Source of the DNA: Roseibium aestuarii
GTDB taxonomy: Bacteria; Pseudomonadota; Alphaproteobacteria; Rhizobiales; Stappiaceae
Direction: 5' to 3'
DNA: 64,000 nt
Assembly (NCBI RefSeq): GCF_008477545.1
Contig: NZ_VORA01000001.1
Span: forward strand, 930,001 to 994,000
Below, one piece after another: positions 1 through 64,000 of the stretch (positions are counted from its first letter, which is position 1; every line of letters starts with the position of its first letter). The notes below the pieces were generated by a model. That model ran no database searches and was not told the origin of the DNA. It was given only the letters and a program-made list of their open reading frames with translations. Position numbers and translations under genes: made by a program.

Positions 1-348
1 TCGCTGGCCATGAGCTTTGACGACAAGGCGGCGATTTCCAGCCGGGGCGAACTGGGCGTGATGGTCGAGAAGGCCGTCAGCCTGTCGGGCGGCAAGGACC
101 TCACGCTCTTCGGCAAGCTGGCCTGGGCCCATGACTTCAAGACAGATGCGAGCCTGAGCGGCGTCAACTCCGGCGGCACCAGCTTCCTGGTTCAGGCCGA
201 TGCGGGCCCGGCCAATCAGGCGCTGATTTCTGCGGGCGCGGAATTGCAGCTGGACAACGGCTGGTCGGCCAGCGCGTCCTTCGACGGCGAATTTGCCTCG
301 CGCAGCCAGTCCTACGCCGCCAACGGCCGGGTGGCCTACAGCTGGTAG
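1..348 (+). CDS. Autotransporter beta-domain, C-terminal end (partial)
   Basis: The frame is open from the first base of the window, so the gene begins upstream and only about 115 codons are visible. The protein shows alternating hydrophobic/polar beta strands (for example LTLFGKLAWAH and GWSASASFDGEF) and ends in an aromatic residue (AYSW), the outer-membrane beta-barrel signature recognised by the Bam machinery. The pattern fits the C-terminal barrel of a type V autotransporter, which would carry a passenger domain across the outer membrane. The passenger is outside the window, so its activity is unknown. A good intrinsic terminator follows the stop. Confidence 0.75.
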   Translation, partial: SLAMSFDDKAAISSRGELGVMVEKAVSLSGGKDLTLFGKLAWAHDFKTDASLSGVNSGGTSFLVQADAGPANQALISAGAELQLDNGWSASASFDGEFASRSQSYAANGRVAYSW

Positions 349-381
349 GACGCGTCACGCCCGACATGCGACGACTGTAAG

Positions 382-419
382 AAAGGTCCCGGCCGCAAGG
401 TCGGGGCCTTTGTCGTTTT
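382..419 (+). terminator. Intrinsic terminator between convergent genes
   Basis: AAAGGTCCCG (382-391) pairs with CGGGGCCTTT (402-411): a 10-bp stem with one G-U wobble and a 10-nt loop, followed by GTCGTTTT. It sits just after the autotransporter stop and downstream of the convergent carboxypeptidase gene, and the A-run on the other side means it could serve both strands. Confidence 0.75.
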
Positions 420-471
420 GCTGCTGACGAGGCTCGGTGGACAGGAGGGCGAGGGGGAGCGTGGCTTCGGC

Positions 472-1857
472 TCAGGCCTTGTTGCCGACGACGAAGCAGC
501 TCTTGTCGCGGGCCTGAAGCAGGCGGCAGGCCTTCATCGCCTCGGTCTTGCTGGAAAAGCCGGTGAGCCGCGCCCGGATGAGCCGGTTGGCCCCCTTGCC
601 GACGGTCTCGGTCACCGGGGCAAGGCCACCGAACTGGCCGCCCAGGGTCTTGCGGGCGTCATCGAGCAGGGTGAGGGCGGCGTCCTGACGCTCCACGGCG
701 GCAATCTGCACTTCCCATGCGCTGCGATTGGCCGAGGCATTCCGCGAGCCCGGAATGTCCACCGCCTGCGCCTGGGCGCCGGCCGTAGGTGCGACGGGCA
801 CGGAGCTGGCGGCGGGCCGCGCCGGCTTCTGCTTCGGTGCGAGCAAGGCAAAGGGCAGTGCGGTGGCGGAGGCCGCAGCGGGGTCCTCCCGCAGCGCGAG
901 GGCGCCTGCCGGAGCCGACCGGGTGGCCGACAGAGCGGCGGTAGCCGGGGCCTCGGGCGTCGTCTTTCTGCTAACGGACGGGGCAAGGGTTGCGAGGGCC
1001 TCGGACCCGGCCGCAGTCCCGAAGGCGGTATCCATCATCCGGCGCATCTTTTCCGCCCGGTCACCGCCGCTGGTGCCGCCGAGCACGACCCCGATGAGGC
1101 GCCGGTTGCCGCGCTTGGCAGACGACACGAGATTGTAGCCGGAGGGTTCCGTGAAGCCGGTCTTCAGTCCGTCCATGCCCTCATAGCCATACATGAGCGA
1201 GTTGTGGCCGCGCAGCTTCGTGCCCCGGAAGGTGAAGTAGCGCTGGGAGAACATGGGATAGGTGTCGGGGAAGTCGCGGATCAGGGCCCGGCCCAGGGTC
1301 GCCATGTCCCGCGCCGTGGTCACCTGACGCGGGTCATGCAGGCCGGAGCCATTGGTGAAGGTGCTGCGGCTCATGCCGAGTGTCCGGGCCTTGGCGGTCA
1401 TCAACCCGCCGCAGGAGGTGCCCTTCCGGCCCGCCAGATAGTCGCACATGCTCTGGGCCGCATCATTGGCCGAGATCACGATCATGCCTTCCACCGCCTC
1501 GCGCACGGTGAAGGTGGCCCCTTCCGGCAAGGCAAACTTGAAGGCAGGCGTGGCAAAGCCTTCCGCGCTGATCGGGACCCGGCTGGTCCAGTCCAGCTCG
1601 CCGGACTTGAGCGCCTCGAAGGTGAGGTAGAGCGTCATCATCTTGGTGAGCGATGCCGGATGCAGCGGCTGGTCCGCATTCTGTTCCTGCAGCACCTTGC
1701 CCGACCCCATGTCGAGGAGCAGCTGGGCCTGACCGGGCCTGGGCTTGGTGGCCGCGAGCGCGGAGACCGTCATCAGGACCGACAGGAGAGCCATGAGCAC
1801 GCCAGGCAGCAGGCGAGAAAGGCGCGAGGCAAGGCGAGGGGATGCGGCAACGATCAT
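472..1857 (-). CDS. D-alanyl-D-alanine carboxypeptidase (S11 family) with C-terminal SPOR domain
   Basis: The 461-residue protein is a low-molecular-weight penicillin-binding protein that would trim the terminal D-Ala of peptidoglycan stem peptides in the periplasm. An N-terminal signal segment (about residues 15-36, ending SALAA) precedes the peptidase S11 domain. All three active-site motifs are visible: SLTK (69-72), SAN (129-131) and KTG (232-234). After an Ala/Pro-rich linker (about 280-380) the last roughly 80 residues form a SPOR-like domain that binds denuded septal glycan. The SPOR tail suggests recruitment to the division site. E. coli DacA/DacC instead end in a PBP5 C-terminal domain and amphipathic anchor; the SPOR variant is common in alphaproteobacteria. 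Confidence 0.92.
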   Translation of the reverse strand: MIVAASPRLASRLSRLLPGVLMALLSVLMTVSALAATKPRPGQAQLLLDMGSGKVLQEQNADQPLHPASLTKMMTLYLTFEALKSGELDWTSRVPISAEGFATPAFKFALPEGATFTVREAVEGMIVISANDAAQSMCDYLAGRKGTSCGGLMTAKARTLGMSRSTFTNGSGLHDPRQVTTARDMATLGRALIRDFPDTYPMFSQRYFTFRGTKLRGHNSLMYGYEGMDGLKTGFTEPSGYNLVSSAKRGNRRLIGVVLGGTSGGDRAEKMRRMMDTAFGTAAGSEALATLAPSVSRKTTPEAPATAALSATRSAPAGALALREDPAAASATALPFALLAPKQKPARPAASSVPVAPTAGAQAQAVDIPGSRNASANRSAWEVQIAAVERQDAALTLLDDARKTLGGQFGGLAPVTETVGKGANRLIRARLTGFSSKTEAMKACRLLQARDKSCFVVGNKA

Positions 1858-2191
1858 GTGCGGGCGAACTCGAGACTGCGGATCAGGGACGGAAGGCGGC
1901 GCGCGCTGTGTCGTCGCGCCGTTTCGAAGGGCAGGATAGAAACCTCAGGAAATGGCAGGAAGATGATGATTGCGGTTTTCCCGTGGAGAAAAGCGGCGCA
2001 ACAGGCGGCGCCCACGGTTTTTGCCCTGCCGCCGGCTTCCCGAATGGCGCGCGCTCCCACGCGAGCACCGCCGTCCCGGGCCTGACCCGGGACCTGCTGA
2101 CCGGGGACCTGCTCTTGTGCGGGCACGGCAGACCAGCGTCCCGGCGCGAGGCCGGGCACGCGGCTGAAGGACGTGCCCCCAGACCTACCGT
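1858..2191. other. Intergenic region, 334 bp, with REP-like hairpins
   Basis: This gap lies between the start of the carboxypeptidase gene and the end of purC, both on the minus strand, so it should contain the carboxypeptidase promoter and the purC 3' region. No convincing gene is seen: the frames here are short, rich in Arg/Pro/Ala and have no ribosome-binding site. The half nearest purC contains two GC-rich hairpins, listed separately. Confidence 0.6.
2073..2160. repeat. REP-like double hairpin
   Basis: GTCCCGGG (2073-2080) and CCCGGGAC (2086-2093) form a perfect 8-bp inverted repeat around a 5-nt loop. About 45 bp further on, CGTCCCGG (2137-2144) faces CCGGGCACG (2152-2160), an arm with one bulge. 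Paired GC-rich palindromes in a gap between genes resemble dispersed REP-type elements of alphaproteobacteria. Copy number cannot be judged from this window. Confidence 0.5.
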
Positions 2192-3151
2192 TTAGCGGGT
2201 GAAATAGCTCGCCAGATTGGTGCGGATGCGCGCGAGCGGCGTCTCGCCGGTCATGTCGGGCACGAAGGTCTGGCCGGTGATCGCCTCGAAGGCCTGGATA
2301 TAGACCCGAGCGGTCTTTTCGATCATGTCGGCGGGGATTTCCGGAATGTCGTCCTTGTAGGGGTCGCAGCGCGCATCCACCCAGGCTCGGATGATGTCCT
2401 TGTCGAAGGACGGCGGGCGCGTGCCCTCCGCGAAGGCGGTTTCATAGCCATCCGCCAGCCAGTAGCGCGAACTGTCGGGCGTGTGGATCTCGTCGGCCAG
2501 GATGATCTCGCCGGCCTCGTCCACGCCGAATTCGTATTTCGTGTCGACCAGAATGAGACCGCGTTTTGCCGCCATCTCCTGACCGCGGGCGAAGATCTTC
2601 AGCGCCATGTCGGAAATCCGCTCCCACTGGGCCGGGGTGAGCAGCTTCTGCTCCAGGATCTCGTCCACGGTGAGCGGTTCGTCGTGACCGCCGTCAAAGG
2701 CCTTGGAGGTCGGCGTGATGATCGCCTGCGGCAGGGCCTGATTGTCCTTCAGCCCATCAGGGAAGCTGTGGCCGTACATCTGCCGCTCGCCCTTGCGGTA
2801 GCGGGTGAGGATCGAGGTGGAGGTGGTTCCGGCCAGATAGCCGCGCACGACGATCTCCACCGGCAGGATCGTCAGCCGCTTGCCGATCACCACGTTGGGG
2901 TCGGGATAGTCGAGCACGTGGTTGGGGCAGATGTCGGCGGTCTGCTCGAACCAGAAGCGCGCGGTCTGGGTCAGCACCTGTCCCTTGAAGGGGATGGCGG
3001 CGAGGATGCGGTCGAAGGCCGAGATGCGATCGGACGAGATCAGGATGCGCCGGTTGTCCGGAAGGTCGTAGCAGTCGCGCACCTTGCCGAAATAGGGGTT
3101 CGGCAGTTCGTCGATGCGGGCATGGGGAAGGACGCGGGCAAGATCGATCAT
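2192..3151 (-). CDS. purC: Phosphoribosylaminoimidazole-succinocarboxamide synthase
   Basis: SAICAR synthase joins CAIR and aspartate with ATP in de novo purine synthesis in the cytoplasm. The 319-residue product shows [20 protein letters not shown] near the N terminus (ATP-binding lobe), then [11 protein letters not shown], the [14 protein letters not shown] segment and [12 protein letters not shown], all hallmarks of the family. It belongs to the longer form (about 300 residues, like yeast Ade1) rather than the roughly 240-residue E. coli type. The gene stands alone, with an AT-rich gap upstream shared with the divergent chemoreceptor gene. Confidence 0.95.
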
Positions 3152-3505
3152 GGGAGGCCTTCGGGCGTTTGAGAGGCGAGGGGCCGGGCTGCGACCGGAT
3201 GCGAGCCTTATAGGCTCTGCGCCGCGCCGTGAAAAGCGCGGGATGCGCGCAAGCCGCGTTGCCGGACTGTGGAGAGATCCGGAGAAGATGGCATCTCCCC
3301 CGCTTCAGGGGTGAATGCGAGAATGGCGTTCACCTTGTCTCTATATTGTAGTTTTTGACAATGTTATTATTATTAGTAAATATTGATACTAATAGTAGAA
3401 TGATGAACAGGATCAATTTGATGTGTTCTCAACTTCGTAACCTTTTGAAATGTAGAGTTACGTTGCGTCGTAGGTCGAATTTGACGGTTCTGTTGGAGTT
3501 TCAAG
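3152..3505. other. Divergent intergenic region, 354 bp, partly AT-rich
   Basis: The gap separates purC (minus) from the BdlA-like receptor (plus). Bases from about 3335 to 3450 are strikingly AT-rich in an otherwise GC-rich window. A hairpin (GGTGAATGC 3310-3318 with GCGTTCACC 3326-3334) lies upstream of a good promoter-like pair. Short open frames here are not credible genes. Confidence 0.6.
3355..3382 (+). promoter_or_regulatory. Candidate sigma-70 promoter for the two-PAS chemoreceptor
   Basis: A perfect TTGACA (3355-3360) is followed after 16 bp by TAAATA (3377-3382), inside an AT-rich stretch. The predicted leader to the ATG at 3506 is about 115 nt. A GGAG 8 nt before that ATG supports the start. 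Confidence 0.5.
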
Positions 3506-4987
3506 ATGCGGTTTCCCTGGTCGCGTGGAAGTGGAAGACTTGAGGACGTGATTGCGGCACTCAACCGCTCGCAGGCGGTGATCGAATTCGAGCCGAGTGG
3601 CAGGATCCTGAATGCCAATAAACTGTTTCTCGAGGCGATGGGCTATTCCCTGTCCGAGATTCAGGGCCATCACCATTCGATGTTCGTTGAGGGCAGTTAC
3701 GCCGCAAGCGAGGCCTACCGGAGCTTCTGGAAGGACCTGGCGCAGGGCAGCTTCAAGAGCGGCAAGTTCAAGCGCTTCGGCAAGGGCGGCAACGAGATCT
3801 GGATCGAGGCCAGCTACAACCCGATCTTCGGCAAGGACGGCAAGCCCTACAAGGTCATCAAGTTCGCCACCGACGTGACAGGTCAGGTGCGCGAGGCCGC
3901 CGACATGAAGGGGCAGGTCGAGGCGATCAACCGGGTCAGCGCCGTAATCACCTTCGATCTCGACGGCAACATTCTCGATGCCAATCCCAACTTCCTGGCG
4001 GCCATGGAGTATCGCCTTGACGAGGTTCAGGGGCGACATCACTCCATGTTTGCCACTCCCGAATACGCCAGATCCGACGAGTACAAGGAGTTCTGGGCCA
4101 GTCTGAAAGCCGGCAAGGCCTCCCAGGGCAAGTACCGGCGCCTCGGCAAGGGCGGCAAAGAGATCTGGATCCAGGCGTCCTACAACCCGATCCTCACTCC
4201 GGAAGGGGTGCCCTACAAGGTGGTGAAATTCGCCACCGACATCACCGATCAGGTTCAGCTCCTGAAGGATCTCGAGCGGATCATCGACGTGAATTTCGCC
4301 GAGATCGATCGGGCGCTCAGCCAGTCCCAGCATCGCACCGACGATGCGGTCCACGCCACCAGCGAGACCACCGACAACGTGCAGACCCTGGCTGCCAGCG
4401 CGGAGGAAATGGCGGCTTCCATCGCCGAGATTTCCTCCACCATGTCGCGCAGCCGGGAGGCGACCTTCGGAGCGACGGAATCCACCGTTGCCGCAGCCAA
4501 CGCCACCGAGCGGCTGACCGGAGCCACCCAGTCCATGAGTGGCATCGTCAAGCTGATCCAGGACATTGCCGGCGAGATCAACCTTCTGGCCCTCAACGCC
4601 ACCATCGAATCCGCACGGGCCGGCGAGGCCGGGCGTGGCTTTGCGGTCGTTGCCAACGAGGTCAAGAAGCTCGCCGAACAGGCCTCCAGGGCCACCGAAC
4701 AGATCTCGGCGGAAATCGACGGCATGCAGGCGATCTCGGACGATGTGGTCGAAGCCCTGCAGACCATCAACCACGCCTTCGAGACCGTGAAGGAGCAGGT
4801 CTCCACCGCAGCCGCTGCCGTCGAGGAGCAGACCGTGGTCACCAGCGGCATGTCTCACAACATGCAGCAGGCCGCCGATGCGGTGCGCACCATTTCCAAT
4901 TCGGTGAACGGGATCGACGGCTCGGTCGGCGAGATCCGCGAGGCGGTAGCCAAGACCCGCGAAGCGGCCCTTGTTCTGGCAAGCTAA
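3506..4987 (+). CDS. Soluble methyl-accepting chemotaxis-type transducer with two PAS domains (BdlA-like)
   Basis: The 493-residue protein has no membrane segment. Two tandem PAS/PAC units (about 12-130 and 135-255) are near-duplicates: each carries a G-x-HHSMF motif (GHHHSMF, GRHHSMF) and an E-I-W-I-x-A-S-Y-N-P-I strand. A helical methyl-accepting signalling domain follows, with the conserved hairpin tip around [19 protein letters not shown] and [14 protein letters not shown]. The order PAS-PAS-MCP is that of Pseudomonas BdlA, a cytoplasmic sensor tied to biofilm dispersal. A role in redox or ligand sensing that feeds a chemotaxis or c-di-GMP output is inferred; the ligand is unknown. The gene is monocistronic, with its own AT-rich promoter region. 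Confidence 0.88.
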
Positions 4988-5005
4988 GGTCGGTGCAGAC
5001 CGGCC

Positions 5006-5578
5006 CTAGCTGAAGCTGCCGCAATAGGCGGTCTTCAGCGCCAGATCCACCTCCAGATCCCTGGCGGCTGCGGGCGAGAGAGCCCGCAGCAAGGCGAAAC
5101 CGCGGCTGGCCCGGGTTTCAATCACGATCAGCTTGTCCAGGTCCTCCGGCGGGTTTTCCCGCAGGATGGAGAGCTGTTCGGGTGTGATCAGCAGCATGGA
5201 GAGGATGTCGGAGCCGGCCGTGCGGTTGTTGAGCGAATAGATCACCTCGCCGGTGTCGTCGAAGAGGCCGATTGACCAGAAGGGCACCGGCACCGAGGCG
5301 GTAAAGAGCACCGGTCCGTTATCGAGCTGATAGCGGCAGGTCGCGTGCTTCATGGCCGGGTCGAGGCCGGGCAGGGGCTCGGCTCCGGCGCGCAAGGGCG
5401 GCAGCAGGTTGAACTGTCGGTCGGGGCCGAACGTGGCGGCCTCCGAATAGGAGCTGTGGGTGGCCTGACGCGGAATGGCGAGGATCACCAGCACATGAAC
5501 CACAACGGAGAGAGCCAGGACCGCCAGGGCGCCCAGCCCGAGGCGCAGGCGTGTGGGCAGAAGGATGCTCATCGGCAC
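5006..5578 (-). CDS. DUF1254-type membrane-anchored protein
   Basis: The 190-residue protein has one N-terminal transmembrane helix (about 10-35, LGALAVLALSVVVHVLVILAI) and a predicted periplasmic domain. Its sequence (CRYQLDNGPVLF, FWSIGLFDDTGEVIYSLNNR) resembles the short alphaproteobacterial DUF1254 proteins that are paired with DUF1214 proteins. It overlaps the upstream DUF1214 gene by 10 bp and is the last gene of the PBP1A operon. A role in envelope or peptidoglycan biology is inferred from context only. The start could also be the ATG at 5572. Function is unknown. Confidence 0.75.
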   Translation of the reverse strand: MPMSILLPTRLRLGLGALAVLALSVVVHVLVILAIPRQATHSSYSEAATFGPDRQFNLLPPLRAGAEPLPGLDPAMKHATCRYQLDNGPVLFTASVPVPFWSIGLFDDTGEVIYSLNNRTAGSDILSMLLITPEQLSILRENPPEDLDKLIVIETRASRGFALLRALSPAAARDLEVDLALKTAYCGSFS

Positions 5579-6336
5579 GCCACTTTCTCGATCCGCGGCA
5601 TCACGGCGCCTTCCAGCGAGGCCCCTGTCGTGACCGGAGCGTCATAAAGACGGAAGGTGAAGCTCAGGCCCTCGAGCGCCTGAGGCTGGCGGGCCAGGGG
5701 CAGCCAGTTGCCCGAGGACGGCGCGCGCGAGGCGGTGACCGTGAAGGTGCCGTCATCCGCGCGCAGCAGCCCGAGGCTCGTGAGGAAGGTGCGCCCGGCA
5801 AGCGTCTCCACCATCTCGCCCTTGGCGGTGGCCGCGCTCAGGGTCCACATCCGTGCGGTCGGCGTGCTGCCCGTGATCCGGTAGGTGCAGGCGGGCGAGA
5901 GGCTCTGGCCGACACTGTCCGTATAGGCGGTGAGCGCCAGCCCTTCGCCCAGAGCCAGCGGCACACGGGCGCTGCGGGTGTAGATCGCCACCGAATAGGG
6001 ATCCGCCTCCGCCGTGCCCGCCGTCGGGCTGGCGCTCCACGGGCCGATGCTGGTGGTGGCGAAGGGCCGCTCCCGTTCGACGATCAGCGCGGCGGACCCG
6101 ATCCCCAGCACCGTGCCGAGACCCAGCACGCTCATTAGGAACGCGAGGCTGCGCAAGGGACGGGCAGGGCTCTCGATCAGGTCGCGCGGTTCGGGGCGCA
6201 GCCCCTGCGATACCCGGTGGCCGGCGCGCTCCCAGGCGGCGGAGTAAAGACGAGGATCGTTGCCTCGAGGGGAAACGGCATGCGGTGCCGCACGGCCGGA
6301 AATGTCCTTGGCAAAGGGGTTTTCGGCAAGGTTCAT
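5569..6336 (-). CDS. DUF1214 domain protein, membrane-anchored
   Basis: The 255-residue protein has a cytoplasmic N-terminal stretch of about 65 residues, one transmembrane helix (about 67-86, LAFLMSVLGLGTVLGIGSAA) and a periplasmic DUF1214-like domain marked by CTYRITGSTPTARMW, SSGNWLPL and FTFRLYDAP near the end. It overlaps the PBP1A gene by 4 bp (ATG inside the stop region) and the DUF1254 gene by 10 bp, so translational coupling is likely. Family function is undefined; the tight operon suggests help to PBP1A or to envelope assembly. Confidence 0.8.
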   Translation of the reverse strand: MNLAENPFAKDISGRAAPHAVSPRGNDPRLYSAAWERAGHRVSQGLRPEPRDLIESPARPLRSLAFLMSVLGLGTVLGIGSAALIVERERPFATTSIGPWSASPTAGTAEADPYSVAIYTRSARVPLALGEGLALTAYTDSVGQSLSPACTYRITGSTPTARMWTLSAATAKGEMVETLAGRTFLTSLGLLRADDGTFTVTASRAPSSGNWLPLARQPQALEGLSFTFRLYDAPVTTGASLEGAVMPRIEKVACR

Positions 6337-8582
6337 GGCCGTGTCTCCCCGTTGGCCGTGGCGAGTGCAAGATCCGACCGTCCGTCTTGCGGCGCGGCTT
6401 CTCCCGGCAGGGCGGCATCCACCTGGGGGGCGATGGCCTCCAGAGCCTCGGAGATCTCCTTGAGGACCGCCTGCGTCTCCCGGCTGAGCAGTTGCGGCTG
6501 GCTCTTCTGGTCTGCGGCAACCGACTGACCGTCTTTCGGGAAGCGCTTCAGGCTTGCCGGGTCGACCCCCGGCATGGGCGCCAGCTCGATGTCCCGGTGG
6601 GCGAAGGCCATGATGCCTTGCCAGATCATTGCGGGAAGGCTGCCGCCGGTCACCCGGCGGGTGGAGGTGAAGTCGTCGTTTCCGACCCAGACCGCGCTCA
6701 CGAAATTGCCCGTGTAGCCGACGAACCAGGCATCGCGATAGGCCGAGGTGGTGCCGGTCTTGCCGGCCGCGATCACCCCGTCGATACGGGCCCGGCCGCC
6801 GGTCCCGGCCTCCACCACATTCACCAGAATGTCGTTCATTTCCGCGACCTTGTCCTCGGGCAGAACCCGCTCGGCCGCGCCCTCGTCGCGCGAGCGGCTG
6901 TAGAGCACCCGGCCTTCCGAGTTCATCACCTCCACCACCGCATAGGGCGTGGCCTTCAATCCGCCGCTGGCGAAGGTGGCATAGGAGGCTGTCATGTCGA
7001 TCACGGACACCTCCGATGAGCCGATCGGCAGGGTGACCACGTCTTCCAGCTCATGGGTCAAGCCCATGCGGTAGGCGGTCTCGATAATCTTCTTGCGGCC
7101 GATGGCCTGGGCCAGGCGCACGGGCACCGTGTTGATGGACTTGGTCAGGGCAAGTTTCAGGGAGACCGGGCCCACATAGCTGCGGCCATAATTGCGCGGG
7201 CTCCAGTTGCCGATGGAGATCGGCCGGTCGGGGACGATGCTGTCCTTGTCGTAGCCGTTCATGAAGGCGGTCATGTAGACGAAGGGCTTGAACGACGAGC
7301 CCGGCTGACGCAGCGCATTGACCGCCCGGTTGAACTGGCTTTCCCCGTAGGACGAGCCGCCGACCATGGACACGACTGCCCCGTCCGGCCGCATCACCAC
7401 GGTGGCCGCCTCGTGCACGTCCCGGATCTTGCGGTTCTCGTCGAGGATCGAGGCGACCGTCAGGTCCGCCTGGCGCTGCACCGCCGGATCGAAGGGCGTG
7501 CGCACGGTGACGATCCGGTCCCGGGCGAGCGCCGGGTTGCGGCGCGCCAGCTTCTTCACCTCGTCCAGCGCCCAGTCGAGATAATATTCGGGAAGCTGCT
7601 GCTGGCCCCGGTCGACCGCCTGGGCCGGATTGCGCCTGGCGCCGATCACCTGGCCCTCGGTGAGGAACCCGGCCTGAACCATGTTGGTCAGTACCTCGTT
7701 GGCCCGGGCGCGGGCCGCGGGAAGGTTCACGTGCGGCGCATATTTCGCCGGCGCCTTGTAAAGGCCTGCCAGCATGGCGCTTTCGGCGAGCGTCAGCTCC
7801 CGCACGTTCTTGTCGAAATAGAAGTCGGCCGCCGCCGTCACCCCGAAAACGCCACCGCCCATGTAGGCCCGGTCGAGATAGAGCTTGAGGATCTCGTTCT
7901 TGGTGAGATTGGCCTCCAGCCAGAGCGCCAGATAGGCTTCCTTGACCTTGCGGCCGAGGGTGCGCTCGTTGGAGAGGAACAGGTTCTTGGCGAGCTGCTG
8001 GGTGAGCGACGAGCCGCCCTGCACCACGCCGCCGGCCCGGGCATTCTCCACGATGGCGCGGAAGGTGCCGAGCACGTCGATGCCGAAATGCACGAAGAAG
8101 CGCCGGTCCTCGGTCGCCAGCGTCGCCTTGACCAGACTGTCTGGGATTTCCTCCAGCGGCACGCTGTCGTTGAGAACGATGCCGCGCTTGCCGATCTCTT
8201 TGCCGTTCCGGTCGAGGAAGGTGACGGCGAAATCATCCGTGGTCTTCCAGTCCGCGTGGCGCGTTGCCTCGAAGGCCGGCTGGGCAAAGGCCAGCAGCAC
8301 GACCAGCCCGACAAGACCCCAGGTCACCCCTTCGGAGGAGAGTTCGGCCAGAACCTTCCAGATGCCGCGGGCGCGGAAGCGGCGCAGCGCCCCGTCATAG
8401 GCCTCGAAACCGCGGCGCAGACCGGTGCCGAGCGCCCACAGGCCGCTGTCGATCCAGGCGTCCAGTCCGAGCAGCCAGTGCGAGACCTTCCGGCGAGGGC
8501 GCGGCGGGGTCGGCACGGATTCCGCCCGCTCGGGAGCCGTCTGCGCTCCGTCCTCTGTCCTGTCCTCATCTGCCAAGGTCAA
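6333..8582 (-). CDS. Class A penicillin-binding protein (PBP1A family), bifunctional glycosyltransferase/transpeptidase
   Basis: The 749-residue protein polymerises and cross-links peptidoglycan at the inner membrane. It has a cytoplasmic N terminus of about 85 residues, a transmembrane helix near 87-103, then the GT51 glycosyltransferase domain with the catalytic Glu in ATEDRRFF (E158) and the [12 protein letters not shown] motif (189-200). The transpeptidase domain carries SSFK (S429-K432), SIN (482-484) and KTGT (608-611), so all catalytic motifs are intact. It heads an overlapping three-gene operon with the DUF1214 and DUF1254 proteins. The paralogue (MrcA, MrcB or PbpC type) cannot be fixed by eye. 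Confidence 0.93.
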
Positions 8583-8660
8583 AGGTCCTGCTTGCCGATC
8601 TTCGCGGAGCCTGATAGTCCGCGACCCAAATCATGTCCCCCAAGGAACGTCATCCGGCCG

Positions 8661-9167
8661 ATGAAATCAATCGTCTCAGATCAAAATCCAGACAAGCTTC
8701 CCTTCTGGAAGACCAAGACGCTGGCGCAGATGACGACCGCCGAGTGGGAGTCCCTGTGCGACGGCTGCGCCCGCTGCTGCCTGAACAAGCTGGAAGACTG
8801 GGACACCGGCCAGATCGTCTGGACCGACGTGGCCTGCACCCTGCTGGATGGCGACAGCTGCCGCTGCAAGGATTATCCCAACCGGGCCGCGACCGTGCCC
8901 GATTGCATTCAGCTGACGGTGGAAGAGGTCAACACCCTGACCTGGCTGCCGCCCACCTGCGCCTATCGGCTGGTGCGCGACGGGGAAGACCTCTACTGGT
9001 GGCACCCCCTCATCTCCGGCGACCCGGAAACGGTGCATCAGGCCGGCATTTCCGTCTCCGGCCAGACCGTGCCCGAGGATGGCATCGAGCTGGAGGATTA
9101 CGAGGACCACGTGGTCACCTGGCCCGGCGAAGTGCCCGCTGGCAGCGAGCGCCCCGCCGGCGCCTGA
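8661..9167 (+). CDS. YcgN-family cysteine cluster protein (UPF0260)
   Basis: The 168-residue protein is small and cytoplasmic and contains a dense Cys cluster: CDGCARCC near residue 31, then [11 protein letters not shown] and DCIQLT, as in the YcgN/UPF0260 family, where the cysteines are thought to bind zinc or an iron-sulfur centre. The ATG at 8661 was chosen because the conserved start (about MKS...[12 protein letters not shown]) lies there; the frame is open further upstream only as a shadow of the opposite-strand PBP gene. The gene is divergent from PBP1A. Biochemical role is unknown. Confidence 0.85.
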
Positions 9168-9182
9168 CAGGATCCGCCTGCC

Positions 9183-9830
9183 TTACTTCTTGAACGTGAT
9201 GTCCACGGTGCCGACCGTCAGCCCGAGGAAGCTCGCGCGCGCCGTGTTGCGCACGGTGGTGCGATCGACCCGCTCGAGCCTGTCGGTGAAGCGGATCGCC
9301 TGCGGCTTGCCGTTGCGCATCACGTCGGTGATGTAGGTGAACTCCAGCGCGCCATCCGGCGTGGGAAAGACCTGGGTCAGGCCGCGCACGTCCGGCCGGC
9401 GGCCGATGTAGCGCCCCGGTCCGAGCTTCTGGAAGGTCCAGACCTTGTCCTCACGCTCGCCGTCCGCATAGACGATCGCTTCCCGAAGGATGAAGACGCG
9501 GGTCTTCGGATCCCACTTGCCCGACATGCCCACGGTGAAATCGCGCTCCACATCGGCCAGCTCGCTGACAAAGGTGCCGGTCCCGAGCGCATGACCTGCG
9601 AAGAACTCCTCCAGTGCCAGGGGCTGGGGCGCTGCCGAGGCTTGCGCGGCGCGGGCGCCGGAGGGGGACGCGATCACAAGCGCAAGGGCCATCAGCACGC
9701 ACATGAGCGGCGGCAGGGCAAAGGCCAGGAGCCGGGAGGCAGAGAGGGCGGCGGGGGTGCGTGCGGGAAGGGCCAGCGCCCGGGACGAAGCCTCGCGGGC
9801 GCGCAGCGTGTGGAACGTATCGGGGGTCAT
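9183..9830 (-). CDS. DUF3833-type exported protein
   Basis: The 215-residue product has a charged N terminus and a long hydrophobic segment (about 34-60) ending in an Ala-rich stretch that could be a signal peptide or anchor. The mature part (FFAGHALGTGTF, KWDPKTRVFILREAIVYADG, ITDVMRNGKPQAIRFTDRLE) matches the DUF3833 lipocalin-like family, although no lipobox Cys is present. It converges on the YcgN-type gene with a 15-bp gap. Function is unknown. Confidence 0.75.
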   Translation of the reverse strand: MTPDTFHTLRAREASSRALALPARTPAALSASRLLAFALPPLMCVLMALALVIASPSGARAAQASAAPQPLALEEFFAGHALGTGTFVSELADVERDFTVGMSGKWDPKTRVFILREAIVYADGEREDKVWTFQKLGPGRYIGRRPDVRGLTQVFPTPDGALEFTYITDVMRNGKPQAIRFTDRLERVDRTTVRNTARASFLGLTVGTVDITFKK

Positions 9831-9934
9831 GATCGATGATCCTTGCCGTGAGAAGACGCCGGTTGCAGGAGACCAGCCCCTTGCAACCTTGTCCCTCTGA
9901 TACGGCAGGTCACGCCCCCCGGATCAGCGCGGGA

Positions 9935-10537
9935 TCAGCCGCCCACAAGCACCTGGGGCGGTGGTGCGGCCCGGCCACGCGGCACCGAGACGTCCGGTGC
10001 CTGACGCAGGGCGGGCGCGAGGGGCTGCGGGGCGGCTCTGGAAATCTCGCCGCGCTTCAGCGCCGACAGCCCGAAGCTCTGCGCATAGCGCTCGGCAAAC
10101 CGGGAGGCGATGCCATCGGAAATGCGGCCGAAGCTGCGGTCCGGACTGTAGAACCCATCCAGGTTGAACATCTCGTCCACGTCAGGCTTGGCCCCGTCGC
10201 GCCCTTTGAAGGCGAAGCTCCAGTCGCCGACCTGCATCTTTCCCGAGACCTCGCTGCGGCCCGCCATGAAGATGCCGGCGGGTGCCACGTGCTTCACCTT
10301 GTCGAATTGCACGGTCATGGGGGCCTGAGGGGCGTCGGGGGGAAGCTGACGGTTGATGTCGGCGACAACCACCGCCAGACGCGACTGCATCTGTTGGGCC
10401 GCCTGGCGACCATAGGCACCCGGCCCCGGTTGAACCTGGATCGACGAAATGCGGACGGCAGGTCCCGGGAGGGTCTGGTGCTGACAGGCGACGGTGCCCA
10501 GGAGGAGGAAGAGAACGGCAATCTGGCGCAGGGACAT
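9935..10537 (-). CDS. Putative lipoprotein
   Basis: The product is about 200 residues. The N terminus MSLRQIAVLFLLLGTVACQH contains a typical signal peptide with lipobox GTVAC, so it should be lipidated at the Cys and sit in the envelope. The upstream ATG at 10552 adds five residues and is less likely. The remainder has alternating strands (MTVQFDKVKHVAP, KMQVGDWSFAFKG) and a Pro/Ala-rich tail; I do not recognise a family. The next gene in this orientation (DUF3833) lies about 100 bp downstream, so they may be co-transcribed. Confidence 0.7.
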   Translation of the reverse strand: MSLRQIAVLFLLLGTVACQHQTLPGPAVRISSIQVQPGPGAYGRQAAQQMQSRLAVVVADINRQLPPDAPQAPMTVQFDKVKHVAPAGIFMAGRSEVSGKMQVGDWSFAFKGRDGAKPDVDEMFNLDGFYSPDRSFGRISDGIASRFAERYAQSFGLSALKRGEISRAAPQPLAPALRQAPDVSVPRGRAAPPPQVLVGG

Positions 10538-10629
10538 CGGGAGATCCAGCAAGGGCGAGAGAGGAGCCCCTAGTCTGAATTCCCGATGTGAAGAAAGCCT
10601 TAAGTTGCAGGATCCGGGCGAGGCAACTC

Positions 10630-10851
10630 TCAGCCGGTGATGCGGAACTGGTCCGGCGCCTTGCAGAAGACCTTCACCACTTCTCCCTCATGCACCACGC
10701 CCGAGGTCGCGGCATAGCGCTGGGCGTTGATCATGCAGAAGGCGAGCGGATGGCGGCCCGGCGCGACCATCCAGTTGATCGCGGTGTCCCGGTTGCACTG
10801 CTGGATGGGCGTGGAGGCCAGGCAGACGGCAAGATAGGCGGTGTAGAGCAT
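10630..10851 (-). CDS. Small hypothetical protein
   Basis: The product is 73 residues long with four cysteines (CLAS, QQCN, AFCM, VFCK) and a hydrophobic start (MLYTAYLAVCLAS). The spacing of the cysteines and the AINWMVAPGRHPLAFC segment suggest a small folded, perhaps exported, protein. High third-position GC supports coding. No family is recognised. Confidence 0.55.
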   Translation of the reverse strand: MLYTAYLAVCLASTPIQQCNRDTAINWMVAPGRHPLAFCMINAQRYAATSGVVHEGEVVKVFCKAPDQFRITG

Positions 10852-11093
10852 GGGCGCGGGGCTCCTTCAGGATCGGCGCAGGGTGCACTGCAGCATTTTT
10901 GAAGAGGATAGGCGACGCACAGGCTTTGTCGAGTCCCTGCCAGGGCGATGACACTCAATCGGCGCATTCGGGCAAGAGTTTCGAATTCAATGGTAAAAAC
11001 AGTGTCACGGCTCTGCGAACTCTGCCCTTGGCAAAGCTGGCAGGTTTAGGTGCGTTGCATCATTTCTGGTCGCGAGGGTGCCGATTCAACCCT

Positions 11094-11795
11094 TCAGGTT
11101 GCAACCGATGGGGCGGCCAGCAGATAGGCGCGTGTCTGCAGGGCGAGCCGGGCAAGGCAGGCGTCGAGCTCGGGCACTTCACCGGAGCGGAATTTCAGCG
11201 CCGCATGAACCATGAAGGCGATCAGCCCGTCGGTCAGGATCTCCGGGGCGAGATCGCCCCTGATGGCCGGCTCCCAGTCTCCGGCTTGCTGCCAGAGCCC
11301 CAGAAAGCCCGCCAGCTCTTGATCAAGCCGGGAGAGGATCTCGACGAATTCCGGCGCGCAATGGCCGCTGCCATAACCGGTCTTGTTCAGGAAGATGCGC
11401 AGCACCGTCTGGTCCGAGGAAATGACCCGGATCAGACGGTTCATCTTGTCCAGAAGCACGCCCATGGGATCCGAAGGCGCAACGGGCGGCACAACGGCCG
11501 GTACGACAGAGGAGGTGCTGCGATCCGCCGGCTCTGTCCGGCTCACCAGACCGGCCAGCCTGTCGAGAAGCACGTGGGAGAGCAGCCCGTCCATGTCGCC
11601 GAAATGGGCGAACAGGGTCCCCTTGGCCACTTGCGCTTCCGCCACGATCGCATCGGCTGTGACCGCATCCAGCGAGCCGCGCTCTTCCGCAAGGCGCCGG
11701 GCGGCCGCGAGAAGCGCCTCACGGGTGCGCAGGGATCGGGCCTGAGGCTTGCGGGAGCCGGAGGGCGCTGCGGACGGCGAAGGGCGAGGAGGCAT
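11094..11795 (-). CDS. TetR/AcrR-family transcriptional repressor
   Basis: The 233-residue protein has an N-terminal TetR DNA-binding domain: TREALLAAARRLAEERG, then a helix-turn-helix region with VTADAIVAEAQVAKGTLFAHFGD (about residues 40-66). The C-terminal two-thirds is the helical ligand-binding and dimerisation part, without a recognisable ligand class. It is divergent from the NAD(P)H oxidoreductase gene and two identical-pattern palindromes lie between them, one only about 18 bp before its own start, which implies autorepression and control of the partner gene. Confidence 0.9.
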   Translation of the reverse strand: MPPRPSPSAAPSGSRKPQARSLRTREALLAAARRLAEERGSLDAVTADAIVAEAQVAKGTLFAHFGDMDGLLSHVLLDRLAGLVSRTEPADRSTSSVVPAVVPPVAPSDPMGVLLDKMNRLIRVISSDQTVLRIFLNKTGYGSGHCAPEFVEILSRLDQELAGFLGLWQQAGDWEPAIRGDLAPEILTDGLIAFMVHAALKFRSGEVPELDACLARLALQTRAYLLAAPSVAT

Positions 11796-11812
11796 GGCAG
11801 GACTCTAAAAAA

Positions 11813-11824
11813 TGACTGCGGTCA
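11813..11824. promoter_or_regulatory. TetR-type operator 1
   Basis: TGACTGCGGTCA is a palindrome of the form TGAC-N4-GTCA, flanked by A-rich sequence. It lies about 18 bp upstream of the tetR start codon, a position where bound repressor would block tetR transcription. Confidence 0.6.
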
Positions 11825-11863
11825 AAATAACTCTTGACCTGACTCGGAGGCGATGTCAAAAAA

Positions 11864-11875
11864 TGACCATAGTCA
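11864..11875. promoter_or_regulatory. TetR-type operator 2
   Basis: TGACCATAGTCA has the same TGAC-N4-GTCA form as operator 1 and lies 51 bp from it centre to centre, close to five DNA turns. On the minus strand it embeds a TTGACT -35-like hexamer. Confidence 0.6.
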
Positions 11876-12020
11876 ATTTTAAGATCCATTGCGGCCGGAT
11901 TGCGCGTCCCTCGGGGTGGCAATCAGGGCCGGGACGGATCGGGACGAGGCGCGTGTCGCAGCGGCAAGAGGGGGCTGACCCGGCCGCGACGTCCACCGCC
12001 GAACTTTCTGAGAGAGTGAC

Positions 12021-12605
12021 ATGCCGAAGAAAATCCTTTTGCTCGATGGCCATCCGGCCAGCGAAACCCTTTGCCACGGCCTGATGCAGGCCTATGAGAC
12101 CGGTGCCCGCGCGGCCGGCCATGAGCTGCGGGTCCACCGCCTGAGCGCCATGGCCTTCGATCCGGATCTGGGCATCTCACGGTTCCGCGATGCGCCGCCG
12201 CTGGAGCCGGCCCTTCAGGCCTTCTGGGACGATCTGGAATGGTGCGAGCATCTGGTCATCGTCCACCCCCTCTGGTGGGGCGGCTGGCCGGCCAAGCTCA
12301 AGGGCCTCATCGACCGGTCCTTCCTCCATGGCAAGGCCTTCCGCTATGTGGACGGACAGGCCTTGCCCGAGGCGCTGCTCAAGGGCCGAACCGCACGTAT
12401 TCTCATGACCTCCGACACGCCCCGGTTCTTCCTGCACTGGATCTACGGCTTCGGCTTGCGCCGCCAGGTGCGCCAGCAGATCCTCGAATTCTGCGGGGTG
12501 AAACTGAAGGGCATCAGCGAATTCTCCCCCGTGCGCGGCTCAAAGCCGGACAAGCGCGCCGCCTGGCTGGAAAAGGCCCACAAGCTCGGCACGCAGGGGG
12601 TGTGA
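12021..12605 (+). CDS. NAD(P)H-dependent oxidoreductase / quinone reductase, flavodoxin-like
   Basis: The 194-residue protein starts with the FMN-binding Rossmann-like strand and loop (KKILLLDGHPASETL), followed by HLVIVHPLWWGGWPAKLKGLIDR, the signature of the NQO1/MdaB/KefF-type flavoproteins that reduce quinones or nitro compounds with two electrons. It is divergent from a TetR repressor, so expression is probably induced by an electrophile or quinone that the enzyme detoxifies; the inducer is not known. A possible promoter of the GTA leader begins 20 bp after its stop. Confidence 0.88.
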   Translation: MPKKILLLDGHPASETLCHGLMQAYETGARAAGHELRVHRLSAMAFDPDLGISRFRDAPPLEPALQAFWDDLEWCEHLVIVHPLWWGGWPAKLKGLIDRSFLHGKAFRYVDGQALPEALLKGRTARILMTSDTPRFFLHWIYGFGLRRQVRQQILEFCGVKLKGISEFSPVRGSKPDKRAAWLEKAHKLGTQGV

Positions 12606-12625
12606 GAGTGATAGGAAAATAATCC

Positions 12626-12654
12626 TTGACACCGTCACGGTGATCGGGTAGGGT
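12626..12654 (+). promoter_or_regulatory. Candidate promoter of the GTA leader with operator-like palindrome
   Basis: TTGACA (12626-12631) and TAGGGT (12649-12654) are separated by the ideal 17 bp. The spacer contains CACCGT-C-ACGGTG (12630-12642), a perfect 6-1-6 inverted repeat that a dimeric regulator could use to block polymerase. The predicted untranslated leader to terS would be about 370 nt. Confidence 0.55.
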
Positions 12655-12750
12655 TTTGTCATGATCGAAGAACTGTGACTTGCTGCTGCCATTTGGCGCG
12701 GGCCTCGGTATCGCTCAGGTTCGTCGGGCGGGGATAAGTGTCTGTAGGCC

Positions 12751-12778
12751 GGGGCTCTCGTGCAGGGGCTCTCATGCA
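12751..12778 (+). repeat. 14-bp tandem duplication in the GTA leader
   Basis: GGGGCTCTCGTGCA is followed directly by GGGGCTCTCATGCA, differing at one position. Confidence 0.6.
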
Positions 12779-12855
12779 GAGGCAATGGGGGCAGGGCGAT
12801 GCCCGTTCCCATGTCGGCACGCAGTCGGGACAGCCGGGGTACCGGCAAGTTGCAA

Positions 12856-12879
12856 GGCATTCAGGCAGGCATTCAGGCA
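12856..12879 (+). repeat. 12-bp perfect tandem duplication in the GTA leader
   Basis: GGCATTCAGGCA occurs twice head to tail and is followed by a third partial GGCA. Both this and the 14-bp duplication are confined to the leader. Confidence 0.65.
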
Positions 12880-12905
12880 GGCAAGCCTCATCATCAGGAT
12901 TTCGC

Positions 12906-12940
12906 AAGGGCGCGACCGGGACACGGTGGCGCCCTTTGTC
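12906..12940 (+). terminator. Terminator-like / attenuator-like hairpin in the GTA leader
   Basis: AAGGGCGC (12906-12913) pairs with GCGCCCTT (12929-12936). Inside it ACCG (12915-12918) pairs with CGGT (12924-12927), leaving a 5-nt loop. The hairpin is followed by TTGTC, a weak U-tract. It lies about 95 nt upstream of terS, so it could end a short leader RNA or attenuate the operon. Confidence 0.45.
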
Positions 12941-13032
12941 GTCTGGGTCCCTGCGTCTTGCGCTCTCCCAAGAAGGATTGCGGGGACGCTTAGGGGGAGC
13001 AGCCCCATGACGGCGCCGAGGGGGGAGGAGCG

Positions 13033-13614
13033 ATGAAGGGAACGAGCAGACGGGCGAGTGCCCGCCGCAACCGCCGCCAACGCCAGGGGGCCCCGGGCCC
13101 CGCAAGCCGGGAGGCGGCCCGGAAGCAGCCGAATGAGCATGCGAAAGAGCAGCAGCTGGAGCAGCCGTCTGGATCACCCGAAGACAGCCCTCTTGCTGAT
13201 GCAGTGGGCGGCCACGCGACCCCGGCCTGCGCGGACGCTGGCGAGGGGCGGGCGCCGGGGACGGCGGTTTCAGGCGATCATCCGGAACTGGTGGCACGGC
13301 TCTATCGCACCTTCCTGGCCCAGATGGACCATCTGGAGGCGCGCCTGCGCGACCTGGAGTCCCAGACCGGCGAGGCCCTGCGCCAGCCGGATCTGGGCGA
13401 CATCGACAAGACCGTGAAGACCCTGGCGAGCCTGGCGCGCACCCTCACGGTGCTGATGGATCTGGAGGCGGAACCGGCGAAAGGGAGCAGGCAGAATGGA
13501 CGCAAGGATGCGGACGAGGGCTCCGCAAACGCCGGAGACGAGCTCGACCCGGACCGTCTCCGGGATGCGCTTGCGCAACGCCTTGAAGGATTGCGCCAGG
13601 GCCGGGCGGATTGA
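13033..13614 (+). CDS. GTA small terminase subunit (g1-like, TerS)
   Basis: The 193-residue protein has a basic, disordered N terminus (about 1-75, rich in Arg/Gln/Pro/Ser) followed by a helical core (PELVARLYRTFLAQMDHLEARLRDLE, then DIDKTVKTLASLARTLTVLMDLE, about 85-145). This resembles the alphaproteobacterial GTA g1 proteins; R. capsulatus g1 was identified as a small terminase that lacks specific pac recognition. It would feed host DNA to the large terminase. A GGAGGAG ribosome-binding site precedes the ATG. It overlaps the terL frame, as usual for terS-terL pairs. Confidence 0.75.
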   Translation: MKGTSRRASARRNRRQRQGAPGPASREAARKQPNEHAKEQQLEQPSGSPEDSPLADAVGGHATPACADAGEGRAPGTAVSGDHPELVARLYRTFLAQMDHLEARLRDLESQTGEALRQPDLGDIDKTVKTLASLARTLTVLMDLEAEPAKGSRQNGRKDADEGSANAGDELDPDRLRDALAQRLEGLRQGRAD

Positions 13615-14887
13615 GGATGCGCTCGCTGGCCTTTCCGTGGCCGAGATGCGGTTCCTGCTGTCCGACTGGGAACTCTTCGCCCATCCCCATCAGCTCAGCC
13701 CCGCCGGAGACTGGCGGATCTGGCTGATGATGGGAGGCCGGGGGGCGGGCAAGACCCGCGCCGGAGCGGAATGGGTGCGTTCCCAGGTGGCGGCCGCCCG
13801 TCGGGCGTCACCGGCCCAGGCGCTGCGGGTGGCCCTTGTGGGCGAGACCTTTTCCGATGTCCGCGAGGTGATGGTGGAAGGGGTGTCCGGCCTTCTGGCC
13901 ATTCACCCCTCGCAGGACCGGCCTGTCTGGGTTGCCAGCCGCCGCCGTCTGGAATGGCCCTGTGGGGCGGTGGCCCAGGCCTTCAGTTCGGAAGATCCGG
14001 AGGCCCTGCGCGGGCCGCAGTTTCACCTCGCCTGGTGTGACGAGCTGGCGAAATGGAAGAATGCCGAGGAGACCTTCGACATGTTGCAATTCGGATTGCG
14101 GCTGGGCGACAGACCCCGCCAGCTCATCACCACCACGCCCCGGCCCGTGCCGCTGCTGAAGCGGCTCATGGGTCTCAGCGACACGGTGCTCACCCATGCC
14201 CCGACCCGCGCCAACGCGCCCTTCCTCGCCCCGGGCTTCCTGGAGGCGGTGATCGGCCGCTATGGCGGCACGCGGCTCGGGCGTCAGGAGCTGGACGGCG
14301 AGCTGATCGACGACCGGCCCGAAGCGCTCTGGTCGCGGGAGGGGCTGGAGCGGTTCCGGGAAGCGGCCGCCCCGGACGATCTCCAGCGCATCGTGGTGGC
14401 CGTCGACCCTCCGGCGACCTCCGGCAAGCGCTCGGACGCGTGCGGCATTGTCGCCGCCGGTCTTGATGGCAATGGAAACGTCCATGTGCTGGCGGACCGA
14501 TCGAGGGCGCGGCTCAAGCCCTCCGAATGGGCGGCGGTCGCCGTCGGGCTCTATCACGGTCTGAAGGCCGACAGCCTGATCGCGGAGACCAACCAGGGCG
14601 GCGAGATGGTGGCCGAGGTGGTGCGCGGCGTGGATCCGGCCGTGCCGGTGCGCACGGTCCATGCGACCCGAGGCAAGTTCGCAAGGGCCGAGCCGGTGGC
14701 CATGCTCTACGACCAGGGCCGGGTGCGCCACGCAGGCACCTTCCCGGAACTCGAAGACGAGATGTGCGATTTTGCGCCGTCGGGCCTGTCCTCGGGACGC
14801 TCGCCGGACCGGCTGGATGCGCTGGTCTGGGCGGTCAGCGACCTGCTGCTCGGGCCAAGGGCGGAGCCGCGGGTGCGCCGCCTCTGA
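13565..14887 (+). CDS. GTA large terminase subunit (g2-like, TerL)
   Basis: The product is a packaging ATPase and nuclease that fills the capsid with host DNA. Walker A is GGRGAGKT (about 57-64 from this start) and the Walker B region is FHLAWCDELAKW. The RNase H-like nuclease domain starts near IVVAVDPPATSGKRSDACG and includes LIAETNQGGEMV and DRLDALVWAV near the C terminus. The start is ambiguous: an ATG at 13496 would give 463 residues with a 119-bp overlap with terS; the ATG at 13565 gives 440 residues and a 50-bp overlap. An antisense SRPBCC gene, not the portal gene, follows. Confidence 0.92.
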   Translation: MRLRNALKDCARAGRIEDALAGLSVAEMRFLLSDWELFAHPHQLSPAGDWRIWLMMGGRGAGKTRAGAEWVRSQVAAARRASPAQALRVALVGETFSDVREVMVEGVSGLLAIHPSQDRPVWVASRRRLEWPCGAVAQAFSSEDPEALRGPQFHLAWCDELAKWKNAEETFDMLQFGLRLGDRPRQLITTTPRPVPLLKRLMGLSDTVLTHAPTRANAPFLAPGFLEAVIGRYGGTRLGRQELDGELIDDRPEALWSREGLERFREAAAPDDLQRIVVAVDPPATSGKRSDACGIVAAGLDGNGNVHVLADRSRARLKPSEWAAVAVGLYHGLKADSLIAETNQGGEMVAEVVRGVDPAVPVRTVHATRGKFARAEPVAMLYDQGRVRHAGTFPELEDEMCDFAPSGLSSGRSPDRLDALVWAVSDLLLGPRAEPRVRRL

Positions 14888-14932
14888 TCAAGGCCGGGGC
14901 GGCGTGTTCGCCCGGCGTTGGACGGGGAGGCG

Positions 14933-15523
14933 TCAGAGGGACAGGAAACAGGCGTTCTGAGCGGCCCCCGACATGCCGGGGATCGATCCGGCCGGGTCGG
15001 AGCGGGAGCCGCCGGGCAGCGGGCCGTCGTCCGGTCCGGAGGAGGGCGCCGGGGCACGCTCCGCCGCAAGCTGTTCGCAATAGGATTCCAGGCAGACCAG
15101 ATGGCGCTTCCAGGCAAGCTCGTGATCGCGCCGCACCTGTGGGGCCTCCCGGGCGGCAAGATCGCGCCAGCCCGAATGGGTGAGGGTGAGGAGCGATCCG
15201 CCCGCCAGTCCGGTGATGCGCAGTTCCAGCTGGGTCTCGACGCCCCAGCCCTCGTCGGACCAGCTCATGTGAATAACCCGGGGTTCTTCCATGTGACTGA
15301 TCTGGCCGATGACGATGGAGGTGCCCTCGTCGCGCCGCACGATGTCGCGGAAGAAGCCGCCGGGGGTCGCGTCATGGGTGATGTGATCGCCGAACCACTT
15401 CTGCAGATGGTGGCTCCGGGTCAGGACCTCCCAGCAGGGCGGGGCCTCCAGCGGCAGCCAGGTGTTGAAGCGGATCCCGTCGGGAACGTCCTCAGAAGGG
15501 CCATCGGTCATGGTGTCAGTCAC
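14933..15523 (-). CDS. SRPBCC/AHSA1-domain protein, antisense inside the GTA cluster
   Basis: The product is about 196 residues. The core (RFNTWLPLEAPPCWEVLTRS, HHLQKWFGDHITHD, GGFFRDIVRRDEG, EEPRVIHMSWSDEGWG, LTLTHSGW) is a START-like hydrophobic-cavity fold of the AHSA1 type. The GTG at 15523 was preferred because AGGAG sits 10 nt before it; an upstream ATG at 15649 would add 42 residues of doubtful sequence, and an ATG at 15511 is also possible. It points against terL and portal, between two genes that are normally adjacent, so it looks like a host gene inserted into the cluster. Function unknown. Confidence 0.8.
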   Translation of the reverse strand: MTDTMTDGPSEDVPDGIRFNTWLPLEAPPCWEVLTRSHHLQKWFGDHITHDATPGGFFRDIVRRDEGTSIVIGQISHMEEPRVIHMSWSDEGWGVETQLELRITGLAGGSLLTLTHSGWRDLAAREAPQVRRDHELAWKRHLVCLESYCEQLAAERAPAPSSGPDDGPLPGGSRSDPAGSIPGMSGAAQNACFLSL

Positions 15524-15750
15524 GGCTTCGGTCTCCTGCGGGGCGCCTGAAACACCTGACGCCCGAACGCGGCCCGCAGACCCGCGGACCTTCGCAGCCG
15601 CGAGCACATAGAGAGGATCGCCGCTGATGATTTTGGCTAGGTAACTCACCTTACGTCACCAAGAGTAAGCCAGGACGCCGGTGGGGAAAAGGCCCTCGCG
15701 GCATCATCTTGAATCAATCTTTAAGCGGATCGGGAAAGGGCTGAAGCATC

Positions 15751-17043
15751 ATGGGCTTGTGGAGAAAACTTGAGCTTGCCACCAAGCGGCGTTCTGCCCC
15801 ATCTGCCGATCCGGAGCCCCGCGAGGAGAAGTCCTCGCGCACCGCGCCGCTCATTGCCTGGTCAGGCGCTCGCACCCCGGTCTGGAGCCCGCGCGACTAT
15901 TCGGTGCTTGCCCGGGAGGGCTATGCCCGCAATCCGGTGGTCTATCGCTGCATCCGTCTTCTGAGCGAGGCCGCCGCCTCCGTTCCCCTCCTGCTTTTCG
16001 AGGGGGACCGAGAGGTCGCGACCCATCCGCTGCTGGATCTTCTGGCCCATCCGGGGCCAGTGCAGACGGGGGCGGAGTTCCTGGAAGCCGTCTTCGGTCA
16101 CCTGCTGGGCGCCGGGAATGCCTATCTGGAGCAGGTCTCGCTGAACGGGGAGCCCCGTGAATTGCATGCGCTCCGGCCCGACCGGATCCGCATCGTGCTC
16201 TCGGCCGAGGGCTGGGTGGAGGCCTTCGACTATTCGGTGGGTGGCCGCACCCTGCGCCTCGCCGCCGAACCTGAGGAGGAGGGCGGGGTCGCTCCGGTGC
16301 GTCATCTGCGCCTCTTCCATCCGCTCAACGACCATTATGGCTTTGCGCCCCTCGAGGCGGCCCAGGTCAGTCTCGACACCCACAATGCGGCGGCGGGCTG
16401 GAACAAGGCCCTGCTGGACAATGCGGCCCGGCCCTCGGGCGCGCTGGTCTATGGGGCAGGGGACGCGGCGAACCTCTCGCCCGATCAGTTCGACCGGCTG
16501 AAACAGGAGCTGGAGGAGGGCTATCAGGGGGCGCGCAATGCGGGACGTCCTTTGTTGCTGGAGGGAGGGCTCGACTGGAAGCCCATGGGTCTGACGCCCA
16601 AGGACATGGACTTCATCGAGGCCAAGAACCAGGCTGCCCGGGAGATCGCGCTCGCCTTTGGCGTACCGCCCATGTTGCTCGGCATCCCCGGCGACAACAC
16701 CTACGCCAACTACCGGGAGGCAAATCTCGCCTTCTGGCGAACGGCCGTCCTGCCCCTCGTCAACCGCACGGCCGCCGCCCTCGCGGCCTGGCTCGCCCCG
16801 GCCTATCAGGCCGGCGCACCCGAGATGGCCGGGAGCAGCGCAGACCGCCCCCTTCTGACCCTGAAGCCCGATCTTGATGCGATCGAGGCGCTGTCCGGCG
16901 AGCGGGAGGCCCTGTGGCGCCGGGTGGGTGAGGCGCAGTTCCTCAGCCTCGACGAGAAGCGCCAGGCCGTCGGCTATGGCGTGCTGGAGCCGGACGCGCA
17001 CCTCGACGGGGAACCCCGTCCGTCCGTGCCGGTCGCCGACTGA
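15751..17043 (+). CDS. GTA portal protein (g3, HK97/SPP1-like)
   Basis: The 430-residue protein would form the dodecameric ring at the capsid vertex through which DNA passes. Diagnostic segments are NPVVYRCIRLLSEAAASVPL, LLGAGNAYLEQ, GFAPLEAAQVSLDTHNAA, and IALAFGVPPMLLGIPGDNTYANYREAN, typical of the phage portal family. Because the antisense SRPBCC gene intervenes, it is separated from terL by more than 860 bp and needs its own promoter in the 227-bp gap upstream, or read-through. Confidence 0.93.
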   Translation: MGLWRKLELATKRRSAPSADPEPREEKSSRTAPLIAWSGARTPVWSPRDYSVLAREGYARNPVVYRCIRLLSEAAASVPLLLFEGDREVATHPLLDLLAHPGPVQTGAEFLEAVFGHLLGAGNAYLEQVSLNGEPRELHALRPDRIRIVLSAEGWVEAFDYSVGGRTLRLAAEPEEEGGVAPVRHLRLFHPLNDHYGFAPLEAAQVSLDTHNAAAGWNKALLDNAARPSGALVYGAGDAANLSPDQFDRLKQELEEGYQGARNAGRPLLLEGGLDWKPMGLTPKDMDFIEAKNQAAREIALAFGVPPMLLGIPGDNTYANYREANLAFWRTAVLPLVNRTAAALAAWLAPAYQAGAPEMAGSSADRPLLTLKPDLDAIEALSGEREALWRRVGEAQFLSLDEKRQAVGYGVLEPDAHLDGEPRPSVPVAD

Positions 17044-17052
17044 CCGCCGGCG

Positions 17053-17292
17053 ATGAGCGAGGCGATCACCCGCTCCGTCATCGAACGGGGCGATCTGGCC
17101 CATCTGGCCCTGTTTCTCTGGGCGGCTGCGGCTTCCATCCTTGCCCTGTTCCTTCTTCGCGAGCTGGCGGAGGCGAACCGGCGCTTCATGGCCTTTGTCG
17201 ACGAGATTGCCCGCCTGAACCGGCACCTGAGCCGGGCCGCCGACCGGGCGCGGCTTGAATCATCCTGGCAGGACGGTCCCTCAAGATCCTGA
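17053..17292 (+). CDS. g3.5-like small GTA protein with one membrane helix
   Basis: The 79-residue protein has one hydrophobic helix (about 17-38, LALFLWAAAASILALFLLREL) followed by an amphipathic helix with LAEANRRFMAFVDEIARLNRHL. Its place between portal and protease matches the small g3.5 gene of RcGTA, annotated elsewhere as a GTA head-formation protein. It starts 10 bp after the portal stop. The assignment rests on position and size more than on motif. Confidence 0.7.
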   Translation: MSEAITRSVIERGDLAHLALFLWAAAASILALFLLRELAEANRRFMAFVDEIARLNRHLSRAADRARLESSWQDGPSRS

Positions 17293-17326
17293 TCCTGCAA
17301 CGCCTTTCCATCAGAGGAGCCTGTGG

Positions 17327-17530
17327 ATGCCCATCAGTCCCTTGCCCGTCTCTCGCCTGCCCCTCTCTCGCGCGTCCGACCCTGGGACGCAGCGCGTGCG
17401 GCAGCTGCACCGTGCCCGTCACGAGTTCCGCCGCTACGCCGATGCGCTCTTCTGCCTGACGCAGGCCTTGAGCCAAGGTTCGCGGCTCCAGATCGCGCCG
17501 TCCAAATCGCGAGAGGGGGCTGCGTCGTGA
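17327..17530 (+). CDS. Additional small GTA open frame, 67 residues
   Basis: The ATG at 17327 has AGAGGAG at ideal spacing (7 nt). About four fifths of its codons end in G or C, as in neighbouring genes, whereas the overlapping frame through the same bases does not. Its stop overlaps the GTG start of the protease gene (GTGA, 17527-17530), a coupling signal. The product is basic, with a helical part (QLHRARHEFRRYADALFCLTQ). No family is recognised. Confidence 0.5.
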   Translation: MPISPLPVSRLPLSRASDPGTQRVRQLHRARHEFRRYADALFCLTQALSQGSRLQIAPSKSREGAAS

Positions 17531-18087
17531 CCCTTGCCCTGACTGGATATGCAGCACTCTTCGGCGTTGCCGATGGCAGCGGCGACGTCATCCGCCCGGG
17601 CGCCTTCGCCCGCTCCCTGCTGCGCCGTCGCAAGGGGGGGCTGCCCATGCTCTGGCAGCATGATCCGTCCCGGCCCATCGGCCTGTGGACGGCCTGCGAG
17701 GAGGATGGGCACGGCCTGCGGGTCAGCGGCCGGCTGACGCAAGGGGTGGCCCAGGCGGAGGAAGCGGCCCGGCTGATCGGGGCGCAGGCGCTCTCCGGCC
17801 TGTCCATCGGGTTTCGGGCCTTGCGGGCGGAGCGTCCGCTCCCGCGCGCCGCCGGTCCCGGCAGCGCCGTGGCACCGGGCGTGCGCCGGGTGCTCGTGGA
17901 AATCGACCTCTGGGAGATCTCTCTGGTGACCTTCCCCCAGATGCCCGACGCAAGGGTGCGCCTTCAGGCCATGGCCGATCCGGCGTCCCTCGAGATTGGT
18001 CGGCACAGGTCACGGGGCGGGCCGCAGCACAGGCTTTCGACCCTCGTCGACTGGTCCGCCCGCCGCCGTGCCGCAACCGCCATCTGA
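17527..18087 (+). CDS. GTA prohead protease (g4, HK97 S78-like)
   Basis: The 186-residue serine protease would remove the capsid scaffold domain and mature the prohead. Visible marks are GYAALFGVADGSGDVIRPGAF, MLWQHDPSRPIG (catalytic His region), ALSGLSIGF (catalytic Ser region) and LWEISLVTFPQMPDA, all typical of the HK97 prohead protease family. The GTG at 17527, overlapping the upstream stop, was chosen because the family starts directly at GYAALF; the longer frame from 17323 has an atypical N terminus. The capsid gene follows after 71 bp. Confidence 0.9.
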   Translation: MTLALTGYAALFGVADGSGDVIRPGAFARSLLRRRKGGLPMLWQHDPSRPIGLWTACEEDGHGLRVSGRLTQGVAQAEEAARLIGAQALSGLSIGFRALRAERPLPRAAGPGSAVAPGVRRVLVEIDLWEISLVTFPQMPDARVRLQAMADPASLEIGRHRSRGGPQHRLSTLVDWSARRRAATAI

Positions 18088-18158
18088 GGCCGGAATGGTC
18101 CGGCCCGGTTGCTTCTTTCACCCTTCGTCCTGTCTCACCTTGTCTTGAGGAGATGCCC

Positions 18159-19514
18159 GTGAGTGACATGATCCACCGACCTGCTGCCCTGACCGATGCC
18201 TCCGGGGTCCCGGCGGGCGACCCGGTCTATGAGACCAAGGCCGATCCGCTGGGGGACCTGCCGCCCCTGACCGGCGTGCCGGCGCGTCCGTCTTCGGCGA
18301 CCGCCGACGATGTGGCCCGCACCTTCGACGATTTCTTCTCCGCCTTCGAGAGCTACCGGCAGGTCAATGACGCCCGCCTGGCGGAAATCGAAAGCCGCGG
18401 GTCGGCCGACGTACTGACCCTGGAGAAGCTGGACCGGCTGGACGCGGCCCTCGATGCCACCCAGCGCCGCCTCGACAGCCTGACCCTGAAGAAGGCCCGC
18501 CCGCCTCTGGGAGAACGGCGCGGCGCCTGGCGCTCCGGCCCGGCGATCGAGCGAAAGGCGGCCTTCGAGACCTACATGCGCACCGGACGGGACCACGCGC
18601 TGGGCCAGCTGGAACTGAAGTCCATGTCCATCGGCTCAGACGCGGACGGGGGCTATCTCGTCCCCGACGAGACGGAGGCCGGCATCCTGACCCGCCTGTC
18701 GCAGGCCTCTCCCATCCGGGCGATCGCCGGCAACCGGCAGGTGTCCGCCACCACCTATCGCAAGCCCTTCTCCCTCACCGGTCCGCAGACCGGCTGGGTG
18801 GGCGAGACGGTGGCGCGGCCGGAAACCTCCGCCCCGACCCTTGCCGAGCTGACCTTCCCGGCCATGGAACTCTATGCCATGCCCGCCGCCAGCTCCGCCC
18901 TGCTGGACGATGCGGCCATCGATCTGGATGCCTGGATTGCAGAAGAGGTGGAAACCGCCTTCGCCGAGCAGGAGGGCGCGGCCTTCATCAATGGCAACGG
19001 GGTGAACAAGCCGACCGGCTTCCTCTCCGTGCCGCGGGTGGCGGAAAGCGCCTGGGCCTGGGGCTCGCTCGGCACCATCGCCACCGGCGAGGCGGGCGGG
19101 TTCTCGGCCTCGGCACCTGCCGACACGCTGCTGGACCTGATCTATTCCCTGAAGAGCGGCTATCGCCAGAATGCCCGCTTCGTCATGAACCGGCGCACCC
19201 AGGGCGCGCTCCGCAAGCTGAAGGACGGCGACGGCAACTACCTCTGGCAGCCGCCGGCGAGCGCCGATGCGGCCGCCACCCTGCTGAACTTCCCCGTCAC
19301 CGAGGCGGAGGACATGCCCGACATCGCCCTCGATGCTCCGGCCATCGCCTTTGGCGATTTCCGCCGCGGCTATCTGGTCGTCGACCGGATGGGGGTGCGG
19401 ATCCTGCGCGATCCCTATTCCGCCAAGCCCTATGTGCTCTTCTACACCACCAAGCGTGTGGGCGGCGGCGTGCAGGACTATGACGCCATCAAGCTGCTGA
19501 CCTTCTCGGCCTGA
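18159..19514 (+). CDS. GTA major capsid protein (g5, HK97 fold)
   Basis: The precursor is about 451 residues. The N-terminal part (to about residue 150) contains a coiled-coil scaffold region and should be cut off by the g4 protease just before the mature domain that begins near LELKSMSIGSDADGGYLVP. The HK97-fold capsid domain follows, ending with YVLFYTTKRVGGGVQDYDAI, strongly conserved in GTA capsids. A GAGGAG abuts the ATG at 18153 and is 6 nt before the GTG at 18159, which favours the GTG start. A palindrome and a strong terminator follow the stop, so this gene is likely the last of a separately regulated block. Confidence 0.95.
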   Translation: MSDMIHRPAALTDASGVPAGDPVYETKADPLGDLPPLTGVPARPSSATADDVARTFDDFFSAFESYRQVNDARLAEIESRGSADVLTLEKLDRLDAALDATQRRLDSLTLKKARPPLGERRGAWRSGPAIERKAAFETYMRTGRDHALGQLELKSMSIGSDADGGYLVPDETEAGILTRLSQASPIRAIAGNRQVSATTYRKPFSLTGPQTGWVGETVARPETSAPTLAELTFPAMELYAMPAASSALLDDAAIDLDAWIAEEVETAFAEQEGAAFINGNGVNKPTGFLSVPRVAESAWAWGSLGTIATGEAGGFSASAPADTLLDLIYSLKSGYRQNARFVMNRRTQGALRKLKDGDGNYLWQPPASADAAATLLNFPVTEAEDMPDIALDAPAIAFGDFRRGYLVVDRMGVRILRDPYSAKPYVLFYTTKRVGGGVQDYDAIKLLTFSA

Positions 19515-19527
19515 TCCGTCACGGATC
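19513..19527. promoter_or_regulatory. 7-1-7 palindrome at the capsid stop
   Basis: GATCCGT-C-ACGGATC is a perfect inverted repeat with a single central base, too tight for an RNA hairpin and so more like a protein-binding site. Its core CCGTCACGG is identical to the core of the palindrome in the GTA leader promoter (12630-12642). Confidence 0.4.
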
Positions 19528-19612
19528 GAGCCGGGCGAAGTCCCTTTCGGCAGGGGTGTCTGTCCTCGCGCATCCCTGACCCGGAAAGATCCGGGAATTC
19601 CTCCCCAACTCG

Positions 19613-19646
19613 AAACCGGGACCGGCAACGGCCCCGGTTTTCTTTT
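19613..19646 (+). terminator. Strong intrinsic terminator after the capsid gene
   Basis: AAACCGGG (19613-19620) pairs with CCCGGTTT (19633-19640); within it CCG (19622-19624) pairs with CGG (19629-19631) around a GCAA tetraloop. TCTTTTT follows directly. It should end most transcripts that come through the capsid gene, leaving the tail genes to a second promoter or to read-through. Confidence 0.8.
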
Positions 19647-19745
19647 TGGGAGTGCGGCCGCGCCCGGCGCATCCCGCCCGGACCATCACGCCTCCACCTT
19701 CACAGCTTCGCCCATCCCCGACCCACTCGCGCGGGAGAACCGTCC

Positions 19746-20315
19746 ATGACCCTTGCCCTGATCACGGCCGCAAGTCTCGAGCCCGTGTCCCTGGCCGAGA
19801 TGAAGGCCCATCTGCGCCTTGTCTCCGACGCCGAAGACGCCCTGCTGGGCGAGTTCATCAAGGCCGCCCGCGAACATGTGGAGCGGCAAACCCGCCGCTG
19901 CCTGCTGACCCAGGTCTGGCGGCTCTACCTCGACCGCTGGCCGCAGGGCCGGGTCGTGCCCTTTCCCATCGGTCCCGTGCAGTCCGTGGAGCAGATCGTG
20001 CTCTATGACCGGCAGGGCGCCTCCGTTCTGCTGACGCCCGCCGACTGGAGCCTGGCGCGGGGGACGGATCCGGCCCGCCTGCGTGTGGCGCTGGGGGCGG
20101 GGCTTCCGCATGGCCAGCTCGACGGCATCGAGATCGATGTCCGCTGCGGCTATGGATCGGCCGCTTCTGACGTGCCCGAGACCCTGCGCCAGAGCGTGCG
20201 CCTGCTGGCCGCCCACTGGTTCGAGAACCGGGAGGCGGGAACGGAACTGGCCATGGCAAGCCTGCCCCATGGCCTGGACCGGCTCCTGTCCGTCAACCGG
20301 ATGCCCCGCCTGTGA
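19746..20315 (+). CDS. GTA head-tail adaptor (g6)
   Basis: The 189-residue protein has the typical start ITAASLEPVSLAEMKAHLRL and the helices EFIKAAREHVERQTRRCL of the gp6/gp15-like connector family, which docks under the portal ring. PETLRQSVRLLAAHWFENRE near the C terminus is also conserved in this family. It is the first gene after the post-capsid terminator and overlaps the next gene by 4 bp (GTGA). Confidence 0.88.
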   Translation: MTLALITAASLEPVSLAEMKAHLRLVSDAEDALLGEFIKAAREHVERQTRRCLLTQVWRLYLDRWPQGRVVPFPIGPVQSVEQIVLYDRQGASVLLTPADWSLARGTDPARLRVALGAGLPHGQLDGIEIDVRCGYGSAASDVPETLRQSVRLLAAHWFENREAGTELAMASLPHGLDRLLSVNRMPRL

Positions 20316-20635
20316 GCGCCGGGCGGTTTCGCTGTCCCGTCACGCTGGAGGCGCCGGTGCTGACGCTGACCCCGGACGGGGCGCAGGTCCTCGTCCATGT
20401 GGAGGCGGGGACCGACTTTGCCGGGATTCGCCTGCTGCGTCAGGCCGAAGCTGCCGAGGCGGACCGGCTGAGCGGGGTAGCCACCCATGAGCTGCGCCTG
20501 CGAGCGAGGTCCGACCTTGCGGCGGGGTGGCGCATCCGGGCGGCAGGCAAGCTGCACCGGGTGCTCTCGGTCGCGGAAGAGACCGGCCGCCGCCCGCAGC
20601 TGATCTGCCTGACCGAAGTGGAGGAGGAAACCTGA
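20312..20635 (+). CDS. GTA head-tail stopper / head-closure protein (g7)
   Basis: The 107-residue, mostly beta protein (FRCPVTLEAPVLTLTPDGA, THELRLRARSDLAAGWRIRAAGK, LHRVLSVAEETGRRPQL) fits the phage head-tail adaptor family (SPP1 gp16/HK97 gp7-like) that seals the filled capsid. The GTG start overlaps the g6 stop, and its stop overlaps the g8 ATG by one base, so the three are translationally coupled. Confidence 0.82.
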   Translation: MSAGRFRCPVTLEAPVLTLTPDGAQVLVHVEAGTDFAGIRLLRQAEAAEADRLSGVATHELRLRARSDLAAGWRIRAAGKLHRVLSVAEETGRRPQLICLTEVEEET

Positions 20636-21045
20636 TGACCGCATCCGTCCTCGCCCTGCGAGCCGGGCTGTTCAGCCGCCTTGCCGCCGACAGCGTCCTG
20701 ACCGTGCTCATCGGCGCCAACCGGATCTTCGACGCGGCACCTCGCGCCCAGGCCTTTCCGTATCTGGTGCTGGCCTCGCTCGGATCCCGTCCCTTGCTCT
20801 CTCGGATCGAGGAGGGCGAGGAACATGGTCTGGTGCTTGTGGCCTTTTCCCGCGCACCGGGGCGCGACCAGGCCCTGTCCGCCGTCCTGCGTGCCGTCAG
20901 CGTTCTGGTGGAGGACCCGCCCGCGCTCGACGGCCACCGTCTCATCGGCCTGCAGGGTGCGGATGTGTCCTCCCGTCTGCTGCGGGATGGGCGCACCTTC
21001 CGCGCCGAGGCGACCCTCAGGGCCGTGACGGAACCCGCCGGCTGA
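20635..21045 (+). CDS. GTA tail terminator (g8, DUF3168)
   Basis: The 136-residue protein begins TASVLALRAGLFSRLAADSVL and contains ANRIFDAAPRAQAFPYLVLAS and LVLVAFSRAPGR, the DUF3168 pattern of minor tail proteins that cap the tail tube at the head joint. The ATG at 20635 overlaps the g7 stop (TGATG) and was preferred over the longer frame from 20527. Confidence 0.88.
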   Translation: MTASVLALRAGLFSRLAADSVLTVLIGANRIFDAAPRAQAFPYLVLASLGSRPLLSRIEEGEEHGLVLVAFSRAPGRDQALSAVLRAVSVLVEDPPALDGHRLIGLQGADVSSRLLRDGRTFRAEATLRAVTEPAG

Positions 21046-21109
21046 GCGGGTCTCGATCCCGCTTTCCATTCAGATCCTTCCGCCGACCCCAATGCCAAAG
21101 GAGAACCCC

Positions 21110-21523
21110 ATGTCAGCCCAGGCTGGTCGTGACCTGCTTCTGAAACTCGACGAGACGGCCAGTGGAGCCTTCCAGACGGTCGCCGGCCTGCGGGCGCGGC
21201 GCATCGCCTTCAACGCCAGTCTGGTCGACATCACCACCGCCGAAAGTGCGGGGCAGTGGCGCGAGCTGCTGGAAAATGCCGGCACCCGCTCGGCCAACCT
21301 GTCCGGATCGGGGCTCTTCCGCGATCAGACGAGCGATGCGGCGGTGCGCAGCCTTTTCTTCTCCGGCGGCCTGCGCCCCTGGCAGGTGATCGTTCCCGAT
21401 TTCGGTGTCCTCGAGGGGCCTTTCCAGGTGACGGCGCTCGAATATGCCGGACGGCACGATGGGGAAGTGACCTATGAGCTGGCGCTTGAATCCGCCGGCG
21501 CCCTTGCCTTCACCGCCCTGTGA
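21110..21523 (+). CDS. GTA major tail tube protein (g9)
   Basis: The 137-residue protein, with AGRDLLLKLDETASGAFQTV and GLRARRIAFNASLVDITTAE, matches the TP901-1/GTA major tail protein family that builds the tube. The ATG at 21110 is preceded by AAAGGAGAA; the ATG at 21092 would put six residues (MPKENP) in front without its own ribosome-binding site. Confidence 0.92.
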   Translation: MSAQAGRDLLLKLDETASGAFQTVAGLRARRIAFNASLVDITTAESAGQWRELLENAGTRSANLSGSGLFRDQTSDAAVRSLFFSGGLRPWQVIVPDFGVLEGPFQVTALEYAGRHDGEVTYELALESAGALAFTAL

Positions 21524-21548
21524 CACCGTTTCGCGAAAGGAGCCTCTG

Positions 21549-21977
21549 ATGCCGAACCGACATCGCGGCGAGATTTCCGCCGGTCTGGATGGCCGAACCT
21601 GGACCTTGGTGCTCACCCTCGGCGCACTCGCCGAACTGGAGGACGCGTTCGACTGTCCGGATCTCACCAGTCTCGTCGCCCGTCTCGGCCAGGGCGGGCT
21701 GGGCGCGCGCGATCTGGTGCGCATTCTGGGGGCGGGCCTGCGCGGCGCGGGCAATGACGTCACCGATGATCAGGTGGCGATGATGCGCGGGGCGGGCGGG
21801 GCGGCGGGCTTTGCCGCCATTGTTTCCGATCTGCTTCAGGTGACCTTCGCCGCATCGGGCGTAACCCCGCCCAACAGCATGGAGGAGACGCAAGACCCTT
21901 TTGCGGAACCGAAAAAGACGCGGGATCCGGACCTGGCAGTCCAGCCGAACCCCCCGTCACCCTGGGCGGTCTCCTGA
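21549..21977 (+). CDS. GTA g10-like protein, probable tail-assembly chaperone
   Basis: The 142-residue protein (HRGEISAGLDGRTWTLVLTLGALAELEDAF, DLVRILGAGLRGAG) belongs to the GTA g10 family between tail tube and tape measure, the place of the lambda G-type chaperone. The ATG at 21549 has AAAGGAG 9 nt before it. The conserved part ends near residue 115; the remainder to the stop (PFAEPKKTRDPDLAV...) is low complexity. The Lys-Lys codons AAA-AAG within that tail are the candidate slip site for moving into the g10.1 frame. Confidence 0.85.
   Translation: MPNRHRGEISAGLDGRTWTLVLTLGALAELEDAFDCPDLTSLVARLGQGGLGARDLVRILGAGLRGAGNDVTDDQVAMMRGAGGAAGFAAIVSDLLQVTFAASGVTPPNSMEETQDPFAEPKKTRDPDLAVQPNPPSPWAVS
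21911..21917 (+). other. Candidate -1 ribosomal frameshift site in g10
   Basis: In the g10 frame the codons are CCG-AAA-AAG, giving the heptamer G-AAA-AAG. A slip by one base re-pairs the A-site tRNA-Lys with AAA; the P-site tRNA would sit on GAA with one mismatch, so it is not a perfect X-XXY-YYZ site. The -1 frame is open from 21770 to the stop at 22196-22198. Confidence 0.45.
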
Positions 21978-22198
21978 GCCTGGCGGCGAGGGGGCAGGGA
22001 TGGACACCGCAAACCTTCTGGAGCGCGACCCTTCGCGAACTGGCACTGGTGCTTGCCCCACTCGGGGGTGGCGGCGCCGATGCCGGGGTCCCCATGCGTA
22101 CAGTGGATCTGAACCGGCTGGCGCGCCGCTTCCCGGATGGATCAGCCCTCCGACAGACGATGCGAGACAAAGGACAAGCCGGCGATGACCGATCATGA
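21911..22198 (+). CDS. GTA g10.1-like tail-assembly chaperone domain, probably made by -1 frameshift from g10
   Basis: In the -1 frame relative to g10, a domain beginning VTLGGLLSLAARGQGWTPQ and continuing FWSATLRELALVLAPL fits the small rcc01693-like tail chaperone (Phage_TAC). It is followed by MRTVDLNRLARRFPDG and ends 14 bp inside the tape-measure gene. No ATG, GTG or TTG exists in this frame between the in-frame stop at 21767 and a GTG at 22049, which lies after the conserved FW..T..EL motif. A g10-g10.1 fusion of about 216 residues through the slip site at 21911 is therefore more likely than independent initiation; a CTG start (21962, 21974 or 21980) is the alternative. Confidence 0.65.
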   Translation, partial: EKDAGSGPGSPAEPPVTLGGLLSLAARGQGWTPQTFWSATLRELALVLAPLGGGGADAGVPMRTVDLNRLARRFPDGSALRQTMRDKGQAGDDRS

Positions 22199-22784
22199 CG
22201 ACCAATCTCTGGGGGCCGGAACAAGGCTGCCGCTCGACGACCTGAGGGAGTTCGACCGCCAGATGGTAGCGATTTCCGCAAGGGCCGAACGCTTCTCACT
22301 CAACCTGTCCGGCGGCATGAAGGCCGCGCTTGTGGACGGCCGGAGCCTGGAGCAGGTGATGTCCCGTCTTGCCCTCAGCCTGTCGGGCAAGGTCCTGACG
22401 TCCGCGCTGGCGCCTCTCGACGGGCTTGTGACCTCGGCCCTCGGCGGACTGACAAAGGGTCTCGGATCCAGCCTGAGCAGCGGGTTGTCCGGTCTGTTGG
22501 GGCAGGTCACGCCCTTTGCGCGCGGCGGTGTGGTCGGCGCACCGGCCTTGTTTGCAAACTGGGGAGGGGGAGGTCTGGGTCTGGCCGGTGAGGCGGGGCC
22601 GGAGGCCATTTTGCCCCTGGCGCGCGGTCTCGACGGCCGTCTGGGCGTGCGCACCGGAGCAGGATCCGGTGGATCGGTGACCATCAATGTGGTCACGCGG
22701 GATGCGGAGAGCTTTTCCCGATCGCAGGCTCAGGTTTCTGCGATGGTGGCCCGCGCCGTCGGACGGGGACGACGCGGGCTCTGA
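22185..22784 (+). CDS. GTA tail tape measure protein (g11), very short
   Basis: The 199-residue protein has a helical N-terminal half (LREFDRQMVAISARAERFSL), a Gly/Ser/Leu-rich hydrophobic middle (GLGSSLSSGLSGLLGQV) and the motif FARGGVV...GEAGPEAILPL that is conserved at tape-measure C-terminal ends. Tape length sets tail length, so about 200 residues predicts a stubby tail like that of RcGTA. The ATG at 22185 lies inside the end of the g10.1 frame (14-bp overlap), which supports coupled translation with the chaperone. Confidence 0.88.
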   Translation: MTDHDDQSLGAGTRLPLDDLREFDRQMVAISARAERFSLNLSGGMKAALVDGRSLEQVMSRLALSLSGKVLTSALAPLDGLVTSALGGLTKGLGSSLSSGLSGLLGQVTPFARGGVVGAPALFANWGGGGLGLAGEAGPEAILPLARGLDGRLGVRTGAGSGGSVTINVVTRDAESFSRSQAQVSAMVARAVGRGRRGL

Positions 22785-22806
22785 CACCGGCCTGAAAAGG
22801 AGGGGC

Positions 22807-23061
22807 TCAGGAGCCGGTGACTTCTGCGGCCTTGATCAGGCCGGCGATTTCGTCCTTCAGCGCCAGGCGCTGCTTCTTGAGAGTTTCCAGCGCTTCATCG
22901 GAAGCCGGCTGGATGTCCGTCTCGATGCGATGAATTTCGCGGTTGAGCTCGTGGTATGCGTCGCTCAGCTTCGCAAAATGCGCATCGTTCGACTTCAGAT
23001 GGGTCAGAGCAGCCGCTGCTTCGGGGAATTCCTCGTGCAGTTCGTGCGGAACGTGGCTCAT
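22807..23061 (-). CDS. DUF465 (YdcH-like) small protein, antisense inside the GTA cluster
   Basis: The 84-residue, highly charged helical protein with SDAYHELNREIHRIETD and EALETLKKQRLALKDEI matches the DUF465/YdcH family, whose members are short coiled-coil proteins of unknown role. A strong AGGAGG (minus strand, about 23065-23070) precedes the ATG. It lies against the direction of the tail genes, between g11 and g12, where RcGTA has no gene. Confidence 0.88.
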   Translation of the reverse strand: MSHVPHELHEEFPEAAAALTHLKSNDAHFAKLSDAYHELNREIHRIETDIQPASDEALETLKKQRLALKDEIAGLIKAAEVTGS

Positions 23062-23134
23062 GTTGTCCTCCTTATGAGATGACGCGAGATTGACATCCGG
23101 CCCGGCCCGCCACCTTGAGGCAAATCAATCGTGA

Positions 23135-23148
23135 CCCGGATTTCCGGG
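23135..23148. promoter_or_regulatory. Inverted repeat upstream of g12
   Basis: CCCGGA (23135-23140) and TCCGGG (23143-23148) flank a 2-bp centre, about 20 bp before the g12 start in the short divergent gap shared with the DUF465 gene. A TTGACA (23090-23095) lies 40 bp upstream. Either strand's promoter could be controlled here. Confidence 0.3.
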
Positions 23149-23167
23149 GAAATTTGGGGATGATGTG

Positions 23168-23803
23168 ATGCCCGAGCTGCTCGACCTGTCCTTTCCCGCT
23201 GCGGTCGCCTTCGGGGCGCTGGGCGGGCCGGAACGGCGCACCGATGTGGTGAGCCTGGCCTCGGGCCGCGAGGCGCGAAATGCCCGCTGGGCGGACAGCC
23301 GCCGCCGCTATGATGCGGCCACCGGCATCCGCTCCCTCAGCGATCTGCGGGCGGTGCTCGATCTTTTTGAGCGTGCCCGGGGCCGGCTTTACGGGTTCCG
23401 CTTCCGCGATCCCTTCGACCACGCCTCGCGCAGCGATGGCGGCCTTCCCACGGCGCTTGATCAGGTGATCGGCACGGGAGACGGGACCACCCGGTCCTTT
23501 CCCCTGATCAAGACCTATGGCGCCGGGCCCTCCGCCTATCAGCGGCGCATCCGCCTGCCGGATCCCGCGAGCGTGAAGCTCGCCGTGAACGGGGAGGGGC
23601 ACACGCCCGGAACCGACGTGGTGCTCGACACCGAGGCCGGGGCTCTCGTCTTCGACGAACCGCCGGAACTGGGCGCGGTGATCACCGCTGGCTTTCTCTT
23701 CGATGTGCCGGTGCGTTTCGACACGGACCGGCTAGAGCTCTCCCTGACCCATTTCGAGGCCGGGGACATTCCCTCCATCCCGTTGATCGAACTGCGCGAC
23801 TGA
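23168..23803 (+). CDS. GTA distal tail protein (g12, DUF2460)
   Basis: The product is about 211 residues. LDLSFPAAVAFGALGGPERRTDVVSLASGREARNARWADSRRRYD-type sequence at the start and RLYGFRFRDPFDHAS in the middle are diagnostic of the DUF2460 family, the ring that joins tube and baseplate. ITAGFLFDVPVRFDTDRLEL near the end is also typical. The start is the ATG at 23168 or the GTG one codon before it. Confidence 0.92.
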   Translation: MPELLDLSFPAAVAFGALGGPERRTDVVSLASGREARNARWADSRRRYDAATGIRSLSDLRAVLDLFERARGRLYGFRFRDPFDHASRSDGGLPTALDQVIGTGDGTTRSFPLIKTYGAGPSAYQRRIRLPDPASVKLAVNGEGHTPGTDVVLDTEAGALVFDEPPELGAVITAGFLFDVPVRFDTDRLELSLTHFEAGDIPSIPLIELRD

Positions 23804-23819
23804 GCAGGGGAACCGCTTC

Positions 23820-24734
23820 ATGAAAGACGTGCCGCTGAACCTGGTCGCCCATCTGGCGAGCCGGACAACGACGCTTGCCTGGGCCTGGCTGGTGACGCGC
23901 CGGGACGAGGTCCGCCTGGGCTTTACCGATCACGACCGGCCCCTCGCCGTGGACGGTGTGACCTGCCACCCGGAAAACGGTCTCGATCCCACCGCCATGC
24001 AGACCGGACCGGATCTGGCTGTGGGCGGCGGAGAGGTGAGTGGGGCCCTCAGGTCCGGCGCCCTCAGCGGCGAGGGTTTGCGCGATCTGGACCTGGAGCT
24101 CGGCCTTTGGGACGGGGCCGAGGTCGCCATCTGGCGCGTCAACTGGCAGGCGCCCGGGGAGGCGATGCTGCTGCGCCGGGCGCAGATCGGCGAGGTGAGT
24201 CGCTCCGGTGCGCGCTTCACGGCGGAGTTGCGCAGCCTGTCCCATCAGCTGGAGGGCACTCGCGGCCGGGTCTTCTCGCCCACCTGCGACGCGGATCTGG
24301 GAGAGGCCCGCTGCGGCATCGACCTCACCGATCCCCGCTACGCCGGGTCTGCACTTGTGAGCGCGACCGTGAGCCGGGCCGAGCTTCGGGTCACCGGCCT
24401 CTCCGGCTTCGACGAGGGCTGGTTCACCGGCGGTCTTGTTCGGGTGACGAGCGGGGAGGCGACAGGCTTCGCCAGCGAGATCAGTGCGCATCAGAGAGAC
24501 GGTTCATCTGCAGACGACACGCTCGTCTTCTGGCAGGAGCCGCCGGTGTGCCTGACCATCGGCACGACGCTCTCCCTCACGGCCGGTTGCGACAAGCGGC
24601 TGGCCACATGCCGGGAGAAATTCGCCAATCTTCTGAATTTCCAAGGCTTCCCCCACATGCCGGGCAACGACTTCGTCCTGTCCTATCCGGTGCGCAACAG
24701 CGGAGAGAACGATGGCAGCGCCCTGCGTGTCTGA
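23820..24734 (+). CDS. GTA baseplate hub (g13, DUF2163 family)
   Basis: The 304-residue protein has an N-terminal segment with TLAWAWLVTRRDEVRLGFTDHD and PENGLDPTAMQT, conserved in the DUF2163/BR0599 family. The C-terminal half contains four cysteines in two pairs: CDADLGEARC, and GCDKRLATC followed by FQGFPHMPG. Related tail hub proteins use four such cysteines to hold an iron-sulfur cluster; metal binding here is inferred. It overlaps the peptidase gene by 23 bp. Confidence 0.9.
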   Translation: MKDVPLNLVAHLASRTTTLAWAWLVTRRDEVRLGFTDHDRPLAVDGVTCHPENGLDPTAMQTGPDLAVGGGEVSGALRSGALSGEGLRDLDLELGLWDGAEVAIWRVNWQAPGEAMLLRRAQIGEVSRSGARFTAELRSLSHQLEGTRGRVFSPTCDADLGEARCGIDLTDPRYAGSALVSATVSRAELRVTGLSGFDEGWFTGGLVRVTSGEATGFASEISAHQRDGSSADDTLVFWQEPPVCLTIGTTLSLTAGCDKRLATCREKFANLLNFQGFPHMPGNDFVLSYPVRNSGENDGSALRV

Positions 24735-25173
24735 GGCCGACCCCGACCTTGTGCTGGCAGCGGCCAGGCGGTGGCTCGGCACCCCCTATCGCCATCAGGC
24801 GAGTTGCCTCGGGGTGGGATGCGACTGCCTCGGCCTCATCCGCGGCGTCTGGCGCGCGCTGCTTGGCAGCGAGCCCGAGCCGGTTCCGGCCTATGCCCCG
24901 GACTGGGTGGTGGCGGCAACCGACGAACCGCTGGCACGAGCCGCCGCACGTTGGCTTCAGCCTGTCGATCTGGCCGCAGCGCGCCCCGGTGACGTGGTTC
25001 TCTTTCGGTGGCGCGACGGGCTCGCCGCCCGCCACGCGGGCATTCTCTCCGGACCGGGGCGTCTCATCCATGCCTATGAGCGGGTCGGCGTGGTGGAAAG
25101 CCCGCTGGCCACCGCCTGGCACCGCCGCCTGTCCCATGCCTTCCGCTTTCCCGCAACCGGTCCGACACCCTGA
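24712..25173 (+). CDS. GTA tail peptidase (g14, NlpC/P60 family)
   Basis: The 153-residue cysteine peptidase likely cuts peptidoglycan cross-links so that DNA can enter the recipient cell. The active-site Cys lies in GVGCDCLGLIRG, the catalytic His in AARHAGIL, and a third polar residue near LIHAYE. PGDVVLFRW before the His is the usual NlpC/P60 strand. It starts inside the g13 gene and ends 9 bp before the megatron gene. Confidence 0.92.
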   Translation: MAAPCVSEADPDLVLAAARRWLGTPYRHQASCLGVGCDCLGLIRGVWRALLGSEPEPVPAYAPDWVVAATDEPLARAAARWLQPVDLAAARPGDVVLFRWRDGLAARHAGILSGPGRLIHAYERVGVVESPLATAWHRRLSHAFRFPATGPTP

Positions 25174-25182
25174 GGAGATCCG

Positions 25183-28100
25183 ATGGCGACCTTGTTACTC
25201 ACCGCGGCAGGCCAGGCGCTGGGCGCTGGGCTCGGCGGGCTTTTCGGTCTGGGCGGCATCGGCGGCGTCATCGGCAAGGCCGCAGGTGCTCTCGTCGGCG
25301 CCGGGCTGGACGGCCAGCTCTTCGGATCCTCCGGCACCGTCGAGGGCAGCCGGCTTGAGGATCTGTCGGTCCAGGCCTCCACCGAAGGCGCGAGCCTGCC
25401 AAGGCTCTACGGCCGCATGCGTCTCGCCGGTCAGGTCATCTGGGCGACTTCCTTCGAGGAGGAGGTCAGCGAGGAGCGACAGGGCGGGAAGGGCGGCGGA
25501 AGCCGGGTCACCGTGCGCTCCTATGCTTATTACGGCAACTTCGCCGTCGCGCTCTGCGAGGGACCCATCACCCGGATCGGACGGGTCTGGGCCGATGGCA
25601 AGCTGCTGGACACCAGCACGCTCACCTGGCGCATTCATCGCGGCGAGGCCACTCAGGCGCACGACCCGCTCATCGCGGCCGTTCAGGGCGAGACGCCCGC
25701 CTATCGCGGCACCGCCTATGTGGTCTTCGAGCGCCTGCCGCTGGAGCCTTTCGGCAATCGCCTGCCACAGTTGACCTTCGAGGTGATCCGGGTCGTCGAA
25801 CCGCTCGAAGGCGCGATCCGCGCCGTGACCCTGATCCCCGGCGCCGGCGAGTTCGTCTATCAGCCGACCCGGGTGACCGCCTCGCCGGCGCCCGGCGTCA
25901 CCGAGAGCGTCAACCGTCACGTGCCCTCCGCCCTCTCGGACTGGCAGGCCTCCCTCGACGAGCTGCAGGAACTCTGCCCCGGACTGGAGCGGGTCGCCCT
26001 GGTGGTCGCCTGGTTCGGCGACGATCTGCGCGCCGGCCACTGTACCTTGCGTCCCAAGGTGGAGACCCCCGAGAAGTCCACGAATGGCGCGACCTGGAGC
26101 GTTTCGGGCCTGTCCCGCGGTCAGGCCGAGGTCGTGAGCCGCATCGCCGATGCTCCGGCCTTCGGCGGCACGCCCTCCGATGGATCGGTGATTGCTGCCA
26201 TCCGTGATCTCAAGGCCCGGGGCCTCAAGGTGACGCTCTATCCCTTCATCCTCATGGACATTCCGCCGGACAACGGCCTCGCCGATCCCCACGGTGGCAC
26301 GGAACAGGCTGCCTTTCCCTGGCGCGGCCGTCTGGTCGCGGCAAGCGATCCGGACGCGGAGGTCGCCAGTTTCTTCGGGGCGGCCGCGCGAAGCGATCTG
26401 CAGGTCAATGGCGACAGTGTCGCTCTGACGGGCGCATCGAGCGCGGACTGGGGCTATCGCCGGTTCATCCTCCATCTGGCAGGACTGGCGCAGGCGGCAG
26501 GCGGCGTCGATGCCTTTCTCATCGGCTCGGAAATGCGCGGTCTGACCCGCTCGCGCGCGGCCTCCGGGACCTATCCCTTCGTGCAGGGTCTGGTCTCCCT
26601 GGCCGCCGATGTGCGGGCGGTTCTCGGCAGCGGCACGTCTCTCTCCTACGCAGCCGACTGGAGCGAATATGGCGCCCACGTTCCGGCGGCCGGAGAGCTG
26701 CGCTTTCCCCTCGATCCGCTCTGGTCAAGCCCTGAGATCGATTTCGTCGGCATCGACTGCTACGTGCCCCTGACCGATCAGCGGGACGGGGACGACCCGG
26801 ACGGGGGTGGCCCGGACGGTGGTGGGCGGTATGATCTGGAAGACCTGCGCGCGGGCGTGACCGGCGGCGAGGACCATGACTGGTATTATGCCTCGCCGGA
26901 GGACCGGATCGCGGGCACGAGAAGCCCCATCACCGACGGAGCTTACGGCAAACCCTTCGTCTATCGGGCGAAGGATTTCGCGGGCTGGTGGTCCAACCCT
27001 CACGTGGAGCGCAGCGGCGGCGTGGAGCTGACCACCCCGACCGGCTGGGTTCCGGGCTCCAAGCCCATCTGGTTCACCGAACTGGGCTGTCCCGCGATCG
27101 ACCGCGGGGCGAACCAGCCCAATGTCTTCGTCGATGCCAAGTCGGCCGAGAGCGCGGTGCCCCATTTCTCCCGCGGCACGCGGGACGACCTGATCCAGCG
27201 CCGGGCGCTTGAAGCCTCGCTCGGCGCCTGGGGGGCTCAGATCCCCGGAGTGGAGCCGGTCGATCAGCCGGTCTCCCCACTCGATGGCACCCCGATGATC
27301 GATCCCGCTCATATCCATCTGTGGACCTGGGACGCGCGGCCTTTTCCCGCCTTTCCGCTCTATGGCGACGTCTGGTCCGATGACGGCAACTGGCGTTTCG
27401 GTCACTGGTTGAACGGCCGGCTCGGCACGGTCTCCGTCGCGGGCGTCCTGCGCGCGATGCTGCTGGAAGACGGGCTGGATCCGGACGACTTTCAGGTCGA
27501 GGGCCTGTCCGGTCAGATCGAGGGGCTGGTCATTGGCGGCCAGACGACGACCCGTCAGGCGATCGAACCCCTGCTGGAAGCCTTTGATGGCATCGCGGTC
27601 GACACGGGGACGCAGGTGCGGTTCCTGCCGCGCGACGCAGCGTCTCGGGTCCCGCTCACCGAGGACGATGTGGTCGAGACGGAAGACGGGGCAGCCCTCC
27701 TCACGCGCACCCGGCTGCAGGCCAGTGAAATGCCGTTGGAGGTGCGCTTCTCGGCGGCCAGTGCGCTTGGGGACTATCAGCGCCGGGTCGTCGCCTCGCG
27801 ACGGCTGGACCCGCGTCTCGCCCGTTCGGAAAGCGCGGTCGCACGCGGCGCCTCGCGGATCAGCGAGCTGTCGCTGTCGGCGTCCGTCGCGCCGGATCTT
27901 CTGCAACAGGCGGCAGAAACACGGCTCGCCCGGATCTGGAGCGCCCGCGAGCGGGTGGAACTGTCCCTGTCGCCCTTGCGGCTCGATGTGGAGCCCGGCG
28001 ACCTTCTGGTCCTTGAGGCGCTGGCCGGGGAGACCTTCTCTCCCGCGCTCGATGTCAGCGTCGGCTCCCTGGAGGACACGGACGCACGGCGGATCGAGGG

Positions 28101-29121
28101 GCACAGGGTGGGGGGCACGCGCGCCGTCCCGAGAGCGCTCGATGTGGGCTCCGGCCCGGTCTACCCCGGCGGCGAGCTGGGACGCGCCGAAGCTCTGCTG
28201 CTGGATCTGCCGCCCATGCGCGACAGCGATCCGGAGGCTCCCTTGCGTCTGGCCGCCTTTGCCCGTCCCTGGGGCGGGGGGATGACCCTGATGCGTTCGG
28301 CGGAACAAACCGGCTTCCAGCCGCTCCTCGAAATCGAACGGCCTTCGGTGATGGGACGGCTTGCCACGCCCCTGCCGACCGGCCCGGTCGCCTATCTCGA
28401 CCGTCATGCCCGGCCTGAGGTGACGCTCTTCGGCGCTGTGCTGGAGAGCCGCAGTCTTGAGGCCGTGCTGTCCGGGCTGAACGCGCTGGCCGTCGCCAAG
28501 CCTTCCGGCGGCTTCGAGGTCCTGCAGTTTCTCGGCGCGGAGCTGACGGGAGAGCGCACCTACCGCCTCTCCGGCCTGCTGCGCGGCCAGGCGGGCACGG
28601 AACCGGAAGCCGGCGAGATCGGTCTGATCGGGGCCGCGGTGGTCCTGCTCGACCCGGACCGGGTGCCGCTGGTGCCCCTGTCGGCCGATCAGCTGGGTCT
28701 GACCCTTGCCTATCGTCTGGTGCCCGGCGGGCGGTCGCTCGAAGACGACAGCGTCACCGCCCTGACCCATGCGGCGACAGGCCGTGGCCTGCGCCCCCGG
28801 GCGCCGGTGCACCTGAGGGCGCAGCGCGGACCTGGAGGCATCCAAATCAGCTGGATCCGGCAGACCCGCAGGGGAGGCGACGGCTGGGACCAGACGGAGG
28901 TGCCGCTGGCCGAGACCACGGAGGCCTATGAGGTCGACATCCTGAGCGCTTCCGGAACCGTGGTCCGCACGCTGCAGGTCTCAGCCGCTGAGGCCCTTTA
29001 TGCGACGGCCGACGAGCTGGCGGATTTCGGCGGGCCGCTTACCGTCCTGCGGCTGCAGGTCATGCAACTCTCCGCGACCGTCGGGCGCGGCTTTCCCGGA
29101 AAGGCGGATCTGAATGTCTAA
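25183..29121 (+). CDS. GTA host-specificity (megatron) protein (g15)
   Basis: At 1312 residues this is the largest gene of the window. The N terminus is a Gly-rich hydrophobic segment (about 1-45, GLGGLFGLGGIGGVIGKAAG) that could interact with membrane. Next comes a hub-like region, then a TIM-barrel glycoside-hydrolase-like domain (about 430-740: FLIGSEMRGLTRSRA, ISFVGID-like strands, WFTELGCPAIDRGANQPNVF), followed by phage-tail_3-type domains and a C-terminal beta region. Known relatives form the fibre and hub tip that bind the host surface. A roughly 15-residue Gly/Asp-rich repeat (GDDPDGGGPDGGGR, near 535) is an oddity of the barrel loop. Confidence 0.93.
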   Translation: MATLLLTAAGQALGAGLGGLFGLGGIGGVIGKAAGALVGAGLDGQLFGSSGTVEGSRLEDLSVQASTEGASLPRLYGRMRLAGQVIWATSFEEEVSEERQGGKGGGSRVTVRSYAYYGNFAVALCEGPITRIGRVWADGKLLDTSTLTWRIHRGEATQAHDPLIAAVQGETPAYRGTAYVVFERLPLEPFGNRLPQLTFEVIRVVEPLEGAIRAVTLIPGAGEFVYQPTRVTASPAPGVTESVNRHVPSALSDWQASLDELQELCPGLERVALVVAWFGDDLRAGHCTLRPKVETPEKSTNGATWSVSGLSRGQAEVVSRIADAPAFGGTPSDGSVIAAIRDLKARGLKVTLYPFILMDIPPDNGLADPHGGTEQAAFPWRGRLVAASDPDAEVASFFGAAARSDLQVNGDSVALTGASSADWGYRRFILHLAGLAQAAGGVDAFLIGSEMRGLTRSRAASGTYPFVQGLVSLAADVRAVLGSGTSLSYAADWSEYGAHVPAAGELRFPLDPLWSSPEIDFVGIDCYVPLTDQRDGDDPDGGGPDGGGRYDLEDLRAGVTGGEDHDWYYASPEDRIAGTRSPITDGAYGKPFVYRAKDFAGWWSNPHVERSGGVELTTPTGWVPGSKPIWFTELGCPAIDRGANQPNVFVDAKSAESAVPHFSRGTRDDLIQRRALEASLGAWGAQIPGVEPVDQPVSPLDGTPMIDPAHIHLWTWDARPFPAFPLYGDVWSDDGNWRFGHWLNGRLGTVSVAGVLRAMLLEDGLDPDDFQVEGLSGQIEGLVIGGQTTTRQAIEPLLEAFDGIAVDTGTQVRFLPRDAASRVPLTEDDVVETEDGAALLTRTRLQASEMPLEVRFSAASALGDYQRRVVASRRLDPRLARSESAVARGASRISELSLSASVAPDLLQQAAETRLARIWSARERVELSLSPLRLDVEPGDLLVLEALAGETFSPALDVSVGSLEDTDARRIEGHRVGGTRAVPRALDVGSGPVYPGGELGRAEALLLDLPPMRDSDPEAPLRLAAFARPWGGGMTLMRSAEQTGFQPLLEIERPSVMGRLATPLPTGPVAYLDRHARPEVTLFGAVLESRSLEAVLSGLNALAVAKPSGGFEVLQFLGAELTGERTYRLSGLLRGQAGTEPEAGEIGLIGAAVVLLDPDRVPLVPLSADQLGLTLAYRLVPGGRSLEDDSVTALTHAATGRGLRPRAPVHLRAQRGPGGIQISWIRQTRRGGDGWDQTEVPLAETTEAYEVDILSASGTVVRTLQVSAAEALYATADELADFGGPLTVLRLQVMQLSATVGRGFPGKADLNV

Positions 29122-29839
29122 GACCTTGCGTTTGTCCCTGCCGCTTCTGGCACCCTCCCAGGCGCAGAAACACGTGACCCACAATGAGGCGCTGCTGACC
29201 CTCGACGTGCTGGCCCACGCCCTCTTCGAAAGCCGGAGCCTCAGCGCGCCGCCTGTCGCAGCCGAGGGGCAGAGCTTCCTCGTCGGCCCGTCGGCCAGTG
29301 GCGACTGGGCCGGGTCCGAGGGGGCGATTGCCCATTGGCGGGATGGGGGCTGGGTCTTCTTCCAGCCCTTCGACGGGCTTCGCGCCCTGGTGCGCGACGA
29401 AGATCTGCGCCTCGTCCATCTGGAAGGCACCTGGCGGGCCCTTGCCGATCTGGTGGGGCCGGACCAGGCCCAGGCCCGCTCCAGTGGCGGTGCGGAGACC
29501 CGCGTTCAGGTGATCGAGACGGACCTGACCGATCTCTCCGGGACCTATGCCGAGACGGCCGAGCTCATTCCCGACCGCTCGCTGGTGCTCGCCGTTGCCA
29601 GCCGGACGCTTGCGGCCGTGACCGGTGCGACGTCCTACGACGTGGGGGTTCCGGGAGAGGTGTCCAAGTTCGGCGGGTCGCTCGGTGTGGCGGCAGGGGC
29701 GAGCAACATCGGCGTCATCGGGCCGACCGCCTTTTATGCGCCGACGCGTCTGCGGGTCAGCGCCAATGGCGGGGCCTTCACGGGCGGCACCGTGCGCCTG
29801 TCCCTGCATGTGCTGACCTTCGCCGCTCCCACCGGCTGA
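29114..29839 (+). CDS. DUF2793 protein, possible tail-tip accessory
   Basis: The 241-residue protein opens with LPLLAPSQAQKHVTHNEALLTLDVLAH, the signature of DUF2793, a family found beside GTA and prophage tail genes. GDWAGSEGAIAHWRDGGWVFFQPFDG continues the domain. The C-terminal part is Gly/Thr-rich beta sequence. It overlaps the megatron gene by 8 bp, so it is part of the same unit. A surface-binding or fibre role is inferred from position only. Confidence 0.85.
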   Translation: MSKTLRLSLPLLAPSQAQKHVTHNEALLTLDVLAHALFESRSLSAPPVAAEGQSFLVGPSASGDWAGSEGAIAHWRDGGWVFFQPFDGLRALVRDEDLRLVHLEGTWRALADLVGPDQAQARSSGGAETRVQVIETDLTDLSGTYAETAELIPDRSLVLAVASRTLAAVTGATSYDVGVPGEVSKFGGSLGVAAGASNIGVIGPTAFYAPTRLRVSANGGAFTGGTVRLSLHVLTFAAPTG

Positions 29840-29883
29840 GGGCGGACGGACAGGTCATTCTCAAGGCAGCGGCAGGAGGCGAC

Positions 29884-30807
29884 ATGACGCAGACAGGCAG
29901 GAGCATCAGCAATCAGGGACTGGTCTTCATCGGCACCCATGAAGGGTTCGTATCGCGGGCCTACAGGGACCCGGCCGGGGTCCTGACCATCGGATACGGC
30001 TTCACCATGGGATCGCGCATCTTTGCCGGCTGGTGGCGGGGCCTGCACGGCCGCGGGCTCGGCGTCGGAGACAGCATCACCCGCGCCCAGGCCAACATGC
30101 TTCTCGGCCGAATTGCCGGAGAGGAAGTGGTGCCAGCCGTCGCGGCGCGCCTGCCTGCCCTGTCCCAGACCCAGCTCGATGCCTGCGCCTCCGTGGTCTA
30201 CAACCTCGGCCCCCGGGCGCTCGGATGGCGCTGGGGGCAGGCGCTTGCCGCAGGTCGTCTGGCCGAGGCAGCGCGCCTCTTGCGCAAGACCGGGATCACG
30301 GCGGGCGGACGACGGCTCCCCGGGCTGGTGCGGCGGCGGGCGGACGAAGCCCGGCTTCTGGAAACCGGCGACTATGGCACAGGTGACGGGGCAAACACGC
30401 CCGCACGGCCAACTGTGCGACCGGACCCGGAGTTGCGCCAGGTCCAGCGCGCGCTCGCGGGGCTGGGCTATCGCCCCGGGCCGCTGGACGGAAGGCCGGG
30501 GCCGCAGACGGAACAGGCCCTGCGTCATTTCCAGCGCGATCACCCGCCGCTGGTGGTGGATGGCATCGCCGGTCCCGCCACCCGCGCCGCCCTTCGGCGG
30601 GAACAGTCCCGGCGGGGATGCGAGAGCGCGGGCATCGGGACAGCGGTAGTCACCGCAACCCTGGCTCATGCGCTGGAGGCGGACCTGCGCTGGGCGCTGG
30701 CGTTGGCCGTGCTCGCCGGCCTTCTCGTGCTGGCGGGTGGTGTTGCGTTGCGCCATCGCGGCCGTCTCGTGCCCTGGCTGGCGCGACAGGGGGCACGCTG
30801 GCGCTGA
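29884..30807 (+). CDS. GH24 endolysin with peptidoglycan-binding domain and C-terminal membrane helix
   Basis: The 307-residue lysozyme begins at the ATG preceded by GGAGG. The catalytic triad fits T4-type lysozyme: E20, D29 and T35 (THEGFVSRAYRDPAGVLTIGYGFT region, spacing E-8-D-5-T). A PG_binding_1-like domain follows (about 185-240: ELRQVQRALAGLGYRPGPLDG, ALRHFQRDH, DGIAGPATRAAL). The last roughly 40 residues form a hydrophobic helix (WALALAVLAGLLVLAGGVAL) and a basic tail, which would tether the enzyme to the inner membrane. In RcGTA the lysis genes are unlinked from the structural cluster. Confidence 0.88.
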   Translation: MTQTGRSISNQGLVFIGTHEGFVSRAYRDPAGVLTIGYGFTMGSRIFAGWWRGLHGRGLGVGDSITRAQANMLLGRIAGEEVVPAVAARLPALSQTQLDACASVVYNLGPRALGWRWGQALAAGRLAEAARLLRKTGITAGGRRLPGLVRRRADEARLLETGDYGTGDGANTPARPTVRPDPELRQVQRALAGLGYRPGPLDGRPGPQTEQALRHFQRDHPPLVVDGIAGPATRAALRREQSRRGCESAGIGTAVVTATLAHALEADLRWALALAVLAGLLVLAGGVALRHRGRLVPWLARQGARWR

Positions 30808-30883
30808 TGCCGCGTCCAGAAGAGACCGGTGCCGCGCGGCCTGCGCGGGCCGAATCCTGCCGTTTGAAACAGGGAGAGGCATC

Positions 30884-31159
30884 ATGGAAGGTTGGAAGAC
30901 GATCATCGTCAACGCATTGCTCGGATCTCTCGCGCTTGTCGCGGAAGTCCTCACCCAGCTCACGGACATGGACTGGAAGTCCGTTGTTCCGCCGGATCTT
31001 GCGCCCTACATCATCGTCGCCATCGCGCTGGCCAACATCTATCTGCGGCACGTGACGAAGGGGCCGGCGGGATGGATGGTCACCGCCCCGGCACCGGGGG
31101 AAGAGGGCCGGCCCCTCGAAGATCTCCCGGACGAACATGGGGCAGGGGAGCGCTCATGA
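30884..31159 (+). CDS. Small holin-like membrane protein
   Basis: The 91-residue protein has two hydrophobic segments (about 7-25, IIVNALLGSLALVAEVL, and 41-58, APYIIVAIALANIYLRHV) and a charged acidic C terminus. It starts 76 bp after the endolysin gene with GGGAGAGG before the ATG and overlaps the next gene by 4 bp (ATGA). Size, topology and place suggest a holin or antiholin; no family is certain. Confidence 0.65.
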   Translation: MEGWKTIIVNALLGSLALVAEVLTQLTDMDWKSVVPPDLAPYIIVAIALANIYLRHVTKGPAGWMVTAPAPGEEGRPLEDLPDEHGAGERS

Positions 31160-31560
31160 TTGTCGGCTGGCTCACCGGAGGTCTGCTTCAGGCCCTGTTG
31201 AAGGCCTTTGTCGCGATGCAGGAACGCCGGCTCGAGAGCCGAGGCCTCGAACGGAAGCTGGCCGCCGATCTGGCGGCGGAGGAGATCCGGGCGGAAATCG
31301 CCAGCCGCGCCGAGGCCCGCAAACTTCTGCAACTGGAAAACGGTACGCTCTTGTCTGCCGGCCGTCTGGGGCGGCTCGCCTTCGTGCTGCCGCTGGCCCT
31401 GTGGTGGGCGGCGGTCTGCCTCGACAGCGTCTTTCACTTCGGCTGGAAGGTGAGCGAGGTGCCGGTCCTGCGGGACTGGGGCGGGGCGATCGTCACCAGC
31501 CTCTTTCTGGTGGATGGGATGAAGGCCGTGGGGCGCATGGTGCGCGGCGGACGCGCCTGA
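31156..31560 (+). CDS. Putative three-helix holin-type protein closing the GTA cluster
   Basis: The 134-residue protein has an N-terminal hydrophobic helix (IVGWLTGGLLQALLKAFVAM), a charged helical stretch (LERKLAADLAAEEIRAEIASRAEARKL-like, about 30-60) and two more hydrophobic segments (LAFVLPLALWWAAVCLDSVF and AIVTSLFLVDGMKAV). The topology recalls the GTA-release holins with three transmembrane segments, although the match is by eye only. It overlaps the upstream membrane gene by ATGA. A spanin-like or prophage-derived role is possible. Confidence 0.65.
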   Translation: MIVGWLTGGLLQALLKAFVAMQERRLESRGLERKLAADLAAEEIRAEIASRAEARKLLQLENGTLLSAGRLGRLAFVLPLALWWAAVCLDSVFHFGWKVSEVPVLRDWGGAIVTSLFLVDGMKAVGRMVRGGRA

Positions 31561-31769
31561 CGGGCCGGGCATTTGCGCCGGAGCGGACAGCAAGAGCGGT
31601 CGGAAGCATTTCACACCATTGCGCAAAAGGGTGCTGACGTGTTCATGTCGGGTTCAGATGCTTCGGTCTAGAACCCTTGCAGGATCCCGCAGGTCACTGT
31701 TTCGGCAGGGCGCTTGCGGGGTCGCCCAGATGCCGTCCGATCCGGTCCAGACCCTTGAGGATATCCGCC

Positions 31770-32030
31770 GTGAACCGCTTCAGTCTCGCCTTCCTGATGC
31801 TTGCCCTTGCAGGCCTTGCCTCGCCTGCGGCAGCCCAGTGCCTGTCCCAGGATCAGGCGCGACAGGCCGTGGCCAGCGGTCAGGCGGCGCCCTTAGGCAG
31901 CCTCAAGGGCCAGATTGGCGGCGAGATCGTGAAGGCGGAACTCTGCATCGAGGGTGGCCAGTATGTCTATCGCGTCTCGGTGGTCAGCGGTGGCGCCGTG
32001 CGCACCGTGGTGATCAACGCCAGCCGATAA
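31770..32030 (+). CDS. feuN: Small periplasmic FeuN-like protein
   Basis: The 86-residue product has a clean signal peptide (NRFSLAFLMLALAGLASPAAA, cleaved before QCL) and a short PepSY-like mature domain (QARQAVASGQAAPLGSLKGQIGGEIVKAEL, YVYRVSVVSG) with two cysteines. The GTG start has GAGG 9 nt before it. It lies 51 bp upstream of a FeuP/FeuQ-type two-component pair, where Sinorhizobium meliloti encodes FeuN, a small periplasmic inhibitor of the FeuQ kinase. The symbol is based on this synteny and size. Confidence 0.7.
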   Translation: MNRFSLAFLMLALAGLASPAAAQCLSQDQARQAVASGQAAPLGSLKGQIGGEIVKAELCIEGGQYVYRVSVVSGGAVRTVVINASR

Positions 32031-32081
32031 CCGTCCCTCCCGACCCGATACCGGGTCTGCAAGACTGACAGAAGGATATTC

Positions 32082-32750
32082 ATGCGGCTTCTGGTTGTTG
32101 AAGATGACGCGGACCTGAACCGGCAGCTCGTTACCGAGCTGGTCGAGGCCGGCTATGCGGTCGACAGTGCCTTCGATGGCGAGGAAGGCCACTTCCTCGG
32201 CGACACGGAACCCTATGATGCGGTGATCCTCGATCTGGGCCTGCCGAAGATCGACGGCCTCTCCGTGCTGGAGAACTGGCGGCGGGATGGCCGGGTCATG
32301 CCGGTGCTGATCCTGACCGCCCGCGACCGCTGGTCCGACAAGGTGGCGGGCATCGATGCGGGCGCCGACGACTATGTTGCCAAGCCCTTCCACATGGAGG
32401 AAGTCCTGGCCCGGGTGCGCGCCCTGGTGCGCCGGGCTGCCGGCCATGCGTCCAACGAACTGACCTGCGGCCCCCTGCGGCTGGATCTGCGCACCAGCCG
32501 GGTGACGGTCGACGGCAGCCCCATCAAGCTCACCTCCCACGAATACCGCCTGCTGTCCTACCTGATGCATCATCAGGGCAAGGTGATTTCGCGCACAGAA
32601 CTCACCGAACATCTCTATGAGCAGGATTTCGACCGGGATTCCAATACGGTGGAGGTCTTCGTCGGGCGGCTGCGCAAGAAGGTCGGCTCCGACCTGATCG
32701 AGACCATCCGCGGCCTCGGCTACCGGCTCGGTGAAGCCCGTGACGCCTGA
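32082..32750 (+). CDS. feuP: OmpR-family response regulator, FeuP-like
   Basis: The 222-residue protein has a receiver domain with the phospho-acceptor Asp in VILDLGLP (D51), acidic pocket EDD (7-9), Thr in LILTARD and Lys in DYVAKPFH. A winged-helix output domain follows (about 125-218: TSHEYRLLSYLMHHQGKVISR, NTVEVFVGRLRKK, TIRGLGYRL). It sits between the FeuN-like gene and the kinase gene, which overlaps its end by 20 bp. In rhizobia FeuP controls cyclic beta-glucan export (ndvA) and osmotic adaptation; target genes here are unknown. Confidence 0.88.
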   Translation: MRLLVVEDDADLNRQLVTELVEAGYAVDSAFDGEEGHFLGDTEPYDAVILDLGLPKIDGLSVLENWRRDGRVMPVLILTARDRWSDKVAGIDAGADDYVAKPFHMEEVLARVRALVRRAAGHASNELTCGPLRLDLRTSRVTVDGSPIKLTSHEYRLLSYLMHHQGKVISRTELTEHLYEQDFDRDSNTVEVFVGRLRKKVGSDLIETIRGLGYRLGEARDA

Positions 32751-34248
32751 TCCGGACGCGCCATCGGCTGCGCGCGCGCCGCTGAAGATGCTGCGCCGGA
32801 AAGGCGAGGGGTCTCTGGCGAGCCGGCTCGTACGGGTGGCTGCCCTCTGGTCGGTACTGGCCCTGGGGCTCGCCGGTTTCGTGCTCGTCGGCCTCTACCA
32901 GCAGGCCGGAGAAAGGGCCTTCGACGCCCTTCTCGACCAGCATGCCAAGATCCTCCTGGCAAGCCTTCTTCCCGAACCGGATGTTCCGGCCGCAGCTGCG
33001 CCTGCGCCGACCGCCGGTCCGGCGATCGCGGGTCAGGGGCCGGTGGCGCTGGAACCCGCCGCGCTGCGCCTTCAGGCGCCCGGTGCCCTTGGCGAGCCGC
33101 GGTTTTCCCTGCCGCTCTCCGGCTGGTACTGGAGCGTGCGGTCCACCGACGGGTCTGTTCTCTTCTCCTCCTCCTCGCTGGTCGGTGACGCCCTGTCCCT
33201 TCCCGCCGTGCCGGAGGGGGAGACGAGCCTCTCCGGCTTTGCGCTCGGCCCCGGAGGCGAGGAAGTGCGATATCTGCGCCGCCAGCTCGACATCGGTCTG
33301 GCGTCTTACGTCATTTCGGTCGCCATCGAGACCGGCGGCTTCCGCTCGGACGTGCGGGACTTCGCCGGAATGGTCGGCGCAACGCTCGCCGTGCTCGGCA
33401 TCGGTCTCGTTGGAGCCATCTTCTGGCAGGTCCGCTTCGGCCTGAGGCCGCTCACCCGCCTGCAGCACTCGCTGGCTGAGGTGCGCGAGGGCCTGATGGA
33501 CGGCGTCGACGAGGACATGCCCCGCGAACTGGCACCGCTGGCCGGTGAACTCAATGCCCTGATCCGGTCCAACCGGGAAGTGGTCGAGCGAGCCCGCACC
33601 CATGTGGGCAATCTGGCCCATGCCCTGAAGACGCCCTTGAGCGTGCTGATCAACGAGGCCCGTTCGGCCGAGGGGCCTCTGGCCCGCAAGGTCGAGGAGC
33701 AGACGAGCCACATGCAGACCCAGGTGCAGCATCATCTGGAGCGCGCCCGACTGGCGGCGCAGCGCCGGGTCATCGGTGTGGCCTGCGACGTCGAGCCTCT
33801 GGTCGAGCGGCTGGTGCGGGCCATGGGGCGTATCTACCGCGACAGGGACGTGGAGCTGGACTGGCAGGCGCCTGCAGGCCTGAGGTTCCGTGGCGAAGCC
33901 CAGGATCTGGAGGAAATGACCGGCAACCTGCTGGACAACGCCTGCAAGTGGGCGCGTCTTCAGGTGCGCGTTCAGGTCCGCCAGCTGGCCGCCGACCGTT
34001 CGGGCCGCTCCTTTCTGGAGCTTCTGATCGAGGACGACGGCCCGGGCCTGTCGCCGGACCAGCGCCGCGAGGCGGTGCAGCGGGGCAAGCGTCTGGACGA
34101 AACCGTGCCCGGAACCGGGCTTGGTCTGGCCATCGTGGTTGATCTGGCGGGTCTCTATGGCGGCGAAGTGGCGCTCAGCGACAGCGATCTGGGTGGTCTC
34201 GCGGTCCGTCTGACCCTGCCGGCGGCTGACGAGCGCCTCGTATCCTGA
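32731..34248 (+). CDS. feuQ: Sensor histidine kinase, FeuQ-like
   Basis: The 505-residue protein has a first membrane helix (about 36-56), a periplasmic domain of about 150 residues with an Ala/Pro-rich loop, a second helix near 210-230 (GMVGATLAVLGIGLVGAIFW), and a HAMP-like linker. The dimerisation and His box is HVGNLAHALKTPLSV; the ATPase shows GNLLDNACKWA (N box), EDDGPGLS (G1) and PGTGLGLAIV (G2). The periplasmic part is where FeuN would act. It overlaps the regulator gene, so the two are coupled. Confidence 0.88.
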   Translation: MKPVTPDPDAPSAARAPLKMLRRKGEGSLASRLVRVAALWSVLALGLAGFVLVGLYQQAGERAFDALLDQHAKILLASLLPEPDVPAAAAPAPTAGPAIAGQGPVALEPAALRLQAPGALGEPRFSLPLSGWYWSVRSTDGSVLFSSSSLVGDALSLPAVPEGETSLSGFALGPGGEEVRYLRRQLDIGLASYVISVAIETGGFRSDVRDFAGMVGATLAVLGIGLVGAIFWQVRFGLRPLTRLQHSLAEVREGLMDGVDEDMPRELAPLAGELNALIRSNREVVERARTHVGNLAHALKTPLSVLINEARSAEGPLARKVEEQTSHMQTQVQHHLERARLAAQRRVIGVACDVEPLVERLVRAMGRIYRDRDVELDWQAPAGLRFRGEAQDLEEMTGNLLDNACKWARLQVRVQVRQLAADRSGRSFLELLIEDDGPGLSPDQRREAVQRGKRLDETVPGTGLGLAIVVDLAGLYGGEVALSDSDLGGLAVRLTLPAADERLVS

Positions 34249-34450
34249 CCTTGCGGTTTCCGTGCCGGCGAGATGAGGGCGACGTGCCGTGTGTGACGAG
34301 CCCTGCGCCTTGCGCAGATCCTGTCACGTTGCGTTGCAAAATGTGATGGCCATCACGGAACCAAACCTCGTTTTTAACGTAGGAAAGCCATATTCTTTTC
34401 TTAACCAAGATGGGTCCGCTGCCTTCCGCGACCCGGAGTGCTCCTTTCAG

Positions 34451-34918
34451 ATGGTCCCGCTGTCCCTTTCCCCGTCCCGTGCCGTGTCCGTCAAGGTCGG
34501 AGCCGTCATGCTGCTGCTTCTGGGGTTGACCGGCTGCTTGTCCAAGTCCGAGCGGCCTCAGGTCACCGGCAATGAATACGGCGCGAGCGTGAGCCTCAAG
34601 CAAGAGGAGGCAAGTGCGGCCATCTCCGCGCTTCTGGACGGTGATTTCGGCCGGGCCCTCAAACCCTCCGACCACAAGGCCGTTGCGGAAGCGCAGGAGC
34701 AGGCATTGCGCACCAGGGGGACGGGCGTTGCCATCGGCTGGAGCAATTCGCGCACCGGCCATCGCGGCGAGGTCCGGCCCGGCCCGGTCTATCAGGTCAA
34801 TCTCACCACCTGTCGCGAAGTCGTGCACGACATGATGAGCGAGGATCGGCGGCTGACCTGGCGCAGCACGGCCTGTCTCGACGAGGCCGGCGGATGGCGG
34901 ATTCTCCCTCAAGGGTGA
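34451..34918 (+). CDS. Surface lipoprotein, RT0821/Lpp0805-like
   Basis: The 155-residue product has a signal peptide with lipobox LTGC (VGAVMLLLLGLTGCLSKSE). The mature part (SLLDGDFGRALKPSDHKAVAEAQEQAL-like, then WSNSRTGHRGEVRPGPVYQ, CREVVHDM, WRSTACLDEAGGWRIL) resembles the Rickettsia RT0821-type outer-membrane proteins related to the 17-kDa surface antigen. The ATG at 34451 was chosen because the upstream frame contains no signal sequence. A membrane location is inferred; function is unknown. Confidence 0.72.
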   Translation: MVPLSLSPSRAVSVKVGAVMLLLLGLTGCLSKSERPQVTGNEYGASVSLKQEEASAAISALLDGDFGRALKPSDHKAVAEAQEQALRTRGTGVAIGWSNSRTGHRGEVRPGPVYQVNLTTCREVVHDMMSEDRRLTWRSTACLDEAGGWRILPQG

Positions 34919-35087
34919 GGCCTCCCCGGCATGTCTGACGCTAGGTCAGCTGTGTCAGACTAACCGTTTGTCGCACCTTGGATTTTTGCCCCCGTCACGG
35001 GCTCATTTGAAGCAGTTTCGCAACGATTGCTTAAGTGTTGGCACCTATCCTCGGCGGACCGGTGTGTCGAAAGACTTCAAGCAGACC

Positions 35088-36575
35088 ATGACCCATACCG
35101 ATCTGGTAACGAACAAGATCCGATCCTACCTGCAGGAACTCAGCCCGCAGGCCGTGGAGACGCTTGTTCGCGCGCTGGAACGCAAGCGGGCGTCTGGCAC
35201 GAAGGATCCCCATGTCGAGCTGATCCTCTCCGCCTCCGTGGAGCTGATGCGCACCGACCCTGCCGCCAAGGGCGGCGGGCCGGTCGAGAGCACGCCCTTG
35301 CGCTCGGGGCGCGAGGTCGTGCCGCGCATGTTCTTCCACACGCTGGAGGAGTTTCTCATCAACGAGCACCTGCCGGAAAAGCAGGAGGGCCGGGTTCACC
35401 GGCCTGTGCTCAACCGGGTCTGGACCTGGATTTCCCGGGACGTATTGCCCCACGATATCGACATTCTCATCCGTCAGGTTGAGGCCGGCAAGCTGAACGA
35501 GGACCGGCTGGACACGATGGTCCGCGCCTTGCGCCGTCGGGCCGTGGACGCCATCTCCACCGCGCTGGAAAAGGGCAAGAGCTCGGAGAAGGAATACCGC
35601 CGCCTGTCCATTGAACTGGGCGGCGAACGCGGTCTGGCGGATCTGCGCGACATCAACAAGATCTTTGCCGCCGAAGGCTGGCTCGTGCCTTTTCTCAACG
35701 CCGTGCCTGAGAGCCTGACGGAGCGTCGCCTCAAGGGTGACATCGACATTCTCAAGATGGTCGAGAAGGCAGCGCATCGCTTCCCGGAGTACAACTCGGT
35801 GGTCGCAGCCGCCCTGCTGGAGCGCGCCGACCGCCCCTCGGCCCTCTGCAGCTTTGCCGGACGCCTTGCCCGCTCCGATGATCCCCGCGTCATCGGGCAG
35901 TCGCCCTTCGCACCCTTCGTCGACATGGTCTTGAGCGAGGCGGAACGGCTCAACATTCTGGCCGAGGCGCACCGCACCCGCAATCCGGACCCGGTCGCCT
36001 TCTCCCAAGCCCTTCAGGAGTACCACAGCCTGGTGAAGGGCGTGGAGCTGGACATGGACCTGAGCCAGACCGATACTTGGCGCAAGCGTCTGTCCAACAC
36101 CAAGAAGAAGATCTCCGACATCGTCAGCCGGGAACTGGCGAGCGCCCATGGTGCCGTGCGTCGGTCCATGCAGGTGCCTGTCCTCAACAAGGCCGGCGAC
36201 TTCAAGGTCGATCAGAATGCCATCGACGATGCGGTACGCGCCCTGCGCGTGGTCGTCATGGTGCGCAATGCCACCGAGACCTTCGCGGTCAATGACATCG
36301 GCAAGCGGACCCGTCAGGCGGTTGAGCAGACGCTGGAGATCGTGACCCGTTCGCTCATCACCGAACTGCGAAAGCAGCATGGCAAGGCGCTCGACGCCCA
36401 TGTCGCCGCCGTCGACGTGGCCATCATGCTCTCCGAGATCTACTACGGCGCGGATTATGCACAGCAGTTGCGCCGCTCGCGCCAGAGCGCCATTGCCTTT
36501 GCCCGCGAGCATGCACCGGGCGCCCCGATGACCGGTCTCACCCAGCCGAAACTGCGGGAAATCGCGGCGAACTGA
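35088..36575 (+). CDS. Unrecognised protein of about 495 residues
   Basis: The protein is mostly helical and soluble, with no signal peptide and no transmembrane segment. Notable segments are NKIRSYLQELSPQAVETLVRALERKR at the start, LPEKQEGRVHRPVLNRVWTWISRD, LNEDRLDTMVRALRRRAVDAI, and VVVMVRNATETFAVNDIGKRTRQAVEQTLE. It is codon-biased like its neighbours. I recognise no domain; it may be one of the conserved alphaproteobacterial proteins of unknown role. The start is uncertain: a GTG at 35064 (VSKDFKQT) is in frame. The gene lies between the Feu module and the ccm operon and appears monocistronic. Confidence 0.75.
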   Translation: MTHTDLVTNKIRSYLQELSPQAVETLVRALERKRASGTKDPHVELILSASVELMRTDPAAKGGGPVESTPLRSGREVVPRMFFHTLEEFLINEHLPEKQEGRVHRPVLNRVWTWISRDVLPHDIDILIRQVEAGKLNEDRLDTMVRALRRRAVDAISTALEKGKSSEKEYRRLSIELGGERGLADLRDINKIFAAEGWLVPFLNAVPESLTERRLKGDIDILKMVEKAAHRFPEYNSVVAAALLERADRPSALCSFAGRLARSDDPRVIGQSPFAPFVDMVLSEAERLNILAEAHRTRNPDPVAFSQALQEYHSLVKGVELDMDLSQTDTWRKRLSNTKKKISDIVSRELASAHGAVRRSMQVPVLNKAGDFKVDQNAIDDAVRALRVVVMVRNATETFAVNDIGKRTRQAVEQTLEIVTRSLITELRKQHGKALDAHVAAVDVAIMLSEIYYGADYAQQLRRSRQSAIAFAREHAPGAPMTGLTQPKLREIAAN

Positions 36576-36756
36576 ACGCTGACCCGGCGAAACCCCGGTC
36601 TCTGCGATCAGGGTCAGCAGCCGGGCCCATGACGCTGTCCCTCTCGATCACCTCTCCGAGCGAGTGCTGAAAGTGGCACTTCGCGGCGATCTTGCGACCC
36701 TCCGTCACAGCCCCGGGCCTTGCCTTTGACGGCGTCCCCGGGTGTATATGCGGGTC

Positions 36757-37920
36757 ATGATGTTCTGGATTTCCATTGCTGCCCTGACGGCCGCTGCTGC
36801 CCTTTCGGTTCTCATGCCCCTGGCGCGCACGCGCCAGAGCCTGGCCCTGTCTTCGGACGGAGGGCCGGCGGGGGCGGCAACCGGCGTGCCTCTCGACGCT
36901 GATGTGGAGGTCTATCGCGCCCAGCTCGATGAACTGGAGCGCGATCTTGAGCGTGGGCTCATCAACAAGGCGGATCACGCGTCCGCCCGCACGGAAATCG
37001 CCCGCCGCCTGCTGGCTGCCGAAGAGGAACGCACGCGCCGCCTTCAGACCCCGGAGCGGTCCGTCGGCCGCAGCCGTCGCCTTGCGACACTTGCCGTGAT
37101 CGCCCTCGTGCCGCTCCTGTCCCTCGGTCTCTATCTCACCCTCGGCTCGCCGGATCTGCCGGATCAGCCGCTGCTGGCCCGTCTTGAGGCGCCGGTCGAG
37201 AACCAGTCCGTGGACCAGCTGGTCGCGCGGGTCGAGCGTCACCTGTCGCAAAACCCGCAGGACGGCAAGGGCTGGGATGTGGTGGCTCCTGTCTACATGC
37301 GCATCGGGCGTCCTGAGGATGCCGCGCGGGCCTATGGCAACTCCATCCGCCTGCTCGGCGAGACGGAAGGGCGCCTGACCAGCCAGGGCGAGGCCCTGAC
37401 GGTGGCCAATAACGGAATTATCAGCGCCGCGGCCCAGCAGGCCTTCGAGGCGGCTGTCCGGCTGGATCCGCAGGCCATCAAACCCCGGTTCTTCCTGGCG
37501 CTGGCCCTGACCCAGGACGGCAGCCGGGATGCGGCCGTCGCCGCCTGGACCCGCCTTCTGGACGGCGCGGACGAGACCGCCGCCTGGGTGCCCGTGGCGC
37601 GGCAGCATCTGGCGGACCTGACGGGGACGGCGCCTGCGCCGGCGCTGCCCGGTCCGGATGCAGCCCAGGTCGATGCGGCTTCCCGGATGACAACCGGCGA
37701 TCGCACCGCCATGATCGAGGGGATGGTCGCTGGACTGGACGAGCGCCTGCGCTCCGAAGGCGGTAGTGCCGAGGAATGGCAGCGTCTGATCCGGGCCCAG
37801 GCGGTTCTGGGGCGCGCCGACGCAGCGCGCGAAGCAGCGGATCTGGCACGTACCGCGCTTGTGGACAACCAGGAGGCCTTGGCACAGATCAATGCCCTGG
37901 TCGCGGAACTGGGGCTTTAG
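36757..37920 (+). CDS. ccmI: Cytochrome c maturation protein CcmI (CycH)
   Basis: The product is about 387 residues. The N terminus [22 protein letters not shown] is the first CcmI membrane helix, followed by [21 protein letters not shown], an invariant CcmI motif, and a second helix ([19 protein letters not shown], about 110-128). The remaining periplasmic part has TPR-like repeats ([26 protein letters not shown]) that hold apocytochrome. It opens the ccmI-E-F-H (cycHJKL) operon. ATGs at 36748, 36757 and 36760 are all possible. Confidence 0.92.
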
Positions 37921-37975
37921 GAGAGGGAGGCGAGCGCGGTTTCCGGCGGGGGCACGGAGACCGGAGAGGCTCGCG

Positions 37976-38437
37976 ATGACGAGGACGGACGCGAAGACTA
38001 TGACACGCAAGCAGAAGCGCCTGACCCTGATCGGGGCCGCAGGTGTGGTCCTGGCAGCCGCCGCCGGGCTGATCCTTTTTGCCCTGAACGACCAGATCGT
38101 GTTCTTCCAGACCCCGACGGATATTGTCCAGAAGGGGATCCCCCATGGCCAGCGCATCCGCCTCGGCGGGCTGGTGGAGGAGGGCTCCCTGCGCAGATCC
38201 GATGACGCGCGGGTCGATTTCGTCGTCACCGATACCACCAGCACTATTGCCGTGACTTATCAGGGCATTCTCCCGGACCTGTTCCGCGAGGGGCAGGGGG
38301 TTGTCGCCGAGGGCGTCGTGGGCCCCGACGGGGTCTTCGTCGCCGACAACGTGCTGGCAAAGCACGACGAGAACTACGTGCCGAAGGAAGTGGCCGAGGC
38401 GCTGAAGGACAAGGGCGTCTGGCAGGGCCAGAACTGA
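37976..38437 (+). CDS. ccmE: Cytochrome c heme chaperone CcmE (CycJ)
   Basis: The 153-residue membrane-anchored protein carries heme to the ligation complex. A basic N terminus and membrane helix ([22 protein letters not shown]) precede the OB-fold domain with FFQTPTDIV and [12 protein letters not shown]. The covalent heme ligand is in [13 protein letters not shown], the H-x-x-x-Y motif. A second in-frame ATG at 38000 (MTRKQKR) matches many homologue starts. Confidence 0.94.
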
Positions 38438-38529
38438 TCCGCAGTGACGGGCAGGACGCGCGCCGGGCATGAGCATGGCGCCGGAACAGGCTCTGCGGAA
38501 GACCTTTGCGGAGAGGGACGGACGGGACG

Positions 38530-40527
38530 ATGATTGTAGAACTCGGACATTTTGCCCTGGTGCTGGCCTTTGCGCTGGCCCTCGTGCAGTCGGTCCTGCC
38601 GCTGGTCGGCGCCCTGCGCGAGGATCGGCCGCTGATGGCGGTCGCCGCACCCGTCTCCGTCGGTCTGTTCTTGCTAGTCGGCCTGTCGTTCCTCGGACTG
38701 ACGGCCGCCTATCTCACCTCCGACTTCTCGGTCCTGAATGTCTATGCCAATTCCCATTCCGCCAAGCCGCTGATCTACAAGATCTCCGGGGTCTGGGGGA
38801 ACCATGAGGGCTCCGTGCTCCTCTGGGTGCTGATCCTCGTCTTCTTCGGCGCGCTCGTCGGGCTCTTCGGCAGCACGATTCCCGCCCCCCTGAAAGCGGC
38901 GACGCTGAGCGTGCAGGCCTGGGTGACCACCGGTTTCCTGGCCTTCCTGCTCTTCACCTCCAATCCCTTCGAGCGCATTCCCAGTCCGCCGCTGGAAGGG
39001 CAGGGGCTCAACCCGATCCTGCAGGACATCGGCCTCGCCATTCACCCGCCGCTGCTCTATGTCGGCTATGTCGGGCTTTCCATCACCTTCTCCTTCGCCG
39101 TTGCGGCCCTGCTTCTGGGGCGCATCGACGCGGCCTGGGCGCGCTGGGTGCGGCCCTGGACCCTGCTCGCCTGGGTCTTCCTGACCCTGGGCATCGCCAT
39201 GGGCTCCTACTGGGCCTATTACGAGCTGGGCTGGGGCGGCTGGTGGTTCTGGGATCCGGTCGAGAACGCCTCCCTCATGCCCTGGCTGGTGGGCACCGCC
39301 CTGCTGCACTCGGCCATCGTCATGGAAAAGCGCGAGGGCCTGAAGGTCTGGACCATTCTGCTCGCGATCTTTGCCTTCTCCCTGTCCTTGCTCGGAACCT
39401 TCCTCGTGCGCTCGGGCGTGCTGACCTCGGTGCATGCCTTTGCGACCGACCCGGCCCGCGGCGTCTTCATCCTCGGCCTCCTCGTGCTGTTCATCGGCGG
39501 ATCCCTGACGCTCTATGCCTGGCGGGCCCCCATGCTCAAGCAGGGCGGCCTCTTTGCGCCGATCAGCCGGGAAGGGGCGCTGGTTCTCAACAATCTCTTC
39601 CTGTCGGCTGCCGCCGCTGCGGTCTTCATCGGCACGCTTTACCCGCTGGCGCTCGACGTGGTGACGGGCGAGAAGATCTCGGTCGGGGCTCCCTTCTTCA
39701 ACCTCACCTTCGGCCCGCTGATGGTGCCGCTGCTGCTGGCCGTGCCCTTCGGGCCGGTGCTGGCGTGGAAGCGCGGCGATCTTCTGGCGGCCTGCCAGCG
39801 TCTCTATGCGGCCTTCGGACTGGCGGTCGTGGCCATCCTCTTCTGCTACTGGCTCTGGGGTGGAAAGGCGGCGCTCGCGCCGCTGGGTGTCGGTCTGGCC
39901 GTCTGGCTCATGGTCGGCGCTGTCGCAGAGCTGATCACCCGCGTGCGCCTCTTTGACGTGGGGCTGAAGCGCGGCGTGGCCCGGCTCGTCGGTCTGCCCG
40001 GGTCTGCCTGGGGAACCGCCATCGCCCATTTCGGCGTCGGCATGACCGTGCTCGGCATCGTCACCGCCTCCGCCTTCCAGGACGAACGCATCCTCACCAT
40101 GCGGCCGGGCGAGACGGTGGAGCTCTCCGGCTATGACGTGACCTTCGACGGGGTCGCGCCCCGTCGCGGTCCGAACTTCCAGGAGGATGTCGGTCTCTTC
40201 ACCTTGCGCAAGGACGGCGCGGTGGTGGACCGGCTGGAACCGTCCAAGCGCATCTACGAGGCAAGCCGCATGCCGACGACCGAGGCCGGCATCCACACGG
40301 CCGGCTTCTCCCAGCTCTATCTGTCGCTTGGCGAAGCGCGGGGCGACGGTGGTGTCGACGTGCGGGTCTATTTCAAGCCGCTCGTGACCCTGATCTGGAT
40401 CGGCTGCGTGGTCATGTCCTTTGGCGGGCTGGTGTCGATCTTCGACCGCCGCCTGCGGGTGGGAGCGCCCACGGCGGCTCGCAGCCGCAGCAAAAGCCGT
40501 TCCGCACTGCCCGCAGCTGCGGAATAG
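38530..40527 (+). CDS. ccmF: Heme lyase subunit CcmF (CycK)
   Basis: The 665-residue polytopic inner-membrane protein ligates heme to apocytochrome c with CcmH and CcmI. The tryptophan-rich heme-handling motif [19 protein letters not shown] is intact, and conserved histidines lie in [20 protein letters not shown] and [14 protein letters not shown] large periplasmic domain lies before the last helix (about 530-620). It follows ccmE by 92 bp. The ATG at 38530 was chosen over the longer frame because it begins directly with the first helix. Confidence 0.95.
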
Positions 40528-40534
40528 ACCGGAG

Positions 40535-41110
40535 ATGAAGATGTCCCTGCACCGATCCCGTTCCGGATGTCGCCTGCGTGCCATGGCCGTCGCACTTGCG
40601 CTGGCCCTCGCAAGCCCTGCCGTGCTGCCCGTGCCGGGTTTGACGACGAGCGCCTGGGCGGTCAGCCCGGACGAGGTGCTCGATGATCCCGCACTTGAAG
40701 CGCGTGCCCGGCATCTTTCCGCAGGCCTGCGCTGTCTTGTGTGTCAGAACCAGTCCATCGACGACAGTGACGCGGAACTGGCCAAGGACCTGCGAGTGCT
40801 GGTGCGCGAAAGACTGAAGGCCGGCGATACGGATGGCGAGGTCATCGACTTTCTTGTCGCGCGCTACGGCGAATTCGTGCTGCTGAAGCCGCGCTTTGCC
40901 TGGCACAACGCCATCCTCTGGGGCGTGCCGCCTCTGGCTCTCGGGGTGGGGATCGTCGCGCTCATGGTCGCCCTGCGCCGCCGTCGAAACGCACCACAGG
41001 CCGAAGCCGCATTGTCTGCGGACGAAGAGGCGCGCCTCAACGCGCTGCTCGATCAGATGGGGCCGCGCGCCGCCTCTGATCCGGCCTCCGAGACCTCCGC
41101 GAGGTCCTGA
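40535..41110 (+). CDS. ccmH: Cytochrome c maturation thiol-redox protein CcmH (CycL)
   Basis: The 191-residue protein has a signal peptide, a periplasmic helical domain with the redox-active motif [16 protein letters not shown] that reduces apocytochrome, and one C-terminal membrane helix ([20 protein letters not shown]). It closes the ccmI-E-F-H operon 7 bp after ccmF. The degP gene, which follows ccmH directly in many rhizobia, is here displaced by the DUF2336 and glutathione S-transferase genes. Confidence 0.94.
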
Positions 41111-41147
41111 CGGCAAGACGGGTGCAGGCAAGACGAGCCTGTCGGCC

Positions 41148-42242
41148 TCAGGAGGCCTGACGCAGGGCTTCCTCATGTTCCATCGCCTTCAGGCGCACCT
41201 TGAGGAACCGAAGCACCCGCTCCGCATCCTGCCGCTTCAGCACCCGATAATCGGAGATCCAGTTGTCGGCAATCGGTGTCGGCAGTTTCAGCAGGCCGCA
41301 GCGCGCCTTGCAGAAGGTCCCGAATTCGGTCTCCCCGATGCCGAGCGCCTTGCAGACAATGGCGATCCCGTCGATCTCCATGCGCAGGATGACGTTGATC
41401 ACGTATTTCTGTTCCAGCTCGGCAAGGTCGGCGAGCAGGAAGGAGAGATCGAGCAGGTTGCTCGACAGGGTGTATTCGGTGAAGACCTTGTTCAGGTCGC
41501 GCCGGCCATCGCGAATGTCGCGCAGATCAACTTTGGTGTTGATGCGCGCCTTCTTCCGGTCGAGCCTCGATGCGGCAACCACCTGGCTGGCCTCGTGGAA
41601 CAGAGCCTCCACCAGCTTCTCGTTGTTCTTGTAGAGCTGACGCAGTTTCTTTCCCTGGGGCTCGGGAAGCTGTCCGATCAGCTTGTCGAAATGGGCTGGC
41701 GTCAGATCGCGCCGGACGAGCATGTTCTCGCGCAGATCTTCGTCCGTGTCGGCGATCTTGATCAGGAAACGGGTGCCCCAGTCGGAGAGCTCGGCGCCCG
41801 GGTTGGCGGCGACGGATCGGTGCACGGGCAACTCGCCCCGCTCGAGCAGCACGTCGGTCAGCCGGGCCTCCAGGTGATCGCGCTTGGAGATGGCGAGCAG
41901 ATGGCCCTGTCCCTTGGTCTTGGCGAAATGCATCAGGTCCGCATAGGTCAGGACATGGGAATATTGCAGCATGTAGCGGGCAATGGCGATGTTCTCGTTG
42001 GCGAGCTGCATGACGAGATCATGCGGAGTCTGGTCGACGGTGCACAGCTCTTCCGCCAGGGCTTCCTTGTCGCCCTCCTCGACGAAATCCACCAGACGCT
42101 TCATCACCCCGTTGAACAGGGTCTTTTCCTCATCCGTATAGCGCTCGGCCCCGGCCACGAAGAGCGCGGTCACGTGCCCGAGCAGCTCGCGGCGCTTCTC
42201 GCTGGAGCTTTCACGGGCCAGGTCTACCAGGGACATGAGCAT
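41148..42242 (-). CDS. DUF2336 protein
   Basis: The product is about 364 residues. It starts MLMSLVDLARESSSEKRRELLGHVTALF, the usual DUF2336 start, and continues with helical repeats (SDWGTRFLIKIADTDEDLRENMLVRRDL and similar) typical of this alphaproteobacterial family of unknown role. Upstream in-frame ATGs at 42281 and 42365 exist, but that part is AT-richer and looks like promoter sequence. The gene is antisense, between ccmH and a glutathione S-transferase gene. Confidence 0.82.
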   Translation of the reverse strand: MLMSLVDLARESSSEKRRELLGHVTALFVAGAERYTDEEKTLFNGVMKRLVDFVEEGDKEALAEELCTVDQTPHDLVMQLANENIAIARYMLQYSHVLTYADLMHFAKTKGQGHLLAISKRDHLEARLTDVLLERGELPVHRSVAANPGAELSDWGTRFLIKIADTDEDLRENMLVRRDLTPAHFDKLIGQLPEPQGKKLRQLYKNNEKLVEALFHEASQVVAASRLDRKKARINTKVDLRDIRDGRRDLNKVFTEYTLSSNLLDLSFLLADLAELEQKYVINVILRMEIDGIAIVCKALGIGETEFGTFCKARCGLLKLPTPIADNWISDYRVLKRQDAERVLRFLKVRLKAMEHEEALRQAS

Positions 42243-42487
42243 CGGATCGGGTCTCTTCTTGTCGTTTCTTTGAAGTCGCATCCTTGCCAAAGATGCTTGC
42301 GAAATCGCTAAATCAATCGTGAGATTTACATCCAAGAAACGACTTACGTATTTGCTGGTAGTCATCTTCGCAGAACAGTCAGAGGCATCTCGTCATATTT
42401 GACGAGGGTCAGGTGCCAGCCGGGAATGTCTGTTCCACAGCTGCATCGCCCCTTGACCCGTGGGCCTGCGCAAGGGAAGAGAGGGGC

Positions 42488-43222
42488 ATGAGCCTGCCGT
42501 CCGATCCCCCTGAAAGCCCTGCCCAGGCGTCCGGCGTCCGCCGCGACGGCGAGGAGAGCGCCACGCGCCCCATCCTCTATTCCTTCCGCCGGTGCCCATA
42601 CGCCATGCGCGCCCGGCTGGCGATTGCCAGTGCCGGTGTCGAGGTCGAGCTGCGCGAAGTGGTGCTGCGGGCCAAGCCCGAAGCGTTCCTCGCCACGAGC
42701 CCCACGGGCACGGTGCCGTGCCTTCGCGACACGGATGGCCGCGTGCTCGACGAAAGCCTGGAGATCATGCTCTGGGCGCTTGGGATCAATGATCCGGAAG
42801 GCTGGCTCGGGCCCCGGACTGCTGCGGAGGAGGGGACTGCGGTCCTCGACACCATGCTCGCCTTTGTGCGTGAGGTGGATGGGCCCTTCAAGGCAGCGCT
42901 TGACTGCTACAAATATCCGCCGCGCTTTCCGCAGGATGATCCGCTGGAGGCCCGCGCGGCTGCGTCTGACTTCCTTCGCGGTGTCGATGCGCGGCTCGGC
43001 GAAAGCGGCTTTCTCTTCGGCTCGCAGGGCGCTCTGGGCGACTTCGCCTTCCTTCCCTTCCTGCGGCAGTTCGCCAATGTCGACCGCGACTGGTTCGACG
43101 GCGAACCCTGGGAGCGTCTTTCAGCGGCGCTGGAGCGCTTCGAATCCTCCGCGCGTTTCGCCCGTATCATGGGCCGTCCCGCCCCCTGGAGCCCCGGCGC
43201 GGCGCCCCTCATCTTTCCCTGA
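42488..43222 (+). CDS. Glutathione S-transferase family protein
   Basis: The 244-residue protein has an N-terminal thioredoxin-like domain with ILYSFRRCPYAMRARLAI (CPYA motif, typical of glutaredoxin-like or omega-class GSTs with a catalytic Cys), the cis-Pro in TGTVPCLRD and the acidic pair DESLEIM for glutathione binding. The helical C-terminal domain includes LGDFAFLPFLRQF. The start at 42488 is preceded by GAGAGG. Substrate unknown. Confidence 0.88.
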   Translation: MSLPSDPPESPAQASGVRRDGEESATRPILYSFRRCPYAMRARLAIASAGVEVELREVVLRAKPEAFLATSPTGTVPCLRDTDGRVLDESLEIMLWALGINDPEGWLGPRTAAEEGTAVLDTMLAFVREVDGPFKAALDCYKYPPRFPQDDPLEARAAASDFLRGVDARLGESGFLFGSQGALGDFAFLPFLRQFANVDRDWFDGEPWERLSAALERFESSARFARIMGRPAPWSPGAAPLIFP

Positions 43223-43474
43223 ACCTTGCCAAGGCGATCTGGCGAGCCCTTGAAAGGGGCAGCCTCTGCGCGTCGCGGGCCTCGCACAGGACAGTAATTC
43301 TTCAGGTTTTCAGGAATCTCGCGACATTACGAAAGCTTAATCTCGCCGACAGGGATCCGTAAGGCAGACCGCCCCATATTCAGCCTCAGCCAGAGCGGCG
43401 AACGGTTTCGACCGCAGATCGCCGCCCGGGACCAAAGTTCGGGTTTCGACCAACTTCTTGTGAGGACTGCACCA

Positions 43475-45007
43475 ATGACTTCTCCGCGAAACGCTTCCAA
43501 GACCCCGCTGATGCGCACCACCCGCGGCCGCCTGATGGCTGGCGCGATGGCGCTCGGGATCGCAGGCATTGTCGGCACCCAGACCGTCCTTCCCCAGAGC
43601 CTGGCGCTCGCCGATCCGGTCAAGGTCGAGACGGCGGCTCCCCTCGACTTCTCCCACGTTGTCTCTGCCGTTCAGCCGGCCGTGGTCAGCGTCCGGGTGA
43701 AGCAGGAAATCGAACCGCGCATGATGAATTTCAACGGCGGTGGCGACTTCAACGAGTTCTTCCAGGATCTGCCCAAGGACCATCCGCTCTATCGCTTCTT
43801 CCGTCGCTTCGGCGAGGAAGCCCCGTCTGACGGCGACAAGCGCGAGCGGCCGCACCAGTATGGCATGTCCCAGGGCTCCGGCTTCTTCATCAGTGAAGAC
43901 GGCTATCTGGTCACCAACCATCACGTGATCGACAAGGGTACCGAGTTCACCATCGTCACCGACGACGGCAAGGAATATGACGCCAAGCTGATCGGCGCCG
44001 ACAAGCGCACCGACCTCGCCTTGCTCAAGGTGGATGCGGATCACGACTTCACTTACGTGAAGTTCGCGGACGACACGCCGAACGTGGGCGAATGGGTCGT
44101 GGCCATCGGCAACCCCTTCGGCCTCGGCGGCTCGGTCACGGCCGGTATCGTTTCGGCCCGTGGCCGTGACATCGGCGCCGGCCCCTATGACGACTTCCTG
44201 CAGATCGACGCTCCCGTGAACCGGGGCAATTCCGGTGGCCCGGCCTTCAACATGAAGGGTGAGGTGATCGGTGTGAACGCGGCCATCTATTCGCCCTCTG
44301 GCGGCAACGTGGGCATTGCCTTCGCCATTCCGGCCAGCACCGCCCGCGACGTGATCATGGACCTGAAGGACGGTGGATCCGTGGTGCGTGGCTGGCTCGG
44401 CGTGCAGATTCAGGGCGTGTCCGAGGACATCGCCGAAAGTCTTGGCCTGAAGGAAGCCAAGGGCGCCATCGTGGCCGAAGCCCAGGCCGACGGCCCGGCC
44501 GCCAAGGCAGGCCTGAAGTCCGGCGACACGATCCTTGCGGTCGATGGGGCCACCGTCGACGGACCGCGCGAACTGTCCAAGATGATCGCCGCCTATTCCC
44601 CGGATACGGAGGTGAAGGTCACCGTCTGGCGCGATGGGGCGGAGAAGGACATCGAGGTCAAGCTCGGCCGCCTGCAGGACACCGACCAGCAGGAAGCCGC
44701 CGCGCCCGTTGAAAGCGGCGAGACGTCGCTCGCGGATCTCGGCTTCTCGGTCGTGACGGCGTCCGAGGCGGGGCTTGAGGGCAATGGCGTGGTCATTGCC
44801 GAAGTGACCCCGGATGGCACGGCTGCCGAAAAGGGCCTGCGCCCCGGCGACCGCATCCTGACGGTCGCAGGTGAGGACGTGAAGACCCCGGCCGACGTGC
44901 AGGCCGCCGTAAAGAAGGCGGAAAAGGAAGGCCGAAAGGCCGTTCTCTTCCGGGTGGAGCGGGAGAACTCCACGCAGTTTGTCGCCCTTCCCATGAACTT
45001 GGGGTGA
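43475..45007 (+). CDS. degP: Periplasmic serine protease/chaperone, Do family (DegP-like)
   Basis: The 510-residue protein degrades or refolds misfolded envelope proteins. A signal segment (about 20-46) precedes the trypsin-like domain with the intact triad H150 (TNHHVID), D180 (KRTDLALL) and S253 (GNSGGPAF). Two PDZ domains follow (about 300-390 and 405-505; GWLGVQIQGVSEDIAESLGL, GLRPGDRILTVAGEDV). In rhizobia the order ccmH-degP-regulator-kinase-glnE is usual, as here apart from two inserted genes. The ATG at 43475 has GAGG 9 nt before it. Confidence 0.93.
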   Translation: MTSPRNASKTPLMRTTRGRLMAGAMALGIAGIVGTQTVLPQSLALADPVKVETAAPLDFSHVVSAVQPAVVSVRVKQEIEPRMMNFNGGGDFNEFFQDLPKDHPLYRFFRRFGEEAPSDGDKRERPHQYGMSQGSGFFISEDGYLVTNHHVIDKGTEFTIVTDDGKEYDAKLIGADKRTDLALLKVDADHDFTYVKFADDTPNVGEWVVAIGNPFGLGGSVTAGIVSARGRDIGAGPYDDFLQIDAPVNRGNSGGPAFNMKGEVIGVNAAIYSPSGGNVGIAFAIPASTARDVIMDLKDGGSVVRGWLGVQIQGVSEDIAESLGLKEAKGAIVAEAQADGPAAKAGLKSGDTILAVDGATVDGPRELSKMIAAYSPDTEVKVTVWRDGAEKDIEVKLGRLQDTDQQEAAAPVESGETSLADLGFSVVTASEAGLEGNGVVIAEVTPDGTAAEKGLRPGDRILTVAGEDVKTPADVQAAVKKAEKEGRKAVLFRVERENSTQFVALPMNLG

Positions 45008-45054
45008 GTGGCTTCTGCATCTCCTGATTGAACGATTTCCTCGTTCACGCATTT

Positions 45055-45091
45055 CCTGCAAGGGCACCGATCCTTGCAGGACCCGGTGCCC
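45055..45091 (+). other. Two mutually exclusive RNA hairpins between degP and the response-regulator gene
   Basis: CCTGCAAGG (45055-45063) pairs perfectly with CCTTGCAGG (45072-45080). GGGCACCG (45062-45069) pairs perfectly with CGGTGCCC (45084-45091), with an inner TCCT/AGGA. The pairings share bases, so only one can form at a time. No U-tract follows, so this is not a plain terminator. Confidence 0.45.
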
Positions 45092-45223
45092 AGGGCTCCC
45101 GACGCCCCTTCATCACCCTGGGTAACCGATCTGCCGGCGGCTGGTCCCGTGAGAAGGACCTGCCGCCGGAGTTCTTTTTCGGGGGAGGATTGTCATTGGT
45201 CTGGGAGAGTTTAAAAGGAAGTC

Positions 45224-45910
45224 ATGATGCGCATTCTGATCATCGAGGATGACCGCGAAGCCGCGGCTTACCTCGCCAAGGGACTGAAGGAAGTGGGTCA
45301 TCTGGCCGATCTCGCCCAGGACGGTGAGACCGGTCTGGAGATGGCTCTCGACGGGACCTATGACGTTCTCATCGTCGACCGGATGCTGCCGCAGCGCGAT
45401 GGCCTGTCGGTCATCGAGACCCTGCGCCGCAAGAATGATCAGACGCCCGTGCTCATCCTGTCTGCTCTCGGCCAGGTCGATGACCGGGTGAAGGGTCTGA
45501 AGGCCGGCGGCGACGACTATCTGCCCAAGCCCTATGCCTTCACCGAGCTGCTCGCCCGTGTGGAAGCCCTCGGCCGTCGCCCCAAGGCCGGCGGCGATGT
45601 TGCCACCACCTACAAGGTCGGCGATCTGGTGCTCGACCGCCTGTCCCACACCTGCCGGCGGGGTGACAAGGAGATCACGCTCCAGCCGCGCGAGTTCCGT
45701 CTGCTCGAATATCTGATGCAGCACGCCGGCCAGGTCGTGACCCGCACCATGCTGCTGGAAAACGTCTGGGAGTATCACTTCGACCCGCAGACCAACGTCA
45801 TCGACGTCCATGTCTCGCGCCTGCGCGGCAAGATCGACAAGGATTTCGAGCGGCCGTTGCTGCACACCATCCGCGGAGCAGGGTATTCGATCCGTGACAT
45901 GGCTGACTAG
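45224..45910 (+). CDS. OmpR-family response regulator
   Basis: The 228-residue protein has receiver motifs EDD (8-10), the phospho-acceptor D52 in IVDRMLP, LILSALG and DYLPKPYA, then a winged-helix domain (LQPREFRLLEYLMQHAGQVVTR, NVIDVHVSRLRGKID, TIRGAGYSI). It is followed by its kinase with a 17-bp overlap, and lies downstream of degP, which suggests an envelope-stress role; this is inference. The start may be either of two adjacent ATG codons. Confidence 0.9.
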   Translation: MMRILIIEDDREAAAYLAKGLKEVGHLADLAQDGETGLEMALDGTYDVLIVDRMLPQRDGLSVIETLRRKNDQTPVLILSALGQVDDRVKGLKAGGDDYLPKPYAFTELLARVEALGRRPKAGGDVATTYKVGDLVLDRLSHTCRRGDKEITLQPREFRLLEYLMQHAGQVVTRTMLLENVWEYHFDPQTNVIDVHVSRLRGKIDKDFERPLLHTIRGAGYSIRDMAD

Positions 45911-47348
45911 GCTCATCCGCACGACGGCCTTCAAGCTGTCCCTGCTCTACCTTGTCGTCTTCACGGCCCTCTCGGGCTTTCTGCTGATCTATCTGTCGCG
46001 CACCACCAACCAGCTCATGGCAGCCCAGGTGGTGCAGACGGTGGATGCGGAGATCCGGGGCCTGAGCGACGAGTATCTGCGCGGTGGCGTGCGGGCCCTT
46101 GTGGAAAGCATGGAGCGTCGGGCCCGCCAGCCCGACGCCTCCCTCTATCTCCTGATGGATTTCGCCGGCAATCCCCTGGTCGGCAACATCTCCCGCCTGC
46201 CGACCGTGGTGCTGGAGGAGACCGGATCCAACGTCCGGCGCATGCGCTACACCCGTTCGGGTGCGGGCGAGGGCGAGGACAGCCGCGAGGCTCTGGTGCG
46301 CATCTTCGAGTTGCGCGGCGGCTACAGGGTTCTGGTCGGGCGAGACCTCGGCGAACAGCAGCGCTTTGCCACCGTCTTTTCCGATGCCCTTCAGTTCTGG
46401 CTCATCTCCGTCATTCTCATGGCGGGTGCCACCTGGTTCTTCGTCAGCCAGCGGGTGATGAAGCGTATCGACGGCATGGCCGCAACCAGCCGGACCATTA
46501 TGGAAGGGGACCTCAGCCGCCGTCTGCCGATTGCCGGAAATGGCGACGAGTTCGACCGTCTTGCCTCCAATCTCAATGACATGCTGGACCGCATCGAGCT
46601 GCTCATGCAGGGCATGCGCGAGGTCACGGACAACATTGCCCACGACCTGAAGACGCCGCTGACCCGGCTGCGCACCCGGGTGGAGACCGCCCTGCGCGAA
46701 AGCGGCAGCGAGGCCCACTATCGCGAGGCGCTGGAGGGCGCGCTGGACGAAAGCGACGGCCTGCTGCGGATCTTCGATGCGCTGCTGCGGATTGCCCGGG
46801 TCGAGGCCATGTCGCCCGAGGCGGGTCTGGATCGGGTGGATCTGGGTGCGCTGGTCGAGGAGCTTGCCGATCTCTATCAGCCGGTGCTGGAAGACGAGGG
46901 CGGCACGCTGACCCTTGTCGCCGAACCGGGGCTGGCGGTGATGGGCAACCGGGAGCTCATCGCCCAAGGGCTTGTCAATCTGATCGAGAACAGCCTGAAA
47001 TACGGTCGCTGCGACGAGGAGACCGCGCCGCAGCTCGAGATCGGTGCCCGGCGCGAGGGCGACCGGATCGCGGTCTTTGTCCGCGACCACGGTCCCGGCA
47101 TCGACAGCGCGGATCTCGACCGGGTGTCCGACCGCTTCGTGCGTCTGGACAAGAGCCGGACGAAGCCGGGCTATGGTCTGGGCTTGAGCCTGGTCAATGC
47201 CATCGCAAAGCTCCATGGCGGACAATTGCGGCTGGCCGATGCCGCACCGGGCCTGCGGGCTGAACTGGACCTGAAGCCTGCACCTGCTGCTGCCGCAGTC
47301 GTGGCGCAGGAGACGAACATCGAGGCGGAGCGCCGGAAGGGAAGTTGA
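45894..47348 (+). CDS. Sensor histidine kinase
   Basis: The product is about 484 residues, from a GTG that overlaps the regulator gene. It has a membrane helix (about 13-33), a periplasmic domain of about 140 residues, a second helix (ALQFWLISVILMAGATWFFV), a HAMP domain, the His box MREVTDNIAHDLKTPLTRL, and ATPase motifs NLIENSLKYG, RDHGPGI and PGYGLGLSLV. The regulator upstream is the expected partner. It overlaps the longer glnE frame by only 4 bp, so coexpression with glnE is likely. Confidence 0.9.
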   Translation: MTWLTRLIRTTAFKLSLLYLVVFTALSGFLLIYLSRTTNQLMAAQVVQTVDAEIRGLSDEYLRGGVRALVESMERRARQPDASLYLLMDFAGNPLVGNISRLPTVVLEETGSNVRRMRYTRSGAGEGEDSREALVRIFELRGGYRVLVGRDLGEQQRFATVFSDALQFWLISVILMAGATWFFVSQRVMKRIDGMAATSRTIMEGDLSRRLPIAGNGDEFDRLASNLNDMLDRIELLMQGMREVTDNIAHDLKTPLTRLRTRVETALRESGSEAHYREALEGALDESDGLLRIFDALLRIARVEAMSPEAGLDRVDLGALVEELADLYQPVLEDEGGTLTLVAEPGLAVMGNRELIAQGLVNLIENSLKYGRCDEETAPQLEIGARREGDRIAVFVRDHGPGIDSADLDRVSDRFVRLDKSRTKPGYGLGLSLVNAIAKLHGGQLRLADAAPGLRAELDLKPAPAAAAVVAQETNIEAERRKGS

Positions 47349-47353
47349 GGATC

Positions 47354-50317
47354 ATGGGGCATAGACTGATCGACACCCTGGAGGTGATCCCCCACGCCTG
47401 TGCGGCCGGCCGTGCCGAACTCTTTCTGGAAGATCTTCTGAAGAAGGACGCGCAGGCCCCCGAGGATCAGGCGGGGCTTCTGGCGGGGCTCATTGCCGAC
47501 CAACCCTCGATCGAGCCCTTCCTGAAGGGCGTCTTTGCCAATTCTCCCTTCCTGCGCGACCTGTCCCTGCAGAATGTTGCGCGCTTGACCGGCATCCTGA
47601 CCGCCGATCCCCGCGAGCGTGTGGCGTCCCTTCTGGCCCGTGCGGGCGAACTTCGGGTGACGAGCGAAGCCGACCTCATGCGTGATCTGCGCCTGATGAA
47701 GCAGGATCTGGCCCTCACACTGGGTCTGGCCGACATTGCCGGTGCGATCGATCTGGACGTGGTCACCGGTGGGCTGGCGGGCTTTGCCGATGCGGCGCTC
47801 AACGCCTCCCTGCGGTTCCTGCTCTCCGAGCTGGCGGCGAAGGGCAAGTTCGCCCCGGTCGATCCCGAGAAGCCAGAGCTCGGCAGCGGCTTCATCATTC
47901 TCGCCATGGGCAAGCATGGCGCGCAGGAGCTGAACTACTCCTCCGACATCGACCTGATCGTGCTCTATGATCCGGCGGTGACCCCGGTGGCCGATGGGGT
48001 GGAGCCTTCCGTCGAATTCGTCAGACTGACCCGGCGCCTCATCAAGATCATGCAGGACCGCACCGCAGAAGGCTATGTCTTCCGTACCGACCTGCGCCTG
48101 CGGCCGGATCCAGGTGCCACGCCGCTTGCCATGGCCGTGCCGGCGGCCCTTTCCTATTACGAGAGCCTCGGCCAGAACTGGGAGCGCGCAGCCCTCATCA
48201 AGGCCAGGCCCTGCGCCGGCGACCTTCCGGCGGGCGAGGGGTTCCTGAAGGAGATCGTTCCCTTCATCTGGCGCAAGTATCTTGATTTTGCTGCCATCGC
48301 CGATGTGCAGTCGATCAAGCGGCAGATCCACCGCCACAAGGGTCATGCGCGCATCGCCGTGGCCGGTCACAACGTGAAGCTGGGTCGCGGCGGCATCCGC
48401 GAGGTGGAGTTCTTCGTCCAGACCCAGCAGCTGATCGCCGGTGGCCGCAATCCGGCGCTGCGCGGCCGGCGCACCCTCGACATGCTCAAGGCGCTTGTCG
48501 CGGCCGACTGGATCCGCGAGGAAACCCGCACGGATCTGGAGGAGGCCTATGTCTTCCTGCGCAATGTCGAGCATCGCATCCAGATGATGAACGACGAGCA
48601 GACCCAGCTTCTGCCGAAGGATGACGAAGGCCTGGAGAAGATCGCCTTTTTGATGGGCTTCGACAGTCAGAGAGCCTTCGAGCAGGCCTTCGAGGAACGC
48701 CTGCGCCGGGTGCAGGGCCATTATTCCGCCCTGTTCGAGGATGAGCCGGAGCTCTCCTCCGAACTGGGGAATCTGGTCTTCACCGGCGACGATCACGACC
48801 CGGATACGCTCGAAACCCTCGCAGGTCTCGGCTATCGCCAGCCGGCAGAAGCTGCCAGCATCGTCAAGGCCTGGCACTTCGGTCGCTATGCGGCGACCCG
48901 CTCCACCAAGTCGCGCGAACTCCTCACCGAGCTGCATCCGGTCCTGCTCAAGGCCCTGGGCCTCACCGACAATGCGGATGCCGCCCTGCGGACCTTCGAC
49001 GCTTTCCTCGCCAAGCTCCCCGCCGGGGTGCAGCTCTTCTCCCTGCTGAAATCCAATCCGGAGCTCCTCACCCTCCTGGCCACCGTCATGGGCGCCGCGC
49101 CGCGCCTCGCCGAGACGGTGTCGCGCCGGGTGCATGTGCTCGACACGGTGCTCGATCCGGCCTTCTTCGGCGCCATGCCGAGCCCGGAGGAGTTCCGCAC
49201 CGGGCTGGAGCGGACGCTTGCGCAGGCGCGTTTCTACGAGGAGGCGCTGGACCGGGCCCGCATCTTTGCCCAGGAGCAGATCTTCCTGATCGGCCTGCGC
49301 CTCATCTCCGACACGCTGACGGCCGACAAGGTGGGCGATGCGCTCGCCCGGCTGGCCGAATGCATCATCGAAGGGCTGTTGCCGCGGGTGATCGATCATG
49401 TGGACGAGAGCCATGGCCGGATCCCCGGCGGCGAGCTGGCCGTGCTGGCCATGGGCAAGCTCGGCGGGCGCGAGATGACCGCCGCCTCCGATCTGGACCT
49501 GATCCTGCTCTATGAGGCCCCAGAGGACGCCACCCAGTCCGATGGCAAGCGGCCCTTGCCGGTGACGCAATATTACACCCGCCTGACCCAGCGCCTGGTC
49601 TCGGCCCTTTCAGCGCCCACGGCGGAAGGCACCCTCTACGAGGTGGACTTCCGCTTGCGGCCCTCAGGCAATTCCGGCCCGCTCGCCACCAATCTCGCTG
49701 GCTTCATCGACTATCAGGAACGTCAGGCCTGGACCTGGGAGCACATGGCCCTGACCCGGGGACGGGTGATCGCGACCACCTCGCCGGAGTTCAAGCAGAA
49801 GATCCGCGCCCATATCTGCGCCACCCTGTCGAAGACGCGGGATCGTCAGGCGCTTGCCGACGAAGTCCGCTCCATGCGCGCCCGCATCGAGGCGGAAAAG
49901 GGCAGCAAGGACATCTGGGACCTGAAGCAGGTCGCAGGCGGTCTGGTCGACATCGAGTTCATCACCCAGTTCCTCCAGCTGGCCGAGGGCACCGGCCGGC
50001 CGGACCTGTTCCGCCAGAACACGGAAGAGGCCCTGGTGGGGCTGCGCGATGGCGGAGCGCTCGACTCCGGTCAGGCCGACCAGCTGCTTCAGGCCCTGCG
50101 GCTTTATCACAAGCTGACGCAGATCCTGCGCATGTGTCTGCCCGGCGCCTTCAAGGCGGCGGAGGCCCCGCGCGGGGTGCTCGACCTGCTGATCCGGGCG
50201 GCCGGCGCCCCCAATCTTCAGCATCTGGAGATCGAGCTGGGCGAGACCCAGAGCGCCATCCGTGCCCTGTTCGAGACGCTTGTCGGCAAGGTGGAGCGCA
50301 CCGACCTCCAGACCTGA
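47354..50317 (+). CDS. glnE: Glutamine synthetase adenylyltransferase / adenylyl-removing enzyme
   Basis: The bifunctional enzyme, about 987 residues, adds AMP to or removes it from glutamine synthetase in answer to PII and glutamine. Two nucleotidyltransferase-like domains are visible: the N-terminal deadenylylase with GAQELNYSSDIDLIVLYD (near 200) and the C-terminal adenylylase with GGREMTAASDLDLILLYE (near 710). RGGIREVEFFVQTQQLI and ADLRLRPD-like motifs (FRTDLRLRPDPGATPL) are intact. The ATG at 47354 was preferred to the TTG at 47345. Confidence 0.94.
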   Translation: MGHRLIDTLEVIPHACAAGRAELFLEDLLKKDAQAPEDQAGLLAGLIADQPSIEPFLKGVFANSPFLRDLSLQNVARLTGILTADPRERVASLLARAGELRVTSEADLMRDLRLMKQDLALTLGLADIAGAIDLDVVTGGLAGFADAALNASLRFLLSELAAKGKFAPVDPEKPELGSGFIILAMGKHGAQELNYSSDIDLIVLYDPAVTPVADGVEPSVEFVRLTRRLIKIMQDRTAEGYVFRTDLRLRPDPGATPLAMAVPAALSYYESLGQNWERAALIKARPCAGDLPAGEGFLKEIVPFIWRKYLDFAAIADVQSIKRQIHRHKGHARIAVAGHNVKLGRGGIREVEFFVQTQQLIAGGRNPALRGRRTLDMLKALVAADWIREETRTDLEEAYVFLRNVEHRIQMMNDEQTQLLPKDDEGLEKIAFLMGFDSQRAFEQAFEERLRRVQGHYSALFEDEPELSSELGNLVFTGDDHDPDTLETLAGLGYRQPAEAASIVKAWHFGRYAATRSTKSRELLTELHPVLLKALGLTDNADAALRTFDAFLAKLPAGVQLFSLLKSNPELLTLLATVMGAAPRLAETVSRRVHVLDTVLDPAFFGAMPSPEEFRTGLERTLAQARFYEEALDRARIFAQEQIFLIGLRLISDTLTADKVGDALARLAECIIEGLLPRVIDHVDESHGRIPGGELAVLAMGKLGGREMTAASDLDLILLYEAPEDATQSDGKRPLPVTQYYTRLTQRLVSALSAPTAEGTLYEVDFRLRPSGNSGPLATNLAGFIDYQERQAWTWEHMALTRGRVIATTSPEFKQKIRAHICATLSKTRDRQALADEVRSMRARIEAEKGSKDIWDLKQVAGGLVDIEFITQFLQLAEGTGRPDLFRQNTEEALVGLRDGGALDSGQADQLLQALRLYHKLTQILRMCLPGAFKAAEAPRGVLDLLIRAAGAPNLQHLEIELGETQSAIRALFETLVGKVERTDLQT

Positions 50318-50557
50318 GAAAGAGCGAGCATTGCCAGAGCAGAGCGCTTCGCCGGTTCCGACAGGGGGAGGTCATGATGCCTATGAAGAGGAGCGTCGTG
50401 CGACGGCCTCTGCGTGGCACCCTTGGCAACCCTTGCAATCGGATCATTCCGGAAGAAGTTGTACGTATCTAAGTTGATGATTTGATTAGAGAAAGCGTAA
50501 GGATCTGCTCCTAGCCTCATCACAATCGCGTGTGGTTGTCGTGTGAAAGAGGCTGTC

Positions 50558-52240
50558 ATGAGGAACATGTCGATTTTCCTGAAGGTTCTGACCGTTGTGA
50601 TCCTTCTTGCCCTGGTCCTGATCGCCAACACGGCCTATGGCATCTTCAGCCTCCGGGGTCTGAACGATGCCACACTCAGGATCAATGCTGCTGCGGTGGA
50701 GATCCGCTATGGTGCGGAAATGACCCGCGACCTGATCGCCCTCAATCGGGGGGAATACCGTCTGGCCGCCAATCCGGCCCTTCATGGTCAGGTCCAGGAT
50801 TTCATCAGCGAAAACAGTCAGGTCTTCGAAGCGCGTCTCGCGAAGTCCCTGGAGATGGCGGAAGGGCCGCAGCGCGCCATGCTGGAAACCATGACCGCCT
50901 CCTATCATGACTATATGACGCGGGTTCAGGACAACATGGATCTGGCGAAGCGCGCGGCTGGGGAGGCGTCGCTTCGTGCCGACATCCTGCGCCGGGTGGA
51001 AGAGAATACGGCTCTGGCCGAGCAGCTGCGTGATCAGCTTCAGATCTATGTGGCGGAGACGGAGCGCAAGGCTGCAAACCTCGTGACCGAGGCTGCTGAC
51101 AGCGCGTCCTTCGGGCAGATGGCCATGATCTTCTTCGTGATTGCCGGTCTCATCGCCGGCGTGTCGGCCTCGATGATCATCTCCCGCCGCTTCATGTCAG
51201 CCCCCTTGCGCCATCAGGTGGAAGGGCTGCAGGCCCTGAGCGAGGGCCGCTTCGATTTCGAGATCTCCTATCGGGATGCGCGCGACGAGATAGGCGACAT
51301 CGCGCGGACCATGATGATCTTCAAGGAAAAGGCTATCGAACGGGAGCAGATGCTGACCATGCAGGCCGAGGACGTCCGTCGCAAGGCCGAGCGGGCCGAG
51401 CGCATCCGCGAGGTCACGGAAGCCTTCCGCGTGGAGGTGGATGAAGCCATGGGCATGCTGGCCTCTTCGGCCCAGGAGCTGGAGGCGACGGCTCAGTCCC
51501 TGTCCGCCACCGCCGCCGAGACGGCGGCCCAAAGCACCACAGTGGCCTCTGCCTCCACGCAGGCAGCCTCCAACGTCCAGACTGTCGCGGGCGCGAGCGA
51601 GGAAATGGCCGCCTCCATCAAAGATGTCAGCACCCGCATCCTGGAGACCTCCCGCCTCGCCACCTCGGCCGAGGGCGAGGTGAGTGCCACCACGGCGCGG
51701 GTGTCCTCGCTGAAAGATGGAGCCGCCTCCATTGGCGAGGTGATCAGTCTCATCAAGTCCATCGCCGACCAGACGAACCTGCTGGCCCTCAATGCGACCA
51801 TCGAGGCAGCCCGGGCAGGGGAGGCGGGCAAGGGCTTTGCGGTCGTGGCCTCGGAGGTGAAGGAACTGGCCAATCAGACCGGACGGGCCACCGAGGAAAT
51901 CACCGTTCAGATCAGCAAGATGCAGGAAGATGTGGAGACCACCGTTCCGGCCATCGAGCGCATTGCTCAGATCATCGGGGATCTGAGCCGGACGTCTGCC
52001 ATGGTGGCCTCCGCCGCCGAGGAACAGGCTGTCACGACGACGGAAATCAGCCGCAATGTGCAGGAAGCCTATGCGGGCACCGAGGAGGTCTCGCGCACCA
52101 TCGCCGGGGTGAGTGAAGGGGCGGAATCGACGGCGAGCGGGACGGCCCAAGTGTTGAGCACCGCCAAGGCCGTGTCGGATCGTGCCAACCGCCTGACCGG
52201 CCAGATCACGAGTTTCATCAACACGGTGTCCGCCGCCTGA
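50558..52240 (+). CDS. Membrane methyl-accepting chemotaxis protein
   Basis: The product is about 560 residues. It has a first helix ([20 protein letters not shown]), a periplasmic four-helix-bundle sensor (about 35-185), a second helix ([21 protein letters not shown]), a HAMP domain, and a long signalling coiled coil with tip [20 protein letters not shown] and [22 protein letters not shown] precedes the ATG. Ligand unknown. It is convergent with the PAS kinase gene. Confidence 0.92.
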
Positions 52241-52256
52241 CAGGCCGCGAACGCCT

Positions 52257-54731
52257 TCAGGCCTGAGCCCGCGCGGGGGGAGCCTGCTCCTCGGCATCGT
52301 CCAGCGCGCCGAGGTCTGCCTTGGCGAGGGTGAAGCTGACCCGGGTGCCTTCGCCCACGTCCGATTCAAGCACCAGCTTGCTGCCGTGCAGCTCCACCAG
52401 CGAGCGGGCGATGGCGAGCCCCAGACCGGACCCCTTGTGGGCGCGGGAGAACTGGTTGGCCACCTGGACGAAGGGCTGGGCCAGCCGCTTGATGTCGTCT
52501 TCCGCGATGCCGATCCCGGTGTCCTGGATCGCGAAGCGCACCGTCGTGTCCTGATCGGTCACGGTGAGCGCCACGTTGCCCCCGTCCGGGGTGAATTTCA
52601 CCGCATTGGCCAGAAGGTTCAGCAGCACCTGCTTGAGCGCCCGGCGATCGGCCTGGACGAGCAGGTCGGCCGGTGCCTCGCAGGAGACCTCGATGCTCTT
52701 CTCCCGTGCGGCAGCCGCCATGATGCGGCAGGCATCCTCGGCGGCGGTTGCCGAATCCAGCACTTCCGTGTCGATGGACAGGCGTCCCGCTTCGATCTTG
52801 GACATGTCGAGAATGTCGTCGATGAGTGTGAGCAGGTGGGTGCCCGAATTGTGGATGTCCTGGCAGTAGTCCATGTAGCGGTCGGAGCCGAGCGCGCCGA
52901 ACATCTGCTGGGTCATGATGTCGGAGAAGCCGATGATCGCGTTCAGCGGGGTGCGCAGCTCGTGGGAGATGTTCGCCAGGAACTCGGACTTGGCCCGGTT
53001 GGCTTCCTCGGCCTTGGTCTTCTCGGAATTGTACTTCTCGGCCAGCTCGACCAGTTGCTGCGCCTGGATCTGCAGGGTGCGGCGCGACTTCTGCAGGTCG
53101 GCAACGGTCGCCTTGAGGCGCTTCTCGCGGTCGACCAGCTGTTCCTCGTGACGCTTGAGCTGGGTGATGTCGGTGCCCACCGACACGAAGCCGCCGTCCT
53201 TGGTGCGCCGCTCGGAGATCTGCAGCCAGCGGCCGTCTTCCAGCTGCGCCTCGTAGGATCCGTGGCCGGCAGCACCCGTGGCACTGCCTTCGCTGACCTG
53301 GATGGGCGTGGAGGAGATCGGGCCGTTGGCGGCAAAGGCCATCACGTCCCGATAGGGCGTGCCCGGGCGAACCGCATGGTTCGGCAGGTTGTGCAGGGCC
53401 TGATAGTTCGAGTTGCAGATCACCAGCTCGTTGCGGGCGTTCCACAGGACGAAGGCCTCGGAAATCGTCTCGATGGCATCGCGCAGGCGCAGATCGGCGG
53501 TGCGGCTCTGTTCGGCCAGCTCATGCTGCTCGGTCACGTCGATGCAGATGCCGATGAGATGGGGTTCGCTGCGCCCCGGCTCGTGCTGGATCTCGCCGCG
53601 GGCCCGCAGCCAGATCCAGCGGCCTTCCGCGTGGCGCATGCGGAAGGTCTTGTCCACGGTCGCCTCACCGGTGCTCAGAAGGTCTTCGGCCAGCTTGAAG
53701 AGGTCGATGTCGTCGCCATGGGCGATCTCGGACACTTCGGCGAAGGAGAGGATGTCATCCTTCGGAGCCCGGCCCAGAAGCTCGTAGAGCGACGCCGACC
53801 AGAACATCCGGCCACGCGCCAGGTCCCAGTCGAAGAGCCCGCATCGGCCGTGGGTGAGGGCGGCGTCGATCCGGCCACGGGTCGAGGCATACATGTCATC
53901 GGCCTGCTCGGCGCGGGTCGACTGGGCGTAGAAGGCGTAGATGAGCACCAGGAGCACGCAGGCCGTGCCCACGAAGAGCGTGACATTGATCGACAGGTCC
54001 GAGCGCCATTCGGCGAAGACCAGCTGTTCGGACTGGAGCACGGCCAGCATGCCGAGATCCGAACCCAGATGATGCACGGTCACGAAGGTTTCGGCCGGCG
54101 GGGTGCCGTGCAGGGTCGTCGGCACGCTGAGAACACCGGCGCGCTCGCCGAAGATCAGCAGGGGCTGCGGCGACTTGAAGAGATCGCTGAGCGGCAGGCC
54201 CTCGAGCGTCGACTGCAGCGGGGCGCTGGCCACGATCCGGCCCTGGGTATCGGCCAGCAGCACGGTGCGGCCGTTGCTGGTTGCCCCTGATGGCAGGCTG
54301 TCGGCGAGGATGCGCTTCAGGGCCGAGCGGTAGCCGAGTTCGGGAAGCTCGTTGCTGGTCGCGTCCAGCTTGGCCGAGATGGCGGTGGCAATGAGGGCGA
54401 TCTGGTCCCGGGCATCACGCTCCACGTCCTGATAGGCAAAGGACAGGGCCAGCGCCCGATAGGTCGCAAGGCAGGCGATGAAGATCAGGCAGAGCAGGGG
54501 GATCAGCCGGCGCATGATCGGCTCGGAGCGGAAGAGGCTCTGATAGGCGGGGTGGCGCCAGAACCGCAGGCTGTCGCGCAGCGCGGCCCGTTCGGCGCGC
54601 CCGGGGCGGTTCCGGTTCCGGTCGTGATCTTCCGGTCGCCCCATGAGGAGGGCGGCGGTCAGATCCAGAGCCATGAATGGAATCCGAACAATGCGCCGCA
54701 CGGACGCGCTGCCGGCAAATGCCCGCGCCAT
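52257..54731 (-). CDS. PAS-domain sensor histidine kinase
   Basis: The 824-residue protein has a basic N terminus with FWRHPAYQSLFRSEPIMRRLIP, a membrane helix (about 75-97), an extracytoplasmic domain of about 150 residues, a second helix (LFVGTACVLLVLIYAFYA), two PAS domains (about 285-405 and 415-530), a coiled coil, and the kinase core: SHELRTPLNAIIGFSD, NLLANAVKFTP, QDTGIGIAEDD and GSGLGLAIA. No receiver domain is attached. Rhizobial genomes have a similar kinase beside glnE and pepN. The start may be internal (54674). Partner regulator unknown. Confidence 0.88.
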   Translation of the reverse strand: MARAFAGSASVRRIVRIPFMALDLTAALLMGRPEDHDRNRNRPGRAERAALRDSLRFWRHPAYQSLFRSEPIMRRLIPLLCLIFIACLATYRALALSFAYQDVERDARDQIALIATAISAKLDATSNELPELGYRSALKRILADSLPSGATSNGRTVLLADTQGRIVASAPLQSTLEGLPLSDLFKSPQPLLIFGERAGVLSVPTTLHGTPPAETFVTVHHLGSDLGMLAVLQSEQLVFAEWRSDLSINVTLFVGTACVLLVLIYAFYAQSTRAEQADDMYASTRGRIDAALTHGRCGLFDWDLARGRMFWSASLYELLGRAPKDDILSFAEVSEIAHGDDIDLFKLAEDLLSTGEATVDKTFRMRHAEGRWIWLRARGEIQHEPGRSEPHLIGICIDVTEQHELAEQSRTADLRLRDAIETISEAFVLWNARNELVICNSNYQALHNLPNHAVRPGTPYRDVMAFAANGPISSTPIQVSEGSATGAAGHGSYEAQLEDGRWLQISERRTKDGGFVSVGTDITQLKRHEEQLVDREKRLKATVADLQKSRRTLQIQAQQLVELAEKYNSEKTKAEEANRAKSEFLANISHELRTPLNAIIGFSDIMTQQMFGALGSDRYMDYCQDIHNSGTHLLTLIDDILDMSKIEAGRLSIDTEVLDSATAAEDACRIMAAAAREKSIEVSCEAPADLLVQADRRALKQVLLNLLANAVKFTPDGGNVALTVTDQDTTVRFAIQDTGIGIAEDDIKRLAQPFVQVANQFSRAHKGSGLGLAIARSLVELHGSKLVLESDVGEGTRVSFTLAKADLGALDDAEEQAPPARAQA

Positions 54732-54900
54732 CGGAAAATCGCCCCGATTTCGTTGAAGTGATGGTTCTCATCGGCAAGCCCCTTGCCGAATCACTTCATT
54801 TGAATCCACGAGCGGGCGTTTGTCCAGAGTGCCCAAGAAAAAAATGGTTAACGCCGAAAGCTGAAAACAGCCAAGATGTTAACAGTTTGTCGAGCGCTGC

Positions 54901-57540
54901 CTATTGCAGGCAGCGTTCGACGATATCACGGCAGTCGCGGGAAAGATTTTCCGCCTCGGCAAGGCTGCGCAGCGTCTTTTCAGCAAGGTCAGATCTGACA
55001 GTGTCGTAAGCACGCCAGGATCGGAAACACGTCAATAGTCTTGACGCAACCTGAGGATTTCTTGCGTCGAGCTTGAGAGCCTGTGCCGCCGCGAAAGCAA
55101 ACCCCGCCCCGTCCTTGCGGGCGAACTGCACGGGATTGCCCGTGGCGAAGGCATGAACGAGGGCGCGGACGCGGTTCGGATTGCCTTCGTCGAAGAGTGC
55201 GTGCCGTGTCAGCGCCTCCACCCGTTCCAGCGCATCGCCGGCAGGGGAGGTCGCCTGCACCATGAACCACTTGTCGAGGGCAAGTGCAGAAGTGGCATGG
55301 CGGGCGCGGAAGTCCTCCAGTGCTGCTTCGGCCGCAGGCATTCCCTCATGCACCAGCAGGGTCAGGGCCGCCAGCCGGTCGGTCATGTTTGTGGCGGTCT
55401 CGTAGCGACGGGCGACGAGATCCGCGTCATCGGCCTCTCCGGAAACGGCGAGGAAGGTCAGCGCCTGATTGGCGAGTGCCCGTGCCCCGGCCTGGTCGGC
55501 TCCCGGATCGAAGCTGCCCTGAGGGCGCAGGGCTTCGATCTCCCGAAGCAGGGTCAGGTGGTCGCGGGCGATCCGGCGCCTCAGTCCCTGACGCAGGTCG
55601 TGGATCTGCTCCGGCGCTACGTCCTTGCCCTTCTCGCGCGCCAGATCCGCCTCGCCCGGCAGTTGCAGCGCCAGCGCCTTGAAGGCCGGATCGAGGCTCT
55701 GGTCCGCCAGAAGCTGACCGAAGACCTGCGAGATCAGAGTGGAGTCCTCTGGCGCGGATGTCCCGCCCTGAAGCGCCCGCAGAAGATGGCGGGTGACGAG
55801 GGTCTGGCTTGCCTGCCACCGGTTGAAGGGATCCCGGTCATGGCCGGCGCGGAAGGCGATGTCGCTTTCGTCCTCCTCCACCTCGAGGCGCACGGGAGCC
55901 GAGAAGTCCCGCAGCAGCGAGAGCACCGGGCGGTGCGGGATGCCGGAGAAGGTCACCGTCTGCTTGCGGTGTTCGAGGACGAGGCAGTCCCCGCGTACGC
56001 TCATCCCCTCGATAGAGGTGGGCGTCATGTCCGCGCCGTTTGGCCCGAGCAGGCCGAAGCGCAGCGGAATGACTGCCGGCGCCGACGACGGCTGGCCGGG
56101 CAGGGGCGCGATGTCCTGGGTCAGCTCGAGGGTCAGCGTTCCGGCCGCCGCATCATGCCGGCTTGCCACCGTCACCAGTGGCGTTCCCGCCTGCTCGTAC
56201 CAGATGGCGAAGGCGCCGAGGTCCTGGCCCGAGCTTTCCGCGAAACAGGCGAGGAAGGCTTCGATGGTGGTCGCCTCGCCGTCGTGGCGGCGGAAATAGA
56301 GGTCCATGCCCTGCCGGAAAGTCTCTGCGCCCAGCAGCGTCTTCAGCATGTGGACGACCTCGGCCCCCTTCTCATAGACCGTGGCTGTGTAGAAGTTGTT
56401 GATTTCCGTGTATTTGCGCGGGCGCACCGGATGGGCGAGCGGCCCTGCATCCTCCGGGAACTGATGGGCCTTCAGCAGGCGCACGTCGGCGATCCGCTTC
56501 ACCGGCCGCGACCGCATGTCCGACGAGAACTCCTGATCCCGGAAGACGGTCAGGCCTTCCTTCAGGCACAGCTGGAACCAGTCGCGGCAGGTGATGCGGT
56601 TTCCGGTCCAGTTGTGGAAGTATTCGTGGGCGATCACCGCCTCGATATTGGCGTAGTCCTGATCGGTGGCCGTATCCTGGTCGGCCAGAACATACTTGTC
56701 GTTGAAGATGTTCAGGCCCTTGTTTTCCATCGCGCCCATGTTGAAGTCGGACACGGCGACGATGTTGAAGACGTCAAGATCATATTCGCAGCCGAAGACC
56801 TCCTCGTCCCAGCGCATGGAGCGCTTCAGGCTGTCCATGGCCCAGTCGCACAGGCTTTCCTTGCCGTGTTCCACATAGATGCCGAGGTCCACCGCGCGGC
56901 CGGAGCGGGTCTGGAACCGATCTGTCACGCAGGCGAGATCGCCGGCCACCATCGCGAAGAGATAGGACGGCTTGGGATGCGGGTCATGCCAGATCGCGAA
57001 ATGCCGGTCCGGCTTGTCCGAAACCGGACCGCTCTCCACCGGATTGCCGTTGCCGAGCAGGATCGGGCATTCCGACCGTTTTGCCTCGATCCGGGTCGTG
57101 TAGACGGCAAGCACGTCCGGCCGGTCGAGGAAATAGGTAATGCGGCGGAACCCCTCCGCCTCGCACTGGGTGCAATAGGTGCCCGAGGAGCGGTAGAGGC
57201 CTTCGAGCCGCGTGTTGGCATCCGGATCCACCTTCGTCACGATTTCCAGCTCGAAGGGCCCCTCCGGCGGGGCGAGCAGCACCAGCTGCTCCGGCGTCAC
57301 GGTGAAGTCGTCCCGGTGGACCGACGCGCCATCGAGCGCAAGGCCCACCAGCTCCAGATCCCCGCCCTCCAGCACGAGCGGCGTGCCCGGCGCCGTCTCG
57401 TCGCGGCGGCGGAGCGCCAGGCGGCTGGTGATCTGCGTTGCCCGGGGCGAGAGCTGGATGTCGAGGGCGACCGTCTCGATGGTGTAGCGGGCGGGCGAAT
57501 AGTCTTCCAGACGGATGACCGGGGCGGTGTCTGTGCGCAT
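54901..57540 (-). CDS. pepN: Aminopeptidase N (M1 zinc metallopeptidase)
   Basis: The 879-residue cytoplasmic enzyme removes N-terminal residues from peptides. The exopeptidase motif GAMENKGLNIFN and the zinc motif HEYFHNWTGN with the downstream Glu in LKEGLTVFRDQEF are intact. The N-terminal beta domain and the C-terminal DUF3458-type helical domain give the usual E. coli PepN length. The ATG at 57540 (MRTDTAPV) was chosen because a further 16 upstream residues lack resemblance to the family. The alpha/beta hydrolase gene lies 65 bp upstream on the same strand, so they may be one transcript. Confidence 0.94.
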   Translation of the reverse strand: MRTDTAPVIRLEDYSPARYTIETVALDIQLSPRATQITSRLALRRRDETAPGTPLVLEGGDLELVGLALDGASVHRDDFTVTPEQLVLLAPPEGPFELEIVTKVDPDANTRLEGLYRSSGTYCTQCEAEGFRRITYFLDRPDVLAVYTTRIEAKRSECPILLGNGNPVESGPVSDKPDRHFAIWHDPHPKPSYLFAMVAGDLACVTDRFQTRSGRAVDLGIYVEHGKESLCDWAMDSLKRSMRWDEEVFGCEYDLDVFNIVAVSDFNMGAMENKGLNIFNDKYVLADQDTATDQDYANIEAVIAHEYFHNWTGNRITCRDWFQLCLKEGLTVFRDQEFSSDMRSRPVKRIADVRLLKAHQFPEDAGPLAHPVRPRKYTEINNFYTATVYEKGAEVVHMLKTLLGAETFRQGMDLYFRRHDGEATTIEAFLACFAESSGQDLGAFAIWYEQAGTPLVTVASRHDAAAGTLTLELTQDIAPLPGQPSSAPAVIPLRFGLLGPNGADMTPTSIEGMSVRGDCLVLEHRKQTVTFSGIPHRPVLSLLRDFSAPVRLEVEEDESDIAFRAGHDRDPFNRWQASQTLVTRHLLRALQGGTSAPEDSTLISQVFGQLLADQSLDPAFKALALQLPGEADLAREKGKDVAPEQIHDLRQGLRRRIARDHLTLLREIEALRPQGSFDPGADQAGARALANQALTFLAVSGEADDADLVARRYETATNMTDRLAALTLLVHEGMPAAEAALEDFRARHATSALALDKWFMVQATSPAGDALERVEALTRHALFDEGNPNRVRALVHAFATGNPVQFARKDGAGFAFAAAQALKLDARNPQVASRLLTCFRSWRAYDTVRSDLAEKTLRSLAEAENLSRDCRDIVERCLQ

Positions 57541-57605
57541 GAGGCGGCTCCTGAGGAGAACGGACGGCTGCGGGCAGGGCCGCGCCATCCGGGGTCGGGA
57601 CGGGC

Positions 57606-58502
57606 TTACCGGGTCGGATCGGCAGCCAGGTCAAGAAGATGGGCGACCAGAGCGCTCTGCGGATCGGCAAGCGGGTCGATCACCGCGAAATGGTTCGCGC
57701 CGGGCACGATGTCCAGTCGGGTCTGCGTGTCGGAGGTGTCCTGTCCCCAGACCGCGCAAAGGCTTCGAGACTGGCGCAGGTATTCCTGAGACTCATCCCC
57801 GCCGACCACTGCAACAAGCCGCGTCCCCGCAGGTGGCTTCCGCAACAGCGGCGAGGCGGCCTTGGCACTGGCCTCCGTCATGCCAAGAGCGCCGTTGACC
57901 GACGTCGCCACCAGGGGAACGAGATCGAAGAGGCCGGAAATCGGCAGACCGCGGCTGCACAGGTCCGCTGGCAGCGCAGGACCACCCGGAACGGCGCGGG
58001 CCCAGTCGGTGGCCATCAGCTCGGCGGTGAGGTGACCGCCGGCCGAGTGCCCGGTAACAAGCAGCGGTCTGCCGAAACGCGCATGGAGATGCACCGCAAG
58101 GGACCTGAGGTCGTCGGTGATCTCCGCCACCGTCACCGCCGGGCACAGCCGGTAATTGGCAATCACCACATCGAAGCCATGGGCATTGAGCCCGGCAGCC
58201 ATGTGGGAAAAAGCCTCCCGCGACAGGGCCTGCCAGTAGCCGCCGTGGATGAAGAGCGCGGTGCGCGAGCGCGCTTCCGTGCCGGCCTTGCGGGGGAAGA
58301 TGTCATAGGTGTGGCGCGCATCCGGACCATAGCTCTGGGCGAGCAGGGCGTCCGGGCGCTCAGTGCGATAGGCGGTGGCGCGGGCGTGCCAGGCGGCGAT
58401 CAGCTCGGGATGCTCGGGCACACGGGCCCGGTTGTTGTATTCCGCCTCAAGGCGGGCATCGAGGGCGGGTGCGGATCCGGGGACGGAAGGGGCGGACGTC
58501 AT
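57606..58502 (-). CDS. Alpha/beta hydrolase
   Basis: The 298-residue enzyme shows the oxyanion-hole motif HGGYW and the nucleophile elbow GHSAGG, with the catalytic His in ANHFAVID. This set is typical of the hormone-sensitive-lipase/kynurenine-formamidase-like group. The catalytic acid is not certain (VGGDES region). Substrate unknown; arylformamidase or carboxylesterase are options. Confidence 0.85.
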   Translation of the reverse strand: MTSAPSVPGSAPALDARLEAEYNNRARVPEHPELIAAWHARATAYRTERPDALLAQSYGPDARHTYDIFPRKAGTEARSRTALFIHGGYWQALSREAFSHMAAGLNAHGFDVVIANYRLCPAVTVAEITDDLRSLAVHLHARFGRPLLVTGHSAGGHLTAELMATDWARAVPGGPALPADLCSRGLPISGLFDLVPLVATSVNGALGMTEASAKAASPLLRKPPAGTRLVAVVGGDESQEYLRQSRSLCAVWGQDTSDTQTRLDIVPGANHFAVIDPLADPQSALVAHLLDLAADPTR

Positions 58503-58757
58503 GGCGGCTGGAGCCTGTCTTGTTTATTTCGGACAGCAGTTGAAGCATTTCGCGACAGCGGCGGCAAGGGCAGGCAGGAAGGTGCGCGGGGCTCTGGAAC
58601 CTTCTGCGCTGATCGGGCGTTTCGTCCCTTGTCACAGCGTGACCGCGACACTTCCCTTGCGTCCTTTTCCTTGCATCCTTTGACAGGGCTTGGTCTGATC
58701 CCCACGTAGGAGAGCGCAACGGCACGACAAAACCTCCCCCGATAAAAGGACAAAGGC

Positions 58758-59249
58758 ATGAGCCGCCTAGACAGTTTCATCCGCAGGCTGACCGCCCAGA
58801 AGATCCTGCTCGAGCATGTGGCCGAGCAGGTGAAGGAGGTTCCCGGACCGATCCTCGAACTGGGCCTCGGCAATGGTCGCACCTATGATCACCTGCGCGA
58901 GATCCTGCCCGGCCGGGACATTTATGTCTTCGACCGGGATCTGGCCTGCCATCCGAGCTGCATTCCTGAAGGCGACTTCATGATCTTCGGCGAGATCCGC
59001 GACACGCTTGCCTTCTGCGAGCCGCGGATCGGCGAGAAGGCGGCCTTCATCCATGCCGACATCGGCTCCGGCGACCCCACCACCGATCTGGCCACCCAGA
59101 GCTGGCTGTCTCCCCTGATCGACGACCGCTGCAAGCCCGGCGGTTACGTGCTCTCGGGCCTCGCCCTGGATCTTCCCGGCTTCGAGGAACTGGAGAAGCC
59201 GGAAGGGATCCGCCCCGGTCGTTATCACCTCTACCGCAAGAAGGCCTGA
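58758..59249 (+). CDS. Class I SAM-dependent methyltransferase-like protein
   Basis: The 163-residue protein contains PILELGLGNGRTYDHLRE, the glycine-rich SAM-binding loop, and YVFDRDL, the acidic strand-2 end, followed by ADIGSGDPTTDLA and PGGYVLSGLAL. It is short for a methyltransferase and lacks an obvious substrate domain, so activity is uncertain. AAAGGAC precedes the ATG by 8 nt. It is divergent from the hydrolase gene. Confidence 0.8.
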   Translation: MSRLDSFIRRLTAQKILLEHVAEQVKEVPGPILELGLGNGRTYDHLREILPGRDIYVFDRDLACHPSCIPEGDFMIFGEIRDTLAFCEPRIGEKAAFIHADIGSGDPTTDLATQSWLSPLIDDRCKPGGYVLSGLALDLPGFEELEKPEGIRPGRYHLYRKKA

Positions 59250-59371
59250 CCGGCGGGAGCGCCGTTTCCGGACGTCATGACGAACTGTCCGTTGCCTTGG
59301 CTCCGGGGAGCCTTTACCTCCTCGGGTCAGGGCGGCGTGCCGCCACTCCGCAGTGTCTCGAAGAGGTTGTC

Positions 59372-60553
59372 ATGTCCGCCCCGCTCCACGGTGTGAAGGT
59401 CATCGAACTTGCCCGCATTCTCGCCGGTCCCTGGATCGGCCAGACCCTTGCCGATCTCGGCGCGGACGTGATCAAGGTCGAGAGCCCCGACGGGGATGAC
59501 ACCCGCGGCTGGGGCCCCCCCTTTCTGGAAACCGAGGACGGATCGAAGGGCGATGCGGCCTATTTCCACTCCTGCAACCGGGGCAAGCGGTCGATCACCG
59601 TCGACTTCCGCACCGAGGAGGGCCAGGAAATCGTCCGCCGGCTGGTGGCCGATGCGGATGTGCTCATCGAGAACTTCAAGCTCGGCGGCCTGAAGAAATA
59701 CGGCCTCGACTACGACAGCCTGAAGGCCGTCAATCCGCGCCTGATCTATGCCTCGGTCACCGGCTTCGGCCAGGAAGGGCCCTATGCCCACCGGGCCGGC
59801 TATGACTTCATGATCCAGGGCATGGGCGGCATCATGGACCTGACCGGCGACCCGCAGGGCGAGCCGCAGAAGATCGGCGTCGCCTTTGCCGACATCTTCA
59901 CCGGCCTCTATGGCGTGATCGGCGTGCTGGCGGCCCTGCGCAAGCGGGACGAGACGGGCGTCGGCGAACATGTGGACCTTGCCCTGCTCGACAGCCTGAC
60001 CGGTGTCCTGGCCAATCAGGCTCTCAACTATTTCGTCTCCGGCACGGCGCCCAAGCGTCTGGGCAACGCCCATCCCAACATCGTGCCCTATCAGGTCTTT
60101 GCGGTCGCCGATGGACATGTGATCGTGGCGGTGGGCAACGACGGCCAGTTCCGCAAATTTTGCGAGATCCTTGGGGGTGCCGCTCTGGCCGACGATCCCG
60201 CCTATGCCACCAATGCGGCCCGTGTCGCGAACCGCTCCACCCTCGTGCCCCTGCTGGAAGAGCGCATGGCGACCTTCCGGCGTGACGAACTGCTCGAGGC
60301 GCTCGAGGAGCGTGCGGTCCCCGGCGGTCCGATCAATTCGGTGGCCGATGTCTTCGCCGATCCGCAGGTGACCTTCCGCAAGATGCGCGTCGATCTGCCG
60401 GCGACCGGCGTCAAGGGCGGCACCGCCCCCTCGATCCGTACGCCGCTGAAGTTCTCCGACAGTGACCTGGTGCTGGAACGCGCCGCGCCGCGCCTCGGTG
60501 AACACACGGACGAGATCCTCGCGGAACTGGGCCTGCCCAAAAGAGCCGGATGA
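59372..60553 (+). CDS. CaiB/BaiF-family CoA-transferase
   Basis: The 393-residue class III CoA-transferase moves CoA between carboxylic acids through a Glu/Asp-linked intermediate. The start GVKVIELARILAGPWIGQTLADLGADVIKVE is diagnostic; GLDYDSLKAVNPRLIYASVTGFGQ-GPY and AGYDFMIQGMGGIMDLTG include the catalytic Asp (YDF). GEHVDLALLDSLTG follows. AGAGG precedes the ATG. Substrate cannot be predicted: itaconate, glutarate and formyl/oxalyl-CoA types share these motifs. Confidence 0.9.
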   Translation: MSAPLHGVKVIELARILAGPWIGQTLADLGADVIKVESPDGDDTRGWGPPFLETEDGSKGDAAYFHSCNRGKRSITVDFRTEEGQEIVRRLVADADVLIENFKLGGLKKYGLDYDSLKAVNPRLIYASVTGFGQEGPYAHRAGYDFMIQGMGGIMDLTGDPQGEPQKIGVAFADIFTGLYGVIGVLAALRKRDETGVGEHVDLALLDSLTGVLANQALNYFVSGTAPKRLGNAHPNIVPYQVFAVADGHVIVAVGNDGQFRKFCEILGGAALADDPAYATNAARVANRSTLVPLLEERMATFRRDELLEALEERAVPGGPINSVADVFADPQVTFRKMRVDLPATGVKGGTAPSIRTPLKFSDSDLVLERAAPRLGEHTDEILAELGLPKRAG

Positions 60554-60846
60554 GCGGTCGGGCCGCTCCAGCCCGTGAAAATGTGTCGCAAGGTGAGGTT
60601 TTCTGCCGAAAATGCCGCGGACGGAAAGCGAAACCATGTGGGCAGCGCACATTTCGTTACCAAAGTGGATCTGGACGCCGCCCCCCGGAGCCTCTACATC
60701 CGGGGCATGCCAACCTGCGAGGGGCAAGGGTTCATTTGCTTTTGAGCCCTAGCCTTGCGGGTGTGCCCCGAACCTGATCCAGCCCTTGGGCGGGACACCG
60801 GCAAGTCGCCGCGCGGGGCGGGAAAGATGTTCCGGGGACCGTCCGC

Positions 60847-62742
60847 ATGGCACTGAGCTTGAAACGCCGCTATCTGAAGATGCCGCTGACGCGGATCGTC
60901 TCCTTCACCTTCGGCGGTTTCGTGGCCCTGTCCATCGCCCTGGTCCTGTTCCTGTCGGTCAAGGCGAATGTCCGTAACACCTTCTCCCTGCTGAACGACA
61001 AGGCGATCCTGCTCACCTCCTCCATGGAAGAGCGCCTGCGCGATCACTTCCTCGCCGTCGAGCAGGCGGTCACCGATCTGCGCCCCTTCTTCGAGCGCGG
61101 CGAGATCGACTTCAACGACAAGGATGCCGGCCTGGAGCTGATGAAGGTGGCCGTTGCCACCTCGTCGCGGCTCACTGTCCTGGTCGCGACCGATCTCAAG
61201 GGCGAGAACTTCGGCGTCTTTCAGGCGCCCAATGGCCGGCTCTGGCCATTCAAGCGCCAGCTTCCCCCCGGCGGTGACCGCACCTATGTGCTGCCCGACC
61301 TGACCGCGGCGTCCGGCCCGACCTGGGGCCCGATCCTCAACAACGACATCGGCCAGTTCGCCAACGTCTCCGTTCCCATCGTCCGCAATGGCCGGATGAT
61401 CGGCACCCTGACGGCCGCAAGCTCCCTCGACAGTCTGGCCGAGTCCATCCGCTCCCTCGACGAAGGGGTGGAGAACACCACCTTCGTCATGGTCAATGGG
61501 GACGAGATCCTCGTCCATTCCGACCGGGATGCCTTCCAGTCCGGTGGCAAGGGTCAGGCGCCGCTTCCCGCCAGCGCCGAAGCCTTTGGCGATCCCGTTC
61601 TGGCCCAGCTGGCGCAAGCTGATGTCCTCGACGGCTTTGCCAAGGCCGCCCGGCTCGGCATCGAGGTCAGCCGACTGGAACTGGGACGGCGGGACTATGT
61701 GATCATGAAGGCCGTTGTTCCCGGCTACAGTACAGAGCCCTGGGTGATCGGCCAGTACTTCCGCGGCGCGACCATCTCCCGCGAGGTCGAGCGCCTCATG
61801 GGCTCAGCGCTCGTGGGCATCGCGGCCATGATCATCGCTGCGCTCGTGGCCTTCTGGCTGGGGCGCGTGGTCGCCCGGCCCCTGAAGAAACTGGCCGAGC
61901 AGTCGCGAGCCGTCGCGACCCTGTCGCTGGAGAATGTGGATCCCTTGCCCCGGTCCCGCGTCGCGGAACTGGATCAGGTGGCCCAAGCCTTCAATTCCAT
62001 GGTGGTGGGGCTGCGGGCGATGAACACCTACGTGCCTCGCTCCCTGTTCCACAAGCTGATGCGCCTCGGTGGCAGCCAGGCCGCCGATGCCCGCGAGGCC
62101 CGGCTGACCATCCTCTTCACCGATATTGTCGGCTTCACCGCTCTGTCGGAGACCATGAGTGCCGCCCAGACTGCGCGCTATCTCAACGCCCATTTCGCCG
62201 TGCTTGTGGCTGCCGTCGAGGACGAGGGCGGCACTGTGGACAAGTTCATCGGCGACGGCATGCTGGCCTTCTGGGGCGCGCCCGACGCCCGATCCGATCA
62301 CGCGGAGGCCGCCGTGCGGGCCGCGCGACGCATCGCGCGGGATCTGGAGGTCTTCAACGATCAGGCCAGCGCCCGGGGCGAGCCTTGCGTGCGCATGCGC
62401 ATCGGCATCCACACCGGTCCGGCCGTCGTTGGGAACGTTGGCGCGCTTGACCGCTGGAACTACACCGTCGTCGGCGACACGGTGAATGTCACCGAGCGGC
62501 TGCAGACCCTGGGGCGCGAGCTTGGCAGTGGCGACGGGGTCGTCATCCTCGCAAGTGCCGACACGGTCGCCGAATTGCCCGGGGAACGCGGCGCGGAGCG
62601 GGCAGGGGACTTCTCCCTGCGTGGACGTTCGACCCAGCTCGAGGTTTTCAAGCTCGATCCCGCGGCTGTCCCCGACACCGCAGCCGGAACCCAGCGCCGG
62701 GTCGCCGGGGGCGGGAGCTTCCCCCCGTCTGCCGCCGAATAG
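60847..62742 (+). CDS. Receptor-type class III adenylate/guanylate cyclase
   Basis: The 631-residue protein has a membrane helix (about 15-40), a large extracytoplasmic Cache-like sensor (about 42-310), a second helix (LVGIAAMIIAALVAFWLG), a HAMP domain and a C-terminal class III cyclase domain. Catalytic elements are intact: metal Asp in FTDIVGFTALSE, base-selecting Lys in DKFIGDGMLAFWG with the second metal Asp, and NYTVVGDTVNVTERLQ with the transition-state Asn and Arg. Lys with Thr fits ATP use, hence cAMP. The ligand is unknown. Confidence 0.9.
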   Translation: MALSLKRRYLKMPLTRIVSFTFGGFVALSIALVLFLSVKANVRNTFSLLNDKAILLTSSMEERLRDHFLAVEQAVTDLRPFFERGEIDFNDKDAGLELMKVAVATSSRLTVLVATDLKGENFGVFQAPNGRLWPFKRQLPPGGDRTYVLPDLTAASGPTWGPILNNDIGQFANVSVPIVRNGRMIGTLTAASSLDSLAESIRSLDEGVENTTFVMVNGDEILVHSDRDAFQSGGKGQAPLPASAEAFGDPVLAQLAQADVLDGFAKAARLGIEVSRLELGRRDYVIMKAVVPGYSTEPWVIGQYFRGATISREVERLMGSALVGIAAMIIAALVAFWLGRVVARPLKKLAEQSRAVATLSLENVDPLPRSRVAELDQVAQAFNSMVVGLRAMNTYVPRSLFHKLMRLGGSQAADAREARLTILFTDIVGFTALSETMSAAQTARYLNAHFAVLVAAVEDEGGTVDKFIGDGMLAFWGAPDARSDHAEAAVRAARRIARDLEVFNDQASARGEPCVRMRIGIHTGPAVVGNVGALDRWNYTVVGDTVNVTERLQTLGRELGSGDGVVILASADTVAELPGERGAERAGDFSLRGRSTQLEVFKLDPAAVPDTAAGTQRRVAGGGSFPPSAAE

Positions 62743-62922
62743 GGCCGGCCGGGCCTTCCGATCCGGTCTGAAACGTGACCGGAATCACGCTTTAAGCATT
62801 TTTTCCGAAGCCATTGCGAATTCGCCGCTTTTTGTGGTTGTCTTTTTCGCAGGGAAAGGGGTCTATTTTCCTTGTAGGTCAGGATCCCGTCAGAGGTCCG
62901 GCCAAAGGGAGGAGTGCAGCGG

Positions 62923-64000
62923 GTGAATGTCCTGTCGATCGAGAACCTGACCGTCGAGTTCCGTACGGCCGAAGGGCCTGTCCGGGCGGTCAAGGACGTC
63001 TCCTTCGCGGTGCCCCAGCGCAAGACCGTCGCCCTCGTCGGCGAAAGTGGCTCCGGCAAGACCGTGATCTCCCAGACCATCATGGGCCTTCTGCCGACCA
63101 ATGCCGCGGTGACCGGCGGCCGTGTTCTTCTCTGCGATCCCCGGGACGGGTCGGCCCCGATCGACATCGCCGCTCTGGATCGCAAGGGTCCGCAGATGCG
63201 CCATCTGCGCGGCAACCGGGTGGCGATCATCTTCCAGGAGCCGATGACCTCCCTCTCGCCGCTGCACACCATCGGCGACCAGATCGGCGAGGCGGCCCAG
63301 CTTCATCGCAATGTCGGTGCCGCCGAGGCCCGTGAACTGACCGTGGAGATGCTGCGCCTCGTGCAGTTCCCCGATCCGGCCTCCGCCGTCGATGCCTATC
63401 CCTTCGAGCTGTCCGGCGGCCTGCGCCAGCGTGCCATGATCGCCATGGCCATGATCTGCAAGCCCGCGCTGCTGATCGCCGACGAGCCGACCACGGCGCT
63501 CGATGTCACGATCCAGGCGGAAATCCTCAAGCTCATCAAGGACGTTCAGTCAGAGCTTGAGATGTCGGTTCTCATGATCACCCACGACTTCGGCGTTGTG
63601 GCGAACATGGCCGACGACGTGGTGGTCATTTATCACGGTGAGATCATGGAGCAGGGGACCGCACCCCAGCTCTTTGGCAACCCGCAGCATCCCTACCTGA
63701 AGGCGCTGCTGAATGCGGTGCCCGGCTTCCACATGGACAAGGACGAGCGGCTGCAGCCGATCCGTCCGATCATCCTTCCCGCCGAAGCCCTGACGGGCAA
63801 CCGGGTTGACTGCACGGTCAAGCCCGGACAGCCGCTGGTGAAGGTCACCGGCGCGCGCAAGGAGTTCTCCCTGCGCAAGGGCGGGCTCTTCTCCAGCCAC
63901 AGCCGCTCGATCCTGGCGCTCGACGACATCAACCTCACCATCCGCCGGGGCGAATGTCTCGGCCTCGTGGGGGAAAGCGGCTCGGGCAAGACCACCGTCG
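62923..64000 (+). CDS. ABC transporter double ATP-binding protein, peptide/nickel type (partial)
   Basis: The gene runs off the window after 359 codons. The first ATPase domain is complete: Walker [10 protein letters not shown]-loop [10 protein letters not shown], signature LSGGLRQR, Walker [14 protein letters not shown] and H-loop THDFGV, then the oligopeptide-type C-terminal segment ([13 protein letters not shown]). After a linker the second domain begins ([16 protein letters not shown]) and the window stops in its Walker A (GESGSGKTT). Fusion of two ATPases is typical of YejF/GsiA-type importers. GTG at 62923 follows AAAGGGAGG by 10 nt. Confidence 0.92.

Follow-up and report, generated by a model that had tools for sequence, protein, structure and literature searches.

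Background

Frameshifted tail chaperones are a known kind of gene pair. In phage lambda, two open reading frames lie between the tail tube and tape measure genes, the second in the -1 frame and without a start codon, and a slippery heptamer at the end of the first, G GGA AAG, leads a small share of ribosomes into the fusion. Xu, Hendrix and Duda reportedly described in 2004 a conserved frameshift of this type in the tail genes of dsDNA phages. A second well-known -1 frameshift, that of E. coli dnaX, is stimulated by an internal Shine-Dalgarno (SD) sequence about 10 nt upstream of the heptamer A AAA AAG and yields a truncated product.

In lambda, the tape measure protein is described as bound by the G part of the fusion, and the tail tube protein by the T part (PMC5009743). 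A shift measured at 6-7% has been reported for two genes in an HK97-like cluster of tail chaperones (PMC3711429), and a tail-assembly frameshift has been described in R. capsulatus phages (PMC8601537, PMC4882933). For the gene transfer agent (GTA) RcGTA, the same genes at the same place are treated as two genes, g10.1 as a separate gene (PMC9765227) and g10.5 as a separate gene named "tail chaperone 2" (PMC11409702), the word frameshift being absent from the main text of both papers; the RcGTA structure paper contains none of the terms chaperone, frameshift, g10, rcc01692 and rcc01693 (PMC7296036). Among the matches listed by a full-text search of the open-access literature, the only GTA frameshift was a +1 shift in a Wolbachia hydrolase (PMC10299305), and for g10/g10.1 of the RcGTA type none turned up. 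Since none is reported among those matches and the accessible RcGTA texts treat the genes separately, this suggests that the RcGTA-type case is new; an earlier reading of the DNA, made from the sequence only, had also taken it as undescribed for GTAs, and the same matches bear this out for g10/g10.1.

The tail chaperone genes of the window

The window (the whole stretch of DNA analysed, 64,000 nt of Roseibium aestuarii) carries the RcGTA-like cluster of a putative GTA. The name relies on the megatron and on gene order, since the tape measure match lies below its cut-off: the megatron baseplate protein scored 1587 bits with NF048004 (cut-off 800), and g11 matched NF058675 with an E value of 5.2e-39 but at 134 bits, below the cut-off of 220 (both NCBIfam). 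The g9, g10, g11 and megatron genes are all open and all match their families. The chaperone genes lie between the major tail gene and the tape measure gene, as in lambda:

21092..21523, + strand: g9, major tail (tube) protein, directly 5' of the chaperone pair (PF06199, E 3.2e-43; TIGR02126)
21549..21977, + strand: g10, zero-frame tail chaperone of 142 aa (PF11836 Phage_TAC_11, E 1.9e-27), stop TGA at 21975-21977
21902..22198, + strand: -1 frame part of the predicted fusion, linker CGTEKDAGSGPGSPAEPP then g10.1 (PF09550 Phage_TAC_6), stop TGA at 22196-22198
22185..22784, + strand: g11, short tape measure protein (NF058675, RcGTA_tape), ATG at 22185, its start overlapping the g10.1 end

The -1 frame relative to g10 is open from 21770 to 22198, hence through the 3' end of g10, and holds the g10.1 domain (PF09550, E 3.2e-11; 21968-22141 in another profile search). 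From the stop at 21767 to a GTG at 22049, which is already inside the domain, this frame contains no ATG, GTG or TTG. Both the exact -1 relation and the lack of these codons before the core had been noticed in the sequence-only reading and are confirmed. The frame relation alone is weak evidence, because overlaps of the ATGA and TAATG types likewise give -1. The window g10.1 is divergent, with a low family score and VTL in place of the FPW motif that begins the domain in relatives; the FW.ATLREL core is retained, and the frame runs open as far as the stop. This divergence leaves room, for the window copy, for decay or for a start at a CTG at 21974.

Considering the DNA of the window and of its relatives, we regard it as probable that g10 is joined with g10.1 in a unit of the lambda G/GT type, in which a -1 frameshift at C CCT TTT makes a fusion. 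The resemblance to lambda lies in the two reading frames between the tube and tape measure genes, in the second frame at -1 without a start and in a slippery heptamer ending the first and kept in relatives; by analogy, the fusion share would be small here too. The present case differs in that it concerns a GTA and not a phage, in the families (TAC_11 and TAC_6, the lambda chaperones belonging to other Pfam families), in the heptamer, which in GTA loci is mostly C CCU UUY, and in the many relatives that use a normal start.

Candidate slip sites and proposed mechanism

The tail of g10 contains two perfect in-frame -1 heptamers and a GGAGGAG, all of which had escaped the sequence-only reading. 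The elements considered are the following:

21881..21887, + strand: internal SD-like GGAGGAG, anti-SD duplex of -9.3 kcal/mol, with 10 nt from GGAGG (21881-21885) to the first heptamer
21896..21902, + strand: C CCT TTT in the g10 frame, most likely slip site, a perfect X XXY YYZ whose CCC TTT is kept in the genus
21911..21917, + strand: G AAA AAG, proposed earlier and unsupported as a slip site
21917..21958, + strand: possible downstream stem-loop, beginning 14 nt past the heptamer, -17.9 kcal/mol (50-nt fold)
21950..21956, + strand: second perfect heptamer, C CCC CCG, in frame, possible alternative slip site
21962..21976, + strand: CTG codons at 21962 and 21974, rival non-standard starts, with SD energies of 0.0 and -5.2, the second forming CTGA over the g10 stop

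The slip had been placed at G AAA AAG, which does stand in the g10 frame as described. This site was rejected: re-pairing in the P site is imperfect, it has no upstream SD (the best anti-SD energy is -0.5, and that of C CCT TTT -9.3), and of 17 same-genus loci only the window has AAA AAG in frame. The fusion proposed in that reading is supported by the relatives, and its slip site is not.

C CCT TTT is preceded by an SD-like sequence at the dnaX distance of about 10 nt. In ten GTA reading frames of the window, CCT is a rare Pro codon (14 of 216), and CCC TTT does not recur in frame (g10 being counted only to 21845). Genes for tRNA-Pro(GGG) and tRNA-Phe(GAA) are present in the genome, and these tRNAs are able to pair again, on CCC and UUU, once a -1 step has been made; tRNA-Pro genes with TGG and CGG anticodons occur as well (identities drawn from 35 loci or stretches, the genome having 50 tRNA matches). 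As a background, 46 long, non-overlapping reading frames of the window (19,002 codons) hold 37 in-frame heptamers, with no CCCTTTN and a single heptamer whose SD reaches -8 kcal/mol or lower; these frames were chosen mechanically, some being surely non-genes, and g10 was apparently displaced by a longer overlapping frame.

Drawing on the frame relation, the missing start, the heptamer, the SD, the tRNA genes and the recurrence in relatives, all read directly in the DNA, we infer the slip itself, its efficiency, the exact codon, the tRNAs acting and the roles of the products. Most ribosomes would translate g10 to its stop at 21975 and release the 142 aa protein. A minority would be slowed at C CCU UUU (21896-21902) with their anti-SD bound to GGAGG ten bases 5', and would slip back by one base, tRNA-Pro(GGG) moving from CCU to CCC and tRNA-Phe(GAA) from UUU to UUU. 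Reading on in the -1 frame would then give a protein of 216 residues (118 + 98, matching the earlier estimate of about 216), in which residues 1-118 of g10 are followed by a linker rich in Gly and Pro and then by the g10.1 domain. If the roles are like those in lambda, the chaperone may coat the tape measure g11, and the fused second part may recruit the tube subunits g9.

Heptamers in relatives

Loci with g10/g10.1 were gathered by searches of relatives, of the genus, order, family and class and of named genomes, with more regions fetched, and two phage records were added. In the order search, 246 of 397 genomes had matches and the best-scoring 150 places were used (30 loci and 120 regions). 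Both domains were located by profile, the FPW motif at the g10.1 start served as anchor, and starts and heptamers were sought between the end of the g10 domain and this anchor. From 302 loci, 249 non-identical ones were counted, four being left out (L269, L276, L284, L300) and the other 49 having g10-g10.1 DNA identical to a counted locus. As the loci were mostly picked by best score and not randomly, the shares given below are not population estimates, and the loci, being related by descent, are not independent.

The frame of g10.1 relative to g10 is -1 in 229 of the 249 loci, +1 in 16 and the same in four. Among the -1 loci, 108 have no ATG, GTG or TTG, 55 have an ATG and 66 have GTG or TTG only; start-less loci are in the -1 frame in 108 of 109 cases (the 108 include L033, which is the second copy within its genome, scores below the cut-off and is perhaps not from a GTA). 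A perfect in-frame XXXYYYZ heptamer was found in 94 of the 108 start-less loci, with 35.5 ± 4.4 expected from codon shuffles, and in the other two phases of the same loci in 9 and 11. Of the testable loci, 8 of the 49 with an ATG start have such a heptamer (expected 3.2 ± 1.5), as do 25 of the 64 with GTG or TTG (expected 11.5 ± 2.8). An earlier set of 190 loci gave 79 of 88 start-less and 7 of 40 testable ATG-start loci. The commonest class among the 94 is C CCT TTN (54), followed by A AAC CCN (19), G GGA AAN (14), C CCG GGN (4) and others (3). The sequences thus differ and the position in the g10 tail is the same, which argues for selection on slipping and not on one peptide. In the 14 start-less loci where no perfect heptamer was found, nine have an in-frame C CCT.

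Within the genus, an in-frame CCC TTT is present in all seven loci that have no ATG within 30 nt 5' of the domain. Among these seven, L013 does have an ATG further off, at -63, as well as a TTG at the domain. Of the 10 loci with an ATG inside the 30 nt, two carry the in-frame CCC TTT. At class level, 24 loci from outside the order were analysed, and nine of them combine the lack of a start with a heptamer. Seven (L254, L255, L257, L258, L265, L268 and L275) have C CCT TTC or C CCT TTT immediately 5' of the domain, L259 has G GGA AAG and L280 has A AAC CCT; no heptamer was found in two further start-less class-level loci, L263 and L279. Eight g10 relatives were found in named genomes, all alphaproteobacteria and most of them, we take it, Hyphomicrobiales. 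Three of these lack a start and carry a heptamer, namely C CCT TTC in MAGs of Hyphomicrobium (L094) and Pseudorhodoplanes (L098) and A AAC CCT in a Microvirga MAG (L101); the other five have ATG or GTG. Ten heptamer loci, from 15 picked, were scanned downstream, and an RcGTA-type tape measure match was obtained in six, always below the cut-off, and a GTA distal tail protein match in one further locus.

The W of FPW is retained in 45 of 45 start-less loci whose motif sits past the g10 stop, and since no standard start precedes it, these codons seem to be translated. In L265 and L275, the distance from the upstream stop to the domain is 3 and 4 codons, none of which is ATG, GTG or TTG.

The comparison across relatives that had been proposed as a check shows the -1 relation to recur and does not support G AAA AAG as the slip site. 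Relatives with a clear start and no slip site, named in advance as evidence against a frameshift, do occur beside the start-less ones: many have an ATG, and 41 of the 49 testable ATG loci have no perfect heptamer, which is expected if frameshift and own start replace each other.

Shine-Dalgarno-like sequences and RNA structure

Over the 94 start-less loci with a heptamer, the best SD-like stretch 5' of it has a mean energy of -7.8, against -5.7 in codon shuffles, and none of 200 shuffles was as low (duplex energies being capped at 0). The enrichment is broad, with 8-mers starting 28 to 14 nt upstream and a peak start at 18-19 nt, covering about -19 to -11; SD-like 8-mers less than 12 nt from the heptamer are rarer than in the shuffles. 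In the 59 loci where the slip is at least 18 nt before the domain, an SD of -6 or lower tracks the slip in 63% and the domain in 22%. By class, -6 is reached in 83% of 54 C CCT TT loci, 68% of 19 A AAC CC, 36% of 14 G GGA AA and none of four C CCG GG, so that some classes have a weak SD or none. These data recall dnaX by the internal SD about 10 nt 5' of a -1 heptamer; they differ from it in the site, which is not A AAA AAG, in the product, a longer fusion, and in showing no clear common hairpin.

No general downstream structure was found over the 94 loci, the mean z being -0.40 at +5 after the heptamer and -0.35 at -75. The 47 ATG-start controls fold at least as well (mean z -0.66 after the g10 stop), and downstream RNA structure was rejected as a general stimulator. 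The G GGA AA class has a downstream fold z of -1.02, with n = 14 only. GC hairpins 6-9 nt past the heptamer were seen by eye in the family loci L226, L228, L230, L247 and L282, four of which also carry a TTG. In the window, the fold begins 14 nt downstream, compared with the 5-9 nt of a dnaX-like stem-loop; owing to this long spacing and to the lack of a general signal across loci, a role of this stem-loop is unproven.

Alternative readings

It could be argued that g10.1 is a separate protein translated from a CTG start, most likely 21974, by translational coupling at the CTGA over the g10 stop. This position is that of the ATGA, GTGA and TTGA overlaps of relatives with their own starts, and it has a weak SD-like match (-5.2). 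We consider such a start improbable, since this CTG sits within the conserved domain, where it is homologous to the L/M of FPWxxLM, since the seven same-genus relatives without a nearby ATG all retain the in-frame CCC TTT, and since the strong SD stands some 90 nt farther 5', at a spacing right for the slip and wrong for the CTG.

Alternatively, the frameshift could be real and the window could slip at C CCC CCG (21950-21956), whether in place of C CCT TTT or in addition to it. This heptamer is perfect and in frame, both its codons encode Pro and it is nearer to the domain; we think it an unlikely site, given its weak SD (-3.2) and a scan that found none in the other 16 same-genus loci, in-frame CCC TTT being shared in the genus. 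CCCCCCG was seen in two other start-less loci, L200 and L216, both of other genera.

That the window g10.1 is decaying and the second chaperone not made would fit its low score and lost FPW, as well as the 28 of 45 genus genomes without a family match, but appears very unlikely, as the frame is open to the stop with its FW.ATLREL core kept and g9, g10, g11 and the megatron gene are open and match their families.

Least credible of all, in our opinion, is a reinitiation at the ATG of a TGATG over the g10 stop, which would make a shortened g10.1 in many relatives and leave the heptamers incidental: of 63 start-less loci with a g10 stop inside or abutting the g10.1 domain, 41 have an M at that place, and both phage records with the pair are annotated accordingly, but the other 22 loci, the window included, have no such M, FPW is retained 5' of the ATG, and of the 35 loci with C CCT TTN directly 5' of the domain, 22 have the ATG with an SD placed for it in one, while an SD placed for the slip is found in 80% of the 35. 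The missing SD at TGATG is supporting and not decisive here, because a strong SD accompanies the ATG in only 32% of 47 loci where this start is beyond doubt.

Frameshift and own start

On a tree of the domain (100 residues, weak), 25 switches between ATG and start-less loci were counted on the best tree. On supported branches, six independent pairs remained, with the heptamer going along with start loss in 4.3 and against it in 0 on average (median p 0.125); this is too few pairs and not significant alone, and we rejected this test of independence. In two same-genus loci, L005 and L019, an in-frame C CCT TTT is accompanied by an ATG that coincides with the domain start, FPW there reading MPW, and the two loci look like intermediates between the two modes.

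Where the g10 stop overlaps a TTG, 23 of 35 genes end in C CCT TGA and six more have the CCT one codon earlier; the CCT TGA ending is found in 0 of the 108 start-less and 0 of the 55 ATG-start loci. The TTG "starts" at such g10 tails may be by-products of a CCU slip beside the stop. Tails with C CCT TGA or CCT include L036, L063, L071, L103, L104, L112, L116, L226, L301 and L302.

A tentative reading, which we hold as possible and not as probable, is that in alphaproteobacterial GTAs g10.1 repeatedly moves between a frameshift fusion and its own start, the frameshift being mostly a CCU-centred slip, with tRNA-Pro(GGG) going from CCU to CCC, aided by an internal SD, and perhaps including a stop-coupled form, C CCU UGA. 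If so, many of the TTG starts given to g10.1 would be spurious, and the chaperone ratio that phages hold fixed would be relaxing in a domesticated particle.

The frameshift itself, if true, would have several consequences: (i) tail-chaperone frameshifting would extend from phages to domesticated gene transfer agents; (ii) the annotation of g10.1 would be corrected where it is missed, truncated or falsely started; and (iii) fused and separate second chaperones could be compared naturally in the same kind of particle. The SD, the 10 nt and C CCU UUY would also be a candidate cassette for GC-rich bacteria.

In 50,697 phage records searched by tblastn, g10.1 was found in two (E 0.01) and g10 in three (E 0.001). 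The two records with both genes have TTG/CCT TGA tails and fall in the ambiguous class. These records, L301 (MW091529.1) and L302 (MW462191.1), were deposited as phages and their gene order is GTA-like; their annotated g10.1 begins 18 nt past the start of the FPW motif and looks truncated.

As to the occurrence of the families, 17 of the 45 genus genomes have a PF09550 match, only one of them being at least 5.8 Mb in size, and 59 of 87 family genomes have PF11836. In L043, L049, L124, L165 and L197, the distance from the g10 domain to g10.1 reaches 245-313 nt, and in L043, L049 and L165 this stretch has C- and G-rich repeat-like pieces, which are possibly insertions between the chaperones.
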